Source: Pseudomonas fluorescens (GTDB lineage Bacteria > Pseudomonadota > Gammaproteobacteria > Pseudomonadales > Pseudomonadaceae). Taken from it: a stretch of 64,000 nt of DNA. The notes under the pieces were generated by a model that worked only from the letters and a program-made list of their open reading frames with translations, was not told the origin of the DNA and did not search any database. Location: NCBI RefSeq assembly GCF_001708445.1, contig NZ_CP015637.1:1-64000 (forward strand), read 5' to 3'. Positions 1 through 64,000 of the stretch are shown here, one piece after another. How positions within the stretch are numbered: position 1 is the first letter of the stretch; every line of letters starts with the position of its first letter. Position numbers and translations under genes: made by a program.

Positions 1-33
1 TGAAGTGCGCCCCAAAAGCTGGACAGCTGTTGG

Positions 34-843
34 TTAGGCTACAGCGGACCGGGTCCTGTACGCTACAGGGCTCAGTCCGCCAAGCTTCACTTTGATTCGC
101 TTATGGTTGTAGTAATGGATGTACTCATCCAGCCCCGCTTGCAACTGCTCCACGCTTTCAAAGCTTTCCCGATAGTAGAACTCTGACTTCAGCGTGCCGA
201 AGAAACTCTCCATTGTGGCGTTGTCATGGCAGTTTCCTTTGCGTGACATGCTTTGCTCCAGCCCTGCTTTTTCTAGCCTCTCCCGGTACTTTGGATATCG
301 ATAGTGCCAGCCTTGATCTGAATGCAGCATTGGCTTGCCGCCCTCAGGTAAGCCTTCAATAGCTTTTTCCAGCATCTCGCCCACCAAGGCATATTGGGGA
401 CGTATTGCCGTCTGATAGGCCACGATTTCTCCGTTGTACAAGTCCAAAACTGGGGACAAGTACAGCTTTTTGCCGGCCACTTTGAACTCGGTGACATCCG
501 TCACCCATTTCTGATTCGGTTGCTCAGCCTCGAACTGACGAGCCAAGGTGTTGGGCGACACTTCGCCCATCGGCCCTTTATACGACCTGTATTTCTTAGG
601 CCGCACCGTGCATTTCAGACCCAGCTCCCCCATCAGTCGTCGTACCGTTTTACCGTTGATCAGCGATCTTTCTTTACGTAGTTCTAGCGTCATCCGACGG
701 TAACCAAAGCGGCCCTTATGCTCGTTTTGGATGGTCTGGATAGAAGCTTTGATCGAGGAAAGTCGGTCCGCAACGCCCATCGCCTTGAGTTGGTAGTAGT
801 ACGTACTTCGCGCAAGGCTCACTAGCTTGAGCAAGTCACGCAA
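34..843 (-). CDS. IS3-family transposase OrfB (DDE integrase domain)
   Basis: This is the catalytic half of the transposase, 269 codons from a TTG. It carries an N-terminal HTH_21-like region and an rve integrase core. The DDE triad is visible in WVTDVTEF, MLHSDQGW and ATMESFFGTLK, with the conserved K/R after the Glu. The frame is open upstream of the TTG and reads E-K-A-R-L-V-S-E-L-K-Q-H-F-P-L into it. OrfB is therefore probably made mainly as an OrfAB fusion by -1 frameshifting rather than from its own start. Its frame lies -1 relative to orfA, as in the IS150 group. Confidence 0.93.
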   Translation of the reverse strand: MRDLLKLVSLARSTYYYQLKAMGVADRLSSIKASIQTIQNEHKGRFGYRRMTLELRKERSLINGKTVRRLMGELGLKCTVRPKKYRSYKGPMGEVSPNTLARQFEAEQPNQKWVTDVTEFKVAGKKLYLSPVLDLYNGEIVAYQTAIRPQYALVGEMLEKAIEGLPEGGKPMLHSDQGWHYRYPKYRERLEKAGLEQSMSRKGNCHDNATMESFFGTLKSEFYYRESFESVEQLQAGLDEYIHYYNHKRIKVKLGGLSPVAYRTRSAVA

Positions 844-869
844 GGGAAAGTGTTGCTTAAGCTCACTGA

Positions 870-1409
870 CTAATCGGGCTTTTTCTTCTGTTCTTTCTCC
901 CGCCTCATCACCGCCTCGCCTAACTCCCCAAGCTTTTTTAGATAAGCGTTCTCCATCCGTAGGTATTGGAGCTCATCAAGTAACGTCTTGTGCTCAGGCT
1001 CAGGGCTGGTGAGTGGGGCAGCGGTTTTGCGTGGTTTAGCAGGTGGTTTAGGCATAGCGGTGCTCAGTCCTCTTTTCCCTGACTCCAGGGCTTCAATACC
1101 GCCACTGTAATACTGCTGTTGCCATCTGCCCACCTGAGTGGAATCCCCCAAGTTGAAAAGCGCCGCTGCGCGGCGCAAGGAAAGGGAGTCATCCCACATG
1201 CACCGTAGAACAGAGAACTTGAACAAGGCACTGTAACGCTGGCCGGTACTGCTCAAGCTGGCCTCACCGTGTAATCGATAAGCCTCGACCCAACGACGAA
1301 GCAAGGTGGGGTCCATTTGAAATTGAGCGGCGACCCGGCGAAACCCTCGGCCTCGCTCAAGGAAAGCGGTGATGGCAGATAGCTTGAACTGCGTGGTGTA
1401 CTTGCTCAT
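870..1409 (-). CDS. IS3-family transposase OrfA (helix-turn-helix, leucine zipper)
   Basis: The protein has 179 residues. The N-terminal half holds two HTH-type modules (residues about 5-50 and 60-110, the second with LRRAAALFNLGD), which bind the terminal inverted repeats. The C-terminal part (about 140-170, LDELQYLRMENAYLKKLGEL) is the leucine-zipper oligomerisation segment seen in IS3 OrfA proteins. The gene ends in Q-K-K-K-P-D-stop, and its lysine codons form the slippery site for the shift into orfB. On its own, OrfA is expected to act as an inhibitor or regulator of transposition. Confidence 0.92.
   Translation of the reverse strand: MSKYTTQFKLSAITAFLERGRGFRRVAAQFQMDPTLLRRWVEAYRLHGEASLSSTGQRYSALFKFSVLRCMWDDSLSLRRAAALFNLGDSTQVGRWQQQYYSGGIEALESGKRGLSTAMPKPPAKPRKTAAPLTSPEPEHKTLLDELQYLRMENAYLKKLGELGEAVMRREKEQKKKPD
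879..885 (-). other. Programmed -1 frameshift site in IS orfA/orfB
   Basis: The minus strand reads GAAAAAG followed by CCC, in the orfA frame as AAG-AAA-AAG-CCC. A -1 slip on the A run gives GAA-AAA-GCC-CGA and continues openly into orfB. This matches the A-rich shift sites of IS150-type elements. The orfA stop lies 7 bases downstream. Confidence 0.72.
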
Positions 1410-1466
1410 GAAAACGCCCCAGAAATTGGATGGGTGTCCAACTTCTGGGGCGCACTTCAGACTGCA

Positions 1467-1492
1467 ATCGGGGGCAAGCCCCCTCCCACATT
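1467..1492. repeat. REP element (GGGGGCAAGCCCCC type), single copy beside the IS
   Basis: ATCGGGGGCAAGCCCCC followed by TCCCACAT is the P. fluorescens-type REP palindrome. The same core recurs at about 9.4, 34.8, 53.7, 57.6 and 62.6 kb. Only one arm is visible here; a partner could lie left of the IS, outside the window. Confidence 0.8.
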
Positions 1493-1558
1493 TTTTGATC
1501 CGATTTCTTCAGTCAGCTCAGTTTCAGTCCTCAATAAACATAAGAAGAGGCAACCCCC

Positions 1559-2863
1559 ATGCACCCTGAATCCTTCACCGGGCAGGCTTCTTTAGTCACG
1601 CCTACCAGAAAGCGTTTTTTCATCATGGTGCTGCTGTTTATCACCGTGGTGATCAACTACCTCGACCGCAGCAACCTGTCGATTGCCGCCCCGGCGTTGA
1701 CCAGCGAGCTGGGCATCGACCCGGTGCATGTCGGGTTGATTTTCTCCGCGTTCGGCTGGACTTACGCCGCCATGCAGATCCCCGGCGGCTGGTTGGTCGA
1801 CCGCGTGCCGCCGCGCATTCTCTACACGGCGGCCCTGCTGCTGTGGTCGATTGCCACCGTGATGCTGGGCTTCGCCGCCAGCTTTATCGCGCTGTTCGTC
1901 CTGCGCATGGCGGTGGGTGCCCTGGAAGCCCCGGCGTATCCCATCAACAGCCGCGTGGTCACTACCTGGTTTCCTGAGCGTGAGCGGGCCACTGCGATTG
2001 GCGTCTATACCTCCGGGCAGTTTGTAGGGCTGGCGTTCCTCACGCCGGTATTGGCCTGGCTGCAGCACGCATTCGGCTGGCATATGGTGTTTGTAGCCAC
2101 CGGTGGCGTGGGCATTCTGTGGGCGCTGGTTTGGTACGCGGTGTATCGCGAGCCTAAGGATTTTAAAGGCGCCAACGTGGCCGAGATCGAGTTGATCCGT
2201 GAAGGCGGCGGTTTGGTGGATATGCAGGCGAAAGCGGTCAAGGCACCGTTCAGTTGGGTCGACCTGGGGATTGTGCTGAGCAAGCGCAAACTCTGGGGCA
2301 TCTACCTCGGCCAGTTCTGCCTGAACTCCACGTTGTGGTTCTTCCTGACCTGGTTCCCGACCTACCTGGTGAAATATCGCGGCATGGACTTCATCAAGTC
2401 CGGCCTGCTCGCGTCGTTGCCATTCCTGGCGGCGTTCGTGGGTGTGCTGTGTTCCGGGATTTTCTCCGACTGGCTGATTCGCCGGGGGGCGTCGGTAGGG
2501 TTTGCACGCAAATTGCCGATCATTGGCGGGCTGCTGATTTCCACGGCGATCATTGGCGCCAACTATGTGGATTCGACGGCGTGGGTGATTGCGTTCCTGG
2601 CGGTGGCGTTCTTTGGCAATGGCTTGGCGTCGATTACCTGGTCGCTGGTGTCGACCCTGGCACCTGCGCGCTTGTTGGGGCTGACCGGTGGGGTATTTAA
2701 CTTCATCGGCAACCTGGCGGCGATTGCCACACCGATCGTGATTGGCTTCCTGGCCAGCGGGGATTCGTTTGCACCGGCGATTACCTACATCGCGTTGCTG
2801 GCGTTGCTTGGGGCACTTTCCTACATATTGCTCGTAGGCAAAGTCGAACGCATCGAGCTTTAA
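1559..2863 (+). CDS. MFS transporter, anion:cation symporter (ACS) family
   Basis: The protein has 434 residues and about 12 hydrophobic segments. The N-terminal signature NYLDRSNLSIAAPAL, followed by the loop motif GGWLVDRVPPR, is typical of the ACS branch of the major facilitator superfamily (DgoT/GudP/ExuT relatives). That branch imports sugar acids and other organic anions with protons across the inner membrane. The substrate cannot be assigned; a hexuronate, glucarate, galactonate or aromatic acid is possible. The start is ATG with AGAAGAGG 7-8 bases upstream. The IS ends only 99 bases before this start, so the native promoter or an upstream catabolic gene may have been separated from it. 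Confidence 0.88.
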   Translation: MHPESFTGQASLVTPTRKRFFIMVLLFITVVINYLDRSNLSIAAPALTSELGIDPVHVGLIFSAFGWTYAAMQIPGGWLVDRVPPRILYTAALLLWSIATVMLGFAASFIALFVLRMAVGALEAPAYPINSRVVTTWFPERERATAIGVYTSGQFVGLAFLTPVLAWLQHAFGWHMVFVATGGVGILWALVWYAVYREPKDFKGANVAEIELIREGGGLVDMQAKAVKAPFSWVDLGIVLSKRKLWGIYLGQFCLNSTLWFFLTWFPTYLVKYRGMDFIKSGLLASLPFLAAFVGVLCSGIFSDWLIRRGASVGFARKLPIIGGLLISTAIIGANYVDSTAWVIAFLAVAFFGNGLASITWSLVSTLAPARLLGLTGGVFNFIGNLAAIATPIVIGFLASGDSFAPAITYIALLALLGALSYILLVGKVERIEL

Positions 2864-2877
2864 CACAACCGTTTAAC

Positions 2878-2977
2878 TGTAGGAGCGAGCTTGCTCGCGA
2901 AGATCGTCAACGATAACGCGGGCATTCTGGATGAGCGCGTCGTCAGGACGTTTTTCGCGAGCAAGCTCGCTCCTACA
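2878..2977. repeat. REPIN-type inverted repeat (GTAGGAGCGAGCTTGCTCGCGA family)
   Basis: A TGTAGGAGCGAGCTTGCTCG arm and its inverse (CGAGCAAGCTCGCTCCTACA) lie about 100 bases apart around an unrelated spacer. This is a different REP family from the GGGGGCTTGCCCCC copies elsewhere in the window. It sits between convergent genes (the MFS transporter and the RcnB-like gene). Confidence 0.85.
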
Positions 2978-2994
2978 GTGGCCTGTGGAAAGGC

Positions 2995-3435
2995 TTAGTT
3001 GAGCACACCGTCCAGAATCTCGTAGACGATGCCTGTCCCTACGGCAATCAGCACCACATCCGGCCCCGAGCGGCGCCATTCATAACCTGGGTAGACCGGC
3101 AGGCGTGCCAGGGCGCGGTTGTCCAGGCGTTCGCCGTAGTACCCACGGGGCAGCGGCTGACCGCGTACCAGGCGCACGTTGGGCGGCGGCGGCGCGCCCC
3201 GGGAGAACTGGCCGTGGTTGTCATGGATGATCTGGCGCACGGGGCCGAAGTCCCGGGGCGGGCCGCCACGTCGATCGTCCGGTGGGCCCCGATGGTCATC
3301 GCCACGCTGCTCGTGCTGGCCTTGCGGGCCGCCACGGTCGTCATCGCGCTGGTCGGGCGGTGCGGCGTGCACCAGGGCGCTGGCGCCAAGCACCAGCACA
3401 CCAAGACCGGCAATCACGGATTTAGGCATTTTCAT
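2995..3435 (-). CDS. RcnB/CigR-family periplasmic protein
   Basis: The protein has 146 residues with a signal peptide (residues 1 to about 24, cleavage after VHA). A low-complexity segment rich in D, R, G, H and P follows (about 26-90). The C-terminal RcnB-like domain contains LVRGQPLPRGYY and a final hydrophobic stretch VVLIAVGTGIVYEILDGVL. E. coli RcnB is a periplasmic Ni/Co homeostasis factor; whether this homologue binds metal is not shown. The ATG at 3435 is chosen because GAGGA lies 8 bases upstream; a longer frame reaching 3462 lacks a good ribosome site. Confidence 0.72.
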   Translation of the reverse strand: MKMPKSVIAGLGVLVLGASALVHAAPPDQRDDDRGGPQGQHEQRGDDHRGPPDDRRGGPPRDFGPVRQIIHDNHGQFSRGAPPPPNVRLVRGQPLPRGYYGERLDNRALARLPVYPGYEWRRSGPDVVLIAVGTGIVYEILDGVLN

Positions 3436-3460
3436 CGGGTATTCCTCAGGGCACACATAC

Positions 3461-3496
3461 AAAAAAAGGGATCTCGAACGAGGTTCGAAATCCCTT
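3461..3496 (-). terminator. Rho-independent terminator of trpBA
   Basis: On the minus strand AAGGGATTTCGAAC and GTTCGAGATCCCTT pair around CTC and are followed by seven or more T residues. It lies about 75 bases past the trpA stop, in the orientation of trpBA. It also overlaps the upstream region of the RcnB-like gene. Confidence 0.85.
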
Positions 3497-3571
3497 GGTC
3501 TTGCTGTTTAGGCCGTGATTGCGCGCGTTGATTCCTCTGTATCAGGAACTTTACCTCTGGCTACATGGCGT

Positions 3572-4381
3572 TTACTTACGGGCGTTACGGACACCTTCCG
3601 ACAGCGCCGCGCACAGGCTCAATACCCCATCGATCGCTTGTTGATCGTTGCTGGCGTTGGCGATGTGATCGATCAGCGCTGAGCCCACCACTACACCATC
3701 GGCCAGGCGCGCGATGGCCGCGGCTTGTTCCGGCGTGCGGATACCAAAACCGATGCTGATCGGCAGGTCGGTATGCCGACGCAGGCGGGTCACGGCTTCT
3801 TCGACGTGTTCCAGGGTGGCGGCGCCAGCCCCCGTCACACCGGCCACGGACACGTAGTACACAAAGCCGGAGCTGCCGTTGAGAACGGTGGGCAGGCGCA
3901 CGTCGTCGGTGGTCGGCGTGGTCAGGCGGATAAAGTCGATGCCTGCTGCCTGAGCCGGGTCGCACAGCTCACCGTTATGCTCAGGCGGCATGTCGACCAC
4001 GATCAGGCCGTCCACACCGGCTTCCTTGGCGTCGGCAATAAACTTCGGCACACCATATTTGTGGATCGGGTTGAAGTAACCCATCAGCACCAGCGGAGTG
4101 TCGTGGTTGTCTTTACGGAACTCACGCACCATCTGCAGGGTTTTCACCAGATTCTGCTTGGCCTCAAGCGCACGGATGTTGGCTAGTTGGATGGCGGGGC
4201 CGTCGGCCATCGGGTCGGTGAACGGCATGCCCAGTTCGATGACATCGGCACCGGCAGCCGGCAAACCCTTGAGAATCGCCAGGGAGGTGTCATAACCCGG
4301 GTCGCCAGCGGTGACGAAGGTCACCAAGGCGGCGCGGTTTTGTTCCTTGAGTTGCGCAAAGCGAGTGTGCAGGCGGCTCAT
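3572..4381 (-). CDS. trpA: Tryptophan synthase alpha chain
   Basis: This 269-residue TIM-barrel subunit cleaves indole-3-glycerol phosphate to indole and glyceraldehyde 3-phosphate; indole is channelled to TrpB. The catalytic acids fall at Glu49 (VIELGMPF) and Asp60 (DPMADGP), and the glycine-rich phosphate-binding segment is GVTGAGA. The length is normal for the family. The ATG directly follows the trpB stop (TAA-ATG), so the two genes are translationally coupled. Cytoplasmic alpha2-beta2 complex. Confidence 0.98.
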
Positions 4382-6615
<2,234 letters not shown>

Positions 6616-6623
6616 CCGGCGTA

Positions 6624-6950
6624 TCAGTCACCGCGCTTGCACAGCAGGTAAGCCGCCAGCAGGCCCAGTGCGCCAACGGCAACGCCAGCGGTGGTCCATG
6701 GGTGCTCTTGTGCGTAGTCGCGGGTGGCGACACCGGTTTCGCGGATTTTGACTTTGCTTTCTTCGTAGGCGTCGCTGATCAGGTGGCGCGAGTGCTTAAG
6801 GGCATTCTCGGCGTTGCTTTTCAGGGCCTTCAGGGTTTTGCGCGACTCATCGGACGCATCATCCTTGAGGCTCTCAAGGGACTTGAGCAGGCTCGAAATC
6901 TCGGCTTCCATGCTTTCCAGCGACGCTTTGCGTAAAGAAGTGTTGGCCAT
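6624..6950 (-). CDS. DUF883 (ElaB/YqjD-type) C-tail-anchored membrane protein
   Basis: The protein has 108 residues, mostly a charged amphipathic helix (residues 5-75) with the DUF883 segment QEHPWTTAGVAVGALGLLAAYLL at the C-terminus as a single membrane anchor. E. coli relatives (YqjD, ElaB, YgaM) sit in the inner membrane, bind ribosomes in stationary phase and depend on RpoS. AGGAG lies 7 bases before the ATG. It is convergent with trpI, with 8 bases between stops. Confidence 0.85.
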   Translation of the reverse strand: MANTSLRKASLESMEAEISSLLKSLESLKDDASDESRKTLKALKSNAENALKHSRHLISDAYEESKVKIRETGVATRDYAQEHPWTTAGVAVGALGLLAAYLLCKRGD

Positions 6951-7024
6951 GTGGACTCTCCTGAAGTGATTGAGTGGCGTGTGTAGATACCGACTGCGCC
7001 GGTTTCAGAAAGTGCAGTAAATCT

Positions 7025-7052
7025 GAACTTTCAGGCCGTAATGGTCGCCAGA
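7025..7052 (+). promoter_or_regulatory. AlgU-type promoter candidate for dodecin
   Basis: GAACTT at 7025-7030 is followed after exactly 17 bases by CCAGA, against an AlgU/sigma-22 -10 of TCTGA or TCAGA. The -35 is perfect and the -10 has one mismatch. It lies 55 bases upstream of the dodecin start. Confidence 0.5.
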
Positions 7053-7106
7053 AGCAGTATGAACATTGACTGCTAGGCTTTATTGACCATTCTCAGGAGA
7101 AACCCC

Positions 7107-7322
7107 ATGTCTGATCATCACACCTACAAGAAAGTCGAATTGGTCGGCTCGTCGACCACCAGCATCGAAGATGCGATCAACAACGCCCTGGCCGAAGCCA
7201 GCAAGAGCATCAAGCACCTGGAGTGGTTCGAGGTGACGGAAACCCGTGGCCATATCAAGGACGGCAAGGCCGCGCACTTCCAGGTGACGCTGAAGGTGGG
7301 GTTCCGAATTGCCAGTAGTTGA
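7107..7322 (+). CDS. Dodecin family flavin-binding protein
   Basis: This 71-residue protein has the dodecin fold signature: HTYKKVELVGSSTTSIEDAI, the central LEWFEVTETRGHI with the flavin-stacking Trp, and a C-terminal beta strand FQVTLKVGFRI. Dodecins form hollow dodecamers that store or buffer flavins in the cytoplasm. The ATG at 7107 is preferred because AGGAG lies 8 bases upstream; an earlier in-frame ATG at 7083 has no ribosome site. A sigma-22-like promoter lies upstream, so stress-linked expression is likely. Confidence 0.93.
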   Translation: MSDHHTYKKVELVGSSTTSIEDAINNALAEASKSIKHLEWFEVTETRGHIKDGKAAHFQVTLKVGFRIASS

Positions 7323-7437
7323 TCGAGTCGGTTGAACTTGCCGGCTGGCCGATTGCCATAACCTGCGCTACAAACAATGGGGGCCGATGCGACAAGCATC
7401 GGCATGCTCTTTTCGATCAGCGCAAGGAAAGTAACGG

Positions 7438-7659
7438 ATGAAGAAGTTCCTGTTGGCGGTAGGTTTGTTGAGCATGGCGGGCACAGCCCTGGCGGCGGGC
7501 AAGCCTTGTGAAGAGCTGAAAAGCGAGATTGCAGCAAAGTTGGATGCGAAAGGCGTTCAGCATTATTCGCTGGAAGTGGTGGATAAAGGCGCCTCGTCCG
7601 AAAAAGTGGTCGGCACCTGCGAAGGTGGCACCAAGGAAATCGTCTACAAGCGCGGTTAA
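7438..7659 (+). CDS. DUF1161 exported small protein (copy 1)
   Basis: The protein has 73 residues with a signal peptide (1-20, GTALAA) and a mature part with two cysteines, PCEELKSEIAAKLDAKG and GTCEGGTKEIVYKR, which probably form a disulfide in the periplasm. It is a paralogue of the protein at 9516-9755, sharing the C-E-E-L and G-T-C-E-x-G-T-K pattern. Function unknown. A strong terminator follows directly, so it is a single-gene unit. AAGGAAAGTAACGG precedes the ATG. Confidence 0.85.
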   Translation: MKKFLLAVGLLSMAGTALAAGKPCEELKSEIAAKLDAKGVQHYSLEVVDKGASSEKVVGTCEGGTKEIVYKRG

Positions 7660-7676
7660 TCCCGTGCTCCGGACAT

Positions 7677-7708
7677 AAAAAACCGACGCAGGTGCGTCGG
7701 TTTTTTTT
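7677..7708. terminator. Bidirectional Rho-independent terminator
   Basis: The hairpin CCGACGCA-GG-TGCGTCGG is flanked by an A run on the left and eight T residues on the right. It sits between the convergent DUF1161 gene and the LLM oxidoreductase gene and can serve both. Confidence 0.92.
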
Positions 7709-7718
7709 CGCCTGGGGT

Positions 7719-8720
7719 TTAGCCCTTCATCAACTGCGCCAGCAGTTCGTAGGAATGAATCCGGTCGGCGTGCTCGTACAGGTCGCAGGTGAAGATCAAT
7801 TCGTCGGCGCCGGTCTGTTCGATCAACACCTCCAGTTTGGCGCGGATCTTCGCCGGGCTGCCCACCATCGCCAGGCCGAGGAAGCTGCCGACCGCGTCTT
7901 TTTCATGGGGCAGCCACAGGCCATCCATGGTTTTCACCGGTGGGCGCTGCACCAGGCTCTGCCCGCGCATCAGCGCCAGGATGCGCTGGTACACCGAAGT
8001 GGCCAGGTAATCGGCTTGCTCATCCGTATCCGCGGCCACCAGCGGAATGCCGAGCATCACGTAGGGCTTGTCGAGCACGGCGGAAGGCTTGAAGTGGTTG
8101 CGGTACACGCGAATCGCCTCATGCATCAGGCGCGGTGCGAAATGGGAGGCGAAGGCGTAGGGCAAACCGCGCTCCCCCGCCAGTTGCGCGCTGAACAGGC
8201 TGGAACCCAGCAGCCAGACCGGCACGTTGGTACCGGTGCCCGGTACGGCGATCACCCGTTGGTCGGGGGTGCGTGGGCCCAGGTAGGCCATCAGTTCGGC
8301 CACATCTTCCGGGAAGTCGTCGGCGCTGCCGGAGCGCTCACGGCGCAGGGCGCGGGCGGTCATTTGGTCGGAGCCGGGAGCGCGGCCCAGGCCCAGGTCG
8401 ATACGCCCGGGGTAGAGGCTTTCCAGGGTGCCGAACTGCTCGGCGATCACCAGCGGCGCGTGGTTGGGCAGCATCACGCCACCGGAGCCGACGCGGATGG
8501 TCGAGGTGCCACCGGCCAGGTAGCCCAGCAGTACTGAGGTCGCCGAACTGGCGATACCGTCCATATTGTGGTGCTCCGCCACCCAGAAACGGTGGTAGCC
8601 GAATTTTTCCACGTGCTGGGCCAGGTCCAGGGAGTTGCGCAGTGACTGCGCCGGACTGCCATTGGCCCGTACGGGCACCAGGTCGAGGGTTGAGAACTTC
8701 ACGTCGGACAGCGATTTCAT
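7719..8720 (-). CDS. LLM-class flavin-dependent oxidoreductase (YhbW-like)
   Basis: This 333-residue luciferase-like monooxygenase has a TIM-barrel N-terminus [14 protein letters not shown], the AEHHN motif at about 48-52, [28 protein letters not shown] and [21 protein letters not shown], which place it with the MsnO8/YhbW-type FMN-dependent enzymes. The substrate is not known. GGAG lies 10 bases before the ATG. It is monocistronic and divergent from osmC. Confidence 0.88.
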
Positions 8721-8872
8721 AAGCCTGCTTCTCCAAATGGGGGGCGCAGGCTTTTTAGACGAACCAAAACCTGCCGCTTCATGTGCATGTTCTATGCAAT
8801 GAGGGCATATACCCGAGATTCAATAGCGAGGGTGAAATTTCCTACTAAATTGCTAGGTTTCTCCGACAAGAT

Positions 8873-8900
8873 GAACTTTGCAGGGGCGACTATCCTCAGA
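8873..8900 (+). promoter_or_regulatory. AlgU (sigma-22) promoter of osmC
   Basis: GAACTT at 8873-8878, a 17-base spacer, then TCAGA at 8896-8900. This is a near-consensus sigma-22/RpoE promoter placed 38 bases upstream of the osmC ATG. The same two hexamers and spacing occur before ersA at 49.46 kb. Confidence 0.8.
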
Positions 8901-8938
8901 ACCCTTACTGACGCAAAACCACGTTCGAGGAGACAGCT

Positions 8939-9370
8939 ATGAGTATCGTTAAAAAAGCATCCGCGCATTGGGAAGGTGATCTGAAGACTGGCTTGGGTTC
9001 CATTTCTACGGAAACCGGCGTACTGCGCGAAGCGCCCTACGGCTTCAAGGCCCGTTTCGAAGGCGGCAAGGGCACCAACCCTGAAGAACTGATTGGTGCG
9101 GCCCACGCCGGCTGTTTCTCCATGGCCTTTTCCATGATCCTGGGCGACGCCGGGCTCAAGGCTGACAGCATCGACACCCAGGCCGAAGTGACCCTGGACC
9201 AGGTCGAGGGCGGCTTTGCGATCACCGCCGTGCACCTGGTGCTCAAGGCCAAGATCCCCGGCGCCAGCCAGGCGCAGTTCGATGAATTGAGCAAAAAGGC
9301 CAAGGAAGGGTGCCCGGTGTCCAAGGTGCTGAATGCGAAAATCAGCCTGGATGCCACGCTGGTCAACTGA
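8939..9370 (+). CDS. osmC: OsmC family organic hydroperoxide reductase
   Basis: This 143-residue Ohr/OsmC-fold thiol peroxidase reduces organic hydroperoxides and is induced by osmotic or envelope stress. Both redox cysteines are seen: Cys59 in AAHAGCFSMAFSM and Cys125 in KEGCPVSKVL. The N-terminal KKASAHWEGDLKTG is typical of OsmC rather than Ohr. GAGGAG lies 7 bases before the ATG, and an AlgU-type promoter lies just upstream. Cytoplasmic homodimer. Confidence 0.94.
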   Translation: MSIVKKASAHWEGDLKTGLGSISTETGVLREAPYGFKARFEGGKGTNPEELIGAAHAGCFSMAFSMILGDAGLKADSIDTQAEVTLDQVEGGFAITAVHLVLKAKIPGASQAQFDELSKKAKEGCPVSKVLNAKISLDATLVN

Positions 9371-9381
9371 CACCGTCTTAA

Positions 9382-9413
9382 AAATGTGAGAGGGGCAAGC
9401 CCCCTCCCACATT
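9382..9413. repeat. REP hairpin after osmC
   Basis: AATGTGAGAGGGGC and GCCCCCTCCCACATT form a short near-perfect hairpin of the fluorescens REP type. It lies 12 bases after the osmC stop and could act as a terminator or mRNA stabiliser. Confidence 0.8.
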
Positions 9414-9515
9414 CAGTTGTGCGTTAAATCAGAACTCGTGTTTCCCCGATGTGGTCCTATAGCCTATGCAGCCTTAGGCGCACACCCGTGCGCATGCATT
9501 CAGGGAGCTTCACAC

Positions 9516-9755
9516 ATGAAACGTTTTGCCTTGGCGATCATCTGCGCTGTGCTGGCCACATCGGCCGTGGCCGCTCCAAAAGATTGTGAAGAGCTCAGGA
9601 AAGAGATCGAAGTGAATATCCAGGCCAAGGCGATTCCGTCCTACACCCTGGAAATCATCACCGCCGAAGAAGCCAAGAATCATGACAGCGCGATGATTGT
9701 CGGTACGTGCGAAAACGGCACCAAGCGCATCATCTATCAGAAAAATAACGACTGA
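9516..9755 (+). CDS. DUF1161 exported small protein (copy 2)
   Basis: The protein has 79 residues: a signal peptide (1-20, cleavage after AVA), then CEELRKEIEVNIQAKAIPSYTLEII and GTCENGTKRIIYQK with two conserved cysteines. It is a paralogue of the protein at 7438-7659. The start at 9516 has AGGGAG 8 bases upstream; the upstream in-frame extension is not signal-like. A GAACTC-N17-TCCTA pair at 9432-9459 is a weak AlgU-type promoter candidate. The stop abuts the stop of the next gene on the other strand with no gap. Confidence 0.85.
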   Translation: MKRFALAIICAVLATSAVAAPKDCEELRKEIEVNIQAKAIPSYTLEIITAEEAKNHDSAMIVGTCENGTKRIIYQKNND

Positions 9756-10178
9756 TCACAGGCAGTTGACGCTGCGTTCTTCAGCCAGCAATTGGCGAGC
9801 GGCGTTATACAGCCGGATATTCGGCGTGAAGGCCAATGAGCGCCCTTCCAGGCGATAACGTTGGCCGGCCTCGAAATGGTCATACTGCAGGGTGATGAAA
9901 CAGGTACGGTCGCTCGTTTGCCCAAAGCCATTGAGGCTGCCGCCGGTCGGCACCTCGAAATCAAAGCGCACCATCAACTCATGACTGCCCGGCGGCACCT
10001 GGAAGAAGCGTCCGTCCGGAAGGTTCTTGCCGTCCAGTCGCTGGGCCATCACCAGTTTTGCGCCCGGTGTCGGCGTGGCGAAATCGACCCAGGCCTGTTT
10101 GGGGTCGACCGGCGGGATGGGCGTCGAGGCACAGGCGCTGAGAAACAGGGCGGCGACGGTAAGCAATAGCGGACGCAT
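9756..10178 (-). CDS. Putative lipoprotein
   Basis: The protein has 140 residues with a lipoprotein signal (LLLTVAALFLSACAST, lipobox LSAC). The mature part has two further cysteines (RTCFITLQYDHF and the C-terminal VNCL) and a beta-rich pattern, EAGQRYRLEGRSLAF. I do not recognise a characterised family. The ATG at 10178 is chosen; an in-frame GTG at 10187 is equally possible since neither has a clear ribosome site. It ends exactly at the stop of the DUF1161 gene coming the other way. Confidence 0.75.
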   Translation of the reverse strand: MRPLLLTVAALFLSACASTPIPPVDPKQAWVDFATPTPGAKLVMAQRLDGKNLPDGRFFQVPPGSHELMVRFDFEVPTGGSLNGFGQTSDRTCFITLQYDHFEAGQRYRLEGRSLAFTPNIRLYNAARQLLAEERSVNCL

Positions 10179-10320
10179 GGCAGGCACTCAACGAAAGAAA
10201 AGGTATGAGCCCGCTGCCGATGGCAACAGACTCCCCATGAGTATAAACATGCCCAGGCATGGAAAAATTCCGTGCTGGCGCGATAGGCTGGCGAGCAAAT
10301 TACCCAGGAGCAGTCGGGGC

Positions 10321-11358
10321 ATGGTCAGGCGTTTTCTTCCGGGGTTGTTGGTGGGGCTGCTCAGCGGTTGCTCCAGTGTCAGTTATTACAGCCAGTTGGC
10401 GAGTGGCCAGTGGCAGTTGTTGCAGGCCCGGGAGCCGGTGGCGCAGGTCATTGCTGATCCCTCTCGCCCGCAATTATTGCGTGACCGCCTTGCACAAGCG
10501 CAGAAGGCCCGCACCTTCGCCAGCCAGCATCTGCACCTGCCCGACAATCAGAGTTACCGCCTGTACGCCGATATCGGCCGGCCCTATGTCGTGTGGAATG
10601 TCTTCGCCACCGAGGAATTTTCCCTCTCCCCCCAGAACCATTGCTTCCCCATTGCAGGCTGCGTGGCCTATCGCGGCTATTACAGCCAGGGCGCGGCACG
10701 GGGCGAGGCGGCGTTGCTCAAGCAACAGGGCATGGATGTATCGATCGGAGGGGTCGAGGCCTATTCCACCTTGGGCTGGTTCAATGACCCGATCATGAGT
10801 TCAATGATGAATTGGGGGGACGAGCGCCTGGCCACGTTGATCTTCCATGAGCTCGCGCACCAGCGCTTCTATGTGAAGGACGACACCGAATTCAATGAGT
10901 CCTTTGCCAACTTCGTCGAGCAGGAAGGCACGCGACAATGGCGCGCCGCCCGTGGCCTGGCGCCTTTGAGCGATGCAGCGTTGCAACAGCGCGATCAGTT
11001 TATCCGCCTGATTCTTGATACCCGCAAACGCCTGGAGGCCTTGTACGCACAGCCGTTGTCGGCTGCGTTGATGAGGCGGGCCAAAGCGGCGGAATTTGAG
11101 CGCTTGCGCAGTGACTACCAGCGCATGCGCGACAGCCAGTGGGGCGGCGACAAGCGTTATGACGCCTGGATCAACCAACCCATGAACAACGCGCGGTTGT
11201 TGCCGTTCGGGCTGTATGACCAATGGGTGCCGGCGTTTGCCGCGTTGTTTCGGCAGGAAGGCAGGGATTGGCTGAAGTTCTATGCGGCGGTGGAGAAGCT
11301 GGGCGAGTTGCCGGTGGGGGAGCGCAAGGCTGCGTTGAGGCAGTTGGAAGGGGGTTGA
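10321..11358 (+). CDS. Predicted lipoprotein aminopeptidase (PF10023-type)
   Basis: The protein has 345 residues with a lipoprotein signal (LPGLLVGLLSGCSSV). The zinc-binding HELAH motif lies in LIFHELAHQRFYVKDD, followed by NESFANFVEQEG, which supplies a downstream Glu. These features match the predicted aminopeptidase family PF10023; substrate and cell role are unknown. The ATG at 10321 follows AGGAG by 10 bases; the frame upstream to 10027 runs antisense through the neighbouring lipoprotein gene and is rejected. Confidence 0.82.
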   Translation: MVRRFLPGLLVGLLSGCSSVSYYSQLASGQWQLLQAREPVAQVIADPSRPQLLRDRLAQAQKARTFASQHLHLPDNQSYRLYADIGRPYVVWNVFATEEFSLSPQNHCFPIAGCVAYRGYYSQGAARGEAALLKQQGMDVSIGGVEAYSTLGWFNDPIMSSMMNWGDERLATLIFHELAHQRFYVKDDTEFNESFANFVEQEGTRQWRAARGLAPLSDAALQQRDQFIRLILDTRKRLEALYAQPLSAALMRRAKAAEFERLRSDYQRMRDSQWGGDKRYDAWINQPMNNARLLPFGLYDQWVPAFAALFRQEGRDWLKFYAAVEKLGELPVGERKAALRQLEGG

Positions 11359-11433
11359 TCTGTAAGGCCTCATCGGGGCATAGGTATCTACACAACTTAG
11401 GCTCAACGCTGCCCCCCCGGCAGACAGGGCTGT

Positions 11434-11459
11434 TGTGGCGAGCGGGCTTGCCCCGCGTT
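11434..11459. repeat. Degenerate REP-like element
   Basis: TGTGGCGAGCGGGCTTGCCCCGCGTT is the arm of a third fluorescens repeat variant (GAGCGGGCTTGCCCCGC). No inverse partner is seen nearby. Confidence 0.55.
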
Positions 11460-11527
11460 GTCGAATCTTGCGTAACTCTTTGTTTACCAAGGAGTTTTCC
11501 GTTTCGACTGCGCCGGAAGTGGGGCGA

Positions 11528-11555
11528 ATTATAGACTTCCAGAATCTGCCGTCAA
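11528..11555 (-). promoter_or_regulatory. Orphan rrn-like sigma-70 promoter
   Basis: The minus strand reads TTGACG, 16 bases, TATAAT, with a GC-rich discriminator (TCGCCCC) after it and an A/T-rich UP-like tract before it (AAGAAAGCAAAATAAA). This is the form of Pseudomonas stable-RNA promoters. Transcription would run toward lower coordinates from about 11521, but no rRNA, tRNA or reading frame follows; the next minus-strand gene ends at 9756 and starts at 10178. The gene-free stretch 11359-11655 holds only this promoter and the REP-like element. Confidence 0.6.
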
Positions 11556-11655
11556 CCCTTTATTTTGCTTTCTTATCAATTAGTTAACATTGATTAAAAA
11601 ACCACCAAACTGTTTTATATGGGACCCGGGCGCTCCTATATAGAAGAAGCGTTAT

Positions 11656-12876
11656 TTAGATAACCCCCGCCTCTCTTAAAGCAGCCACGCTAGCCGGACC
11701 CAATCCCAGTACCTCCTGGAGTACCTGAACTGTATGCTCCCCCAGCAGTGGAGGCGCACTGCGATATTCCACAGGTGTCTTGGAGAGTCGGATCGGATTG
11801 GCAACCTGAGGCACACTCCCTGCCAGCGCATGGGGCAACGCCATCGCCAAACCACGCGCCTTGACCTGCGGATCAGCAAACACCTGCGCCAGATCATTGA
11901 TTGGCCCACACGGAACCCCCACCCGTTCGAGTTGCAATACCCACTCACTCGTCGTCTTGAAGACCGTCGCCTGGCGAATCAGCGGGATCAGCGTCGCGCG
12001 GTTGGCAACCCGTGCCTGATTAGTGGCAAACCGCGGGTCATTCGCCCACTGCGGTTGCCCGGCGACTTCAGCAAACTTGCGAAACTGTCCGTCGTTACCC
12101 ACGGTCAGGATGAAGTCACCATCTGCCGTTGGGAAATCCTGATAAGGCACGATATTCGGATGCGCATTGCCCAGGCGCTTGGGTGACACTCCCGTCGTCA
12201 GGTAATTCATCGCCTGATTGGCCAAGCAAGCCACCTGCACGTCAAGCAGCGCCATATCGATATGCTGGCCACCGCCGTCGTGATCCCGATGAGCAAGCGC
12301 TGCCAGGATCGCCACGGTCGAGTAAAGCCCTGTCAGGATGTCGGTCAGCGCGACGCCAACCTTCACTGGCCCGGCACCTTCATCGCCTTCTGGCCGACCG
12401 GTAAGACTCATCAGCCCGCCCAGCCCCTGAATCATGAAGTCATAACCAGCCCGAGCCGCATAGGGCCCTGTTTGACCAAAGCCCGTGATCGAGCAATAGA
12501 TCAATTCAGGATTGATCTCCTTGAGCGACTCATAGTCCAGGCCATAAGCCGCCAGACCACCCACCTTGAAGTTCTCGATCAGGATATCGGACTTGGCTGC
12601 GAGGTCACGTACCAGCTTCTGCCCCTCCGGCTGCGTGAAGTCGATAGTCACCGACTCCTTATTACGGTTAGCCGAGAGGTAATACGCAGCTTCACTGGTG
12701 TTCTCGCCATACGCATCCTTAAGGAAGGGCGGCCCCCAGGCCCGCGTGTCGTCGCCACTACCCGGCCGCTCAACCTTGATAACCTCAGCCCCAAGGTCCG
12801 CAAGAATCTGCCCGGACCAAGGGCCCGCCAGGACTCGCGATAAATCCAGTACCCGCAGGTGCGAAAGCGCGCCCAT
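11656..12876 (-). CDS. gcdG: Family III CoA-transferase (succinyl-CoA:glutarate CoA-transferase)
   Basis: This 406-residue CaiB/BaiF-family protein begins LSHLRVLDLSRVLAGPWSGQ. It has the catalytic Asp region GYDFMIQGLGGLMSLTG and HIDMALLDVQVACLANQ. Next to gcdH it is expected to activate glutarate with succinyl-CoA in lysine/glutarate catabolism. The ATG at 12876 is preferred over 12882 because AGGAG is 7 bases from the former but only 1 from the latter. It starts 14 bases after the gcdH stop, as one operon. Confidence 0.9.
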   Translation of the reverse strand: MGALSHLRVLDLSRVLAGPWSGQILADLGAEVIKVERPGSGDDTRAWGPPFLKDAYGENTSEAAYYLSANRNKESVTIDFTQPEGQKLVRDLAAKSDILIENFKVGGLAAYGLDYESLKEINPELIYCSITGFGQTGPYAARAGYDFMIQGLGGLMSLTGRPEGDEGAGPVKVGVALTDILTGLYSTVAILAALAHRDHDGGGQHIDMALLDVQVACLANQAMNYLTTGVSPKRLGNAHPNIVPYQDFPTADGDFILTVGNDGQFRKFAEVAGQPQWANDPRFATNQARVANRATLIPLIRQATVFKTTSEWVLQLERVGVPCGPINDLAQVFADPQVKARGLAMALPHALAGSVPQVANPIRLSKTPVEYRSAPPLLGEHTVQVLQEVLGLGPASVAALREAGVI

Positions 12877-12889
12877 GCCCATGCTCCTA

Positions 12890-14071
12890 TTAATAGAACG
12901 CCTGAAGGCCGGTTTGCGCACGCCCAAGAATCAAGGCGTGCACATCATGGGTACCTTCGTAAGTGTTCACCACCTCCAGGTTGACCAAATGACGCGCCAC
13001 ACCAAACTCATCGGAGATCCCATTGCCACCCAGCATGTCCCGAGCCATGCGCGCGATGTCCAGGGACTTGCCGCACGAGTTGCGCTTCATGATCGATGTG
13101 ATCTCCACCGCCGCCGTGCCCTCATCCTTCATACGGCCCAGGCGCAGGCAACCTTGCAGGGCCAAAGTGATCTCGGTCTGCATGTCAGCCAGCTTCTTCT
13201 GGATCAACTGGGTCGCCGCCAACGGACGACCGAACTGGTGACGATCAAGGGTGTACTGGCGAGCGGTGTGCCAACAGAACTCGGCCGCGCCCAAGGCCCC
13301 CCAGGAGATGCCGTACCGCGCCGAGTTCAGGCAAGTGAAAGGCCCTTTCAACCCACGCACATCGGGGAAGATGTTCTCTTCAGGCACAAACACGTTGTCC
13401 ATCACGATCTCGCCAGTAATGGACGCACGAAGTCCGACCTTGCCATGAATCGCAGGAGCGCTCAGGCCCTTCCAGCCTTTCTCCAGGACAAAACCGCGGA
13501 TATCCCCCGCATCATCCTTGCCCCACACCACGAACACATCGGCGATCGGGCTGTTGGTGATCCACATCTTGGCGCCCGTCAGGCTGTAGCCACCATCCAC
13601 CTTGCGCGCACGTGTAATCATCGCGCCCGGGTCGGAACCGTGGTTGGGCTCTGTCAGACCGAAGCAACCGATCCATTCACCAGAGGCCAACTTCGGCAGG
13701 TATTTCTGTTTTTGCGCTTCTGTACCGAATTCGTTGATCGGCACCATGACCAGTGACGATTGCACACTCATCATCGAGCGATAGCCGGAGTCGACACGCT
13801 CCACTTCGCGAGCGATCAACCCGTAGCTGACGTAGTTCAAGCCACTGCCACCGTACTGCTCTGGAATCATTGCGCCGAGCAAGCCGGTTTCGCCCATCTC
13901 ACGAAAGATCGCGGGGTCGGTTTTTTCATGGCGGAAGGCCTCGAGTACGCGCGGCGCCAATTTGTCCTGGGCAAATTGCTGCGCACTGTCGCGCACCATG
14001 CGTTCTTCCTCGGTGAGCTGTTGATCCAGCAGCAGTGGATCGATCCAGTTGAAGCTTGCCTTGCCAGCCAT
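12890..14071 (-). CDS. gcdH: Glutaryl-CoA dehydrogenase
   Basis: This 393-residue acyl-CoA dehydrogenase-family flavoenzyme oxidatively decarboxylates glutaryl-CoA to crotonyl-CoA. Visible family motifs are [15 protein letters not shown] (FAD/substrate), [17 protein letters not shown] and the catalytic Glu at about 372 in [18 protein letters not shown]. The N-terminal [22 protein letters not shown] is typical of GcdH rather than short-chain dehydrogenases. GAGGA lies 8 bases before the ATG. It is the first gene of gcdHG, divergent from gcdR. Confidence 0.96.
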
Positions 14072-14228
14072 GAATAAGTCCTCGCAGAGAAAGTCAGTAG
14101 TCGTGCAAGGAGCCTAGGCCGGACGGCCGCAGAGGGCAAACGAGGTTTCCGCATAGGGTTGTGCTAATTTCTCACTTCGAAAAGACCGAGAAGGGCGCAT
14201 ACGCGCTTTATAAGTGAGTACAAGGTAC

Positions 14229-15128
14229 ATGCGTAGAAAAATCCCCAGCACCACTGCCCTTGTCAGTTTTGAAGCGGCAGCCCGCCACGAGAGCTTTACC
14301 AAGGCGGCGCAAGAACTTTCCATCACCCAGGGCGCTATCTGCCGACAGATCGCCAGTCTTGAGGAGTTTTTAAGTGTCGAGCTGTTTCGACGCTCTCGGC
14401 GAGGCGTCAAACTGACGGAAGCGGGGCTCTCCTACAGTCGTCGAGTCGCGACGCAATTGGACGCAGTGGAACGCGATACGCTGTCCGTGATGGGGCAGCA
14501 GGGGGCAAACGTCATCGAACTGGCAGTGGTCCCGACCTTTGGGACTCAATGGTTGATCCCTCGCCTCAAGGACTTTCAACGCCAACATCCCGAAGTGACG
14601 GTGAACCTCACCAACCGCACGCGCCCCTTTCTGTTTGCCGACACAGAATTCGATGCTGCGATCTACTTCGGCGATGCCGACTGGTCTGGTACCGAATCCC
14701 ACAGGTTGATGGGCGAGAATCCTGTCCCAGTATGCAGCCCCAGGCTATTAAGAACCCGTACGCACTTCAGCCCCCAGGAAATTGCCGAGCTGCCACTGCT
14801 GCAGCAGACGACTCGCCCCTACGCCTGGCGCCAGTGGTTCAACGCCCAACAGTTGAACATCCCCCGCGACATGACAGGCCCGAGATACGAGCTATTCTCG
14901 ATGTTGTCCCAGGCGGCCATGCATGACATGGGCATCGCGCTGATCCCACCTTTCCTGATCCAACGAGAGCTCGACGAACACCAATTGGTCATCGCAAGCC
15001 CCAACGCACTGAGCAGCTCCAAGGCGTACTACCTGATGATTCCAGAGAGAAAAGTTGAGTCCGCCTCACTGCATGCGTTCAGAGACTGGCTCGTGGACCA
15101 ATCACAGCGCTACATCCCCAGCATTTGA
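14229..15128 (+). CDS. gcdR: LysR-type regulator of gcdHG
   Basis: The protein has 299 residues. An HTH at about 10-65 (HESFTKAAQELSITQGAICRQIASLEEFL) is followed by a LysR effector domain with FGTQWLIPRLKDFQRQHPEV. Its divergent position next to gcdH matches GcdR, the glutarate-responsive activator in Pseudomonas. The ATG at 14229 is used; an in-frame GTG at 14214 is an alternative, and neither has a strong ribosome site. Distinct from trpI though in the same GcvA-like subgroup. Confidence 0.9.
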   Translation: MRRKIPSTTALVSFEAAARHESFTKAAQELSITQGAICRQIASLEEFLSVELFRRSRRGVKLTEAGLSYSRRVATQLDAVERDTLSVMGQQGANVIELAVVPTFGTQWLIPRLKDFQRQHPEVTVNLTNRTRPFLFADTEFDAAIYFGDADWSGTESHRLMGENPVPVCSPRLLRTRTHFSPQEIAELPLLQQTTRPYAWRQWFNAQQLNIPRDMTGPRYELFSMLSQAAMHDMGIALIPPFLIQRELDEHQLVIASPNALSSSKAYYLMIPERKVESASLHAFRDWLVDQSQRYIPSI

Positions 15129-15580
15129 AGGCCATAGTTAATTTGCTGACCTTGTAGTCAGCTATTTTTATATCCTACAGATATACGTATATGTCGCTTT
15201 TTAACAGACTGTACTTGTCCTCCAGAAACATGACTCAAAGCCATGACGTTGCTGGCTTTGAGCAACTATCTTCGGCCAATGCTCGACTATTCACCGGGAC
15301 GATGACAAAAACCTCAAAAATTGCCTTAACACCTTTAAATACCTGTATTTAAAGAGGTTATTTCAAAGTGTTGCGACAATCAGTCACAGGGTGACTTGTA
15401 GTTAATTTTTCGTCACCCGTCATAATCCCTTGATGGCCGTAAAGTTCGCCTGCAAAATGCCGCGCCCCGCTGTCATTTCAGCGGGATCGTGCTGATCGGC
15501 CGCCCCAGATGCGCCACCCACGGTGCACTGGCCTTTTTACAAAAAGATCAAAAGCAAAAAGATCATGCAGGAGATTTGAC
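15129..15580. other. 452-base intergenic region upstream of pntAA
   Basis: No coding frame is evident. The stretch is AT-richer than its surroundings, contains a 34-base near-palindrome (15327-15360) and must hold the pnt promoter. No REP element or sRNA terminator is seen. Confidence 0.6.
15327..15360. promoter_or_regulatory. 34-base near-perfect palindrome
   Basis: TAACACCTTTAAATAC and GTATTTAAAGAGGTTA face each other across CT; 14 of the 16 positions pair. There is no T run after it, so it looks more like a dimeric-regulator operator than a terminator. It lies about 220 bases before pntAA and about 200 after gcdR. Confidence 0.55.
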
Positions 15581-16702
15581 GTGCACATTGGTGTTCCTCT
15601 CGAAACCCAGACCGGTGAAACACGGGTGGCTGCCACCCCGGAAACCATCAAGAAGCTGATCGGCCAGGGCCATAAGGTCACTGTACAAAGCGGCGCAGGT
15701 GTCAAGGCCAGCATCGTCGACAGTGCCTATGAAACGGCAGGCGCGACCATTGGCAGTGCCGGCGACGCGTTTGGCGCCGAGCTGATTCTCAAGGTGGTCG
15801 CCCCCAGCGACAGCGAACTGTCGCTGATCAAAAGCGGTACCGTACTGGTGGGCATGCTCAATCCGTTCAGCAACGAAATCATCACCAAGCTGGCCGAACA
15901 CGGCATTACTGCCTTCGCGCTCGAAGCCGCGCCGCGCACCTCGCGCGCCCAAAGCCTCGACGTGCTGTCGTCGCAGGCCAACATCGCCGGTTACAAGGCT
16001 GTGTTGCTCGCCGCCCATCACTACCCACGCTTTATGCCGATGCTGATGACCGCTGCAGGTACTGTGAAAGCCGCACGCGTGCTGATCCTCGGTGCCGGCG
16101 TTGCCGGCCTTCAGGCCATCGCCACGGCAAAACGCCTGGGTGCCGTGATCGAAGCGTCCGACGTGCGTCCCGCCGTCAAAGAGCAGATCGAATCCCTCGG
16201 CGCCAAGTTCGTCGACGTGCCCTACGAAACTGACGAAGAGCGTGAATGCGCCGTGGGTGTCGGCGGCTATGCGCGCCCAATGCCAACCAGCTGGATGCAA
16301 CGCCAGGCCGTGGCCGTGCACGAACGCGCCAAGCAAGCCGACATCGTTATCACCACCGCGCTGATCCCTGGACGCAAGGCACCGACCTTGCTCAGTGCCG
16401 ACACCGTCGCGCAGATGAAGCCCGGCTCGGTGGTCATTGACCTCGCCGCCGCCCAGGGTGGCAACTGCCCACTGACCGTCGCTGACCAGGTAGTGGTCGA
16501 AAACGGCGTGATCATCTGCGGCCCGACCAACCTGGCGGGCGCCGTTGCCGCCGACGCATCGGCCTTGTACGCGCGCAACCTGCTGGACTTCCTGAAGCTG
16601 GTCTTCAACAAGGAAGGGCAGTTTGAAATCAACCTCGAAGACGACATCGTCGCCGCGTGCCTGATGTGCCGCGACGGCCAAGTCATCCGCAAAAACGCCT
16701 AA
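15581..16702 (+). CDS. pntAA: NAD(P) transhydrogenase subunit alpha, part 1
   Basis: The protein has 373 residues and is the NAD(H)-binding domain I of proton-translocating transhydrogenase, which drives NADPH formation from NADH with the proton gradient. It resembles alanine dehydrogenase: HIGVPLETQTGETRVAATPETI, then the Rossmann motif LILGAGVAGLQAIATAKRLGA, and the mobile-loop region CAVGVGGYARPM. The start is GTG with AGGAG 7 bases upstream; a longer frame to 15509 is not family-like. First of three pnt genes; the alpha chain is split as in Rhodospirillum and other pseudomonads. Confidence 0.95.
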   Translation: MHIGVPLETQTGETRVAATPETIKKLIGQGHKVTVQSGAGVKASIVDSAYETAGATIGSAGDAFGAELILKVVAPSDSELSLIKSGTVLVGMLNPFSNEIITKLAEHGITAFALEAAPRTSRAQSLDVLSSQANIAGYKAVLLAAHHYPRFMPMLMTAAGTVKAARVLILGAGVAGLQAIATAKRLGAVIEASDVRPAVKEQIESLGAKFVDVPYETDEERECAVGVGGYARPMPTSWMQRQAVAVHERAKQADIVITTALIPGRKAPTLLSADTVAQMKPGSVVIDLAAAQGGNCPLTVADQVVVENGVIICGPTNLAGAVAADASALYARNLLDFLKLVFNKEGQFEINLEDDIVAACLMCRDGQVIRKNA

Positions 16703-16717
16703 GCAGGGATTCAGACG

Positions 16718-17038
16718 ATGGAAGAGCTTATCTCCCCCGGTATCTACAACCTGATCATCTTTGTGCTGGCGATTTATGTCGGTTATCACGTGGTCTGGAA
16801 CGTTACCCCCGCACTGCACACGCCATTGATGGCCGTGACCAACGCCATCTCGGCGATCGTGATTGTCGGCGCCATGCTCGCCGCTGCGCTCACCGTGACC
16901 CCGCTGGGCAAGACCATGGGCACCCTGGCCGTGGCCCTGGCAGCAGTGAACGTGTTCGGCGGTTTCCTGGTGACTCGCAGGATGCTCGAGATGTTCAAGA
17001 AGAAAGCCCCGAAAGCAAAAGAAGAGGCGCCTAAGTAA
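16718..17038 (+). CDS. pntAB: NAD(P) transhydrogenase subunit alpha, part 2
   Basis: The protein has 106 residues with three to four hydrophobic segments (for example [18 protein letters not shown] and [29 protein letters not shown]). It is the membrane part of the alpha subunit (domain II). It starts 15 bases after pntAA, and its stop overlaps the pntB start (TAATG). The C-terminal tail is lysine-rich, as is usual. Confidence 0.94.
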
Positions 17039-18474
17039 TGAGCATGAATCTGGTTACGACGCTCTACTTGATCGCGTCTATCTGCTTTATCCAGGCCCTC
17101 AAGGGCCTGTCGCACCCCACCACATCGCGACGCGGCAACCTGTTCGGCATGCTCGGCATGGCGCTGGCGGTACTCACCACCGTGGGCCTCATCTATAAGC
17201 TCGGCGCAGAACTCGCCACCGCGGGCATCGGCTATGTGATTGTCGGCCTGCTGATCGGCGGCACCGCCGGTTCGATCATGGCCAAGCGCGTCGAAATGAC
17301 CAAGATGCCGGAACTCGTGGCGTTCATGCACAGCATGATCGGCCTGGCAGCGGTGTTTATCGCCATTGCCGCCGTGGTCGAGCCGCAATCCCTGGGTATC
17401 GTCAAACACCTGGGCGACTCGATCCCTGCCGGTAATCGCCTGGAGCTGTTTCTCGGCGCGGCGATTGGTGCAATCACCTTCTCCGGTTCGGTGATCGCAT
17501 TCGGCAAACTCTCGGGCAAGTACAAGTTCCGTCTCTTCCAAGGCGCACCGGTACAGTTCGGCGGCCAGCACAAACTTAACCTGGTGCTGGGCCTTGCCAC
17601 ACTGGGCCTGGGCCTGGCCTTCATGCTCACCGGCAACCTCACCGCCTTTGCGCTGATGCTGGCCCTGGCGTTCGTGCTCGGCGTGCTGATCATCATCCCG
17701 ATTGGTGGCGCCGACATGCCGGTCGTCGTTTCGATGCTCAACAGCTACTCCGGCTGGGCAGCGGCGGGGATCGGCTTCTCGCTGAACAATTCGATGCTGA
17801 TCATCGCCGGCTCGCTGGTGGGTTCGAGCGGTGCGATCCTCTCGTACATCATGTGCAAGGCGATGAATCGCTCCTTCTTTAATGTACTGCTCGGCGGTTT
17901 CGGCAACACGCCGGATGCTGGCGCGGCGGCAGGCTCTAAAGAAGCACGCCCGGTGAAGTCCGGCTCGGCAGACGATGCCACCTTCCTGCTGACCAACGCC
18001 GACACGGTGATCATCGTGCCGGGCTATGGCTTGGCAGTGGCACGGGCACAACACGCGCTTAAAGAGCTGACAGAAAAACTCACCCACCGCGGCGTGACCG
18101 TGAAGTACGCGATCCACCCGGTGGCAGGGCGTATGCCTGGGCATATGAACGTGTTGCTGGCCGAGGCCGAAGTGCCTTACGACCAAGTGTTCGAGATGGA
18201 AGACATCAACTCCGAGTTTGGCCAGGCCGACGTGGTGCTGGTGCTGGGCGCCAACGATGTGGTCAACCCGGCCGCCAAGAACGATCCGAACTCGCCGATC
18301 GCCGGCATGCCGATTCTGGAAGCGTTCAAGGCCAAGACCATCATCGTCAACAAGCGCTCCATGGCCAGCGGCTATGCCGGCCTGGACAACGAGTTGTTCT
18401 ACCTGGACAAGACCATGATGGTCTTTGGTGATGCCAAGAAAGTCATCGAAGACATGGTCAAAGCTGTCGAATAA
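17038..18474 (+). CDS. pntB: NAD(P) transhydrogenase subunit beta
   Basis: The protein has 478 residues. The N-terminal ~270 residues form about eight or nine membrane helices of the proton channel, ending NSYSGWAAAGIGFSLNNSMLIIAGSLVGSSGAILSYIMCKAMNRS in family fashion. The C-terminal ~180 residues are the NADP(H)-binding domain III, with VPGYGLAVARAQHALKELTEKL and VLGANDVVNPAAK. Inner-membrane complex with PntAA/PntAB. A terminator follows 22 bases after the stop. Confidence 0.96.
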   Translation: MSMNLVTTLYLIASICFIQALKGLSHPTTSRRGNLFGMLGMALAVLTTVGLIYKLGAELATAGIGYVIVGLLIGGTAGSIMAKRVEMTKMPELVAFMHSMIGLAAVFIAIAAVVEPQSLGIVKHLGDSIPAGNRLELFLGAAIGAITFSGSVIAFGKLSGKYKFRLFQGAPVQFGGQHKLNLVLGLATLGLGLAFMLTGNLTAFALMLALAFVLGVLIIIPIGGADMPVVVSMLNSYSGWAAAGIGFSLNNSMLIIAGSLVGSSGAILSYIMCKAMNRSFFNVLLGGFGNTPDAGAAAGSKEARPVKSGSADDATFLLTNADTVIIVPGYGLAVARAQHALKELTEKLTHRGVTVKYAIHPVAGRMPGHMNVLLAEAEVPYDQVFEMEDINSEFGQADVVLVLGANDVVNPAAKNDPNSPIAGMPILEAFKAKTIIVNKRSMASGYAGLDNELFYLDKTMMVFGDAKKVIEDMVKAVE

Positions 18475-18496
18475 CACTGCGCCAGCGCAATACCTG

Positions 18497-18530
18497 AAAC
18501 CCTGGCCTCCAGTAGGCTAGGGTTTTTTAT
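18497..18530 (+). terminator. Terminator of the pnt operon
   Basis: AAACCCTGGCCT pairs with AGGCTAGGGTTT around CCAGT (one mismatch), and the second arm runs into a six-T stretch. It lies just after pntB. Confidence 0.88.
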
Positions 18531-18654
18531 TGCTGCATGAAACCCGACAAAAGGCTCTAAATCGGCACCCGGCATTCGACCATGGTAGCGGGCCGAAATT
18601 GTTTGAAATCACTAAACTGCGCACCTTGCCTCCCGTAGCCCGAGATAACAATCC

Positions 18655-20148
18655 ATGTACCGTGATCGTATCCGCTTGCCTTCGCTGTTGAACAAGGTCA
18701 TGAGCGCGGCAGACGCCGCCGCACTGATCGAGGACGGCATGACCGTCGGCATGAGCGGCTTCACCCGTGCCGGTGAAGCCAAGGCCGTTCCCCACGCCCT
18801 GGCCGAACGCGCCAAGACTTCGCCTCTGAAAATCACGTTGATGACCGGTGCCAGCCTGGGCAACGACCTGGACAAGCAACTGACCGAGGCCGGCGTGCTG
18901 TCCCGGCGCATGCCGTTCCAGGTCGACAGCACCTTGCGCAAGGCCATCAACGCCGGCGAGGTGATGTTCATTGACCAGCACCTGTCAGAGACCGTCGAGC
19001 AACTGCGCAACAACCAACTCAAGCTGCCCGACATTGCCGTGATCGAAGCCGTTGCGATCACGGAACAAGGCCATATCGTGCCCACCACCTCCGTGGGTAA
19101 CTCGGCCAGCTTCGCAATTTTCGCCAAGCAGGTCATCGTCGAGATCAACCTGGCGCACAATCCGAACCTGGAAGGGCTGCACGACATCTATATCCCGACC
19201 TATCGGCCAACCCGCACACCGATCCCGCTGGTGAACGTCGACGATCGCATTGGCAGCACCGCGATCCCGATCCCACCGGAGAAGATCGTCGCCATCGTGA
19301 TCACCAACAAGGCCGATTCCGCCTCGACCGTGACACCACCGGACAACGACACCCAAGGGATCGCCAATCACCTGATCAACTTCCTCAAGCAGGAAGTGGA
19401 CGCCGGACGCATGACCAACAAGCTCGGCCCGTTGCAGGCCGGCATCGGCAACATCGCCAACGCGGTGATGTGCGGCTTGATCGAATCGCCGTTCGAAGAC
19501 CTGACCATGTACTCGGAAGTCCTGCAGGACTCGACGTTCGACCTGATTGACGCGGGCAAGCTGAGCTTCGCCTCCGGCAGCTCGATCACCTTGTCGGAAC
19601 GGCGCAACGCCAACGTGTTCGGCAACCTGGAACACTACAAGGACAAGCTGGTACTACGCCCGCAGGAAATCTCCAACCACCCGGAAGTAGTTCGCCGGCT
19701 GGGTATCATCGCCATCAACACCGCGCTGGAGTTCGACATCTACGGCAACGTCAACTCTACCCACGTGTGCGGTACGCGAATGATGAACGGGATTGGCGGC
19801 TCGGGTGACTTCGCGCGCAACGCGCACCTGGCGATCTTCGTCACCAAGTCGATTGCCAAGGCCGGTGCGATTTCCAGCGTGGTGCCGATGGTCAGCCATG
19901 TGGACCACACCGAACATGACGTCGACATCCTGGTGACCGAGATAGGCCTGGCTGACCTGCGTGGCCTGGCGCCACGGGAGCGTGCACGGGTCATCATCGA
20001 CAACTGCGTACATCCGGCTTACCGCGATGCGCTGAACAGCTACTTCGAATCGGCCTGCGCCATAGGCGGGCACACCCCGCACATCCTGCGCGAAGCACTG
20101 AGCTGGCACATCAATCTGGAAGAAACCGGGCATATGCTCAAGGCGTGA
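18655..20148 (+). CDS. Acetyl-CoA hydrolase/transferase family, probable succinate:acetate CoA-transferase
   Basis: The protein has 497 residues. It contains GMTVGMSGFTRAGEAKAVPHAL at the N-terminus, the GIGNIANAVM glycine loop and the catalytic Glu in TMYSEVLQDS, followed by GSGDFARNAHLAIF. These match the AarC/Cat1/ScpC group that moves CoA between succinyl-CoA and acetate (or propionate). In Pseudomonas this would recycle acetyl-CoA under overflow, or act in the TCA cycle. The ATG is at 18655 with only weak ribosome bases. A 50-base hairpin region follows. Confidence 0.9.
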   Translation: MYRDRIRLPSLLNKVMSAADAAALIEDGMTVGMSGFTRAGEAKAVPHALAERAKTSPLKITLMTGASLGNDLDKQLTEAGVLSRRMPFQVDSTLRKAINAGEVMFIDQHLSETVEQLRNNQLKLPDIAVIEAVAITEQGHIVPTTSVGNSASFAIFAKQVIVEINLAHNPNLEGLHDIYIPTYRPTRTPIPLVNVDDRIGSTAIPIPPEKIVAIVITNKADSASTVTPPDNDTQGIANHLINFLKQEVDAGRMTNKLGPLQAGIGNIANAVMCGLIESPFEDLTMYSEVLQDSTFDLIDAGKLSFASGSSITLSERRNANVFGNLEHYKDKLVLRPQEISNHPEVVRRLGIIAINTALEFDIYGNVNSTHVCGTRMMNGIGGSGDFARNAHLAIFVTKSIAKAGAISSVVPMVSHVDHTEHDVDILVTEIGLADLRGLAPRERARVIIDNCVHPAYRDALNSYFESACAIGGHTPHILREALSWHINLEETGHMLKA

Positions 20149-20159
20149 TTGGTACAGAT

Positions 20160-20193
20160 CCGAGCTGATGCAAACACAGTTTCATCAGCTCGG
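20160..20193 (+). terminator. Hairpin after the CoA-transferase gene
   Basis: CCGAGCTGATG and CATCAGCTCGG pair perfectly (11 bp) around a 12-base loop, 11 bases past the stop codon. The T-rich stretch comes about 15 bases later (GCTTTTTGC), so it is a non-canonical terminator or a 3' end stabiliser. Confidence 0.6.
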
Positions 20194-20220
20194 CTGTCTG
20201 ACTGAGCTTTTTGCAAAAAA

Positions 20221-20337
20221 CTGTACTGCTGTACCGGTCATTTCCTACCGAAATATCCCACACCCTTCATCGAAAACACCTATTTCGCACTATTTCAGTG
20301 CGGACAGGTACAGTTGCTCCATTTCCGTACAGTACAG
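20221..20337. promoter_or_regulatory. Cluster of CTGTAC/GTACAG motifs upstream of the first DUF1127 gene
   Basis: CTGTAC occurs at 20221 and 20229 (tandem CTGTACTGCTGTACC), GTACAG at 20308, and a double GTACAGTACAG at 20327-20337. AACTGTAT follows near 20373. This density of one hexamer and its inverse in about 150 bases suggests operators for a regulator of the MocR/GntR kind, but the regulator is not in the window. The gene-free stretch 20149-20466 is filled by this array and the preceding hairpin. Confidence 0.55.
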
Positions 20338-20466
20338 CCGCTATAAACAGTTAACTGGCCCCTCACAATACAGGTGAACTGTATCTAGAGAGTCTTGTGT
20401 CGGAGGAGGATCATTGGCATCAGTTAAACCACTACCTAATCCCGCCACAAGCGGAAGGATGTCATC

Positions 20467-20682
20467 ATGGAACGTACACTCAGTTCCGATCTGTTCTTCG
20501 AAGAAAAAGCTGTAAACACCCAGGCTTCCCTGCCTCTGCGCGTTCTCGCCAACCTGATGCTGTGGCAGCGCCGCATCTCCAGCCGCCATCAATTGGCTCG
20601 CCTGGATTCGCGTCTGCTGGCTGACGCCGGTATCAGCGAAGCTCAACGCTACGAAGAGCTGAGCAAGCCGTTCTGGCGCTGA
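20467..20682 (+). CDS. DUF1127 small protein (copy 1)
   Basis: The protein has 71 residues. The C-terminal half is a DUF1127 domain: MLWQRRISSRHQLARLDSRLLADAGISEAQRYEELSKPFW. It is arginine-rich and cytoplasmic. Some relatives in other bacteria act in RNA turnover or phosphate and carbon metabolism, but no function is known here. GGAAGG lies 8 bases before the ATG. It is followed by a strong terminator, so it is a single-gene unit with the GTACAG array as its control region. Confidence 0.85.
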   Translation: MERTLSSDLFFEEKAVNTQASLPLRVLANLMLWQRRISSRHQLARLDSRLLADAGISEAQRYEELSKPFWR

Positions 20683-20740
20683 TTGGCGCTCGCTGGCCCT
20701 GACCTGACGGGTCCACTGCCAGCAACCTGATTTGTCAAAA

Positions 20741-20777
20741 CAAAGCCCGCCCCGGGTAACCGGAGGCGGGCTTTGTT
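20741..20777 (+). terminator. Terminator after the first DUF1127 gene
   Basis: CAAAGCCCGCC pairs perfectly with GGCGGGCTTTG around a CCGGGTAACCGGA loop that itself can pair, followed by TTG. The T tract is short. Confidence 0.85.
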
Positions 20778-20830
20778 GTATCTGGGGCCTGGCTTTTTTG
20801 ATCGCCGAACAGAAGCCTTTCATCTCAACC

Positions 20831-20872
20831 GGTACAGTTTAAATAAAACAATAATTAAGCAGTACAATTTAA
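20831..20872. promoter_or_regulatory. Paired GTACAgTTTAA direct repeats upstream of the second DUF1127 gene
   Basis: GGTACAGTTTAA (20831-20842) and AGTACAATTTAA (20861-20872) are direct repeats spaced exactly 30 bases apart, about three helical turns. GGTGTACCTG follows at about 20877. The core GTACA is the same as in the array before the first DUF1127 gene, so both genes probably answer to one regulator. Confidence 0.55.
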
Positions 20873-20942
20873 CTCCGGTGTACCTGTTTCGGCAGCGGGG
20901 ACTCGCACACCATGGTGCTTCAGCAATCATGGAAGCCCCGTC

Positions 20943-21128
20943 ATGAACCTCCGTCCTTCGTCCAGCAAACGGCTGCTTATCCTTACTGCTTCAGCATTCG
21001 CCAGGTGGGTACGACGTCACTATGAGCGGCGCCAGCTGGCACAACTCGATCCCCGGGAACTGTCGGATGCCGGCATCAGCCACGCCGACCGAATGGCAGA
21101 GCTGGCCAAACCGTTCTGGCGTGACTAG
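20943..21128 (+). CDS. DUF1127 small protein (copy 2)
   Basis: The protein has 61 residues. DUF1127 motif: WVRRHYERRQLAQLDPRELSDAGISHADRMAELAKPFWRD. It is a paralogue of the gene at 20467, sharing the core L-D-x-R-x-L-x-D-A-G-I-S and the ending KPFW. GGAAG lies 7 bases before the ATG. It has a basic, cytoplasmic composition. No own terminator is obvious before the DUF2388 genes at 21291. Confidence 0.83.
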   Translation: MNLRPSSSKRLLILTASAFARWVRRHYERRQLAQLDPRELSDAGISHADRMAELAKPFWRD

Positions 21129-21290
21129 ACGGTCAAGAGGCTTTCCGAACGGACAAGCGGCGGCTTAATATCCACTCACCACGTGGCGAACCTTGTAGAA
21201 CGGGCGTCTGATGCTCAATAGCAACGACAGTGCCCGTTTCACATGTGGCCACTCTGCGCCGCTTTTTCCATTTATCTACAGGAGTCCCCC

Positions 21291-21611
21291 ATGTCCCGTC
21301 TTCGCCTGCTGAGTGCTGCCGCCCTGTTGGTATTGGCTGCCAATGCCAATGCGAGCAGTTTCATTGTGACCACCGACTCCATCGTTGGCGCACTGAAAGC
21401 CACCTCCGACGCCAGCTCCGATGCCACTTCATCGCTGCGTGACAACAAAGTCGTGCGCGCCTCCCGTGACGACGCCGCCAGCTTTGTCGCCAGCGAAGGC
21501 GCCATTCGTGGGGTGAAGCTGGAAAGCGCCCTGGCCCAGATCCGCCAACAAGCGCCACAACTGAACGCCGCGACTGACGCACAACTGGCCCAGGCTATCC
21601 TGGCCATCTAA
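21291..21611 (+). CDS. DUF2388 exported protein (copy 1)
   Basis: The protein has 106 residues with a signal peptide (1 to about 21, cleavage after ANA). The mature domain reads SFIVTTDSIVGALKATSDASSDATSSLRDNK, then RDDAASFVASEGAIRGVKLESAL and the C-terminal LAQAILAI. It is the first of three tandem paralogues. AGGAG lies 6 bases before the ATG at 21291; the longer frame from 21243 has no signal sequence. Periplasmic; function unknown. Confidence 0.85.
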   Translation: MSRLRLLSAAALLVLAANANASSFIVTTDSIVGALKATSDASSDATSSLRDNKVVRASRDDAASFVASEGAIRGVKLESALAQIRQQAPQLNAATDAQLAQAILAI

Positions 21612-21715
21612 GTCGCAGCACGCAGGGAGCGAGCGCCGCTCCCTGAATGCCATCGGACTGGCTCTCGCCCGGGCATTGCGCTAGCCTTGGCGCTCGCTTT
21701 CAGTTGTCGAGTCCC

Positions 21716-22024
21716 ATGGCTTTTTCATTCCGCCTGTTGATTGTTCCTGTGTTGTTTTCGGCCTGCTGGTCGTCGACGGCTTCGGCCTTTGACCTGACCA
21801 CCCAGAGTACCGTCGTGAGCGCGTACGCCACCAGCAAGGTGACCTCCGCGCCGTTTGACAGGAAGCTGATAATGGCCGCCCAGGATGACGCTGCCGCACT
21901 CATTGCCACCGACGGCCAATGGCGGGGGGCCCGACTGGAGTCAGCGCTGGATTATCTGCGCCGTACCCAGCCAAAACTTAACGCCAGCGACCTTGAACTG
22001 GCGCAAGCAATTCTCGTCCAATAA
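21716..22024 (+). CDS. DUF2388 exported protein (copy 2, divergent)
   Basis: The protein has 102 residues: a signal peptide (1 to about 23, ending TASA), then FDLTTQSTVVSAYATSKVTSAPFD and the shared core AQDDAAALIATDGQWRGARLESALDYL with the ending LAQAILVQ. It is the most diverged of the three and lacks a clear ribosome site (GAGTCCCATG). It starts 104 bases after copy 1 and ends 26 bases before copy 3. Confidence 0.78.
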   Translation: MAFSFRLLIVPVLFSACWSSTASAFDLTTQSTVVSAYATSKVTSAPFDRKLIMAAQDDAAALIATDGQWRGARLESALDYLRRTQPKLNASDLELAQAILVQ

Positions 22025-22050
22025 TCATCTTTGTATTTCGGAGTCATTCC

Positions 22051-22371
22051 ATGCGTAGCCCGCTGATCGCCGCCACCCTTGGCCTGCTGTTGTTGGCAGA
22101 CGTTGCCCAGGCGCATACCTTGGTGGCCACCAGTAACATCATTGTTCGCGCCTCTGGCCGCACCATTGATTTCACCTCGGACACCACCACCTCCATCCGC
22201 GACTCCAAAATCGTGCGCGAAGCCCACGATGATGCCGCCAGCTTCGTCGCCACCAATGGCGAAATTCGCGGTGCACAGTTGGAAGCCGCCTTTGACACCC
22301 TGCGGACCCGCGTACCGGAAGCCCGCGACGCCAGTGACCAGACCCTCGCCGAAGCCATTCTCGCTCTGTGA
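22051..22371 (+). CDS. DUF2388 exported protein (copy 3)
   Basis: The protein has 106 residues with a signal peptide (1-19, VAQA). The mature part has LVATSNIIVRASGRTIDFTSD, then HDDAASFVATNGEIRGAQLEAAFDTL and LAEAILAL, closely parallel to copy 1. GGAG lies 8 bases before the ATG. Its TGA overlaps the GTG start of the large DUF4105 gene, so the two are translationally coupled and probably work together. Confidence 0.85.
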   Translation: MRSPLIAATLGLLLLADVAQAHTLVATSNIIVRASGRTIDFTSDTTTSIRDSKIVREAHDDAASFVATNGEIRGAQLEAAFDTLRTRVPEARDASDQTLAEAILAL

Positions 22372-24329
22372 GGCGCATTAACGCCTGGCTCCTGGCCGGG
22401 GTTGTGCTGCTGTGTGCCAGCACCGCCCAGGCCAGCCTGCAACTGCGGCTCAAGACCGATGGCTTGAGCCCGGCTGAACAGCAGGCCAGCCAGGCATTGC
22501 TTGATGAGGCGATGCGCTCCTTGCCGCCGCGCTTCATCGAACAGCTGGACCGGCGCATCGATGTCGGCTGGACCGACCAAATGCCCGGGAACGCCTATGG
22601 CCAGGCTTCCCTGGTGTCCGAGCTGGACCTCAACCGCAACCTTCTCGCCAGCCTGACCGACGGCAGCGCCGCCACCCAGAAGACCAACCGCCCCCACGGC
22701 ACCGTGCGCCGGGAAATGCTCGCCACCGTGCTGCATGAACTGACCCACATCTATGACCGTGCGCGCCTCTGGTCCAAAGACGAACGCACACTGATCCAGC
22801 GTTGCAGCCGCCAGAACAACATCACCGGCTTGATCGGCCTGCCTGACCAATGCCGTGGCCAGAACGATCGCCGTTTCACCCTCAGTGACGACCCGCGCCT
22901 GCTGGACCTCGCCGGCTGGCCGCAATACGTCGGCCGCCGCGGCGAGCGTGAACAGCACAACCACCAGGTCGCGCGCAGCCCGGATATCTACGAAACCACC
23001 AGCCCGCTGGAGTTCGTTGCGGTCAACATGGAGTACTTTCTCCTCGACCCAAGCTACGCCTGCCGTCGCCCGTCATTGTTTCGCTATTACCAGCAACACT
23101 TCGGCTGGGCACCACCGGCACAGGACACCTGCGCAAGCACTTACGCCTTCCTCAACGCCGGTAACGATTTCGCCAAGACGCCCCTGGGCCAGGTCGATCC
23201 GGAGCGAGTGTATGAGATCGACTACCTGCTGGCCGAAGCCAACCAGAACCTGGTGAGCCGCTGGGGCCACAGCATGTTGCGCCTGGTGATCTGCGCGCCC
23301 GGGCGCCCCCGTGGCCCGGATTGCAGGCTGGACCTGGACCAGCACCTGGTGTTGTCCTACCGCGCCTTCGTCGGCGATGTGCAGCTGTCGAGCTGGGATG
23401 GCCTGGTGGGCAAGTACCCGTCACGGTTGTTCGTCCTGCCACTGTCCCAGGTGATCGACGAATACACCAAGACCGAGCTGCGCGGCCTGGCCTCGGTGCC
23501 GTTGAAACTCACGCGCCAGGAAATCAACGACACCGTTGAGCATGCCGCCGAGATGCATTGGAGCTACGACGGCAATTACTTTTTCATCTCTAACAACTGT
23601 GCGGTGGAAAGCCTGAAACTGTTGCGCAGCGGCAGCGCCAATCCGCAGCTGACCGGGCTCGACAACATCACCCCCAACGGCCTGCTCGAAGTCCTGCAGG
23701 CACGCGGCCTGGCGGACACCAGCGTACTGAAGGACAAACGCGAGGCGTTACGCCTGGGCTACCACTTCGACTCGTTCCGCGAACGCTACCAGGCGATGTT
23801 CGATGTACTGCGCAAACACCTGCCGATCAAGCAGACCCAGGTTGAAGATTGGTTATCCCTGAGCGCGGCCGAGCGCCGGCAATGGTTCGGCCAGGCCGAC
23901 CTGCGCACCAGCGCCGCGCTGCTGTTGCTGGAACAGGCGAGCTTTCGCAAGCAATTGATGCTGGCCCAGGATGAGGTCAAGCAGCGCTACCTCGGCGCTC
24001 GTGAGCTGAAAAATGGCGGCATGGAGAAAGCCAACGCCACGCTGCAACAGATCCTCGCCAACAGCGGCTTCCTCAGCCGTCCGGCGGAACTGCTGGGCAG
24101 CGGTGGCTACGGCTTGCCGCAACCGTCGGAATCCAAACGCCTCGAATCAGAAAGCGCCGAGCGCCAGAAGCAATTGCAATCCCTCACCGGCGAGCTGGAT
24201 AAAGAGGTGAGGGCGCTGCTGGAGCCCTCCCGTGCCGCTGAGATTGCTGCGTGTGAAGCCAACCTCAAGCAAGTGGGCGAGCATTTGCGGGCACTGCACA
24301 AGGCGGCCGGCGGGCTCGAACTGCCCTGA
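22368..24329 (+). CDS. DUF4105 (Lnb N-terminal-type) periplasmic protein
   Basis: The protein has 653 residues, GTG start coupled to the upstream DUF2388 gene, and a signal peptide (1-22, TAQA). Residues about 25-230 carry HELTH (His123-His127), which looks like a zinc-site motif. Residues about 280-430 are the DUF4105 domain with WGHSMLRLV (His301) and SNNCAVESLKLL (Cys411), the His/Cys pair expected of a papain-like thiol acyltransferase fold. The C-terminal ~200 residues are helical, with a coiled-coil-like end. Pfam renamed this domain after Lnb, a lipoprotein N-acylating enzyme described in Bdellovibrio (from memory); activity here is inference only. Confidence 0.8.
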   Translation: MRRINAWLLAGVVLLCASTAQASLQLRLKTDGLSPAEQQASQALLDEAMRSLPPRFIEQLDRRIDVGWTDQMPGNAYGQASLVSELDLNRNLLASLTDGSAATQKTNRPHGTVRREMLATVLHELTHIYDRARLWSKDERTLIQRCSRQNNITGLIGLPDQCRGQNDRRFTLSDDPRLLDLAGWPQYVGRRGEREQHNHQVARSPDIYETTSPLEFVAVNMEYFLLDPSYACRRPSLFRYYQQHFGWAPPAQDTCASTYAFLNAGNDFAKTPLGQVDPERVYEIDYLLAEANQNLVSRWGHSMLRLVICAPGRPRGPDCRLDLDQHLVLSYRAFVGDVQLSSWDGLVGKYPSRLFVLPLSQVIDEYTKTELRGLASVPLKLTRQEINDTVEHAAEMHWSYDGNYFFISNNCAVESLKLLRSGSANPQLTGLDNITPNGLLEVLQARGLADTSVLKDKREALRLGYHFDSFRERYQAMFDVLRKHLPIKQTQVEDWLSLSAAERRQWFGQADLRTSAALLLLEQASFRKQLMLAQDEVKQRYLGARELKNGGMEKANATLQQILANSGFLSRPAELLGSGGYGLPQPSESKRLESESAERQKQLQSLTGELDKEVRALLEPSRAAEIAACEANLKQVGEHLRALHKAAGGLELP

Positions 24330-24351
24330 AATGCCCGAGATAAACGTATTC

Positions 24352-24383
24352 CAAATGTGGGAGCCAACCCTCTCCCACATTTG
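24352..24383. repeat. REP-derived hairpin
   Basis: CAAATGTGGGAG and CTCCCACATTTG pair perfectly (12 bp) around CCAACCCT. The outer flanks are those of the fluorescens REP, but the usual GGGGCTTGCCCC core is missing. It lies 22 bases after the DUF4105 stop and could terminate that operon. The remaining gene-free stretch to 24641 shows no other feature I can support. Confidence 0.75.
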
Positions 24384-24641
24384 ACCTGTGTATCCCTGAA
24401 GACCGTGCGTCTTCCCACCACCCTCCGTTTGCCCAGCGAAAGCTGGTTGAAAGCTTACGCGTCTAGGATCGCCCCCCACTGCCGGCAACAGACCGGCTGT
24501 TAACAACAACAATGGTGATTCCCGATGTCCGCCCGTACCCACCTGTTCGTCCCCCCTCCACCCGTACGCCTCGTGCCTTTCGTTCTGCGCTGAACCACCC
24601 GGTTCGCCATTCCCTAGTCGCGCTACGCCTGGAGTATTCCT

Positions 24642-25949
24642 ATGCTGACTTTCCTTGGCTTTGCCATGGTCATCACGTTCATGTTCCTGATCATGACCAA
24701 GCGCCTGTCCGCGCTCATCGCCTTGATCATCGTGCCCATCCTGTTCGCGCTGTTCGGGGGGTTCGCACCGAAGATCGGCCCGATGATGCTCGAAGGCATC
24801 ACCAAGCTCGCGCCGACCGGCGTCATGCTGATGTTCGCCATTCTCTACTTTGCCCTGATGATCGACTCCGGCCTGTTCGACCCGGCCGTGCGCAAGATCC
24901 TCAAGATGGTCAAGGGCGACCCGCTGAAAGTCTCGGTCGGCACCGCCGTGCTGGCCCTGGTGGTGTCCCTCGACGGTGACGGCGCTACCACCTACATGAT
25001 CTGCGTGGCCGCCATGCTGCCGCTGTACCAGCGCATCGGCATGAGCCCGCGGATCATGGCCGGGCTGATCATCCTCGCCGGCGGCGTGATGAACATGACC
25101 CCCTGGGGTGGCCCGACCGCCCGTGCAGCCAGTGCGCTGCATGTGGACCCGTCGGACATCTTCGTACCGATGATCCCAGCCATGGCCGCTGGCGTGGTGG
25201 CGATCCTGGTGATTGCCTACATGTACGGCAAGCGTGAACGTGCGCGGTTGGGTGAACTGCACCTGCAAGGCGACGAGATCGACCACAGTGAGATCAGCGT
25301 GTCGCAATTCCCGGACGCCCGCCGTCCCAAGCTGATCTGGTTCAACGGCGCCCTGACCCTGGCCCTGATGGGCACCCTGATTGCCGGCCTGTTGCCGCTT
25401 CCCGTGCTGTTCATGGTGGCGTTCAGTATCGCGATGATCGTCAACTACCCGTGCCTGCAACAGCAGAAAGACCGTGTCGCCGCCCACGCCGGCAGCGTAT
25501 TGGCCGTGGTGGGGTTGATCTTCGCCGCGGGTATCTTCACCGGCATCCTGTCGGGCACCGGCATGGTCGACGCCATGTCCAAGAGCCTGCTGGCGGTCAT
25601 CCCTGAAGCCCTGGGCCCGTACCTGGCGGTAATCACCGCGTTGGTGAGCATGCCGTTCACCTTCTTCATGTCCAACGATGCGTTCTACTACGGCGTACTG
25701 CCGGTCCTGGCCGAAGCGGCCAGCCACTACGGCATTACCGCGGTGGAAATGGCCCGCGCCTCCATCGTTGGCCAACCCGTGCACTTGCTCAGCCCACTGG
25801 TACCCTCGACCTATCTGTTGGTGGCCCTGGCCGGCATTGAATTCGGCGATCACCAACGCTTCACCCTCAAGTGGGCAGTGCTGGTATGCCTGTGCATAAT
25901 GTTCGCCGCATTGCTGATGGGGATTTTTCCGCTGTTCAGCACTCTATAA
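24642..25949 (+). CDS. CitMHS family citrate-metal:proton symporter
   Basis: This 435-residue polytopic inner-membrane protein (about 11-12 hydrophobic segments) has CitMHS features: LTFLGFAMVITFMFLIMTKRLSALIALIIVP at the start, SLDGDGATTYMI and GGVMNMTPWGGPTARAASAL. Members import citrate complexed with Mg2+ or Ca2+. GGAG lies 7 bases before the ATG. It is probably monocistronic; the usual CitAB-type regulators are not adjacent. Confidence 0.9.
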   Translation: MLTFLGFAMVITFMFLIMTKRLSALIALIIVPILFALFGGFAPKIGPMMLEGITKLAPTGVMLMFAILYFALMIDSGLFDPAVRKILKMVKGDPLKVSVGTAVLALVVSLDGDGATTYMICVAAMLPLYQRIGMSPRIMAGLIILAGGVMNMTPWGGPTARAASALHVDPSDIFVPMIPAMAAGVVAILVIAYMYGKRERARLGELHLQGDEIDHSEISVSQFPDARRPKLIWFNGALTLALMGTLIAGLLPLPVLFMVAFSIAMIVNYPCLQQQKDRVAAHAGSVLAVVGLIFAAGIFTGILSGTGMVDAMSKSLLAVIPEALGPYLAVITALVSMPFTFFMSNDAFYYGVLPVLAEAASHYGITAVEMARASIVGQPVHLLSPLVPSTYLLVALAGIEFGDHQRFTLKWAVLVCLCIMFAALLMGIFPLFSTL

Positions 25950-26017
25950 TCGTACCGACCCACTCACCGCGCGGCGCTGCAGCTTGCGCGGTTTAACATT
26001 TGCTCAAAGGAATACAC

Positions 26018-26785
26018 ATGGAATGGCTGACCAATCCGGAAATCTGGATTGCCTTCTTCACCCTGACGGCCCTCGAGATCGTCCTGGGCATCGATAACAT
26101 CATCATGATTTCGATCCTGGTCAGCCGCATGCCCAAGCATATGCAGGCGCGCACCCGGATTTTCGGCCTGGCCCTGGCCATGGTCACCCGCATCCTGCTG
26201 CTGCTGTCGATCACCTGGGTCATGCGCCTGACCGACGATCTGTTCGTGGTCTTCGGCCAAGGCATCTCCGGTCGCGACCTGATCCTGTTCTTCGGTGGCC
26301 TGTTCCTGCTGTGGAAAAGCTCCCAGGAGATGTACCACGCCTTGGAAGGTGAAGACGAAACCCACGACGAGCCAAAGGGCGCCGGTGGCAAGTTCATCTA
26401 CACCATCATCCAGATCGCGATCATCGACATCGTGTTCTCGCTGGACTCGGTGATCACCGCGGTCGGCATGGTCTCCCATGTGCCGGTCATGGTCGCAGCG
26501 ATCATCGTTGCGGTACTGGTGATGATGCTGGCAGCCGGCACCATCAGCGATTTCATCGACAAGCACCCATCGCTGAAGATGCTGGCGCTGTCGTTCCTGC
26601 TGGTGGTCGGTACCGTGCTGATCGCCGAAGCCTTCGACGTGCATGTGCCAAAAGGCTACGTCTACTTCGCCATGGCGTTCTCGCTGGCGGTGGAAGCGGT
26701 GAATATCAAGATGCGCACAGCCATCGCGAAAAAGAAGAAACAGCAGGACCCTGTGAAACTGCGCAAGGACATTCCGGGTCAATAA
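26018..26785 (+). CDS. TerC family membrane protein
   Basis: The protein has 255 residues and seven or so membrane segments. The TerC metal-site motifs are present: ALEIVLGIDNIIMISIL near the N-terminus and IDIVFSLDSVITAVGM in the middle, each with conserved acidic residues. Relatives (Alx/YgdQ/TerC) export Mn2+ or take part in metal loading of exported enzymes. The ATG at 26018 follows AAAGG by about 7 bases. No yybP-ykoY riboswitch fits into the 68-base upstream gap. A strong terminator follows. Confidence 0.9.
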   Translation: MEWLTNPEIWIAFFTLTALEIVLGIDNIIMISILVSRMPKHMQARTRIFGLALAMVTRILLLLSITWVMRLTDDLFVVFGQGISGRDLILFFGGLFLLWKSSQEMYHALEGEDETHDEPKGAGGKFIYTIIQIAIIDIVFSLDSVITAVGMVSHVPVMVAAIIVAVLVMMLAAGTISDFIDKHPSLKMLALSFLLVVGTVLIAEAFDVHVPKGYVYFAMAFSLAVEAVNIKMRTAIAKKKKQQDPVKLRKDIPGQ

Positions 26786-26801
26786 CATTGATCCGTTGCC
26801 G

Positions 26802-26828
26802 AAATGGGGCGTTCGCGCCCCATTTTTT
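26802..26828 (+). terminator. Terminator of the terC-like gene
   Basis: AAATGGGGCG and CGCCCCATTT pair around TTCG (a cUUCGg-like tetraloop) and run into six T residues. Confidence 0.93.
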
Positions 26829-26996
26829 CATCTGCAAAAAGCTGAATTCATGACAGTTTTGTTTCAATCCCCACTTTAGCTATGCGATGCTGGCGCAGAG
26901 CCCATTCGCCAACTACAGCTTAAGTACAAGACGTAGAACGGCACGCGGCAATTCTCCTTAGCTCCTGTTGGAGCACACCCACACGGGGGGCCGAGC

Positions 26997-28655
26997 ATGC
27001 TGACCTTGCTCAATCTGCTTTCCGCCGTGACCCTCTTGATCTGGGGCACGCACATTGTCCGTACCGGCATCCTGCGGGTCTACGGTTCCAACTTGCGCCA
27101 AGTCATCGGACAGAACATGTCCAAGCGCTGGCTGGCATTTGTCGCCGGTATTCTGGTGACGGCCATGGTGCAAAGCAGCAACGCCACGGCGATGCTGGTG
27201 ACTTCGTTCGTCGGCCAAGGGCTGATGGGGCTGATGCCCGCCCTGGCGACCATGCTCGGTGCCGACGTCGGTACCGCACTGATGGCGCGGGTGCTGACGT
27301 TTGACCTGTCCTGGCTGTCGCCGCTGCTGATTTTTCTTGGGGTGATTTTCTTCCTGTCGCGCAAACAGACGCGGGCAGGGCAGTTGGGCCGGGTCGGAAT
27401 CGGCCTCGGGCTGATCATCCTCGCACTGCAACTGATCGTCGAAGCCGCCGGGCCCATTACCCATGCGCAAGGCGTGAAGGTGCTGTTTGCCTCGCTGACC
27501 GGCGACATCCTGCTCGACGCCTTGGTCGGCGCCTTGTTCGCGATGATTTCCTATTCCAGCCTCGCCGCTGTACTGCTGACCGCTACCCTGGCCGGCGCCG
27601 GGGTCATCGGCTTGCACGTGGCGATCGGCCTGGTGATTGGCGCCAACATTGGCAGTGGCGTGCTGGCCTTCCTCAGCACCAGCATGCAGAACGCCGCCGG
27701 CCGCCAAGTGGCCCTGGGCAGCCTGCTCTACAAACTGATTGGCCTGCTGCTGATCATCCCGGTGCTCGACCCGCTCGTACGCTGGATGGACGGCCTGGAC
27801 TACAGCGCCCAAGGCATGGTCATCACCTTCCACCTGCTCTACAACGTCAGCCGCTGCCTGATCCTGTTGCCGACCATCGGCCCGATGGCCCGGCTATGTG
27901 CCTGGCTGCTGCCCGAACGTGAAGAGGCCAACGGCAAGGCCAAGCCACGCCACCTCGACCTCGCGGCGCTGAGCACGCCGAGCCTGGCACTGGCCAACGC
28001 CGCGCGGGAAACCTTGCGCCTGGGCGACCTGATCGACAACATGCTGACCGCCATGCGTGAAGTATTGCGCGGAAAACAGACGGCCATCACCCAGGAAATG
28101 CGCAGCCTCAGCGACGACGTCGAGTCGCTCTACAGCGCGATCAAGCTCTACCTGGCGCAAATGCCCCGCGAAGACCTCAGCGAACAGGACAGCCGCCGCT
28201 GGGCAGAAATCATCGAACTGTCGATCAACCTGAAACTGGCTGGCGACCTGATCGAACGCATGCTGCGCAAAGTCCAACAGCAAAAAACCTCCCAGCGCCG
28301 CCAATTCTCTGAAGTGGGCCTGGAAGAACTCACCGGCCTGCACAGCCAACTGATCGCCAACCTGCGCCTGGGCCTGTCGGTGTTCCTCAGTGCCGACCCG
28401 GAAAGCGCTCGTCAACTGCTGCGCGAAAAGCGCCGCTTCCGCGCCCAGGAACGCCGCCTGGCACACGCTCACGTCAGCCGCTTGCAGCGCAAGATCGTAC
28501 AGAGCCTGGAGACCAGTTCCTTGCATCTGGAACTGATTGCCGACATGAAGCGCTTGAACTCATTGTTTTGCAGCAGTGCCTATGTCGTCTTGGAAACCTC
28601 CGACACCGGCGCACTTTCCACCGAAGATATTGCCGACATCACACATTCGCCCTGA
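26997..28655 (+). CDS. Na/Pi cotransporter family protein (NptA/YjbB-like)
   Basis: The protein has 552 residues. The N-terminal ~310 residues contain the two Na/Pi repeats with VQSSNATAMLVTSF and the second repeat YSSLAAVLLTATLAG plus GLVIGANIGSGVL. The C-terminal ~230 residues are a PhoU-like helical domain (about 330-540). E. coli YjbB of this build exports phosphate. The start ATG follows only a G-rich stretch. Inner membrane; monocistronic or leading into the M16 gene 57 bases later. Confidence 0.9.
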   Translation: MLTLLNLLSAVTLLIWGTHIVRTGILRVYGSNLRQVIGQNMSKRWLAFVAGILVTAMVQSSNATAMLVTSFVGQGLMGLMPALATMLGADVGTALMARVLTFDLSWLSPLLIFLGVIFFLSRKQTRAGQLGRVGIGLGLIILALQLIVEAAGPITHAQGVKVLFASLTGDILLDALVGALFAMISYSSLAAVLLTATLAGAGVIGLHVAIGLVIGANIGSGVLAFLSTSMQNAAGRQVALGSLLYKLIGLLLIIPVLDPLVRWMDGLDYSAQGMVITFHLLYNVSRCLILLPTIGPMARLCAWLLPEREEANGKAKPRHLDLAALSTPSLALANAARETLRLGDLIDNMLTAMREVLRGKQTAITQEMRSLSDDVESLYSAIKLYLAQMPREDLSEQDSRRWAEIIELSINLKLAGDLIERMLRKVQQQKTSQRRQFSEVGLEELTGLHSQLIANLRLGLSVFLSADPESARQLLREKRRFRAQERRLAHAHVSRLQRKIVQSLETSSLHLELIADMKRLNSLFCSSAYVVLETSDTGALSTEDIADITHSP

Positions 28656-28712
28656 ACGTACGGTGGCCCGTGAAGTCAGTTAAAACTGACCTCACTCGCC
28701 AGGAAGCTTGTT

Positions 28713-30095
28713 ATGCGTCGCCTGTTATTCGCTTGCCTGCTCATGGGCTCTGCACACGCCTTTGCCTTTGATCGCCTGCAGGTCGAGGGCTACACCTTGC
28801 CCAACGGCCTGCAGTTGCTGCTCAAACCGGGCACCGAACGTGGGCACGTGGCCATTCGCCTGGTGGTGGGCGTGGGCCTGGATGACTTCAGCTGCGAGGA
28901 CAAGGAACTGCCGCACCTGCTCGAACACCTGCTGTTCAGTGGCATCGACGGAGGCGGCGAAGGCGATCTGGAAGACCGCATGCAAGCCCTGGGCGGCGAG
29001 TGGAACGCCTACACCAGCAACGCCGACACCACCTTCGTGATCGAAGCCCCCGCGCAAAACCAGCGCAAGGTGCTGGACCTGCTGCTCGCCATCATCACCC
29101 GCACCACGCTGACCGACGCCAATATCAAAGCCGCCAAGCAAGTCGTCGAACGCGAGGACGGCGGTCACTACTCGCACCTGCAACGCCTGCTGGACCGCCA
29201 GGACCTGGGCCACACCGCCAGCAACCAATTGGCCGTCGAACTGGGGCTCAAATGTGCCGAACGCGCCGAGGTTGGCCAACTGACTCGCAACCAGCTGGAG
29301 CAACTGCGCAAAAATTGGTACGCCCCCAACAACATGACCCTGATCATCGTCGGCGACCTCGACAAGCTGCTGCCGGCCTACCTGGAACGCACCTATGGCG
29401 CGCTTGACCCGGTCGAGCCGACCGAGCACCTGGCCCTGCCGGAAATCCAACACGCCGCCGCCAGCCACCGCGACCTGATCCACGGCTGGGTCGGTGACAG
29501 CGCCAAACTGCACTGGCTGTTCCCCGAGCCGGTACTGGACGACCAGCATGATGAAACCTACGACCTGCTCAAGGATTATCTGGATTGGGCGCTGTACCGC
29601 CAACTGCGCCTCAAGCATGGGCTGTCCTACGGCCCCTGGAGCGAACGCGAAGTGCTCGGTGGTGTCGGTTTCCTGAGCCTGAACGCCGACCTCGAGCGCG
29701 ATAGCCTCCCTGCAGCCGAACAGGTGCTGCAAGACCTCAAGGCGCAATTGCTCAAGGACGGGCTCGACCCCACGGTATTCACCCGCCTCAAACAAGCCGC
29801 CATCGCTCGCCAGGCCTGGGCCGTGCAGGGCAACAGCGCCCTCGCCGACTACTACTGGAGCGCTTCGGGCGACTACAACAACGGGCGCTTCAGCGACCCG
29901 GTCAAACGCATCAAGGCCGTCAGCCTGGAGCAGACCAACCAGGCCATGCGCGAAGCGTTCAAGCAGCCAGGCTACTGGCGTATCGAGAAACCGCTGCTGA
30001 GCTACGACGGGCTGAGTTGGATCGGCGCCGGGGTGCTGGGGCTGATCGCCACTGTGTTGATCGGCATACGCCGCTATCGCAAACGGATCCTGTAA
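28713..30095 (+). CDS. M16 family zinc peptidase, membrane-anchored
   Basis: The protein has 460 residues with a signal peptide (1 to about 18, AHAFA). The inverted zinc motif HLLEH lies in LPHLLEHLLFSG (about 69-80), with the distal metal-ligand region VVEREDGGH near 145. A second M16-like half follows, and a C-terminal hydrophobic segment IGAGVLGLIATVLIGI with a basic tail (RRYRKRIL) anchors the protein. It is likely a periplasm-facing protease. Substrate unknown. AGGAA lies 7 bases before the ATG. Confidence 0.87.
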   Translation: MRRLLFACLLMGSAHAFAFDRLQVEGYTLPNGLQLLLKPGTERGHVAIRLVVGVGLDDFSCEDKELPHLLEHLLFSGIDGGGEGDLEDRMQALGGEWNAYTSNADTTFVIEAPAQNQRKVLDLLLAIITRTTLTDANIKAAKQVVEREDGGHYSHLQRLLDRQDLGHTASNQLAVELGLKCAERAEVGQLTRNQLEQLRKNWYAPNNMTLIIVGDLDKLLPAYLERTYGALDPVEPTEHLALPEIQHAAASHRDLIHGWVGDSAKLHWLFPEPVLDDQHDETYDLLKDYLDWALYRQLRLKHGLSYGPWSEREVLGGVGFLSLNADLERDSLPAAEQVLQDLKAQLLKDGLDPTVFTRLKQAAIARQAWAVQGNSALADYYWSASGDYNNGRFSDPVKRIKAVSLEQTNQAMREAFKQPGYWRIEKPLLSYDGLSWIGAGVLGLIATVLIGIRRYRKRIL

Positions 30096-30107
30096 TGAGG
30101 CACCCAA

Positions 30108-30143
30108 CCCAGGGCTAAGACGTTATTCTGTCTGGGATTTTTT
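30108..30143 (+). terminator. Possible terminator after the M16 peptidase gene
   Basis: CCCAG...CTGGG encloses AGAC...GTCT and is followed by ATTTTTT. The stem is interrupted, and the same bases could include the -10 (TATTCT) of the next gene. Confidence 0.4.
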
Positions 30144-30166
30144 CCTACGAAGACTGTGACTGCCGA

Positions 30167-31198
30167 ATGCCGAACCTGACTCACTACATCCAGCGCATCC
30201 TCGAACTGATGAAGCGCTACCCAGGGGTGATCGCACTCGGCGGTTTCATATCGGGGGTCAGCAGCTTCATCCTGGTGGACCGCCAGCAGGGCATGGCCAG
30301 CTGGATCGCAGTGATCATGCTGGTGAGCTGGCTGTGGCTGATGCTGGAAAACAGCTTTACCCAACTGTTCACCAAAGTCTTCAAGCGCGAAATCCCCGAA
30401 CCGCTGCTGCGCTATGCCACCCAGATGATCCACCAGGAAAGTCTGTTTTTTGTACTGCCGTTCTTTTTCGTCACCACCACCTGGAACAGCGGCCAGTCGA
30501 TGTTCACCGGGCTGCTTGGCGCGGCGGCGCTGGTGTCGATCACCGACCCGCTGTACTACAAGTGGCTGGCGCCCAAGCGCTCGCTGTTCCTTGCACTGCA
30601 TACCCTGACCCTGTTCGCCGCACTGCTGACCGCGCTGCCGATCATCCTGCACCTGACGACGGCCGAGAGCTACAAGCTCGCCCTCGGCGTGGCCATGGTG
30701 CTGTCGATACCAAGCCTGGCAGTGAGCTTGCCACTGCGCAGCCTCAAAGGCTGGGCGATGCTGCTGGGTGTCACGGCTGCCATTGGCTGCGCCGGCTGGT
30801 TCCTGCGCAGTTGGGTACCACCGGCAACCCTGTGGATGACCGAAGTGGCCATCAGCACCCAATTGCAAGACCGCACGCCGGGCGATGACCTCACCGAAGT
30901 CAGCGCCGCCCAACTGCGCAGCGGCGGCCTGTATGCCTATACCGCGATCAACGCACCACGCGGGCTGGATGAGCGGATCTACCACGTATGGAAATTCAAC
31001 GGCAAAGAAGTCGACCGTATTGCCCTGGATATCCATGGTGGGCGCAAGGAAGGTTACCGCGCCTGGACGCACAAGCAGAACTTCCCGCCCGACGCGGTGG
31101 GCCGCTGGCAAGTGCGTGTGTTGACCGAAGACGGACAGGTGATCGGTGTGTTGCGTTTCAAAGTGACTGACACAGCACAAACGGACAACCCAAAGTAG
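30167..31198 (+). CDS. DUF5924/DUF2914 membrane protein
   Basis: The protein has 343 residues. About six or seven hydrophobic segments (residues 15-225) form the DUF5924 part. A C-terminal DUF2914 domain of about 100 residues follows (VAISTQLQDRTPGDDLTE; HVWKFNGKEVDRIALDIHGGRKEGYRAWTHKQNF), predicted to lie outside the inner membrane. Function unknown. It sits between the M16 protease and the MCE operon; the gap to each is 71 and 53 bases, so co-transcription is possible but not shown. Confidence 0.78.
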   Translation: MPNLTHYIQRILELMKRYPGVIALGGFISGVSSFILVDRQQGMASWIAVIMLVSWLWLMLENSFTQLFTKVFKREIPEPLLRYATQMIHQESLFFVLPFFFVTTTWNSGQSMFTGLLGAAALVSITDPLYYKWLAPKRSLFLALHTLTLFAALLTALPIILHLTTAESYKLALGVAMVLSIPSLAVSLPLRSLKGWAMLLGVTAAIGCAGWFLRSWVPPATLWMTEVAISTQLQDRTPGDDLTEVSAAQLRSGGLYAYTAINAPRGLDERIYHVWKFNGKEVDRIALDIHGGRKEGYRAWTHKQNFPPDAVGRWQVRVLTEDGQVIGVLRFKVTDTAQTDNPK

Positions 31199-31251
31199 GC
31201 TATATCGTGCTATTACGTAGGCATTGTGGATAGCAGACAAGCTCGGAGCTT

Positions 31252-32400
31252 ATGACCAGTAGCACCACGGCCGGCACAGCCCACCTCGATACGTCCACCG
31301 CTCCTCCGTTGCTCAGGATTACGGGGGACTGGACGCTTGCCCACTACGCCAACCTGAAGAAGCTGTCAGACAAACTCGACGGCCAATACGACGCTGGCGC
31401 GCGCATCGACCTCAATGGCCTGGGCGCCCTGGACACGGCCGGTGCTTCGCTGCTGGTGGAGCTGCTGGGCCCGGCCCGCATTGAGCAATCGACCGAACAG
31501 ACCGATTGCAGCCTGTCCACCGCCGACCGCGCGCTGCTCAAGACCGTCTACCGCTCACTCAATGATTTCTGCGTGCCGGAGAAAGCCCCGGAGGAGGCCA
31601 CCGGCATCCAGGTGCTGGCGCGTATCGGCCGCGCTGTGGATGCGGTCTGGCAGGACAGCAAGCAACTGTTGGGCTTTATCGGCCTGATCCTTGAGACCTT
31701 CGCCCGTAGCATCTTGCGCCCCAAGCGCTGGCGCGTGACCCCCATGGTCGCCCACATCGAACAGACCGGCCTGGACGCCGCGCCCATCGTTGCCTTGCTG
31801 ACGTTTCTGGTGGGCGCCGTGGTGGCCTTCCTCGGTGCCACAGTGCTCAAAAGCTTCGGCGCGACCGTTTTTACCGTGGACCTGGTGGCGTTTTCCTTCC
31901 TGCGGGAATTCGGCGTGCTGCTCACCGCAATCCTGATCGCCGGTCGCACCGCCAGTTCGTTTACCGCGCAGATCGGCTCGATGAAAGCCAACGAAGAAAT
32001 CGACGCCATCCGCACCCTGGGCCTGGACCCAATGGAACTGCTGGTATTGCCACGCGTGCTGGCGCTGCTGGTAGCGCTGCCGATGCTGACGTTCCTGGCG
32101 ATGCTCTCGGGGATTGTCGGCGGTGGGGTGGTGTGTGCCGTGACCCTGGATATTTCGCCGGCGATGTTCCTCTCCCTGCTGCAATCGGACATTGGCGTAC
32201 AGCATTTCCTGGTGGGCATGGTGAAAGCGCCGATCTTCGCCTTCCTGATTGCCGCCATCGGTTGCCTGGAAGGCTTCAAGGTCAGCGGCAGCGCGGAGTC
32301 AGTCGGCGCCCACACCACGTCCAGCGTGGTGCAATCGATCTTTGTGGTGATTCTGCTGGATGCGGTCGCCGCGCTGTTCTTCATGGAGATGAACTGGTGA
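31252..32400 (+). CDS. MlaE-family permease with N-terminal STAS domain
   Basis: The protein has 382 residues. Residues about 15-110 form a STAS (MlaB-like) domain (LRITGDWTLAHYANL; IDLNGLGALDTAGASLLVELLG). Residues 130-382 form an MlaE/YrbE permease with FLREFGVLLTAILIAGRTASSFTAQIGSMKANEEIDAIRTLG and VGMVKAPIFAFLIAAIGC. It is the inner-membrane channel of an MCE-type phospholipid transporter. Fusion of STAS to MlaE replaces a separate MlaB. GGAG lies 3 bases before the ATG. First gene of a four-gene operon; its stop overlaps the next start (GTGA). Confidence 0.92.
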   Translation: MTSSTTAGTAHLDTSTAPPLLRITGDWTLAHYANLKKLSDKLDGQYDAGARIDLNGLGALDTAGASLLVELLGPARIEQSTEQTDCSLSTADRALLKTVYRSLNDFCVPEKAPEEATGIQVLARIGRAVDAVWQDSKQLLGFIGLILETFARSILRPKRWRVTPMVAHIEQTGLDAAPIVALLTFLVGAVVAFLGATVLKSFGATVFTVDLVAFSFLREFGVLLTAILIAGRTASSFTAQIGSMKANEEIDAIRTLGLDPMELLVLPRVLALLVALPMLTFLAMLSGIVGGGVVCAVTLDISPAMFLSLLQSDIGVQHFLVGMVKAPIFAFLIAAIGCLEGFKVSGSAESVGAHTTSSVVQSIFVVILLDAVAALFFMEMNW

Positions 32401-33200
32401 GTCGCCTACCCCGAGCCCCCAGCGAGGCGGTGATCGAGGTCCGTGGACTGTGCAATCGCTTTGGCCGCCAGAGCGTGCACGAGAACCTCGACCTGGATTT
32501 GTACAAGGGCGAAATTCTCGCAGTGGTCGGCGGCTCCGGCAGCGGCAAGTCCGTGTTGTTACGCAGCATCGTCGGCCTGCGTCGGCCCAGCGAAGGCGAG
32601 GTGCGGGTATTCGGCAAAAACCTGCCGAGCCTGCCGGAGCATGAACGCTCCCTGGTGGAACGGCGCTTTGGCGTACTGTTCCAGAAGGGCGCGCTGTTTT
32701 CCTCGCTGACGGTCACCGAGAACGTCGCGCTGCCGCTGATCGAACACGCCGGCCTGAGCCGCGCCGATGCCGAACACCTGGCGGCGGTCAAACTGGCCCT
32801 GGCCGGCTTGCCACTGTCGGCAGCCGACAAATACCCGGCGTCGCTGTCCGGCGGCATGATCAAGCGCGCCGCCCTGGCCAGGGCCCTGGCGCTGGACCCG
32901 GACATCCTGTTTCTCGACGAACCCACCGCCGGCCTCGACCCGATTGGCGCGGCGCAATTCGACCAACTGATCCTGACCCTGCGCGATGCCCTGGGCCTGA
33001 GCGTGTTCCTGGTCACCCATGACCTCGACACGCTGTACACCATCACCGACCGCGTGGCTGTGCTGGCGCAGAAGAAAGTGCTGGTGGCCGACGCCATCGA
33101 TGTCGTCTCGGAAACGAACGACGCCTGGATTCACGAATATTTCCACGGCCCCCGGGGCCGCGCGGCATTGGATGCCGCTCAACCGCTCAACGAGGTATGA
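32397..33200 (+). CDS. MCE/Mla-type ABC transporter ATP-binding protein
   Basis: The protein has 267 residues. Walker A VVGGSGSGKSVLLRSI, ABC signature LSGGMIKRAALARALALDP, Walker B DILFLDEPTAGLDP and the H-loop VTHDLDTLY are all present, as in MlaF. The ATPase powers lipid movement by the MlaE-type permease encoded just upstream. The GTG start at 32397 overlaps the permease stop; a frame extending to 32133 is only antiparallel read-through of the permease gene. Cytoplasmic. Confidence 0.92.
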   Translation: MSRLPRAPSEAVIEVRGLCNRFGRQSVHENLDLDLYKGEILAVVGGSGSGKSVLLRSIVGLRRPSEGEVRVFGKNLPSLPEHERSLVERRFGVLFQKGALFSSLTVTENVALPLIEHAGLSRADAEHLAAVKLALAGLPLSAADKYPASLSGGMIKRAALARALALDPDILFLDEPTAGLDPIGAAQFDQLILTLRDALGLSVFLVTHDLDTLYTITDRVAVLAQKKVLVADAIDVVSETNDAWIHEYFHGPRGRAALDAAQPLNEV

Positions 33201-33201
33201 C

Positions 33202-34140
33202 ATGGAAACCCGAGCCCATCATGTGATGATCGGTCTGTTCAGCGTGATCGTGGTGGTCGGCGCGATGCTGTTTGGCCTGTGGCTGGCCAAGTCCAGCGTC
33301 GACACCGCTTTCGAGGATTACGAAGTGATCTTCAACGAGGCGGTCAGCGGCCTGTCCCAGGGCAGCTCGGTGCAGTACAGCGGGATCAAGGTGGGTGATG
33401 TGATCAGCCTGCGCCTGGACCCGAACGACCCGCGCCGCGTGCTCGCGCGCATCCGCCTCTCTGGCCAGACGCCGATCAAGGAAGACACCCAGGCCAAGTT
33501 GGCCCTGACCGGCATCACCGGTACTTCAATCATCCAGCTCAGCGGTGGCACGCCACAAAGCCCGAAACTCAAGGGCAAGGACGGCAACCTGCCAGAAATC
33601 ATCGCGTCGCCGTCGCCCATCGCGCGGCTGTTGAATAACAGCAACGACTTGATGACCAGCATCAACCTGCTGCTGCACAACGCCAACGACATGTTCTCGG
33701 CGCAGAACGTCGAGCGCATCAGCAATACCCTGGATCATCTGGAACAAACTACCGGTGCGATTGCCGACCAGCGTGGCGATATCAAGGTGGTCATGCAGCA
33801 ACTGATGCAGGTCAGCAAACAAGCCGGTGCCGCCCTGGAGCAGACCACCGCGCTGATGCGCAATGCCAACGGCCTGCTCAACGATCAAGGCAAGCAGGTA
33901 TTCGGCAGCGCCGAGCAAGCCATGAAATCCCTTGAGCAGAGCACCGCGACCATCAATACCTTGCTGACTGACAACAAGGATTCGGTGAACAGCGGCATGC
34001 AAGGTCTTAACGAACTGGCGCCGGCCGTGCGCGAACTGCGCGAAACCCTCGGCTCGCTGCGCGCCATCTCCCGTCGCCTGGAAGCCAACCCCAGTGGCTA
34101 CCTGCTGGGCAGCGACAAGAACAAGGAGTTCACGCCATGA
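33202..34140 (+). CDS. MlaD-family MCE domain protein
   Basis: The protein has 312 residues. One N-terminal membrane helix (10-30, MIGLFSVIVVVGAMLFGLWLA) is followed by an MCE domain (about 38-120; YEVIFNEAVSGLSQGSSVQYSGIKVGDV). The long C-terminal part is helical with many N/Q/S/T residues (about 150-300), likely a needle or coiled coil in the periplasm. It is expected to carry lipid between membranes. It starts 1 base after the ATPase stop, and its end overlaps the lipoprotein start (ATGA). Confidence 0.92.
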   Translation: METRAHHVMIGLFSVIVVVGAMLFGLWLAKSSVDTAFEDYEVIFNEAVSGLSQGSSVQYSGIKVGDVISLRLDPNDPRRVLARIRLSGQTPIKEDTQAKLALTGITGTSIIQLSGGTPQSPKLKGKDGNLPEIIASPSPIARLLNNSNDLMTSINLLLHNANDMFSAQNVERISNTLDHLEQTTGAIADQRGDIKVVMQQLMQVSKQAGAALEQTTALMRNANGLLNDQGKQVFGSAEQAMKSLEQSTATINTLLTDNKDSVNSGMQGLNELAPAVRELRETLGSLRAISRRLEANPSGYLLGSDKNKEFTP

Positions 34141-34748
34141 AGCATGCTTACCAAATAATGGCCCCTGTGGCCCTGGCGCTGCTCGGCGCGTGCTCGATCC
34201 TGCCCAAGGCGGATCCGTCGGACACCTACCGACTGCCCTCGGCCCAGGCCGCCCACCAGGGAGCACCGGTCAGTTGGTCGCTGCGCCTGACCAAGCCGCA
34301 GACCAGTGAGTTCCTCGACAGCCCGCGCATCGCCGTGGTGCCCAATGGCGATTTGATCAGCAGCTATGCGAACTCACGCTGGAGCGATCCGGCGCCCGTG
34401 CTGTTGCGTAATCGCCTGTTGGACGGGTTCCAGCGCGATGGGCGAGTGACGCTGTTGAGCACCGACGACACCAACCTGCAGGCCGACTATGAGCTGGGCG
34501 GACAGTTGCAGGCGTTCCAGAGTGAATACCGGGGCAGTGCGGTGGACGTGTTGATCCGCCTCGACGCACGCCTGGTGCGTGGGAGTGATCAGCGGATTAT
34601 TGCCAGCCGGCGGTTTGAAGTGCGCCAGGCAGTGACGAACACCCAAGTGCCGGCGGTGGTGGCGGCTTTTGGCCAAGCCGGGGATCAGTTGAACAGGCAG
34701 GTGGTGGAATGGGTTGTTCAGCAGGGTAACGGTACTGTGAAACGCTGA
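34137..34748 (+). CDS. ABC transport auxiliary lipoprotein (PqiC-like)
   Basis: The protein has 203 residues with a lipoprotein signal, PVALALLGACSIL. The ABC_trans_aux domain follows: DTYRLPSAQAAHQG near the N-terminus, LDSPRIAVVPNGDLISSYANSRWSDPAPVLLRNRLLDGF in the middle. By analogy with PqiC it sits in the outer membrane and receives the MCE protein end. Last gene of the operon; a REPIN follows 8 bases later. Confidence 0.9.
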   Translation: MKHAYQIMAPVALALLGACSILPKADPSDTYRLPSAQAAHQGAPVSWSLRLTKPQTSEFLDSPRIAVVPNGDLISSYANSRWSDPAPVLLRNRLLDGFQRDGRVTLLSTDDTNLQADYELGGQLQAFQSEYRGSAVDVLIRLDARLVRGSDQRIIASRRFEVRQAVTNTQVPAVVAAFGQAGDQLNRQVVEWVVQQGNGTVKR

Positions 34749-34755
34749 GGGCCTC

Positions 34756-34827
34756 ATCGGGGGCAAGCCCCCTCCCACATTTTGAATGTGTTCACAGATC
34801 AACATGTGGGAGGGGCTTGCTCCCGAT
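34756..34827. repeat. REPIN (paired REP) after the MCE operon
   Basis: ATCGGGGGCAAGCCCCCTCC and the inverse GGAGGGGCTTGCTCCCGAT (one or two differences) face each other about 30 bases apart. The pair lies between convergent genes. Confidence 0.88.
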
Positions 34828-34838
34828 AGCATCCAGCC

Positions 34839-36068
34839 TTAACCGAAGAACCAGTAGCACACCGCAATCGCCGCCACTACGCCAGCAAACTCAGCCAGCA
34901 ACGCACACCCTACGGCATGCCGCGCCCGCTGGATGCCCACCGAACCGAAGTACACCGCCAACACATAAAAGGTGGTTTCCGTACTGCCCTGAATCGTCGC
35001 CGCCACCAACGCCGGGAAACTGTCCACCCCCTGCGTCTGCATGGTCTCAATCAACATCGCCCGGGCCGCGCTGCCGGAGAATGGCTTGACCATCGCGGTC
35101 GGCAGGGCATCGACAAAGCGCGTGTCCATACCGGTCCAGGCCACCACGTGGCGAATGCCTTCAAGGCCGAAGTCCAGTGCACCGGAGGCGCGCAACACGC
35201 CCACCGCGCAAAGCATCGCCACCAGATACGGCAGCAGGTTCTTGGCAACATCGAAGCCCTCCTTGGCCCCTTCGACAAACGCCTCGTACACCTTCACCTT
35301 GCGCAACGCACCGATCACCACGAACAGCATGATCAGGCCGAACAGCGTCAGGTTGCCGAGGATAGAGGACAGGCCGGCCAATGCGGTGGCTGACAAGGTC
35401 GCCAGCAACGCCATGAAACCACCCAGCACCAGCGCACCAGGAATCAGGTACGCCAACACCACCGGGTCCCACAGCCGCAGGCGCTGCATGATCGCGACCG
35501 ACAACAAGCCCACCAGCGTCGACGCACTGGTGGCCAGCAGAATCGGCAGGAATACCAGCGTGGGGTCGGCAGCGCCTTGCTGGGCGCGGTACATGAAGAT
35601 GGTCACCGGTAACAACGTCAACGATGATGCGTTCAGCACCAGAAACAGGATCTGCGCGTTACTCGCGGTGTTGGGGATAGGGTTGAGTTCCTGCAACGCC
35701 TTCATGGCTTTCAGGCCAATGGGCGTCGCGGCGTTGTCCAGGCCCAGGCCGTTGGCGGCGAAGTTGAGCGTGATCAAACCGATGGCAGGGTGGCCGGCGG
35801 GCACTTCCGGCATCAGGCGGCGAAACAGCGGGCCAAGGGCCTTGGCCAGCCAGTCGACAATCCCGGCTTTTTCGGCAATCCGCAGGAAGCCCAGCCACAA
35901 CGTCAGGGTGCCGAACAGCAGCACCATCACTTCCACCGACAACTTGGCCATGGCGAAAATACTTTCCACCATCGCCGCAAAAATACCGGCGTTACCGCCG
36001 ATCAGCCATTGCGCCAGTGCCGACACCATTGCCACGACAAAGAAGCCAAGCCACAGGCCATTGAGCAT
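34839..36068 (-). CDS. SpmA-SpmB-like fused nucleoside-recognition (Gate) domain protein
   Basis: The protein has 409 residues and about 10 hydrophobic segments. The N-terminal half resembles SpmA (MLNGLWLGFFVVAMVSAL; LNFAANGLGLDNAATPIGLKAM). The C-terminal half resembles SpmB (VEGAKEGFDVAKNLLPYLVAMLCAVGVL; IQGSTETTFYVLAVYFG). In Bacillus these are two spore-maturation proteins; Pseudomonas does not sporulate, so the role here is unknown, perhaps transport. The ATG is at 36068 with GGGGGA upstream. Confidence 0.88.
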   Translation of the reverse strand: MLNGLWLGFFVVAMVSALAQWLIGGNAGIFAAMVESIFAMAKLSVEVMVLLFGTLTLWLGFLRIAEKAGIVDWLAKALGPLFRRLMPEVPAGHPAIGLITLNFAANGLGLDNAATPIGLKAMKALQELNPIPNTASNAQILFLVLNASSLTLLPVTIFMYRAQQGAADPTLVFLPILLATSASTLVGLLSVAIMQRLRLWDPVVLAYLIPGALVLGGFMALLATLSATALAGLSSILGNLTLFGLIMLFVVIGALRKVKVYEAFVEGAKEGFDVAKNLLPYLVAMLCAVGVLRASGALDFGLEGIRHVVAWTGMDTRFVDALPTAMVKPFSGSAARAMLIETMQTQGVDSFPALVAATIQGSTETTFYVLAVYFGSVGIQRARHAVGCALLAEFAGVVAAIAVCYWFFG

Positions 36069-36121
36069 CAGTTGAATCCCCCGAAAGATGGGGCGAATGA
36101 TAGCGGGGCTGGCAGAAACGA

Positions 36122-36149
36122 CAAACCCCGGATTTCCCGGGGTTTGTTT
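36122..36149. terminator. Hairpin terminator after gltP
   Basis: AAACCCCGG and CCGGGGTTT pair around GATTTC. On the minus strand it lies 15 bases beyond the gltP stop and is followed by a broken T stretch. Confidence 0.8.
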
Positions 36150-36163
36150 CGTTCACGCGGGTT

Positions 36164-37495
36164 TCAGCCGCGGCTGGCCTCACCGACCGGCAGCGCTTGC
36201 TTGCTGCGCCAGTGCGGCAGGGAGTTCCAGTAGCGCTCGCCCTTGGCGTCGTCGTACATGCCCTCCCAACGGGAGATCACCAATACCGCCAACGCGTTGC
36301 CGATGACGTTGAGTGCGGTACGCGCCATGTCCATGATGCGGTCGACACCGGCAATGAACGCCAGGCCTTCCAGCGGAATGCCCACACTGCCCAGGGTGGC
36401 CAGCAGCACCACGAAGGACACGCCCGGTACACCGGCGATGCCTTTGGAGGTGACCATCAGGGTCAGTACCAGCATCAACTGCTGGCCGATCGACAGGTCG
36501 ATGCCATACAGCTGGGCAATAAAGATCGCCGCGATGCTCTGGTACAGGGTCGATCCGTCAAGGTTGAACGAGTAACCGGTCGGTACCACGAAGCTGCAGA
36601 TAGCCTTTGGCGCGCCGTACGCCTCCATCTTCTCGATCACCCGTGGCAGCACGGTTTCGGAGCTGGCGGTGGAATAGGCCAGCACCAGTTCATCCTTGAA
36701 GATGCGCATCAGCTTGATCACCGAGAAGCCAAACAGGCGAGCGATCAGGCCCAGGATCACAAAGGCGAAGAACAGGATGGCGACGTAAACCAGGATCACC
36801 AACTTGGCCAGCGGCAGCAACGATGCGAAGCCGAAGTTGGCGACGGTCACCGCGATCAGCGCAAAGACGCCGATAGGGGCGTACTTCATGATCATGTGGG
36901 TGACTTTGAACATGCTCTCGGACACGCCCTGGAACATTGTCACCAGCGGCTCGCGCAGTTCCGGCTTGAGGCTCGACAGGCCCAGGCCGAACAGCACGGA
37001 GAAGAAGATGATCGGCAGCATTTCGCCACGGGCCACGGCGGCGAAGATGTTCGAAGGGATCAGGTTGAGGATGGTCTGGATGAACGCATGCTCATGCTGC
37101 ACTTCGGCGGCAGTGGCGGTGTACTTGGAGATATCGACGGTACCCAGGGTACTCATGTCGATGCCGGCACCAGGGTGGAACAGGTTGGCCAGAAGCAAGC
37201 CGACCACAATGGCGATGGTGGTGACGATCTCGAAGTAAAGAATGGTTTTGACGCCGATGCGACCGAGTTTTTTCGCGTCACCCACCCCGGCAATGCCGAC
37301 GATCAGCGAGGAAATCACAATCGGGATCACGATCATCTTGATCAGGCGGATAAAGATATCGCCTGCCGGCTGCAACACATTGCTGATCCACCAGGCCTTT
37401 TCAGCACTGAAATGGTTGAGCACTGCACCGATTGCGATCCCCAGTACCAAACCGATGAGGATCTGCCAGGCGAGGCTTAGCTTTGCCTTCTTCAT
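36164..37495 (-). CDS. gltP: Glutamate/aspartate:proton symporter (DAACS family)
   Basis: This 443-residue dicarboxylate/amino acid:cation symporter has the N-terminal AWQILIGLVLGIAIGAVL, the serine-rich hairpin STASSETVLPRVIEKMEAYGAPKAI, and VPTGYSFNLDGSTLYQSIAAIFIAQ, which are the core substrate and cation motifs. The 443-residue length and the ending favour GltP over DctA. AAGGG lies 7 bases before the ATG. Inner membrane; monocistronic with a terminator. Confidence 0.93.
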   Translation of the reverse strand: MKKAKLSLAWQILIGLVLGIAIGAVLNHFSAEKAWWISNVLQPAGDIFIRLIKMIVIPIVISSLIVGIAGVGDAKKLGRIGVKTILYFEIVTTIAIVVGLLLANLFHPGAGIDMSTLGTVDISKYTATAAEVQHEHAFIQTILNLIPSNIFAAVARGEMLPIIFFSVLFGLGLSSLKPELREPLVTMFQGVSESMFKVTHMIMKYAPIGVFALIAVTVANFGFASLLPLAKLVILVYVAILFFAFVILGLIARLFGFSVIKLMRIFKDELVLAYSTASSETVLPRVIEKMEAYGAPKAICSFVVPTGYSFNLDGSTLYQSIAAIFIAQLYGIDLSIGQQLMLVLTLMVTSKGIAGVPGVSFVVLLATLGSVGIPLEGLAFIAGVDRIMDMARTALNVIGNALAVLVISRWEGMYDDAKGERYWNSLPHWRSKQALPVGEASRG

Positions 37496-37561
37496 GTCAT
37501 TACCCTTACTTCAAGTGGACTTAAGGCAAATGCGCCATCTGGAACGCTCGGAAGCGAAAAA

Positions 37562-37666
37562 GTGAGTGCATCTGCCTCCATGGAAGGTCACCGCAGCGTG
37601 GCCGAAATGGCTTACTGGCAGGCGAAAAAAGGCGCAACTATTCCCATGCAAGGGGGCGACGTCTAA
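37562..37666 (+). CDS. Possible 34-residue protein with its own terminator
   Basis: A GTG at 37562 (or ATG at 37580) opens a short frame encoding MEGHRSVAEMAYWQAKKGAT... and ends at TAA 37666. GGAAGCG lies 5-6 bases before the GTG, and a textbook terminator follows 18 bases after the stop. Codon choice looks ordinary for Pseudomonas. I recognise no family. It is divergent from gltP (66 bases between starts). If the start were ATG 37580 the protein would be 28 residues. Confidence 0.45.
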   Translation: MSASASMEGHRSVAEMAYWQAKKGATIPMQGGDV

Positions 37667-37684
37667 TGCCGTAAACGCCTACCC

Positions 37685-37710
37685 CATGCCGAATCGGCAT
37701 GACTTTTTTG
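37685..37710 (+). terminator. Rho-independent terminator after the small ORF
   Basis: CATGCCG and CGGCATG pair perfectly around AAT and are followed by ACTTTTTTG. It implies a plus-strand transcript ending here, and the only candidate gene is the 34-codon frame just upstream. Confidence 0.82.
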
Positions 37711-38224
37711 AATAATAACTGTCCGAACGGTCAGTTCAAATGCGACAGATTGCCAGGTGAATATGCCGTGAACTGGCCCGATTCAGGCTCGCACAGAGAT
37801 TCAGGGCGAGTTGTGGTCTACGGCAAAAATGCCTGGGAATTCAGAGGGGTCATGTCAGAAATGGCCTATAGCGCAGACAAAACTTTCTCGATGGATGGTC
37901 TCCACCGACACACCAAGTAATGGTTGAGGGAGCGCAAAAAGAAGTTTCTCGGCTATGGACGGTATGGGAGGCGAGGGGGGCTTAATAAGCCCGTCGCAAG
38001 TTCAGCAAGCTTGAGGACTTGTGAACTTGCGCCGCAGCTTTTCGCCTGACCCGGCCCTTGCGCAGGTACTCCCTGTACCCGTAGGTCACGCCGATCTCGA
38101 TTGATCAGAACAACCCGGCCCCCTGGTCATGCATCACCCCTGGCGGGCGATGCAAACAGAAAGAAGCGAGGGGCTTCTTTCTATGGACGCCAGCCCCGTA
38201 GACGCCAGACGCGTCAGACGGAAC
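37711..38224. other. Non-coding or degenerate region with several hairpins
   Basis: I see no convincing gene in this 514-base stretch. It holds GGGCTT-AAT-AAGCCC (about 37979-37993), GCAAGTTC...GAACTTGC (about 37998-38032), GGTAC-TCCCT-GTACC (near 38068-38082) and a perfect 10-bp hairpin at 38158-38182. A 73-codon frame at 37699-37920 starts inside the preceding terminator and uses AGA codons unlike its neighbours; it could be a gene relic. Confidence 0.5.
38158..38182. terminator. Hairpin near the 3' end of the ivy-like gene
   Basis: AGAAAGAAGC and GCTTCTTTCT pair perfectly around GAGGG. It lies about 43 bases past the minus-strand ivy stop and may end that transcript or a plus-strand RNA from the preceding region; the T tract is interrupted in both directions. 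Confidence 0.5.
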
Positions 38225-38692
38225 CTAGTACCAATTCGGATCTTTCTTCAGCTGTTCCATCAGCAGCTTTTTCATGCCCTCATCCGGCTTACCGATAAAA
38301 CGGTAATCGGCGTGCCGCGTCGGGGATTTATCTGCCGGCAAACCGGCGGGGACTTCCACCAACATGGCGTAGGCATCTTCCTTGTCGAAGCTGAAGGCAA
38401 CGATCAAGCGCTTATTCCGGCACGTGTCCGCGGTTTCACAGAGCGGCCCGACCAAGTACTTGTCGCCATCCTCCTCGACAGCATTCATTTGCTCCGCCGC
38501 ACCGGACAGGTTCATCACCCATTCCGGCAGGCGTTCTTCTTTCTTCACCACGCCTTGCCAGGTTTCACGGTATTGCGGGTCCGCGCTGAGCAATTCGCTG
38601 GCCCGGGTCTGACCGTCGTTGGCGGCCATTGCCAGGCCGCTGCCGCCCAGGAGCAGGACGGCAGCTATGGCTTTGAGAGACAAAGTGGTCAT
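38225..38692 (-). CDS. Ivy-type inhibitor of vertebrate lysozyme
   Basis: The protein has 155 residues with a signal peptide (1 to about 25, GLAMA). The mature domain contains the Ivy-like cysteine loop GPLCETADTCRNKRLIVAFSFDKEDAYAMLVEVP, here as C-E-T-A-D-T-C where E. coli Ivy has C-K-P-H-D-C. Family members bind and block c-type lysozymes in the periplasm. The start at 38692 follows GAGG by 6 bases and lies 3 bases past the DUF1328 stop, so the two genes form an operon. The longer frame to 38851 runs through the DUF1328 gene out of frame. Confidence 0.82.
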   Translation of the reverse strand: MTTLSLKAIAAVLLLGGSGLAMAANDGQTRASELLSADPQYRETWQGVVKKEERLPEWVMNLSGAAEQMNAVEEDGDKYLVGPLCETADTCRNKRLIVAFSFDKEDAYAMLVEVPAGLPADKSPTRHADYRFIGKPDEGMKKLLMEQLKKDPNWY

Positions 38693-38694
38693 AT

Positions 38695-38859
38695 TCAGCC
38701 TCGGCCGCGACGACCAAAGAAGAACGAAGCGATGAACATCACCAAGAAAACGACAAACAGGATCTTGGCGATACCCGTTGCGGTGCCCGCGATACCACCG
38801 AAGCCCAGGACTGCAGCCACAATGGCGATGATCAGAAATGTGATTGCCCAACTCAACAT
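38695..38859 (-). CDS. DUF1328 small membrane protein
   Basis: The protein has 54 residues. Two hydrophobic helices ([20 protein letters not shown] and [16 protein letters not shown]) are joined by [12 protein letters not shown], and the tail GRRGRG is basic. This is the YtjA/DUF1328 signature. GGAGA lies 6 bases before the ATG. It is directly upstream of the ivy-type gene. Function unknown; relatives are often stress-induced. Confidence 0.88.
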
Positions 38860-38937
38860 GGTGATTCTCCTTACGCTTCTATAGGGGTAACAGCGGTAGT
38901 GCCGTACAGCCGCTCGACTCGAGCGGCCTTTTGTTGC

Positions 38938-39222
38938 CTAGAACACCCAGCGCTCCTGGGATGGCAGTTCACTCAGGGATGAATCCTGGTCAACCATCCG
39001 CAGCTGCGGGGCTGTTGCATCGGCAGAAACGCTGCCAACGGAACGGAAATGGGTCTGCGTCATCACTGGACGTTCGAAATGCGGGGTTTGCTGCTGACCG
39101 TGCTGCCAATGCTGCAGTTGCTGGCCGCCAATCAACGTGACCATCAGGGCCAGGCTGGCAAACAGACCTTGTTGCAAGCGCAGTGGCGATACATGCAAGT
39201 GGCTGAGGCTTTGGCGAGTCAT
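38938..39222 (-). CDS. Hypothetical protein with one membrane segment
   Basis: The protein has 94 residues. A basic N-terminus (SLSHLHVSPLRLQQ) is followed by one hydrophobic segment, GLFASLALMVTLIGG, and a polar Q/H/S-rich tail (residues 38-94). I do not recognise a family. The ATG at 39222 is preferred because GGGAG lies 9 bases upstream; an in-frame ATG at 39240 lies before that ribosome site. It is about 80 bases from the DUF1328 gene, and the two may be co-transcribed. Confidence 0.6.
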   Translation of the reverse strand: MTRQSLSHLHVSPLRLQQGLFASLALMVTLIGGQQLQHWQHGQQQTPHFERPVMTQTHFRSVGSVSADATAPQLRMVDQDSSLSELPSQERWVF

Positions 39223-39611
39223 GCTGCATTTCTCCCGCATTCTGATTATTCGTTCATGACGCTCTTGGGAGAGATATTGCAGAGCGCATGCCAGTTTTTT
39301 TACAAAATAAAACTCAATAAAAACAATGAGTTAAATATTTTATCTAGGGATAAGGCCCAGCATCCTGCACGATGCCTCCGTGTGGGCCGTGCGAAATGCA
39401 CGATAGCCAACGGTCGGATCGATGGATCGAAAACAGAAACTGCGTTGCCGAAGTGGCAAGACGGCATGAAAACGCCAACAGGTAGGCCTTGTAGGAAGAC
39501 ATGCAGATACCTGCACGACCTTGCCTTTTATCGATCAGAATAAACCATGCAACTTGCCCGATTATTACGGGACTAAACACCATCATTCATAGTTTAAGGA
39601 GCGCGGGACAG
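39223..39611. promoter_or_regulatory. Intergenic region upstream of algB
   Basis: About 390 bases without a gene. It is markedly A/T-rich at 39297-39347 (runs of A and T with ACTCAATAAAAACAATGAGTTAAATATTTTATC, read here only as composition). It must contain the algB promoter and that of the divergent hypothetical gene. I could not place a clear AlgU or sigma-54 promoter in it. Confidence 0.5.
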
Positions 39612-40958
39612 ATGGAATCAGCCAAGGAACTTCAAGGCCGTATTCTTTTAGTGGATGACGAATCCGCGATCCTCCGCACCTTCCGTTATTGCCTGGAAGA
39701 TGAAGGCTACACCGTGGCCACCGCCAACAGCGCCGCCCAAGCCGATACCCTGATGCAGCGCCAGGTGTTCGACCTGTGCTTCCTGGACCTGCGCCTGGGC
39801 GAAGACAACGGCCTGGATGTATTGGCCCAAATGCGAATTCAAGCCCCCTGGATGCGCGTGGTGATTGTGACCGCACATTCGGCGGTCGATACGGCCGTGG
39901 ATGCCATCCAGGCCGGTGCTGCCGACTACCTGGTCAAGCCCTGCAGCCCGGACCAGTTGCGCCTGGCCACCGCCAAGCAGTTGGAAGTGCGCCAGCTCTC
40001 CGCGCGCCTGGAAGCCCTTGAGGGCGCAGTCCGCCAATCGAAGGACGGCCTCGACTCCCATAGCCCGGCGATGATGGTGGTGCTGGAAACCGCACGCCAG
40101 GTGGCCGGGACTGATGCCAATATCCTGATCCTCGGCGAGTCCGGCACGGGTAAAGGCGAGCTCGCTCGTGCTATTCACGGCTGGAGCAAACGTTCGAAGA
40201 AGTCCTGCGTCACCATCAACTGCCCCTCTCTGACGGCGGAACTGATGGAAAGCGAATTGTTCGGGCACAGCCGCGGAGCCTTCACCGGCGCCAGCGAGAG
40301 TACCCTGGGGCGTGTCAACCAGGCGGACGGCGGCACGTTGTTTCTTGACGAAATCGGCGACTTTCCCCTCACTTTACAGCCCAAATTACTGCGATTCATC
40401 CAGGACAAGGAATACGAGCGCGTGGGTGACCCGGTGACCCGGCGCGCCGATGTGCGCATCCTCGCGGCTACCAACCTGAACCTGGAAGACATGGTGCGCG
40501 ACGGTCGCTTCCGCGAAGACTTGCTGTACCGCCTCAATGTCATCACCCTGCACCTGCCGCCGTTGCGCGAACGCAGTGAAGACATCCTGACCCTGGCCGA
40601 CCGCTTCCTGGCGCGCTTCGTCAAGGAGTATGCCCGTCCGGCACGCGGCTTCAGCGACGAGGCCCGCGAGGCCCTGCTGAACTATCGCTGGCCGGGCAAT
40701 ATCCGCGAACTGCGCAACGTGGTGGAACGCGCCAGCATTATTTGCCCTCAGGAAAAAGTCGAAATCAGCCATCTCGGCATGGCCGAGCAACCGACCAACA
40801 ATGCGCCGCGGATTGGCGCGGCGTTGAGCTTGGATGAACTGGAAAAAGCTCACATCGGCGCGGTACTGGCCACCAGCGATACCCTGGACCAGGCGGCCCG
40901 AACCCTAGGCATCGACGCATCGACCCTGTACCGCAAACGCAAACAGTACAACCTGTGA
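39612..40958 (+). CDS. algB: Sigma-54-type response regulator AlgB
   Basis: The protein has 448 residues. The receiver domain (1-125) has the phosphorylatable Asp59 in LDLRLGED and Lys at about 109 (LVKPCSP). The AAA+ domain (about 145-380) has GESGTGKGELARAIHG, the sigma-54 contact GAFTGASES and GGTLFLDEIGDF. The C-terminal Fis-type HTH ends ARTLGIDASTLYRKRKQYNL. It controls alginate synthesis and virulence/biofilm genes with KinB, encoded 10 bases downstream. AGGAG is 10 bases before the ATG. Confidence 0.96.
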   Translation: MESAKELQGRILLVDDESAILRTFRYCLEDEGYTVATANSAAQADTLMQRQVFDLCFLDLRLGEDNGLDVLAQMRIQAPWMRVVIVTAHSAVDTAVDAIQAGAADYLVKPCSPDQLRLATAKQLEVRQLSARLEALEGAVRQSKDGLDSHSPAMMVVLETARQVAGTDANILILGESGTGKGELARAIHGWSKRSKKSCVTINCPSLTAELMESELFGHSRGAFTGASESTLGRVNQADGGTLFLDEIGDFPLTLQPKLLRFIQDKEYERVGDPVTRRADVRILAATNLNLEDMVRDGRFREDLLYRLNVITLHLPPLRERSEDILTLADRFLARFVKEYARPARGFSDEAREALLNYRWPGNIRELRNVVERASIICPQEKVEISHLGMAEQPTNNAPRIGAALSLDELEKAHIGAVLATSDTLDQAARTLGIDASTLYRKRKQYNL

Positions 40959-40968
40959 GCGGTACCTT

Positions 40969-42756
40969 ATGAAGCTAGCGATGACACTGCGCACTCGATT
41001 GTTCTTGAGTATCTCCGCGCTGATTACCGTCGCCTTGCTGGGGTTGATCCTGGGCCTGGTCAGTGTGATGCAAATGGCCAAGAGCCAGGAGTCGCTGATC
41101 CGCAGCAACTTCATCACCCTGGACCTGGGCCTGAAGTTGCGCCAGACCCTGGGGGACCAGTTGATCCTGATGCTCAGTGAGCATCCGGACCTGGCGGCCC
41201 TGCAAACCTCCAAGCAGCACTATTTCGAGCTGCTGGACCAAGGCATCGCCCATGAGGAACAAGATGGCCTCGCCAGCGGGTTCAGCCAGGCGCGAATTGA
41301 CTACCAGAACTTCCTGAAGGCTTTCGAGGATTCCCAACAAATCTCGCTTGCCAACAATAAAAACGAAAAGCTCACCGAAACCTTCAATGCGTTGCGCAAT
41401 GGCCTGCTCGCCGAGCACAAGCGCGCCTTGGAGAATATCAACACCAGCGAGCACAAATCCCGTGGCCGTGCGTTGTTGATCGCAGGCCTGCTGGGGCTGG
41501 TCGGCCTGGCGGTGTTGATCATCGGTTTCGTCACCGCCCATGGCATCGCACGGCGCTTTGGCGGGCCGATCGAAGCGTTGGCCAAGGCGGCGGACAAGAT
41601 CGGGCAGGGCGATTTCGAAGTAACGCTGCCCATCTCGTCGGCCGCGGAGATGAACCAACTGACCCGCCGCTTCGGCATCATGGCCGAGGCATTGCGCCAA
41701 CATCAGGCAACCAATGTCGACGAGCTATTGGCCGGCCAGCAGCGCTTGCAAGCAGTGCTCGACAGCATCGATGACGGGCTATTGATGATTGACCGCCAGG
41801 GCCGTCTGGAACACCTCAACCCCGTCGCACAGCGCCAGTTGGGTTGGGACGAGGAGCGTCTTGGCCAAGGCTTGAGCGAAGCGCTGGGGCGCCCTGAAAT
41901 GGATGAACAGCTTCAGTTGGTGCTGCGCGGCGGCAACCTGGAGCGGGCGCCCGAGGACCTGGAAGTGGAGGTCGAAGGTGAATTGCGCCTGCTGACCTAC
42001 AGCCTGACGCCGGTCAGCCATACCCAAGGCCACATCCTCGGCGCCGTGATGGTGCTGCATGACGTGACCGAGCAGCGCGCCTTTGAACGGGTACGCAGCG
42101 AATTCGTGCTACGCGCCTCTCATGAACTGCGTACGCCAGTGACCGGTATGCACATGGCATTTGGTCTGTTTCGCGAGCGCGCGAAGTTTCCTGAAGACTC
42201 GCGGGAAGCGGACCTGCTGGATACGGTCAATGAAGAAATGCAGCGCCTGATGCAGTTGATCAATGACCTGCTCAACTTCTCGCGCTATCAGAACGGTCTG
42301 CAAAAACTCACCCTGGGCCCGTGCGATGTCACTGACTTGCTGGAGCATGCGCGTGCCCGCTTCGCTGAACCGGCGAATGCGCAACATATCGAATTGCTGG
42401 TTGAAGCCCAAGCCGACTTGCCGAGGTTGTATGCCGACCAGGCTCAGCTGGAGCGCGTGCTCGATAACCTGTTGGGCAACGCCCTTCGCCATACCGCCGA
42501 AGGCGGGCAGATTCGCTTGCAGGCCCGGCGACATGGCGAACGGGTGATTATCAGCGTCGAGGACAATGGCGAAGGTATCGCCTATGGCCAGCAAGGCCGT
42601 ATCTTCGAACCCTTCGTCCAGGTGGGCCGCAAGAAAGGCGGCGCCGGCCTCGGCTTGGCGCTGTGCAAGGAAATTGTGCAGCTGCACGGCGGTCGCATGG
42701 GCGTGTACTCGCGGCCGGGGCAGGGCACGCAGTTCTACATGGCACTGCCCTTGTAG
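40969..42756 (+). CDS. kinB: Sensor histidine kinase KinB
   Basis: The protein has 595 residues. Two membrane helices (about 10-33 and 167-190) flank a periplasmic four-helix sensor. HAMP (about 190-245), PAS (about 250-370), HisKA with His385 in ASHELRTPVTGMH and Pro390, and HATPase_c (about 480-595) with NALRHTAEGG and GGAGLGLALCKEIV follow. His385 and Pro390 agree with P. aeruginosa KinB numbering, supporting the ATG at 40969. It phosphorylates and dephosphorylates AlgB. Confidence 0.95.
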   Translation: MKLAMTLRTRLFLSISALITVALLGLILGLVSVMQMAKSQESLIRSNFITLDLGLKLRQTLGDQLILMLSEHPDLAALQTSKQHYFELLDQGIAHEEQDGLASGFSQARIDYQNFLKAFEDSQQISLANNKNEKLTETFNALRNGLLAEHKRALENINTSEHKSRGRALLIAGLLGLVGLAVLIIGFVTAHGIARRFGGPIEALAKAADKIGQGDFEVTLPISSAAEMNQLTRRFGIMAEALRQHQATNVDELLAGQQRLQAVLDSIDDGLLMIDRQGRLEHLNPVAQRQLGWDEERLGQGLSEALGRPEMDEQLQLVLRGGNLERAPEDLEVEVEGELRLLTYSLTPVSHTQGHILGAVMVLHDVTEQRAFERVRSEFVLRASHELRTPVTGMHMAFGLFRERAKFPEDSREADLLDTVNEEMQRLMQLINDLLNFSRYQNGLQKLTLGPCDVTDLLEHARARFAEPANAQHIELLVEAQADLPRLYADQAQLERVLDNLLGNALRHTAEGGQIRLQARRHGERVIISVEDNGEGIAYGQQGRIFEPFVQVGRKKGGAGLGLALCKEIVQLHGGRMGVYSRPGQGTQFYMALPL

Positions 42757-42862
42757 GCGCCTGGCTCGCAGTGGCGCGAGTGCTGTCGAAGGGTCGCGCC
42801 GTCCCGCTGTGTGTAGCCGTCACGGGCTTGCGGGGGCGCCACAAGCACGCTTGTTCGCAGAT

Positions 42863-43639
42863 TCAACGGCGATTCAGGGCGCGCAGGATCGCGGCGCTTT
42901 CCGCATCCGGTGTGCCATCGAACAACGACGGCCGGAAGTGCATCTGGAATGCCGCGATCACGTGGCGCGTGGCGACATCCAGCTCGCCGGTCTGCGGCGT
43001 CTGGTAGCCCAGGCGAGCCAACTCTTCCTGGAACCAGGTGATGCTCGGCAGATCGGTGGTGTACTGCAACTGGAAGCGGGCGACGGCCTGCGCATCGGGC
43101 CAGATCCCCAAGCCCTCGTCAGCCAGGCGCTTCCACGGGAACAACGGACCCGGATCCAGCTTGCGCAGCGGCGCGATGTCGCTATGCCCAATGATATTCC
43201 TGGGGTCGATGCCATTGCGTTTGCTGATGTCCTTGAGCAACACCACCAGGGATTTCACCTGGGCTTCGGAATACGGGTACCACACGCGCCCCGTCGGCGT
43301 GTCGCGATACCCCGGGTTGACGATTTCGATGCCGATGGAGCTGGAGTTCAGCCAGGTTCGGCCCATCCACTCGCTTTCCCCTGCATGCCAGGCGCGCTGG
43401 CTTTCGTCCACCAGCTTATAGATGGTGGCAGAGGCGTCGTCGCCGATCAGATAATGGCTGCTGACCTGACCATGCGTGAGCAAGGCCAGGGAGCGCTCAA
43501 GGTTGGTGGAGGTGTAATGCACGACAACGAATTGCACACGGTTGTCGTGGTTCACGGAAGGGTGGCTGGTGTCCAGACGCGGGCCACTGGCGCAGCCGGC
43601 GAGCAGGAGAAACACAAAGGCGAAGCACAGGGATTTCAT
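42863..43639 (-). CDS. N-acetylmuramoyl-L-alanine amidase, AmpDh/AmiD type lipoprotein
   Basis: The protein has 258 residues with a lipoprotein signal (FVFLLLAGCASGP). An Amidase_2 domain (about 35-175) shows the zinc ligands in VVVHYTSTN, the substrate Glu region SIGIEIVNPG, and IIGHSDIAPLRKLDPGPLFPW. A C-terminal peptidoglycan-binding-like region (about 185-258) follows. It cleaves the amide bond of (anhydro)muropeptides in the periplasm. Placed next to kinB as in P. aeruginosa, where the neighbour is ampDh2. Convergent with kinB. Confidence 0.9.
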   Translation of the reverse strand: MKSLCFAFVFLLLAGCASGPRLDTSHPSVNHDNRVQFVVVHYTSTNLERSLALLTHGQVSSHYLIGDDASATIYKLVDESQRAWHAGESEWMGRTWLNSSSIGIEIVNPGYRDTPTGRVWYPYSEAQVKSLVVLLKDISKRNGIDPRNIIGHSDIAPLRKLDPGPLFPWKRLADEGLGIWPDAQAVARFQLQYTTDLPSITWFQEELARLGYQTPQTGELDVATRHVIAAFQMHFRPSLFDGTPDAESAAILRALNRR

Positions 43640-43727
43640 GGCGGAAGACAGTACGCTGAAGACAATAATGCAACAGTGTAACGTACGGCTTCTTGCCTGG
43701 CGGTCAAATTACAAAATGGAACATCTT

Positions 43728-45842
43728 TCAGGCCGCCTGCACCTGGTTACGCCCTGCCGCCTTAGCGCGATATAACGCCTCGTCGGCGCGCTTGAGTGCC
43801 AGCTCACTGCGTTCGCCAGGCTGGAACTGCGCCACCCCCATCGACACCGTGATTGTCACCGGCTCGCCCTTGAAGTGAAACGGACAGGCCTCGATAGCAG
43901 CGCGCAGCATGCCACCCACCGCCAAGGCATCCGCCAGGGATGAGTCCGGCATCAGCAAGACAAACTCCTCACCGCCAAAACGCGCGATGAAGTCGCCCGG
44001 ACGCAGGCGCTTGCGCAATACGTTGGCGATGATCTTCAACACCTTGTCACCCGCCAGGTGACCATAGCCGTCGTTGATGCGCTTGAAGTGGTCGAGATCC
44101 AGCATCGCCAGCGACAGGCTGTTGCCACGCTGATGCCAGATGTTCACCTCATGGTCCAGGCGCTCGCTCCAGGCCGCACGATTGGGCAGGCCGGTGAGCG
44201 GGTCGATCAGGGCCTTCTGGCGTTGCACCTCCAGGTGCTCGCGATAGCCCTGGGCCTCCTGTTCCATATTGGCGACGCGCTCCGCCAGCCCCTTGAGCCG
44301 CGTGGACAATTCCTGCTCGCGCTGGTCGCGCTGCTGCTGGTGTTCATCCATGGTGCCGAGCAAGCCTTCAAGGTGGCTTTCGAGCACCTTCTTGAGACTG
44401 TCCAGGTCAGCCGCTTCCTGCACGCTGCTTTGCAGGCCGTCGACCTGCTCGCGAATCTGCGTGTCCAGCTCACGGGCTGCTGAGCGGCTGTCGGCATGGC
44501 CGTCGCTGGCCACCTGCAAATGCCCCTGGAACGCTTCGAGCCGCTCGTTCAATTGCTTGAGGTAAGCCTCGAACTCATGCTGGCCGCTGTCGGTGACCGC
44601 CAGCATCAGCACGGCCAGGTCATCGAGAATCGGCAGCAATTCGTACCAGTTCAGCCCATGGGCCAGGCGTTCGCGCATGGCTTCGGCCTGGGGCCGATGG
44701 CGTTCGGGGAGGGACAGGTCTTCCAGCAGACCGAGCAATGTGTCTTCGATGTGCTTGGCCACGGAGCTGTAGGACGGCTCAGGCGAATCGGGCAGAGCGT
44801 AGACGCCATCCGATTGCAGCTCGTCAGGATCGGCACTCTCCAGGACGGGCGGCAGGGACAGGCTGCCGATAGTGGTCTCGTCTGGCGCATCGACCAGCAC
44901 CTCGGGCGCTTCGATAAAGGCAGCGAGTGCGCTTTCGGGTGCTGGCTCCTGGATCGCCGGTTCAGAGAACTCGGTCTCAACTGCCTCGATCGGCTGCGCG
45001 ACAGGAGTGGCCTGGGCCGGAGCCTCGAATACGAAGGTTTCGCTGGCGACTTTCGCGGCACCGGCAACCTCTGCGACCGGTACAGCCTTGACGGGCGCGA
45101 CTGACACGGCAGGCGCAAGCTGAGGTTGAGGTTGAGGTTGAGGTTGAGGCTCAGGGGCTGCCGGCAGCGGCGCAAAGGCCCGCAAGGCTTGGGCCAACTC
45201 TTCGGATTGTGCAGGCGCTTGGGGTGCTGGTTCGGCTGCGACCTGGGTAGCAACAGGCGGCGGCGCGGACGGCGGCGGCGCTGGTTCGCCCACTGGCGCC
45301 TCAGTGCTGGCCTCCCGAGTGCCAAACAGGCGCTGCAGCAGGCCCGGCCCGGAGCGCGTGGCTTCACCCTCCGGCTCCAGATTATTCAACGCTTGCCCTT
45401 GCAGGGCGCTCAACTCACTGAGCAACAGCGGAATCTCGCGCGCCTGGCCGACACGGCCATCCAACTGCTTAGCGAAGGTTTTCAGCGGGCGCGCGACTTC
45501 ACGGGGCAGCGGCAGTTTTTGCAACTGCGTCACCAGGGCCGTCAGCGCAGCACCCATCTGGTCGACACGCGTTTCGCGGCGCTGCTCTGAATCCAGCACG
45601 GCTTTTTCCAGTCGTGGCAACAAGGCAGCAAGGGCGGCGTCCATATCATCCGTGCGCACGACATCGCGCATTTCCTTCATGCATTGATCGACCGCGCGGT
45701 CGGTGCCCTCAGCAGCCAGCGTGCTGCGTACCAACCCTCGGCGCAGCAGGTCGAGGCGAGAGGCCCAGCGACGTTCGAGCTTTTCTTGTTGCTCGATGCT
45801 TAACAGGTATTTTTCTTTCCAGCGCTGGGCGTCGTCGCTCAT
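43728..45842 (-). CDS. dgcH: GGDEF diguanylate cyclase (DgcH-like)
   Basis: The protein has 704 residues. N-terminal ~180 residues are helical, followed by a P/A/Q-rich linker (about 185-345) that includes a PQPQPQPQPQ stretch. Then come a helical region with coiled coils (about 380-540) and a C-terminal GGDEF domain (about 545-704). The active motif is GGEEF at 623-627, and an inhibitory I-site RPGD lies exactly 5 residues before it. This predicts a working, feedback-inhibited cyclic-di-GMP synthase. No membrane helix is seen. The start overlaps the upstream EEP-family gene stop by 4 bases (same operon). Confidence 0.9.
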   Translation of the reverse strand: MSDDAQRWKEKYLLSIEQQEKLERRWASRLDLLRRGLVRSTLAAEGTDRAVDQCMKEMRDVVRTDDMDAALAALLPRLEKAVLDSEQRRETRVDQMGAALTALVTQLQKLPLPREVARPLKTFAKQLDGRVGQAREIPLLLSELSALQGQALNNLEPEGEATRSGPGLLQRLFGTREASTEAPVGEPAPPPSAPPPVATQVAAEPAPQAPAQSEELAQALRAFAPLPAAPEPQPQPQPQPQLAPAVSVAPVKAVPVAEVAGAAKVASETFVFEAPAQATPVAQPIEAVETEFSEPAIQEPAPESALAAFIEAPEVLVDAPDETTIGSLSLPPVLESADPDELQSDGVYALPDSPEPSYSSVAKHIEDTLLGLLEDLSLPERHRPQAEAMRERLAHGLNWYELLPILDDLAVLMLAVTDSGQHEFEAYLKQLNERLEAFQGHLQVASDGHADSRSAARELDTQIREQVDGLQSSVQEAADLDSLKKVLESHLEGLLGTMDEHQQQRDQREQELSTRLKGLAERVANMEQEAQGYREHLEVQRQKALIDPLTGLPNRAAWSERLDHEVNIWHQRGNSLSLAMLDLDHFKRINDGYGHLAGDKVLKIIANVLRKRLRPGDFIARFGGEEFVLLMPDSSLADALAVGGMLRAAIEACPFHFKGEPVTITVSMGVAQFQPGERSELALKRADEALYRAKAAGRNQVQAA

Positions 45843-46717
45843 GCAAGGGGTCCGCGAGGGCCGGGGCTCAACGCGGGCAATGCATCAACCGTGAGCGAAC
45901 CCGGCAGACGAATCTCTACCGCGACCGGCAGGTGATCGGAGATAGGCTGCGCCAGCACCTGCACACTTTCGAGTGTGAGGGTCGGGCTGAGCAGGATATG
46001 GTCAAGACAACGCTCCGGACGCCAGCTGGGAAACGTGGCTTCGACTTGCGGCGCCAGTAGCCCGAGGTCCCGCAACGGGGAATTCTGCAGCAGGTCATTG
46101 GCATGGGTGTTCATGTCACCCATCAGCACTTGATGCTTGTAGTTGCCAATCAACTCGCGCACGTAGGCCAGTTGCAGGTTGCGCGTACGCCCCCCGAGCG
46201 CCAGGTGCATCATCACCACCACCAAGGCCTCCGGCCCTTCACCGAAACGCACGAGAATCGCTCCCCGGCCCTTGGGGCCCGGCAGTGGGTGATCTTCGAT
46301 GGCGGTCGGTTTAAGGCGGCTCAGCACACCATTACTGTGCTGCGCCAGACGCCCGAGGTTGCGATTGAGTTGCTGATACCAGTAGGGGAAGGCACCGAGC
46401 TGAGCCAGGTGCTCGACCTGGTTGATGTAGCCCGAGCGTATGCTGCCGCCGTCGGCCTCCTGCAAGGCGACCAGGTCAAAGTCGTTGAGCAGGTTGCCGA
46501 TCTTTTGCAGGTTACCGGCCCGCCCATTGTGAGGCAGCAGATGCTGCCAGCCACGGGTCAGGTAATGCCGGTATTTTTCGGTGCTGATACCGACCTGGAT
46601 ATTGAAGCTGAGCAGGCGCAACCGGCTATCTGCCGGCAAGCCCGTGGATTCCAGGTGATCCTCATTGACCCGCGCGTCATGCAGGCCAACAACGCGTTCG
46701 GTACCCCAGCGGCGCAT
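45839..46717 (-). CDS. Endonuclease/exonuclease/phosphatase (EEP) family protein
   Basis: The protein has 292 residues. EEP-fold motifs in order: LLSFNIQVG (Asn), LVALQEADGG (metal-binding Glu), VVVMMHLALG, LMGDMNTHAND (Asp/Asn pair) and ISDHLPVAVEI (catalytic His near the end). No signal peptide is seen. Substrate unknown: nucleic acid, phospholipid head group or sphingomyelin-like. It lies 10 bases downstream of dsbA and overlaps dgcH, so dsbA, this gene and dgcH may form one transcript. Confidence 0.85.
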   Translation of the reverse strand: MRRWGTERVVGLHDARVNEDHLESTGLPADSRLRLLSFNIQVGISTEKYRHYLTRGWQHLLPHNGRAGNLQKIGNLLNDFDLVALQEADGGSIRSGYINQVEHLAQLGAFPYWYQQLNRNLGRLAQHSNGVLSRLKPTAIEDHPLPGPKGRGAILVRFGEGPEALVVVMMHLALGGRTRNLQLAYVRELIGNYKHQVLMGDMNTHANDLLQNSPLRDLGLLAPQVEATFPSWRPERCLDHILLSPTLTLESVQVLAQPISDHLPVAVEIRLPGSLTVDALPALSPGPRGPLA

Positions 46718-46727
46718 GACAGGCCCC

Positions 46728-47363
46728 TTACTTGGCTGCGCGCTCTTTGGCGATCAGTTGGTCGGCAACATTGAGGGTCGCTTCAGGACCACCGGTAGTG
46801 CCCAGGTCGAAACGGTATTTGCCGTTGACGATCATGGTTGGAACGCCCTGCACGCCATACTTCTGCGCGAGTTCCTTGGCCTGCTTGATCTGGCCCTGAA
46901 TGGCGAAGGAATTGAAAGTGGCCAGGAACTTGTCCTTGTCGACACCCTGGGTTGCGACGAAGTCAGCCATTTCATCAGGCTTGGTCAGGCGTTTGCCTTG
47001 TTTCTGGATCGCGTCGAAGACGGCGTTGTGAACCTTGTGCTCCACACCCATGGCTTCCAGGGTCAGGAACAGTTGGCCGTGTGCATCCCAAGGGCCGCCG
47101 AACATGGCCGGAATACGTTTGAAGTTCACGTCGGAAGGCAATTTCTCAACCCATGGGTTGATGGTCGGTTCAAAGGCGTAGCAATGCGGGCACCCATACC
47201 AGAACAGCTCCACCACTTCGATTTTACCGGGTACCGATACAGGTACAGGGTTAGCCAATTCAACGTAGGTCTTACCGGCTTCAAGCGGCACGTCGGCAGC
47301 TTGTGCGGTCATGCCGAAGAGGCTGGCAGTGACGAGAGCGGCGCTGAGGATCAGATTACGCAT
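46728..47363 (-). CDS. dsbA: Thiol:disulfide interchange protein DsbA
   Basis: The protein has 211 residues with a signal peptide (1-22, MTAQA). The thioredoxin fold carries the active site Cys58-Pro-His-Cys61 in FWYGCPHCYAFEP, and the cis-Pro loop is GVQGVPTMIVNG. It introduces disulfides into periplasmic proteins and is reoxidised by DsbB. GGAGT lies 6 bases before the ATG. It follows the cytochrome c4 gene on the same strand, separated by a terminator. Confidence 0.96.
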   Translation of the reverse strand: MRNLILSAALVTASLFGMTAQAADVPLEAGKTYVELANPVPVSVPGKIEVVELFWYGCPHCYAFEPTINPWVEKLPSDVNFKRIPAMFGGPWDAHGQLFLTLEAMGVEHKVHNAVFDAIQKQGKRLTKPDEMADFVATQGVDKDKFLATFNSFAIQGQIKQAKELAQKYGVQGVPTMIVNGKYRFDLGTTGGPEATLNVADQLIAKERAAK

Positions 47364-47457
47364 GCTTTACTCCTGGACAAATAAAGTCGCCTCACGCGAC
47401 CTTTGTTGTGACAGGTCTACGCGGGCATGAGTTCGTTAGTGTAACGGCACCGGCCAC

Positions 47458-47486
47458 AAAAAAGGGCGGCCTAAGCCACCCTTTTT
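47458..47486 (-). terminator. Terminator after the cytochrome c4 gene
   Basis: AAAAAGGGCGGC and GCCACCCTTTTT pair around CTAA with one G-T/A mismatch. On the minus strand it follows the cytochrome c4 stop by about 45 bases and ends in a T run. The flanking A run lets it work both ways. Confidence 0.88.
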
Positions 47487-47531
47487 ATGCTTGCATCGCG
47501 GGATTAATCGAGCGTTAACGTACTGCCCGGA

Positions 47532-48137
47532 TCAGTGCAGGCCCTGGATGTACTGGGAAACCGCTTCGATATCCTTGTTGCTGAGCTTGGCAGCAATGCT
47601 TTGCATGATCTTGGTATCACCGTCGTTGGTGCGATTGCCTTCACGGAAGTCAGTCAGCTGCTTGGCGACATACTGCGCATGCTGGCCGCTCAAGTGCGGG
47701 AAGCCTGCCGCTGCAAGGCCTGCGCCATTAGGCGAGTGGCAACCGATGCACGAAGGCATGCCTTTTTCAAGGTTGCCACCGCGGAACAGGTCTTGGCCGC
47801 GGGCCACCTGCTTGGGATCGGCAGCTCCCACACTGCCTTTCTGGCTGGAAAAATAGGCGGCGATATCGGCCAGGTCCTGGTCACTGAGGTTGGTCAGCAA
47901 GCCGGTCATTTCCAGGACCGTGCGCTTGCCGTCCTTGATGTCGTGCATCTGCTTGGTCAGGTAACGCTCCCCCTGGCCGGCCAGTTTGGGGAAGTTCGGC
48001 GCCGGGCTATTACCATCCGGTCCATGGCAAGCACCACACACGGCGGCTTTCGCCTGACCCGCAGCAGCGTCGCCTGCAGCATGGGCAACACCGGTGATGC
48101 CCAAGGTCAACAGCAGACTCACGATCAGTTTGTTCAT
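47532..48137 (-). CDS. Diheme cytochrome c4
   Basis: The protein has 201 residues with a signal peptide (1 to about 20, GVAHA). There are two CxxCH haem sites, CGACHGPDGNS near residue 35 and CIGCHSPNGAG near 130, each followed by a later Met ligand region (MTGLL; KIMQSIA). It is a periplasmic electron carrier to cytochrome oxidases. It sits 37 bases after the small cytochrome gene on the same strand and probably belongs to that operon. Confidence 0.94.
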   Translation of the reverse strand: MNKLIVSLLLTLGITGVAHAAGDAAAGQAKAAVCGACHGPDGNSPAPNFPKLAGQGERYLTKQMHDIKDGKRTVLEMTGLLTNLSDQDLADIAAYFSSQKGSVGAADPKQVARGQDLFRGGNLEKGMPSCIGCHSPNGAGLAAAGFPHLSGQHAQYVAKQLTDFREGNRTNDGDTKIMQSIAAKLSNKDIEAVSQYIQGLH

Positions 48138-48174
48138 CAGCTAATCCAACTACGGCTAAGGGTTTAAGAGTTAT

Positions 48175-48474
48175 CTAACCGGGTTTACTCACCATCATTT
48201 CAATAATGGCCTGGTAATCCTCGGGACTGCAGTCCATGCACAAACCACGCGGCGGCATTGCCTTGAAACCCTGGGTCACGTGTCGCACCAGCGTGTCCAT
48301 GCCCTGCGCCCGCCTGGGCGCCCATGCTGCCTGGTCACCCCGCTTCGGGGCGTTCGGCAGTTGGCCGGCATGGCAAGCCACGCAAACTCGGTTGTACACC
48401 GCTTCCGGATCCTGTGTAGCCTGAGCGCCGTAAAGCGGAACCAGGACACCGATAGCAAGCAACCATCTGGTCAT
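48175..48474 (-). CDS. Monohaem class I cytochrome c (c5-like)
   Basis: The protein has 99 residues with a signal peptide (1-19). It has one CVACH haem motif, a distal Met in GFKAMPPRG and the extra cysteine pair CMDC typical of cytochrome c5. Periplasmic. AAGG lies 9 bases before the ATG. First gene of a two-cytochrome transcript, divergent from engB. Confidence 0.9.
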   Translation of the reverse strand: MTRWLLAIGVLVPLYGAQATQDPEAVYNRVCVACHAGQLPNAPKRGDQAAWAPRRAQGMDTLVRHVTQGFKAMPPRGLCMDCSPEDYQAIIEMMVSKPG

Positions 48475-48666
48475 ACATCGACCTTTTCAGGGTTTGAGAG
48501 CGTTTTGCGTTCTAATGCGCAATAAAGGTCTATCGCTCCCGTGAACTTCATCCTTCGCTGGGACAAAGCACACACAAAATCTGCGGCATTATATACTGGC
48601 GCTACTGAAACGGAAACGACACCGCTTGCCGCACCCTTTTTCGGCACCGCCCACATCGGAAATCTC

Positions 48667-49308
48667 ATGCAACTCAAGAATCCCATCCTCGGCCTGTGCC
48701 AACAGTCCACGTTCATGCTCAGCGCCGCCAAAGTTGACCAATGCCCCGATGACGAAGGCTTTGAAGTCGCCTTTGCCGGTCGCTCCAACGCTGGTAAATC
48801 CAGCGCGCTGAACACCCTGACCCACGCCAGCCTGGCGCGTACCTCGAAAACCCCGGGCCGCACGCAGTTGCTCAACTTCTTCAAGCTAGACGATGATCGG
48901 CGTCTGGTCGACCTTCCCGGCTACGGTTACGCAAAAGTTCCTATCCCGTTGAAGCTGCACTGGCAGCGTCACCTGGAGGCTTACCTGGGCGGCCGGGAGA
49001 GTTTGAAGGGCTTGATCCTGATGATGGACATCCGTCATCCAATGACCGACTTCGACCTGCTGATGCTCGATTGGGCAGTCGCCAGCGGCATGCCAATGCA
49101 TATCCTGCTGACCAAGGCCGACAAGCTGACCTACGGCGCCGCCAAGAACACGCTGCTCAAAGTGCAGGCCGAAATCCGTAAAGGGTGGGGTGACGCGATC
49201 ACCATCCAGTTGTTCTCAGCGCCAAAGCGCATGGGCCTGGAAGACGCCTACACCGTGCTGGCCAGTTGGATGGAATTGGCAGACAAGGGCGCGGAAATCG
49301 CCGAGTAA
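48667..49308 (+). CDS. engB: Ribosome biogenesis GTPase EngB (YsxC/YihA)
   Basis: This 213-residue TRAFAC GTPase has G1 GRSNAGKSS, the G2 Thr region [10 protein letters not shown]3 [10 protein letters not shown] and G4 LTKADKL. It is needed for 50S subunit assembly. The ATG at 48667 has CGGAAA 7 bases upstream; the longer frame from 48541 is not family-like. It is convergent with ersA/polA, the arrangement known from enterobacteria (yihA-spf-polA). Confidence 0.96.
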
Positions 49309-49321
49309 CTTTTCGACGGGC

Positions 49322-49451
49322 AAAAAAAACCCCGGACTTCGTATGGGGAGGGGAAGTTCGGGGTTCAAGTTCCGGACCGCTAGGGCGGGGTCCAGATATC
49401 TGCCAACACTTAACACAACATAGGAGCATTGAAGGGCTTCACCACCCATTC
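49322..49451 (-). ncRNA. ersA: Small regulatory RNA ErsA
   Basis: The gap between polA and engB holds a minus-strand unit of about 130 nt. It begins a few bases after an AlgU-type promoter (GAACTT-N17-TCAGA) and ends at a strong hairpin (AACCCCGAACTT...AAGTCCGGGGTT) with an eight-T tail. P. aeruginosa ErsA, about 131 nt and sigma-22-dependent, occupies this same position, syntenic with Spot 42, and regulates algC and other targets through Hfq. The 5' end is placed at about 49451 from the promoter spacing. No ORF is present. Confidence 0.86.
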
Positions 49452-49457
49452 AGTAAC

Positions 49458-49485
49458 TCTGAGTCGCATTTCATGAGTTAAGTTC
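49458..49485 (-). promoter_or_regulatory. AlgU (sigma-22) promoter of ersA
   Basis: On the minus strand GAACTT (49480-49485), a 17-base spacer and TCAGA (49458-49462). It is identical in hexamers and spacing to the osmC promoter at 8.9 kb. Confidence 0.85.
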
Positions 49486-49577
49486 CTGCCCGCCCAAAAA
49501 ACTATTGGCAATAACTGACATCACTTTCGGATCTAACGCGCTCAGCCGCCACGCTGGGTGGCGGCAAAGCCCCGAAA

Positions 49578-52352
49578 TCAGTGGGCTTCGTCCCAGTTGT
49601 CGCCCACACCCACTTCCACCAGCAAGGGCACATCCAGTGTCACGGCCTGGCTCATGTGCTGACGAATCTCCTCACGCACTGTATCGACCAGGTCTTCGCG
49701 AACCTCCAGCACCAATTCATCGTGCACCTGCAGGATGACTTTGGCGTCCAGGCCCGACTCGGCCAGCCAGTGATCCACCGCCACCATGGCTTTCTTGATG
49801 ATATCCGCCGCCGTGCCCTGCATCGGTGCGTTGATCGCCGTCCGTTCGGCACCCTTGCGCAGCGCCGGGTTCTTCGCGTTGATGTCCGGCAGGTACAGGC
49901 GACGACCAAAAATGGTCTCGACGTATCCCTGCTCGGCCGCCTGGGCGCGGGTGCGTTCCATATAAGCCAGCACGCCAGGGTAGCGGGCGAAGTAGCGATC
50001 GATATACGCCTGGGATTGCTTGCGGTCGACGCCGATCTGCTTGGCCAGGCCAAACGCGCTCATGCCGTAGATCAGGCCGAAGTTGATCGCCTTGGCGCTG
50101 CGCCGCTGGTCGGTGGTCACCGCATCCAACGCCACCCCGAATACTTCGGCAGCGGTAGCCTTGTGCACATCCAGGTCATTACGGAAAGCATGCAGCAGAC
50201 CTTCATCCTTGGCCAGGTGCGCCATGATCCGCAGTTCGATCTGCGAGTAGTCCGCCGCCAGCAACTTGTAGCCTTTGGGCGCGATGAACGCCTGGCGAAT
50301 CCGCCGGCCTTCGGCGGTGCGGATCGGAATGTTCTGCAAGTTCGGGTCACTGGACGACAAACGCCCGGTTGCTGCCACCGCTTGGTGATAAGACGTGTGA
50401 ATACGCCCGGTGCGCGGGTTGATCTGCTCTGGCAGGCGGTCGGTGTAGGTGCTTTTGAGCTTGCTCATCGAGCGGTATTGCATCAGCACCTTGGGCAACG
50501 GGAAATCCTGGTCGGCCAACTCGGCGAGCACCGCTTCGGCGGTCGACGCCTGGCCCTTGGCGGTCTTGCTGAGCACCGGGTGGCCGAGTTTTTCGTAGAG
50601 GATCGCGCCCAATTGCTTGGGTGAGCCAAGGTTGAATTCCTCACCCGCGATGGCAAATGCCTCACGCTCCAACTCGACCATCTTGTTCCCCAGCTCAACG
50701 CTCTGCACACCGAGGAGCTTGGCATCCACAAGCGCACCCTGGCGTTCGATACGCGCCAACACCGGCACCAACGGCATTTCGATATCCGTCAGCACCGAGG
50801 CCAGGCTTGGGATAGCCAGGAGTTTTTCATGCAGGGTCTGATGCAGGCGCAAGGTCACGTCAGCATCTTCTGCGGCATATGGGCCGGCTTGTTCGAGGGA
50901 GATCTGGTCAAAAGTCAGCTGTTTGGCGCCTTTGCCGGCGATATCCTGGAAGCTGACGGTGGTGTGGCCCAGGTATTTCTGAGCCAGGCTGTCCATATCA
51001 TGGCGGGTGGCGGTGGAATCCAGGACGTAGGACTCGAGCATGGTGTCGTAGGCAATGCCCTGCACCGAGATGCCGCATGCCTGATCACCGCCGATAGCGC
51101 AGTTGGCCAGGATGTTCATGTCGAACTTGGCGTGCTGGCCGACCTTGAGCTTGCTCGGGTCTTCGAGAATCGGCTTGAGTGCGCGCAGCACCGTGTCACG
51201 GTCCAGTTGCTCCGGTACGCCCATGTAGGAATGGGTCAGCGGGATGTAGGCGGCTTCATAGGGCTGGACTGCAAACGACAAGCCCACCAATTGCGCCTGC
51301 TGGGCATCAATGCCAGTGGTCTCGGTGTCGAAGGCAAACAACTTGGCGTCGCCGAGCTTCTTCAACCACACGTCGAAACGCGCCTGGTCGAGGATGGTTT
51401 CGTACTTGAGTGCGGTATCGATGAGCGGCGCATTCTCCACAACCGGAGCCGCCACCTCCAGCCCAGAGCGCTTGGCGTCGCGTTGCACTTCGTCGAACCA
51501 GCTCTTGAACTCCAGGAGGGTGTACAACTCCAGGAGCTTCTCGCGATCCGGCTCGATCAGGTGCAGGTCATCCAAGCCCACATCCAGCGGTACATCGATC
51601 TTGATGGTTGCCAGCTGGTAGGACAGGAACGCCATCTCCTTATGCTCCAGCAGCTTGGCCGGCAGCGTCTTGGCACCACGGATGGGCAGGGTTGGCACGA
51701 TATCCAGTTGCTCGTACAACTCTTTCAGGCCGCCATTAACGCCCACCAACAAGCCAGAGGCGGTTTTGGGACCAATGCCTGGAACCCCAGGAATGTTGTC
51801 GGACGAGTCGCCCATCAGCGCCAGATAGTCGATGATCTGCTCCGGAGCGACGCCAAATTTCTCCTTTACGCCCTCCACATCCATGGCGCTACCGGTCATG
51901 GTGTTGACCAAGGTAATGTGCCCGTCCACCAGTTGCGCCATGTCCTTGTCACCGGTCGAAATCACCACCGGGCGGTCAGCGGCCGCGCTGCTGCGGGCCA
52001 GGGTGCCGATGACATCATCGGCCTCGACGCCTTCGACGCACAGTAAAGGGAAGCCCAGGGCGATCACACTCTGGTGCAGCGGCTCGATCTGCAAGCGCAT
52101 GTCATCGGGCATGCTCGGACGGTTGGCCTTGTACTGCGCGTACATATCGTCGCGAAAGGTCCCACCCTTGGCGTCGAACACCACCGCGAACGGGCTGTCC
52201 GGGTACTGCTTGCGCAGGCTCTTGAGCATGTTCAACACGCCCTTGACCGCACCGGTCGGCAGGCCTTTGGAGGTGGTCAGCGGTGGCAGCGCATGGAAGG
52301 CGCGGTACAGATAAGAAGAACCGTCCACCAGGACGAGGGGTGCTTGGCTCAT
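49578..52352 (-). CDS. polA: DNA polymerase I
   Basis: The protein has 924 residues. The N-terminal 5'-3' exonuclease (1 to about 290) begins LVLVDGSSYLYRAFHALPP. The 3'-5' exonuclease (about 310-500) keeps the catalytic FAFDTETTGID. The polymerase domain has motif A DYSQIELRIMAHL, the O helix RRSAKAINFGLIYGMSAFGLA and motif C QVHDELVLEV. All three activities look intact. The ATG at 52352 is preferred to a TTG 12 bases upstream. It is divergent from the DUF2782 gene. Confidence 0.98.
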   Translation of the reverse strand: MSQAPLVLVDGSSYLYRAFHALPPLTTSKGLPTGAVKGVLNMLKSLRKQYPDSPFAVVFDAKGGTFRDDMYAQYKANRPSMPDDMRLQIEPLHQSVIALGFPLLCVEGVEADDVIGTLARSSAAADRPVVISTGDKDMAQLVDGHITLVNTMTGSAMDVEGVKEKFGVAPEQIIDYLALMGDSSDNIPGVPGIGPKTASGLLVGVNGGLKELYEQLDIVPTLPIRGAKTLPAKLLEHKEMAFLSYQLATIKIDVPLDVGLDDLHLIEPDREKLLELYTLLEFKSWFDEVQRDAKRSGLEVAAPVVENAPLIDTALKYETILDQARFDVWLKKLGDAKLFAFDTETTGIDAQQAQLVGLSFAVQPYEAAYIPLTHSYMGVPEQLDRDTVLRALKPILEDPSKLKVGQHAKFDMNILANCAIGGDQACGISVQGIAYDTMLESYVLDSTATRHDMDSLAQKYLGHTTVSFQDIAGKGAKQLTFDQISLEQAGPYAAEDADVTLRLHQTLHEKLLAIPSLASVLTDIEMPLVPVLARIERQGALVDAKLLGVQSVELGNKMVELEREAFAIAGEEFNLGSPKQLGAILYEKLGHPVLSKTAKGQASTAEAVLAELADQDFPLPKVLMQYRSMSKLKSTYTDRLPEQINPRTGRIHTSYHQAVAATGRLSSSDPNLQNIPIRTAEGRRIRQAFIAPKGYKLLAADYSQIELRIMAHLAKDEGLLHAFRNDLDVHKATAAEVFGVALDAVTTDQRRSAKAINFGLIYGMSAFGLAKQIGVDRKQSQAYIDRYFARYPGVLAYMERTRAQAAEQGYVETIFGRRLYLPDINAKNPALRKGAERTAINAPMQGTAADIIKKAMVAVDHWLAESGLDAKVILQVHDELVLEVREDLVDTVREEIRQHMSQAVTLDVPLLVEVGVGDNWDEAH

Positions 52353-52426
52353 GAGCAGGATCAACCTTTTCGGCGGGTCAGGCGCTAGAATAGCCGGACC
52401 AATGAAAACAAAGGGACAAGGTTATC

Positions 52427-52717
52427 ATGCGTACATTCAATCGCCTGCTGTTGACCGGCTTGTTTGCATTCGCTCCGCTGGCCGCCATGGCGGCAGACAC
52501 CGCCCCTTCGGGCGACCCGGAAGTCACCATTCGCACGGAAGGCGACCGGACTATCCAGGAGTACCGCCAAAACGGTTTCCTGTACGCAATCAAGGTGACC
52601 AAGAAAGGCTTTCCACCGTATTTCCTGGTGCGCGCGGACGGAACCGATGCGAACTTCATCCGCTCTGACCAGCCGGATATGCTGATCCCTTCATGGAAGA
52701 TCTTCGAATGGAAATGA
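52427..52717 (+). CDS. DUF2782 exported protein
   Basis: The protein has 96 residues with a signal peptide (1-21, AAMAA). The mature domain reads EVTIRTEGDRTIQEYRQNGFLYAIKVTKKGFPPYFLVRADGTDANFI, the DUF2782 signature. Function unknown. Its position between polA and thrB is conserved in pseudomonads (from memory). AAGG lies about 9 bases before the ATG. Confidence 0.88.
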   Translation: MRTFNRLLLTGLFAFAPLAAMAADTAPSGDPEVTIRTEGDRTIQEYRQNGFLYAIKVTKKGFPPYFLVRADGTDANFIRSDQPDMLIPSWKIFEWK

Positions 52718-52773
52718 TTTCTTAACTTTAATCGGCGCTGCTCCCCGCAGCGCCCGTAATGGCAGTTTTAACC

Positions 52774-53727
52774 ATGTCTGTGTTCACCCCCCTGGCTCGG
52801 CCCGAGCTGGAAACCTTTCTTGCCCCCTATGGGCTCGGCCGCCTGCTTGACTTCCAGGGGATTGCCGCTGGTAGCGAAAACACCAATTTTTTTATCAGCC
52901 TGGAGCAAGGCGAGTTCGTCCTGACCCTGGTTGAACGCGGCCCGGTCGCAGAAATGCCGTTCTTCATCGAACTGCTCGACGTGCTCCACGACGCCGACCT
53001 GCCCGTGCCCTACGCCCTGCGCACCACCGACGGCGTAGCCTTGCGCGAACTGGCCGGTAAACCGGCGTTGCTGCAACCGCGCCTGGCCGGCAAGCACATC
53101 AAGGACGCCAACGCCCAGCACTGCGCCCAGGTCGGCGACCTGCTCGGCCATCTGCACTTGGCGACGCAAGGCGAGAAAGTGCTGGAACGCAAGACTGATC
53201 GCGGGCTGAACTGGATGCTCAGCGAAGGCGCGCAGCTGATTTCGCACTTGAACGATGCACAGCAAAGCCTGTTGCAAGCTGCATTGACTGAAATCGAGGC
53301 CCACAAGGTCGAGATCCTCGCCCTGCCGCGCGCCAACGTTCACGCCGACCTGTTCCGTGACAACGCGATGTTCGAAGGCACGCACCTGACGGGCTTGATC
53401 GACTTCTATAACGCCTGTTCGGGGCCAATGTTGTACGACGTGGCGATCGCCCTGAATGACTGGTGTTCGGATGCCGACGGCGTGATAGATGGGCAACGTG
53501 CCCGTGCGCTGCTGGGTGCCTACGCAGGGCTACGGCCGTTCACCGCCAAGGAGGCCGAGTTGTGGCCGACCATGTTGCGCGTGGCCTGCGTGCGGTTCTG
53601 GCTGTCGCGCCTGATCGCCGCGGAATCCTTTGCCGGGCAAGATGTGTTGATCCACGATCCCGCCGAGTTCGAACATCGGTTGGCGCAACGCCAGCAGGTC
53701 ACCGTCCACCTGCCATTCGCGCTCTAA
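52774..53727 (+). CDS. thrB: Homoserine kinase (APH-fold type)
   Basis: The protein has 317 residues with the aminoglycoside phosphotransferase fold, unlike the GHMP-type E. coli enzyme. Features are FQGIAAGSENTNFFI near the N-terminus, the catalytic loop NVHADLFRDNAMF (Brenner-like HxDxxxxN) and LTGLIDFYNACSGPMLYDVA (metal-binding Asp). It phosphorylates L-homoserine in threonine synthesis. The start MSVFTPLARPELE at 52774 fits the family; an in-frame ATG at 52759 is possible. It ends next to a REP hairpin. Confidence 0.95.
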   Translation: MSVFTPLARPELETFLAPYGLGRLLDFQGIAAGSENTNFFISLEQGEFVLTLVERGPVAEMPFFIELLDVLHDADLPVPYALRTTDGVALRELAGKPALLQPRLAGKHIKDANAQHCAQVGDLLGHLHLATQGEKVLERKTDRGLNWMLSEGAQLISHLNDAQQSLLQAALTEIEAHKVEILALPRANVHADLFRDNAMFEGTHLTGLIDFYNACSGPMLYDVAIALNDWCSDADGVIDGQRARALLGAYAGLRPFTAKEAELWPTMLRVACVRFWLSRLIAAESFAGQDVLIHDPAEFEHRLAQRQQVTVHLPFAL

Positions 53728-53743
53728 GGACCCACCCGGTCAA

Positions 53744-53777
53744 AAATGTGGAAGGGGGCCTGCCCCCTCCCACATTT
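53744..53777. repeat. REP hairpin between thrB and znuA
   Basis: AAATGTGGAAGGGGGC and GCCCCCTCCCACATTT form a nearly perfect hairpin of the fluorescens REP family, between two convergent genes. It may also terminate both transcripts. Confidence 0.85.
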
Positions 53778-53792
53778 GATCTTGGTTGAGGC

Positions 53793-54722
53793 TTACAACG
53801 ACTCCAGGCAACCTGCCAGGTCATTCCCCAACTTATCCAACACCTGCTCGTAACCCTGGGCCGAAGCCGGGGTGTAGCCGCCCAGTGCATCCAGTTCCGC
53901 CAGTTTCACCGGCAAACCGGCCACCAAGGTCTCGGCAAGGCGCGGGCGCAAGGGTGGTTCACTGAACACGCAGGTCTTACCGACTTCCTGCAAACGCGTA
54001 CGCATCGCCGCCACATGCTGGGCGCCGGGTTGCACTTCGGCCGCGACGCTGAACACACCGGCGTGCTTGAGCCCATAAGCGTCTTCAAAGTAGTCGAAGG
54101 CCTCGTGGAACACGAAGTAAGGTTTGGCACTGACGCCTGCCATACGCGCTTTCAGGCGCGCGTCCAAAGCATCCAGGCGGCCATCAAACGCTTTCACGTT
54201 GCTCTGATAACGCTCGGCATTCTCCGGGTCAACGGCGCTGAGGTCCGCAGCCATGCGCGCGGCGATGACCCGCGCGTTGACGGTCGACAGCCACAAATGT
54301 GCATCCAGGCTGCCCGGGCGGTGATCGTGGTCATGTTCGTCAGCATCATCGGCGTGAGAATGGCTATCTTCGGCGAAACGACGCAATTTCATGCCCGGCA
54401 GGTCCTGCACCGCCACGGTTGCCGCCGTACGGCCCTTGAGCACGCGGGGCAGGAAGCTTTCCATGTCCGGGCCGATCCAATAGAGCAAGTCCACCGATTG
54501 CACACGCCGTACGTCGGATGGGCGCAAGGCGTAGTTATGGGGCGACGCGCCTGGCGGCAGCAGCACCTCTGGAATGGCCACACCCTCCTGCACAGCCGCG
54601 GCGATCAGTTGCAGCGGCTTGATGCTGGTCAGCACCTTGACCTCGGCCTGCGCGGCACCGGCAATGAACAAACTGGCGGCAAATACGACAAAAACGGGAA
54701 AAAGTCGGGACACGATGACCAC
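53793..54722 (-). CDS. znuA: Zinc ABC transporter substrate-binding protein
   Basis: The protein has 309 residues with a signal peptide (1 to about 26, AAQA). This cluster A-I solute-binding protein has zinc ligand regions LPPGASPHNYALRPSD and HLWLSTVNARVIA, and the charged loop HSHADDADEHDHDH (about 120-135) typical of ZnuA. It delivers zinc to ZnuBC. The start is GTG at 54722 (or GTG at 54713). It is divergent from zur with a 58-base gap that holds the likely Zur box. Confidence 0.95.
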   Translation of the reverse strand: MVIVSRLFPVFVVFAASLFIAGAAQAEVKVLTSIKPLQLIAAAVQEGVAIPEVLLPPGASPHNYALRPSDVRRVQSVDLLYWIGPDMESFLPRVLKGRTAATVAVQDLPGMKLRRFAEDSHSHADDADEHDHDHRPGSLDAHLWLSTVNARVIAARMAADLSAVDPENAERYQSNVKAFDGRLDALDARLKARMAGVSAKPYFVFHEAFDYFEDAYGLKHAGVFSVAAEVQPGAQHVAAMRTRLQEVGKTCVFSEPPLRPRLAETLVAGLPVKLAELDALGGYTPASAQGYEQVLDKLGNDLAGCLESL

Positions 54723-54740
54723 TCAATGGCGTAGGAACGG

Positions 54741-54753
54741 GTAACATAATAAC
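54741..54753. promoter_or_regulatory. Candidate Zur box between znuA and zur
   Basis: The minus strand reads GTTATTATGTTAC, a partial match to the palindromic GTTATA-n-TATAAC-type Zur operator (left half good, right half weak). It is the only AT-rich dyad in the short divergent gap, so it is the best placed candidate. Confidence 0.5.
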
Positions 54754-54780
54754 GTCTCTATCAAATGTCTGTCGCCGCTC

Positions 54781-55263
54781 ATGCCTATAACACCGCTTGC
54801 CAGCCGTCCCCACGACCACTCTCACTGCGTGCATACCGCGCTGTCGGAAGCCGATACCCTGTGCGCACAGAAGGGCTTGCGCCTGACTGCTTTGCGCCGG
54901 CGGGTGCTGGAGCTGGTGTGGCAAAGCCACAAGCCACTGGGCGCCTACGACATTCTCGGCGTGCTCAGCGAGCAGGACGGGCGCCGCGCCGCGCCGCCCA
55001 CGGTGTATCGCGCACTGGACTTCCTGCTGGACAACGGCCTGGTACACCGCATTGCCTCGCTCAACGCCTTTGTCGGCTGCAATCACCCGGAACACGCCCA
55101 TCAGGGCCAGTTCCTGATCTGCCGCAAGTGCCACGCCGCCATCGAGCTTGAACAAAAAAGCATCAGCGACGCCATTATCACGAGTTCCGCCGATGTCGGC
55201 TTCAAGGTGGAAGGGCAAACCGTCGAAGTCGTCGGTCTCTGCTCCGGTTGCCAGGGGGCTTGA
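54781..55263 (+). CDS. zur: Zinc uptake regulator Zur (Np20)
   Basis: This 160-residue Fur-family repressor has a winged helix (about 25-90, [25 protein letters not shown] and [19 protein letters not shown]) and a metal domain with HPEHAHQ, the structural CRKC and CSGC pairs. With zinc it represses znuA and zur-znuCB. Its stop overlaps the znuC start (TGATG), so regulator and transporter are co-translated. Confidence 0.95.
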
Positions 55264-56048
55264 TGAGCAATGCGCTAATCCGCCTGGAGCAGGTCGGGGT
55301 CACGTTCGCCGGGCAAAACGTGCTGGATAACATCGCACTGAGTGTGGAGCCGGGGCAGATCGTCACCCTGATCGGCCCCAATGGCGCCGGCAAGACTACC
55401 CTGGTGCGCGCTGTCCTCGGCCTGCTCAAGCCCGACACTGGCAGCGTGTGGCGCAAGCCCAAGCTGCGCGTCGGCTATATGCCACAAAAACTGCATGTGG
55501 ACCCAACGCTGCCATTGTCCGTGCTGCGTTTCCTGCGCCTGGTACCCGGCGTGGACCGCCCCCGCGCGCAGGCGGCGCTCAAGGAAGTCGGCGCTGAACA
55601 CGTGATCGACAGCCCGGTGCAAAGCATCTCCGGGGGCGAAATGCAGCGCGTCTTGCTGGCCCGCGCCCTGTTGCGCGAGCCTGAACTGCTGGTGCTCGAT
55701 GAGCCGGTACAAGGCGTCGACGTCGCTGGCCAGGCCGAGCTGTACAGCCTGATCACCCGCCTGCGCGACCGCCATGGCTGCGGTGTGCTGATGGTTTCCC
55801 ACGACCTGCACCTGGTGATGAGTACCACTGACCAGGTGGTGTGCCTCAACCGTCATGTGTGCTGCTCCGGCCACCCGGAACAGGTCAGCGGCGATCCGGC
55901 GTTTGTCGAACTGTTCGGCAAGAACGCACAGAGCCTGGCGATCTACCACCACCATCACGACCACGCCCATGACCTGCATGGCGCCGTGGTCGACGATTCC
56001 GCGACGCCTCACACCCACGTTCATGGAGATAGCTGCAAGCATGGCTGA
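55263..56048 (+). CDS. znuC: Zinc ABC transporter ATP-binding protein
   Basis: The protein has 261 residues. Walker [19 protein letters not shown], signature [18 protein letters not shown], Walker [14 protein letters not shown] and H-loop [10 protein letters not shown] are present. The C-terminal ~35 residues are unusually His-rich ([10 protein letters not shown] and [11 protein letters not shown]), probably a cytoplasmic zinc-binding tail. It energises ZnuB. The start at 55263 overlaps zur by one base, and its end overlaps znuB by 8 bases. Confidence 0.95.
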
Positions 56049-56829
56049 TTTTCTGCTCTACGCCCTGCTGGCAGGCTTGGCTCTGGCGCTGGTGGCGGGC
56101 CCCCTGGGTTCGTTCGTGGTCTGGCGGCGCATGGCTTACTTCGGCGACACGTTGTCGCATGCCGCGCTGCTGGGCGTAGCCATGGGTTTCCTGCTGGACG
56201 TCAGCCCGACCATCGCCGTGACGGCAGGCTGCCTGCTGCTGGCGGTACTGCTCGTGACCCTGCAACAGCGCCAACCGCTGGCCTCCGACACGCTGCTGGG
56301 CATCCTGGCGCCGAGCACGCTGTCCCTGGGCCTGGTGGTGCTGAGCTTCATGCATGAAGTGCGCATCGACCTGATGGCCTACCTGTTCGGTGACTTGCTG
56401 GCAATCAGCCCAACCGACCTGGCCTGGATCCTCGGCGGCAGCGCAGCCGTGCTGGTGCTGCTGGTGAGCCTGTGGCGGCCACTGCTGGCGATCACCGTGC
56501 ATGAGGAGCTGGCCACCGTCGAAGGCTTGCCCGTCCCCGCTCTGCGCATGGCGCTGATGTTGTTGATCGCAGTGGTGATCGCTGTCGCGATGAAGATTGT
56601 CGGCGTATTGTTGATCACATCGCTGCTGATCATCCCCGCAGCCGCCGCCCAGCGTCACGCCCGTTCACCGGAGCAGATGGCGCTCGGCGCCAGCCTGCTG
56701 GGGATGCTTGCGGTATGCGGGGGCCTGGCGCTGTCCTGGTTCAAGGACACCCCGGCAGGACCGTCGATTGTGGTCACGGCCGCCGCCCTGTTTCTGCTGA
56801 GTTTTGTCCTGCCCCGTCGAGGGGTGTAG
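56041..56829 (+). CDS. znuB: Zinc ABC transporter permease
   Basis: The protein has 262 residues with about eight membrane helices. The ABC-3 family motif regions are [24 protein letters not shown] and [36 protein letters not shown]. It forms the inner-membrane zinc channel with ZnuC. The start overlaps the znuC end by 8 bases. Last gene of the zur-znuC-znuB transcript, 37 bases before the next gene. Confidence 0.95.
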
Positions 56830-56866
56830 ACTTGCTCGCTTTTTGCGCAAATAGAGAGTCGCAGGA

Positions 56867-57586
56867 ATGAAGCCGTTCACCTCCCGTTATCTGCTCCTTG
56901 CCGCATTTTCCCTGCTGCTGGGCGCCTGTCAAAGCACACCGCCCGCCGCCCCCGAGGCGCCTGACGCGCGCGCTGCGACCATCGCAAAGCTGGAGCAAAA
57001 CCTCGCCAGCAGTGAGCTGGCCACCGCCGAAGACCAGCTCGCCGCATTGCAGGCCGAGTCGCCCAACGACCCAGCGCTGGAGGCGTACCAGCGCCAATTG
57101 GCCGAAGCCTATCTGCAACGCAGTCAAATCGTATTGCAAAAAGGCGATGTCAACGCCGCCGCCACCGCCCTGAGCCGCGCCCGTGCATTGATGCCCAAGG
57201 CCCCGGCGCTGACGGGTGGGGTAAACAGCGCCATCACCCACGCCCGCAAAGCCGAGCTGGACAAAGCCGAGGCCGCCCTGAAAGCCGCCGAAACCAAACC
57301 CGTCGCCAAGGTCATCGACCCGTCCGCCCAAAGCACTACCGTAGCGCTGAACCTCACCGATATCGAAGAACTGCGCCATCAACTGGACGCCATCGCTACC
57401 GATGTCGTGAATTACCAGTGTGAAGTCAGCCTCCAGGTGCCGCGCACCCAGGATTACCCGTGGCTGGCCACGCTACTGACCAAACGGGTAAAGCGGATTG
57501 ATTCGGGGTATGACCTGAAGATTCAACGGCAGATTCTGAAGAACATCTCGGCGCAGGTTGTGCTGACTCCGCGTAAGGCGGAATGA
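56867..57586 (+). CDS. Putative lipoprotein with TPR-like helical region
   Basis: The protein has 239 residues with a lipoprotein signal (LLAAFSLLLGACQST). The helical middle part (about 30-140) is rich in Ala, Leu and Glu (LEQNLASSELATAEDQLAALQAE; GDVNAAATALSRARALMP) and looks TPR-like. The C-terminal part (about 150-239) is mixed, with VNYQCEVSLQVP. I do not recognise a characterised function. It follows znuB closely and might be co-transcribed, a hint of an envelope or metal-related role only. Confidence 0.75.
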   Translation: MKPFTSRYLLLAAFSLLLGACQSTPPAAPEAPDARAATIAKLEQNLASSELATAEDQLAALQAESPNDPALEAYQRQLAEAYLQRSQIVLQKGDVNAAATALSRARALMPKAPALTGGVNSAITHARKAELDKAEAALKAAETKPVAKVIDPSAQSTTVALNLTDIEELRHQLDAIATDVVNYQCEVSLQVPRTQDYPWLATLLTKRVKRIDSGYDLKIQRQILKNISAQVVLTPRKAE

Positions 57587-57588
57587 CG

Positions 57589-57656
57589 CATCGGGGGCAA
57601 GCGCCCTCCCACATTTGGAATACATTTCAAATGTGGGAGGGCGCTTGCCCCCGATG
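57589..57656. repeat. Perfect REPIN hairpin (29-bp arms)
   Basis: Two arms of 29 bases, CATCGGGGGCAAGCGCCC... and its exact inverse ...GGGCGCTTGCCCCCGATG, flank a 10-base loop (57618-57627). Arms are identical and carry a variant core (GGGCGCTTGCCCCC). It lies between the lipoprotein gene and katE, which converge. Confidence 0.95.
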
Positions 57657-57680
57657 ACGATCTAACAAACAACCAAAAAA

Positions 57681-59822
57681 TCAGGCCGGGATCGCCTTGG
57701 CCTTCGGCTCACGATCCCAAACCCGATGCTGGGCAATCGCGGCAAAAAACGCCTTGAACGCTTTCGCATCCGAACCAACGATCAACCCCGCATCCGCCTC
57801 AAGCTTGAGCAAATCCAGCAATGGCTTCGCGTCACTGGCCACCGTGATCGCTTTCAGATGCTTGTAGGCTTCCAGCAGGAAGTGCAACGCCACACCATCA
57901 CCGCTCAAGGCTTTCACCGAGTCTTTCCCGCCAGGCACGAACACCGCGTCAAACGCAATGGACGGCATGCCTTCCATTGACGCATCCACCTTCAGGCGCT
58001 TGCCATCAGCCGTCTTCACCGGCGCCGAAGTCGGCCCCAACAGCTTGGCATGGGCACCCTCAGCTTCCAGCGCCTTCTTCAGCGCATCAATCGCTGTGCC
58101 ATCCACGCCATCAGCGGCAAGGATCGCCACTTTGCGCGTCTTGATATCGCCCGACAGCAGGTTCACCTGGCTCAGCGCCGGCGACTCTTTCAAGGACGTC
58201 TTGCGTGGCGGTACCGTGCCCTTGGTCGGCGCCGGTAAACCGAGGTTCTGCGCCACGCGCTTGGCCAGTTCCAGATCGATATTGGCCAGAATCTCGTTGA
58301 CCTGGCGCGCACGGATAAACTCACGCTCCACCTTACCCAACTCGAAGCTGTAGGCCGCGATGATGTGCTCTTTCTCATGATGGCTCATGCTGTTGAAGAA
58401 CAGCGTGGCTTGGGAAAAGTGATCGCCAAACGACTCACTGCGTTCACGGACCTTATTCGCGTCGACCCGCTCATAGTAGGTCTCAAAACCGCCATCCTGA
58501 GCGGCTGCCGGGGTTTCTTTGGGCCAGCCGCCGTCAATCGAGTTGGGCTCGTAGGCCGCACGGCCCTTGTCGATCACCGTGCGATGCTGGGCGTCGCGCT
58601 GACCATTATGGAAAGGCACTACCGGCCGGTTGATCGGCAGCTCATGGAAGTTCGGCCCTCCCAGTCGGCTGATCTGGGTATCCGTGTAGGAAAACAGACG
58701 GCCTTGCAGCAGCGGGTCATTGGTGAAGTCGATACCTGGGACGATATGGCCAGGGCAGAACGCAACTTGCTCGACTTCAGCAAAGAAGTTGTCCGGGTTG
58801 CGGTTAAGCACCATCTTGCCCAGCGGGGTGATGGGCACCAGCTCCTCGGGGATGATCTTGGTCGGGTCCAGCAGGTCGAAGTCGAACTTATGCTCATCTT
58901 CTTCGGCGACGATTTGTACACCCAGCTCCCACTCAGGGTAATCGCCACTTTCGATGGCTTCCCACAGGTCGCGGCGGTGGTAGTCGGTGTCTTTACCGGC
59001 AAGCTTTTGCGCCTCGTCCCACACCAGCGAGCAGGTGCCGACCTTTGGATGCCAGTGGAATTTCACGAAGCTCGACTTACCTTCGGTATTGATCAAGCGG
59101 AAGGTATGAATACCGAACCCCTGCATGGCGCGCAGGCTTTTTGGAATGGCACGGTCGGACATTGCCCACAGCACCATGTGTGCCGACTCCGGCTGCAGCG
59201 AGACAAAATCCCAAAACGTATCGTGCGCCGAGCCGCCGGTAGGAATCTCGTTGTGCGGCTCAGGTTTTACCGCGTGCACAAAGTCGGGAAACTTGATCGC
59301 ATCCTGGATGAAAAATACCGGCATGTTGTTGCCCACCAGGTCGAAGTTGCCTTCGTCGGTGAAGAACTTCACGGCAAAGCCCCGCACGTCGCGCACGGTA
59401 TCGCCCGAACCACGCGGGCCCTGCACCGTAGAAAAGCGCACGAACACCGGGGTTTTATGCTCGGGGTTCCGCAGGAAGCCAGCCTTACTCAGCGCTGAAT
59501 GGTTTGCATAGGTCTGGAAATACCCATGGGCGCCCGTACCACGGGCATGCACGATGCGCTCCGGGATACGTTCGTGATCGAAGTGCGTGATTTTCTCACG
59601 CATGATGAAGTCTTCCAGCAGCGACGGGCCGCGGGCGCCGACTTTCAACGTGTTCTGGTTATCGGAAATCTTTACGCCTTGGTTGGTACGCAGCGCCTGG
59701 CCGGTCGCGTCGGAACGGAACGCCTCCAGGGCCTGCAGCTTGGCGTTGGTGTTGCCACGGTCCAGGGTATCGGTACCCGCGAGTTCACTCTTCGGCGGGG
59801 TAGCTGGCTTCTTGGTACTCAT
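57681..59822 (-). CDS. katE: Monofunctional large-subunit catalase (HPII type)
   Basis: The protein has 713 residues, clade 2 catalase. The core (about 50-530) has [16 protein letters not shown] (catalytic His), [24 protein letters not shown] (catalytic Asn) and the haem Tyr in [15 protein letters not shown]. The extra C-terminal flavodoxin-like domain (about 550-713; [22 protein letters not shown]) identifies the HPII/KatE class. Cytoplasmic tetramer that removes H2O2 in stationary phase. The start at 59822 has AAGGAG 8 bases upstream; the longer frame to 59894 is rejected. Confidence 0.96.
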
Positions 59823-60087
59823 CAGACAAAACTCCTTATTCAAAGTGGCCAGAGCGGTCCCCGGCTCGTTTGAGCAAAACCCCAGGCACGGCACCTGGGA
59901 AATCGCGTTGCTTAAGTAGTGACTGACGCAGTTTTGTACCGTTCCTTTTTTATGACCTTTGATCGCGTTATTGCCAAATCGCTGGATGAATGCGAAATAA
60001 ATGCTAAGAAACGCTATACGGACAGGCTAAAATGCGCGCCCGGCTAACCGCTGATCCCTTTTCCATGCGCCCCACAAGGTTCGCTAC

Positions 60088-61095
60088 GTGATCGAGTTTC
60101 ATAACGTCCATAAAACCTACCGCGTCGCCGGTAAGGATATCCCCGCACTGCACCCCACCAGCCTGCGCGTAGAGAACGGCCAGGTGTTTGGCCTGATCGG
60201 CCATTCGGGTGCGGGTAAAAGCACCCTGCTGCGCCTGATCAACCGCCTGGAAGAACCCAGCGGCGGCCAGATCAATGTCGACGGTGAAGAAGTCACGGCC
60301 CTGGACGCCAACGGCCTGCGTCGTTTCCGCCAGCAGGTCGGGATGATCTTCCAACACTTCAATCTGCTGGCCTCCAAGACCGTTGCCGACAACGTGGCAC
60401 TGCCGCTGACCCTGGCCGGCGAATTGTCCCGCAGGGAAATCGACCAGCGCGTGGCCGAATTGCTCGCTCGTGTCGGGCTGTCGGACCATGCCAGGAAATA
60501 CCCGGCGCAGCTGTCCGGCGGCCAGAAGCAGCGCGTCGGTATCGCCCGCGCCCTGGCGACCAAACCCAAGATTCTGCTGTGCGACGAAGCCACCAGCGCC
60601 CTCGACCCGCAGACCACCGCCTCGGTCCTGCAATTGCTGGCCGAGATCAACCGCGAGTTGAAACTGACCATCGTGCTGATCACCCATGAAATGGATGTGA
60701 TCCGCCGCGTGTGCGACCAGGTCGCCGTGATGGACGCCGGCGTGATCGTCGAGCAAGGCTCGGTGGCCGATGTGTTCCTGCACCCCAAGCACGCGACCAC
60801 CAAGCGCTTCGTGCAGGAAGCCGAGCAGGTCGATGAAGGCGAGCAGCGCGATGACTTCGCCCATGTACCAGGCCGTATCGTGCGCCTGACATTCCAGGGC
60901 GAAGCGACCTACGCGCCGCTGCTGGGTACCGTCGCTCGCGAAACGGGGGTGGACTACAGCATCCTTGCCGGGCGTATCGACCGCATCAAAGACATCCCCT
61001 ACGGGCAACTGACCCTCGCCGTCACCGGCGGCGACATGGAAGCGGCCTTCGCGCGCTTCACCGCCGCAGACGTCCACATGGAGGTCCTGCGCTAA
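60088..61095 (+). CDS. metN: Methionine ABC transporter ATP-binding protein
   Basis: The protein has 335 residues. The ABC domain (1 to about 240) has Walker [18 protein letters not shown], signature [19 protein letters not shown], Walker [14 protein letters not shown] and H-loop [10 protein letters not shown]. The C-terminal NIL domain (about 260-335) gives methionine feedback inhibition. The start is GTG at 60088 with AAGG 8-9 bases upstream. Its stop overlaps the metI start (TAATG). First gene of metNIQ. Confidence 0.95.
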
Positions 61096-61769
61096 TGGAA
61101 GTCCTGTTGAGTTTCTTCGCCAATATCGACTGGTCCGAAATCTGGCTCGCCACCGGCGACACCATGATCATGTTATTTGGCTCGCTGTTCTTCACTGTGC
61201 TTCTCGGCCTGCCACTGGGCGTGCTGTTGTTCCTGTGCAGCCCGCGCCAGTTGTTCGAACAAAAAGGTGTATACGCGCTGCTGTCGCTGATCGTGAACAT
61301 CCTGCGTTCGCTGCCGTTCATCATCCTGTTGATCGTGATGATCCCGTTCACGGTACTGATCACCGGCACATCGCTGGGCGTGGCCGGCGCTATCCCGCCA
61401 CTCGTCGTCGGGGCAACGCCATTTTTTGCACGGCTGGTGGAAACCGCCTTGCGCGAAGTCGACCGCGGCATCATCGAAGCCACCCAGTCCATGGGCGCCA
61501 GCACGCGTCAGATCATTACCAACGCCCTGCTGCCCGAAGCCCGCCCCGGCATTTTCGCGGCGATCACGGTGACGGCGATTACATTGGTGTCCTACACCGC
61601 CATGGCCGGTGTGGTCGGCGCCGGTGGCCTGGGTGACTTGGCGATCCGCTTCGGTTACCAGCGTTTCCAAACCGACGTGATGGTGGTCACCGTGGTGATG
61701 CTGTTGGTTCTGGTGCAAATTCTGCAAACCGTCGGCGACAAGCTGGTGGTGCACTTTTCTCGAAAATAA
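61095..61769 (+). CDS. metI: Methionine ABC transporter permease
   Basis: The protein has 224 residues with about five membrane helices. The coupling motif region reads EVDRGIIEATQSMGASTRQIITNALLPEARPGIFAAI, and the MetI segment YTAMAGVVGAGGLGDLAIRFGYQRF is present. Inner membrane; forms a dimer with MetN. The start overlaps metN by one base. Confidence 0.95.
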   Translation: MEVLLSFFANIDWSEIWLATGDTMIMLFGSLFFTVLLGLPLGVLLFLCSPRQLFEQKGVYALLSLIVNILRSLPFIILLIVMIPFTVLITGTSLGVAGAIPPLVVGATPFFARLVETALREVDRGIIEATQSMGASTRQIITNALLPEARPGIFAAITVTAITLVSYTAMAGVVGAGGLGDLAIRFGYQRFQTDVMVVTVVMLLVLVQILQTVGDKLVVHFSRK

Positions 61770-61819
61770 CGGCCATTGCCGGCCCCCGCCGGCACATGCC
61801 CGAACAAGGAGCTTGCTGG

Positions 61820-62590
61820 ATGAAAAAACTACTGGTTGCTTTCGCCGCCGTCGCCGCGTTTTCCGCCCACGCCGAGACAATTACCGTCGCTGCGTCGCCG
61901 GTACCCCATGCGGAAATCCTCGAATTCGTGAAGCCTGCACTCGCCAAAGAGGGCGTGGACCTGCAAGTCAAAGTCTTCACCGACTACGTGCAGCCGAACG
62001 TGCAAGTGGCTGAAAAACGCCTGGACGCCAACTTCTTCCAGCACCAGCCGTACCTTGATGAGTTCAACAAAGCCAAGGGCACTCAGCTGGTGAGCGTCGG
62101 CGCCGTGCACCTGGAGCCCCTGGGTGCTTACTCGAGCAAGTACAAAAAGCTGGAAGACCTGCCGGACGGTGCCAACGTAGTGATCCCGAACGACGCCACC
62201 AATGGCGGCCGCGCGCTGTTGCTGCTGGCCAAGCACAACCTGATCACCCTGAAGGACCCGACCAACATCCTGTCGACCATCAAGGACATCACCGGCAACC
62301 CGAAAAAACTCAAGTTCCGTGAACTGGAAGCCGCCACCCTGCCGCGTGTGCTGACCCAGGTCGACCTGGCGCTGATCAACACCAACTACGCGCTGGAAGC
62401 CAAGCTGGACCCATCCAAGGACGCCCTGGTGATCGAAGGCAATGACTCGCCTTACGTGAACATCCTGGTAACCCGCGAAGACAACAAGGATTCGGACGCC
62501 GTGAAAAAGCTGGTTGCCGCCCTGCACACGCCTGAGGTGAAGCAGTTCATCCAAGAGAAGTACAAAGGCGCAATCCTGCCGGCGTTCTGA
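61820..62590 (+). CDS. metQ: Methionine-binding protein MetQ
   Basis: The protein has 256 residues with an N-terminal signal (1-18, SAHA) but no lipobox cysteine, so unlike E. coli MetQ it appears to be a soluble periplasmic protein. NLPA-family motifs are ITVAASPVPHAEILEFVKPALAKEGVDLQVKVFTDYVQPN, NFFQHQPYLDEFN and ATNGGRALLLLAKHNLI. It delivers methionine (D or L) to MetNI. GGAG lies 9 bases before the ATG. Confidence 0.94.
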   Translation: MKKLLVAFAAVAAFSAHAETITVAASPVPHAEILEFVKPALAKEGVDLQVKVFTDYVQPNVQVAEKRLDANFFQHQPYLDEFNKAKGTQLVSVGAVHLEPLGAYSSKYKKLEDLPDGANVVIPNDATNGGRALLLLAKHNLITLKDPTNILSTIKDITGNPKKLKFRELEAATLPRVLTQVDLALINTNYALEAKLDPSKDALVIEGNDSPYVNILVTREDNKDSDAVKKLVAALHTPEVKQFIQEKYKGAILPAF

Positions 62591-62625
62591 TCCGACTCGG
62601 TCTCCAACACTCTGGAGATCAAAAA

Positions 62626-62717
62626 ATGTGGGAGGGGGCTTGCCCCCGATTGCGGAGTATCAGTCGCTGCATCAGCTGACTGATCTGCCGCCATCGGGGG
62701 CAAGCCCCCTCCCACAT
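62626..62717. repeat. REPIN between metQ and sco
   Basis: ATGTGGGAGGGGGCTTGCCC and its inverse flank a 45-base spacer that itself contains CAGTCGCTGCATCAGCTGACTG. It lies between convergent genes. Confidence 0.92.
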
Positions 62718-62734
62718 GTGTTTTGTATTACCTG

Positions 62735-63370
62735 TTACTTGCGCTGTAACAACCCCGGCAACTGCGCCACCAGCTTCTGGTTGTTCAGCGGCGCGCGGAT
62801 AAAGCCACGCTGGGTGCCATCCGGCCCAATCAGCGCGAGGTTACCGCTGTGGTCGACGGTGTAGTTGGGCTTGCTGGTATCCGCCGGAATGAACGGAATG
62901 CTCACCGCATTCGACACCTTCTGCACATCGTCCACATTCGCGCCGGTCAAGCCCTGGAACTGCGGGTCGAAGTAGCCCAAGTACTGTTTGAGCTGGGTCG
63001 GTGTATCGCGGTTCGGGTCGACACTGACCAGGATCACCTGCAACTTATCCACAGCCTCCTTGGGCAGCTCGCTCTTGATCTGGCGCAGTTGGGCGAGCGT
63101 GGTGGGGCAGATGTCCGGGCAGAAGGTGTAGCCGAAGAACAGCAGGCTCCACTTGCCTTTCAATTCATTGACCAGCACCGGCTGGCCTTCCTGGTTAGTC
63201 ATGCTCACTGACGGCAGCTGGCGGCTTTGCGGCAGCAGGATGATACCTGCGTCGATCAAGGCGGTGGGGTCACCCTGGCCCTTGCCCGAGAGCACCTTGT
63301 TGACGGTCAGGCCCATGATCAACGCGACAATGGCCACCAGAATGAAGACAGTTTTTTGAGTTCGAGTCAT
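62735..63370 (-). CDS. SCO1/SenC family copper chaperone
   Basis: The protein has 211 residues. One N-terminal membrane helix (6-25, [17 protein letters not shown]) is followed by a thioredoxin-like domain with the copper-binding CPDIC ([15 protein letters not shown]) and the distal His in [17 protein letters not shown]. It assists assembly of the CuA centre of cytochrome c oxidase, facing the periplasm. The start at 63370 overlaps the cyoE stop by 4 bases. The longer frame to 63529 runs into cyoE and is rejected. Confidence 0.92.
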
Positions 63371-64000
63371 AGGTTCAACAGTAAGTAGTGATCTACGAGC
63401 AGGGCGATAAACAGCAGGAACAAGTACCAGATAGAGTACTTGAAGGTGTTGATCGCCGCGTGCGGCTGAGCGCCACGGTACAGCACCCAGGCCCATTGCA
63501 GAAAGCGTGCGCCCAAAACCAGCGCGCACGCCAGGTAGAGCAGGCCACTCATATGGATCACATAGGGCATCAAGCTCACCGCCAGCAGCGCGAAGGTGTA
63601 GAGCAGGATATGCACCTTGGTGTAGTGCTCACCATGGGTAACCGGCAGCATCGGGATATCGGCCTTGGCGTACTCCTCTTTGCGATGAATGGCCAGGGCC
63701 CAGAAATGCGGCGGGGTCCAGGCAAAGATGATCAGCACCAGCAGCAACGGTTCGGCGCTGATATGGCCGGTGACCGCAACCCATCCCAACAGCGGCGGAG
63801 CGGCGCCGGCCAGGCCGCCAATCACGATATTCTGCGGGGTCGCACGCTTGAGAAAACCGGTGTAGATCACCGCGTAGCCGAGCAGAGAGGCCAGCGTCAA
63901 CCAGGCCGCCAGCGGGTTGGTGAAGGCCAGCAACAGCGCGAGCCCTGCAACCGCCAGAAACAACGCAAAAGCCAACGCCGCAATAGGCGACACGCGCCCT
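63367..64000 (-). CDS. cyoE: Protoheme IX farnesyltransferase, 3' part (partial)
   Basis: About 211 codons are visible; the 5' end lies beyond the window edge. This UbiA-family prenyltransferase has about six membrane helices here. Visible motifs are [33 protein letters not shown] and [32 protein letters not shown], diagnostic of CyoE/CtaB. It makes haem O from haem B. It overlaps sco by 4 bases and belongs to the cytochrome oxidase gene cluster. Confidence 0.95.

Follow-up and report, generated by a model that had tools for sequence, protein, structure and literature searches.

Exported DUF2388 proteins are co-inherited with a predicted two-headed DUF7844-Lnb_N enzyme in Pseudomonas

Here, an operon of Pseudomonas fluorescens is described in which, according to the sequence and a profile search, three DUF2388 genes are followed by a single 653-codon gene with a GTG start. 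The product of the large gene is predicted to be exported and to join a metal-dependent protease-like head to an acyltransferase-like head. The explanation put forward, tentatively and as a distinct possibility, is that the operon constitutes a dedicated periplasmic maturation system in which the DUF2388 proteins have their Ser/Thr-rich tails trimmed and/or acylated by the large enzyme. The window, i.e. the whole stretch of DNA analysed, comprises 64,000 nucleotides of contig NZ_CP015637.1, and the features of interest are collected in Table 1.

Table 1. Features of the operon in the window and of a second gene pair elsewhere in the same genome.
Feature	Position	Strand	Basis
DUF2388 copy 1, 106 aa	21291..21611	+	PF09498 100 bits, TIGR02448 112 bits
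DUF2388 copy 2, 102 aa	21716..22024	+	PF09498 95 bits, TIGR02448 108 bits
DUF2388 copy 3, 106 aa, adjoins large gene	22051..22371	+	PF09498 103 bits
GTGA, start codon of large gene over stop of copy 3	22368..22371	+	Sequence, 4-nt overlap
Large gene, 653 aa: signal peptide, DUF7844 + Lnb_N + helical C-terminus	22368..24329	+	
DUF7844 domain, residues 25-253, MtfA-like metallopeptidase domain	22440..23126	+	Pfam, 390 bits
HELTH (residues 123-127), HExxH zinc-peptidase motif	22734..22748	+	59/59
E215 to E222	23010..23033	+	Both invariant, 59/59
Lnb_N domain (formerly DUF4105), residues 270-440, NlpC/P60-superfamily type	23175..23687	+	Pfam, 95 bits
His301, predicted catalytic	23268..23270	+	59/59
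Cys411, predicted nucleophile	23598..23600	+	59/59
C-terminal region, mostly helical	23688..24326	+	DSSP of AF2 model
DUF3015 gene, then DUF7843 + Lnb_N + DUF7840 gene, same strand	own genome 5671489-5673922 (L160:1990-4423)		

The coordinates given in a preliminary description for the three small genes and the large gene were correct at all positions checked, including the four nucleotides (GTGA) shared by the stop of copy 3 and the GTG of the large gene, and translation of the large ORF places HELTH, H301 and C411 where that description had them. Its small paralogues are indeed DUF2388 proteins, with 3/3 copies over the Pfam and NCBIfam cut-offs. Signal peptides, both of the DUF2388 proteins and of the large protein, were assigned by eye. 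Two DUF1127 genes lie upstream of the operon (window 20467-20682 and 20943-21128), and a DUF1127 match is found near the operon in only 12/31 related loci.

The pairing of DUF7844 and Lnb_N in one protein is already annotated by Pfam, and 120/120 homologues among the matches listed carry this architecture. The AF2 model of the large protein (m4c7d71f8c11c) has a mean pLDDT of 81.9 and a pTM of 0.81; Foldseek alone returned nothing for it at E <= 0.001. Past residue 30 there is no transmembrane-like segment (top 19-residue hydropathy 0.86), and the C-terminal region has no Pfam match. Residue counts are based on alignment A1, which holds 59 DUF7844-Lnb_N proteins and in which the HExxH (H123, E124 and H127), the downstream Glu, His301 and Cys411 are all invariant. 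At one locus, L023, the large gene is spread over two frames, in this genome only (95% complete); it is included in the synteny count and excluded from the residue counts.

The preliminary description located HELTH correctly and missed its role as part of a second, metallopeptidase-like active site. In an alignment with MtfA (Mlc titration factor A, family M90) the counterpart of HELTH is HEVAH, and the stretch from E215 to E222 aligns with AECFAVLSEYFF of the same protein, so that E215 is, by alignment, the probable third zinc ligand of the DUF7844 domain, given what we take to be the zinc-binding Glu of MtfA. The relationship is remote (profile E 2.5e-6): the Pfam M90 profile matches 51/59 members of A1 at E <= 0.1, and the window protein itself falls under the M90 cut-off (17.5 versus 26.2 bits). 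The HExxH and the Glu-containing helix were also aligned to 3dl1 and 9srw in the M90/MtfA comparison, and an MtfA fold is predicted for the DUF7844 domain. Besides its sub-threshold M90 score, the window protein differs from MtfA in having a signal peptide and a fused Lnb_N domain.

The Lnb_N match far exceeds its cut-off of 22.2 bits and, together with a predicted structure in which this part resembles TseH, an NlpC/P60-superfamily enzyme of Vibrio cholerae, it lends support to the earlier suggestion of a thiol enzyme. The likeness to TseH lies in the predicted fold of the Lnb_N part; TseH is a type VI secretion effector, whereas the window protein carries a signal peptide and has DUF2388 as its partner. 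Conservation of His301 and Cys411, on which the thiol-enzyme suggestion had been made to depend beforehand, extends throughout A1 and was also found in 48/48 sequences plus the distant member L038.

Lnb was described in Bacteroides rather than in Bdellovibrio, as had been supposed, and acylates lipoproteins, and another relative of the large protein, Tox-Act1, cleaves phospholipid acyl groups (PMC12994826). The window protein shares with Lnb (PF13387) an Lnb_N domain over the Pfam cut-off and the invariant His and Cys, but it is fused to DUF7844, its host has Lnt, and it is without a membrane-like segment, the membrane part of Lnb being read only from the Pfam name. The host lnt gene scores 305 bits against a cut-off of 132.9, and the large protein is therefore rejected as a substitute lipoprotein N-acyltransferase, i.e. 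a stand-in for a missing Lnt. Lipoproteins had also been proposed as targets; nothing in this analysis points to them, because the genome has its own Lnt and the DUF2388 alignment (51 rows) contains no conserved Cys.

Co-occurrence of the two families, whose absence had been named as fatal to the proposed link, was found in the genus, family and locus surveys. Among 57 relatives searched, both DUF7844 and DUF2388 are present in 36/36 genomes of the genus and neither is present in the 21/21 other genomes of the order. Across 119 genomes of the Pseudomonadaceae, 99 have both families, 19 have neither and one has DUF2388 alone (G515, genus g315, a genome 78% complete), so that presence and absence are concordant in 118/119, with a Fisher p of 4e-21 that ignores shared ancestry. 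Four genera (g309, g314, g315 and g321) each hold positive and negative members and, therefore, DUF2388 and DUF7844 were probably gained or lost jointly more than once. Further afield, four of 274 genomes from the class have DUF2388, in each case together with DUF7844, and DUF7844 exceeds its cut-off in these four and in one further genome, G067. A survey of 398 genomes across the phylum found DUF7844 over the cut-off in 23, all of them from the family of the window or from family f35, which is taken to be the Xanthomonadaceae; f35 locus L036 (G068) is identical in the query protein to L078 of Pseudoxanthomonas daejeonensis. Each positive genome of the Pseudomonadaceae has one DUF7844 match over the cut-off and between one and eight copies of DUF2388, some of them unlinked. 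In genus g317, three genomes of 3.2-3.3 Mb (G490, G505 and G517; L217-L219) carry 8, 6 and 7 copies, respectively, only two of which lie within ~8 kb around the enzyme gene.

Adjacency is equally consistent. A DUF2388 gene lies directly upstream of the large gene at 31/31 Pseudomonadaceae loci, with a gap of -4 in all; these loci come from 30 of the 36 genomes of the genus, that of the window among them, and from G218, and they have three DUF2388 copies in 28 cases and two in 3. In the remaining six genomes of the genus, profile-match tables likewise place a DUF2388 gene at this spacing. The same arrangement, DUF2388 directly upstream, holds for 18/18 DUF7844 loci of family f35 and for 80/80 named loci, mostly from genera of the Xanthomonas family, which were kept from 217 relatives and overlap the f35 set; here the gaps range from -4 to 156 nt, with the start chosen automatically. 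The window and the 80 named loci have no other ORF cluster in common, so that the surrounding genes point to no pathway, in a comparison that is rough, having recovered the DUF2388/large-gene pair itself in only 68/81 sequences.

Each DUF2388 protein starts with a signal peptide and continues through a Ser/Thr-rich linker into a conserved core; the mean Ser+Thr fraction, by group, is 0.31-0.52 in the linker and 0.07-0.10 in the core. The AF2 model of copy 3 (m90f23bbc8ad1, mean pLDDT 71.9) is of low confidence over residues 1-40 and has helices at 43-105; the core is predicted to be helical, with block pLDDT of 89-96 from residue 51 onward, and a comparison of DUF2388 with solved structures gave no fold match. 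In 51 chosen DUF2388 sequences D61, A62, A63, A67, G70, R73, E78, A80, R85, D96, L99, A100 and L104 are invariant, some of which vary slightly across 213 sequences. Unlinked copies (n=21; 20 from regions of relatives and one from the host genome) all keep A67, G70, R73, E78, R85, D96, L99, A100 and L104, while position 63 is occupied by Ser or Gly in most of them and positions 62 and 80 are variable. Within the linker, Ser43 is near-invariant in the 51-row alignment, but its conservation was not upheld across the 213 sequences and, consequently, the data support no single residue as acceptor site. In the host genome, the unlinked copy (region L161:3194-5814) is flanked by Band_7/NfeD genes on one side and a gene for an outer-membrane beta-barrel on the other.

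A second enzyme of the Lnb_N type in the same genome, 617 aa long with the architecture DUF7843 + Lnb_N + DUF7840, is encoded directly downstream of a DUF3015 gene; its Lnb_N score is 204 bits versus 95 for the fusion protein. In both pairs a small secreted protein precedes an Lnb_N enzyme, but the enzyme of the DUF3015 pair lacks DUF7844 and carries a C-terminal DUF7840, and DUF3015 has no detectable homology to DUF2388. The best conserved stretch of DUF3015 is rich in Ser/Thr/Asn/Gly. DUF3015 is found in 42/57 relatives, all 42 of which have a non-fusion Lnb_N; by a hand count of coordinates, the two are adjacent in 39/42 and apart in G008, G012 and G027. Neither is present in 13/57, including three genomes of the genus (G001, G013 and G028), and in two genomes (G040 and G052) only Lnb_N of the two is present. 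In G015, the second Lnb_N gene beside DUF3015 matches in two frames (C1:5038823-5039340), and another Lnb_N match lies elsewhere in that genome.

The divergent DUF7844-Lnb_N gene of G067 is not accompanied by DUF2388 as judged by Pfam. A 103-aa ORF (L038:491-802) ends 9 bp upstream of it and, with a signal-peptide-like start followed by a Ser-rich stretch, has the layout of a DUF2388 protein. It matches 19 database proteins, one at 99% identity and none with a Pfam domain, and its profile weakly resembles DUF2388, one comparison speaking for a relationship and two being less clear. The ORF is perhaps a diverged DUF2388 gene, and it is suggestive evidence that, as a rule, a small secreted protein accompanies the enzyme.

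Because there is one enzyme per genome and the DUF2388 copies number between one and eight, some of them unlinked, the DUF2388 proteins resemble a group of clients, which lends some weight to the earlier proposal that the large protein modifies, cleaves or acylates them. Each protein would dock on the enzyme through its conserved core; its exposed linker would be cut by the zinc domain, and/or the domain with Cys411 would accept an acyl chain, held as a thioester, from a membrane lipid and hand it to the linker, and the DUF2388 protein would thereby be released or anchored in the envelope, with one enzyme serving every copy in the cell, linked or unlinked. The Lnb-like domain with its Cys/His pair hints at acyl transfer and the MtfA-like domain at cleavage, and recurrence of the enzyme plus small-secreted-partner logic in the DUF3015 pair speaks for the client model. 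On the other hand, the linkers, though rich in Ser/Thr, may serve only as spacers, and two catalytic domains exceed the needs of one modification. A somewhat unlikely alternative is that DUF2388 proteins serve the large enzyme as dedicated inhibitors, pro-domains or chaperones, restraining a dangerous periplasmic peptidase/lipase whose true substrate lies elsewhere in the envelope. Precedence of the small gene and its translational overlap with the enzyme gene throughout the Pseudomonadaceae loci would suit such a role, as would the tight co-inheritance and the location of conserved residues in the core and not the linker, as expected of a binding inhibitor, albeit compatible with a binding protein of any kind; however, several paralogues, unlinked ones included, exceed the needs of an inhibitor, for which the Ser/Thr-rich linker also has no obvious use. 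From co-inheritance, the ratio of one enzyme to 1-8 partners and the combination of conserved core and variable linker, we infer that clients fit somewhat better than inhibitors.

It is quite unlikely that lipoproteins, phospholipids or peptidoglycan are the targets of the large protein, with DUF2388 as an adaptor or targeting subunit: relatives of the large protein, Lnb and Tox-Act1, do act on lipids (PMC12994826), but the presence of Lnt leaves no lipoprotein acylation step missing and genomes differ in how many copies of the supposed adaptor they carry (1 to 8). That adjacency reflects inherited gene order only, without a functional link, is hardly credible; all the comparisons share ancestry, which the Fisher p values ignore, but the pair is kept between the Pseudomonadaceae and the Xanthomonas family, where the rough comparison found no other shared ORF cluster, and the two families are jointly absent inside four genera that also contain positive members.

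A literature search covering few subscription papers found no paper naming two of DUF2388, DUF4105 and DUF7844 together and, among the matches listed, no Pseudomonas function for DUF2388, DUF4105 or DUF3015. A broader and distinctly doubtful generalisation is that the Gammaproteobacteria possess a class of Lnb_N enzymes that cut and O-acylate small secreted clients with Ser/Thr-rich tails (DUF2388 in the case of the DUF7844-Lnb_N fusion, DUF3015 in that of its paralogue) rather than lipoproteins; if true, O-acylated Ser/Thr tails would be a cysteine-free route to envelope-anchored proteins. Should the client model hold, envelope proteins would be modified without a lipobox cysteine, and the DUF3015 pair would suggest that Lnb_N enzymes beyond Bacteroides are put to this use more widely. 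Two DUF families, present together throughout the genus and in most genomes of the family (36/36 and 99/119), form a single system that can be tested and whose candidate catalytic residues are named.
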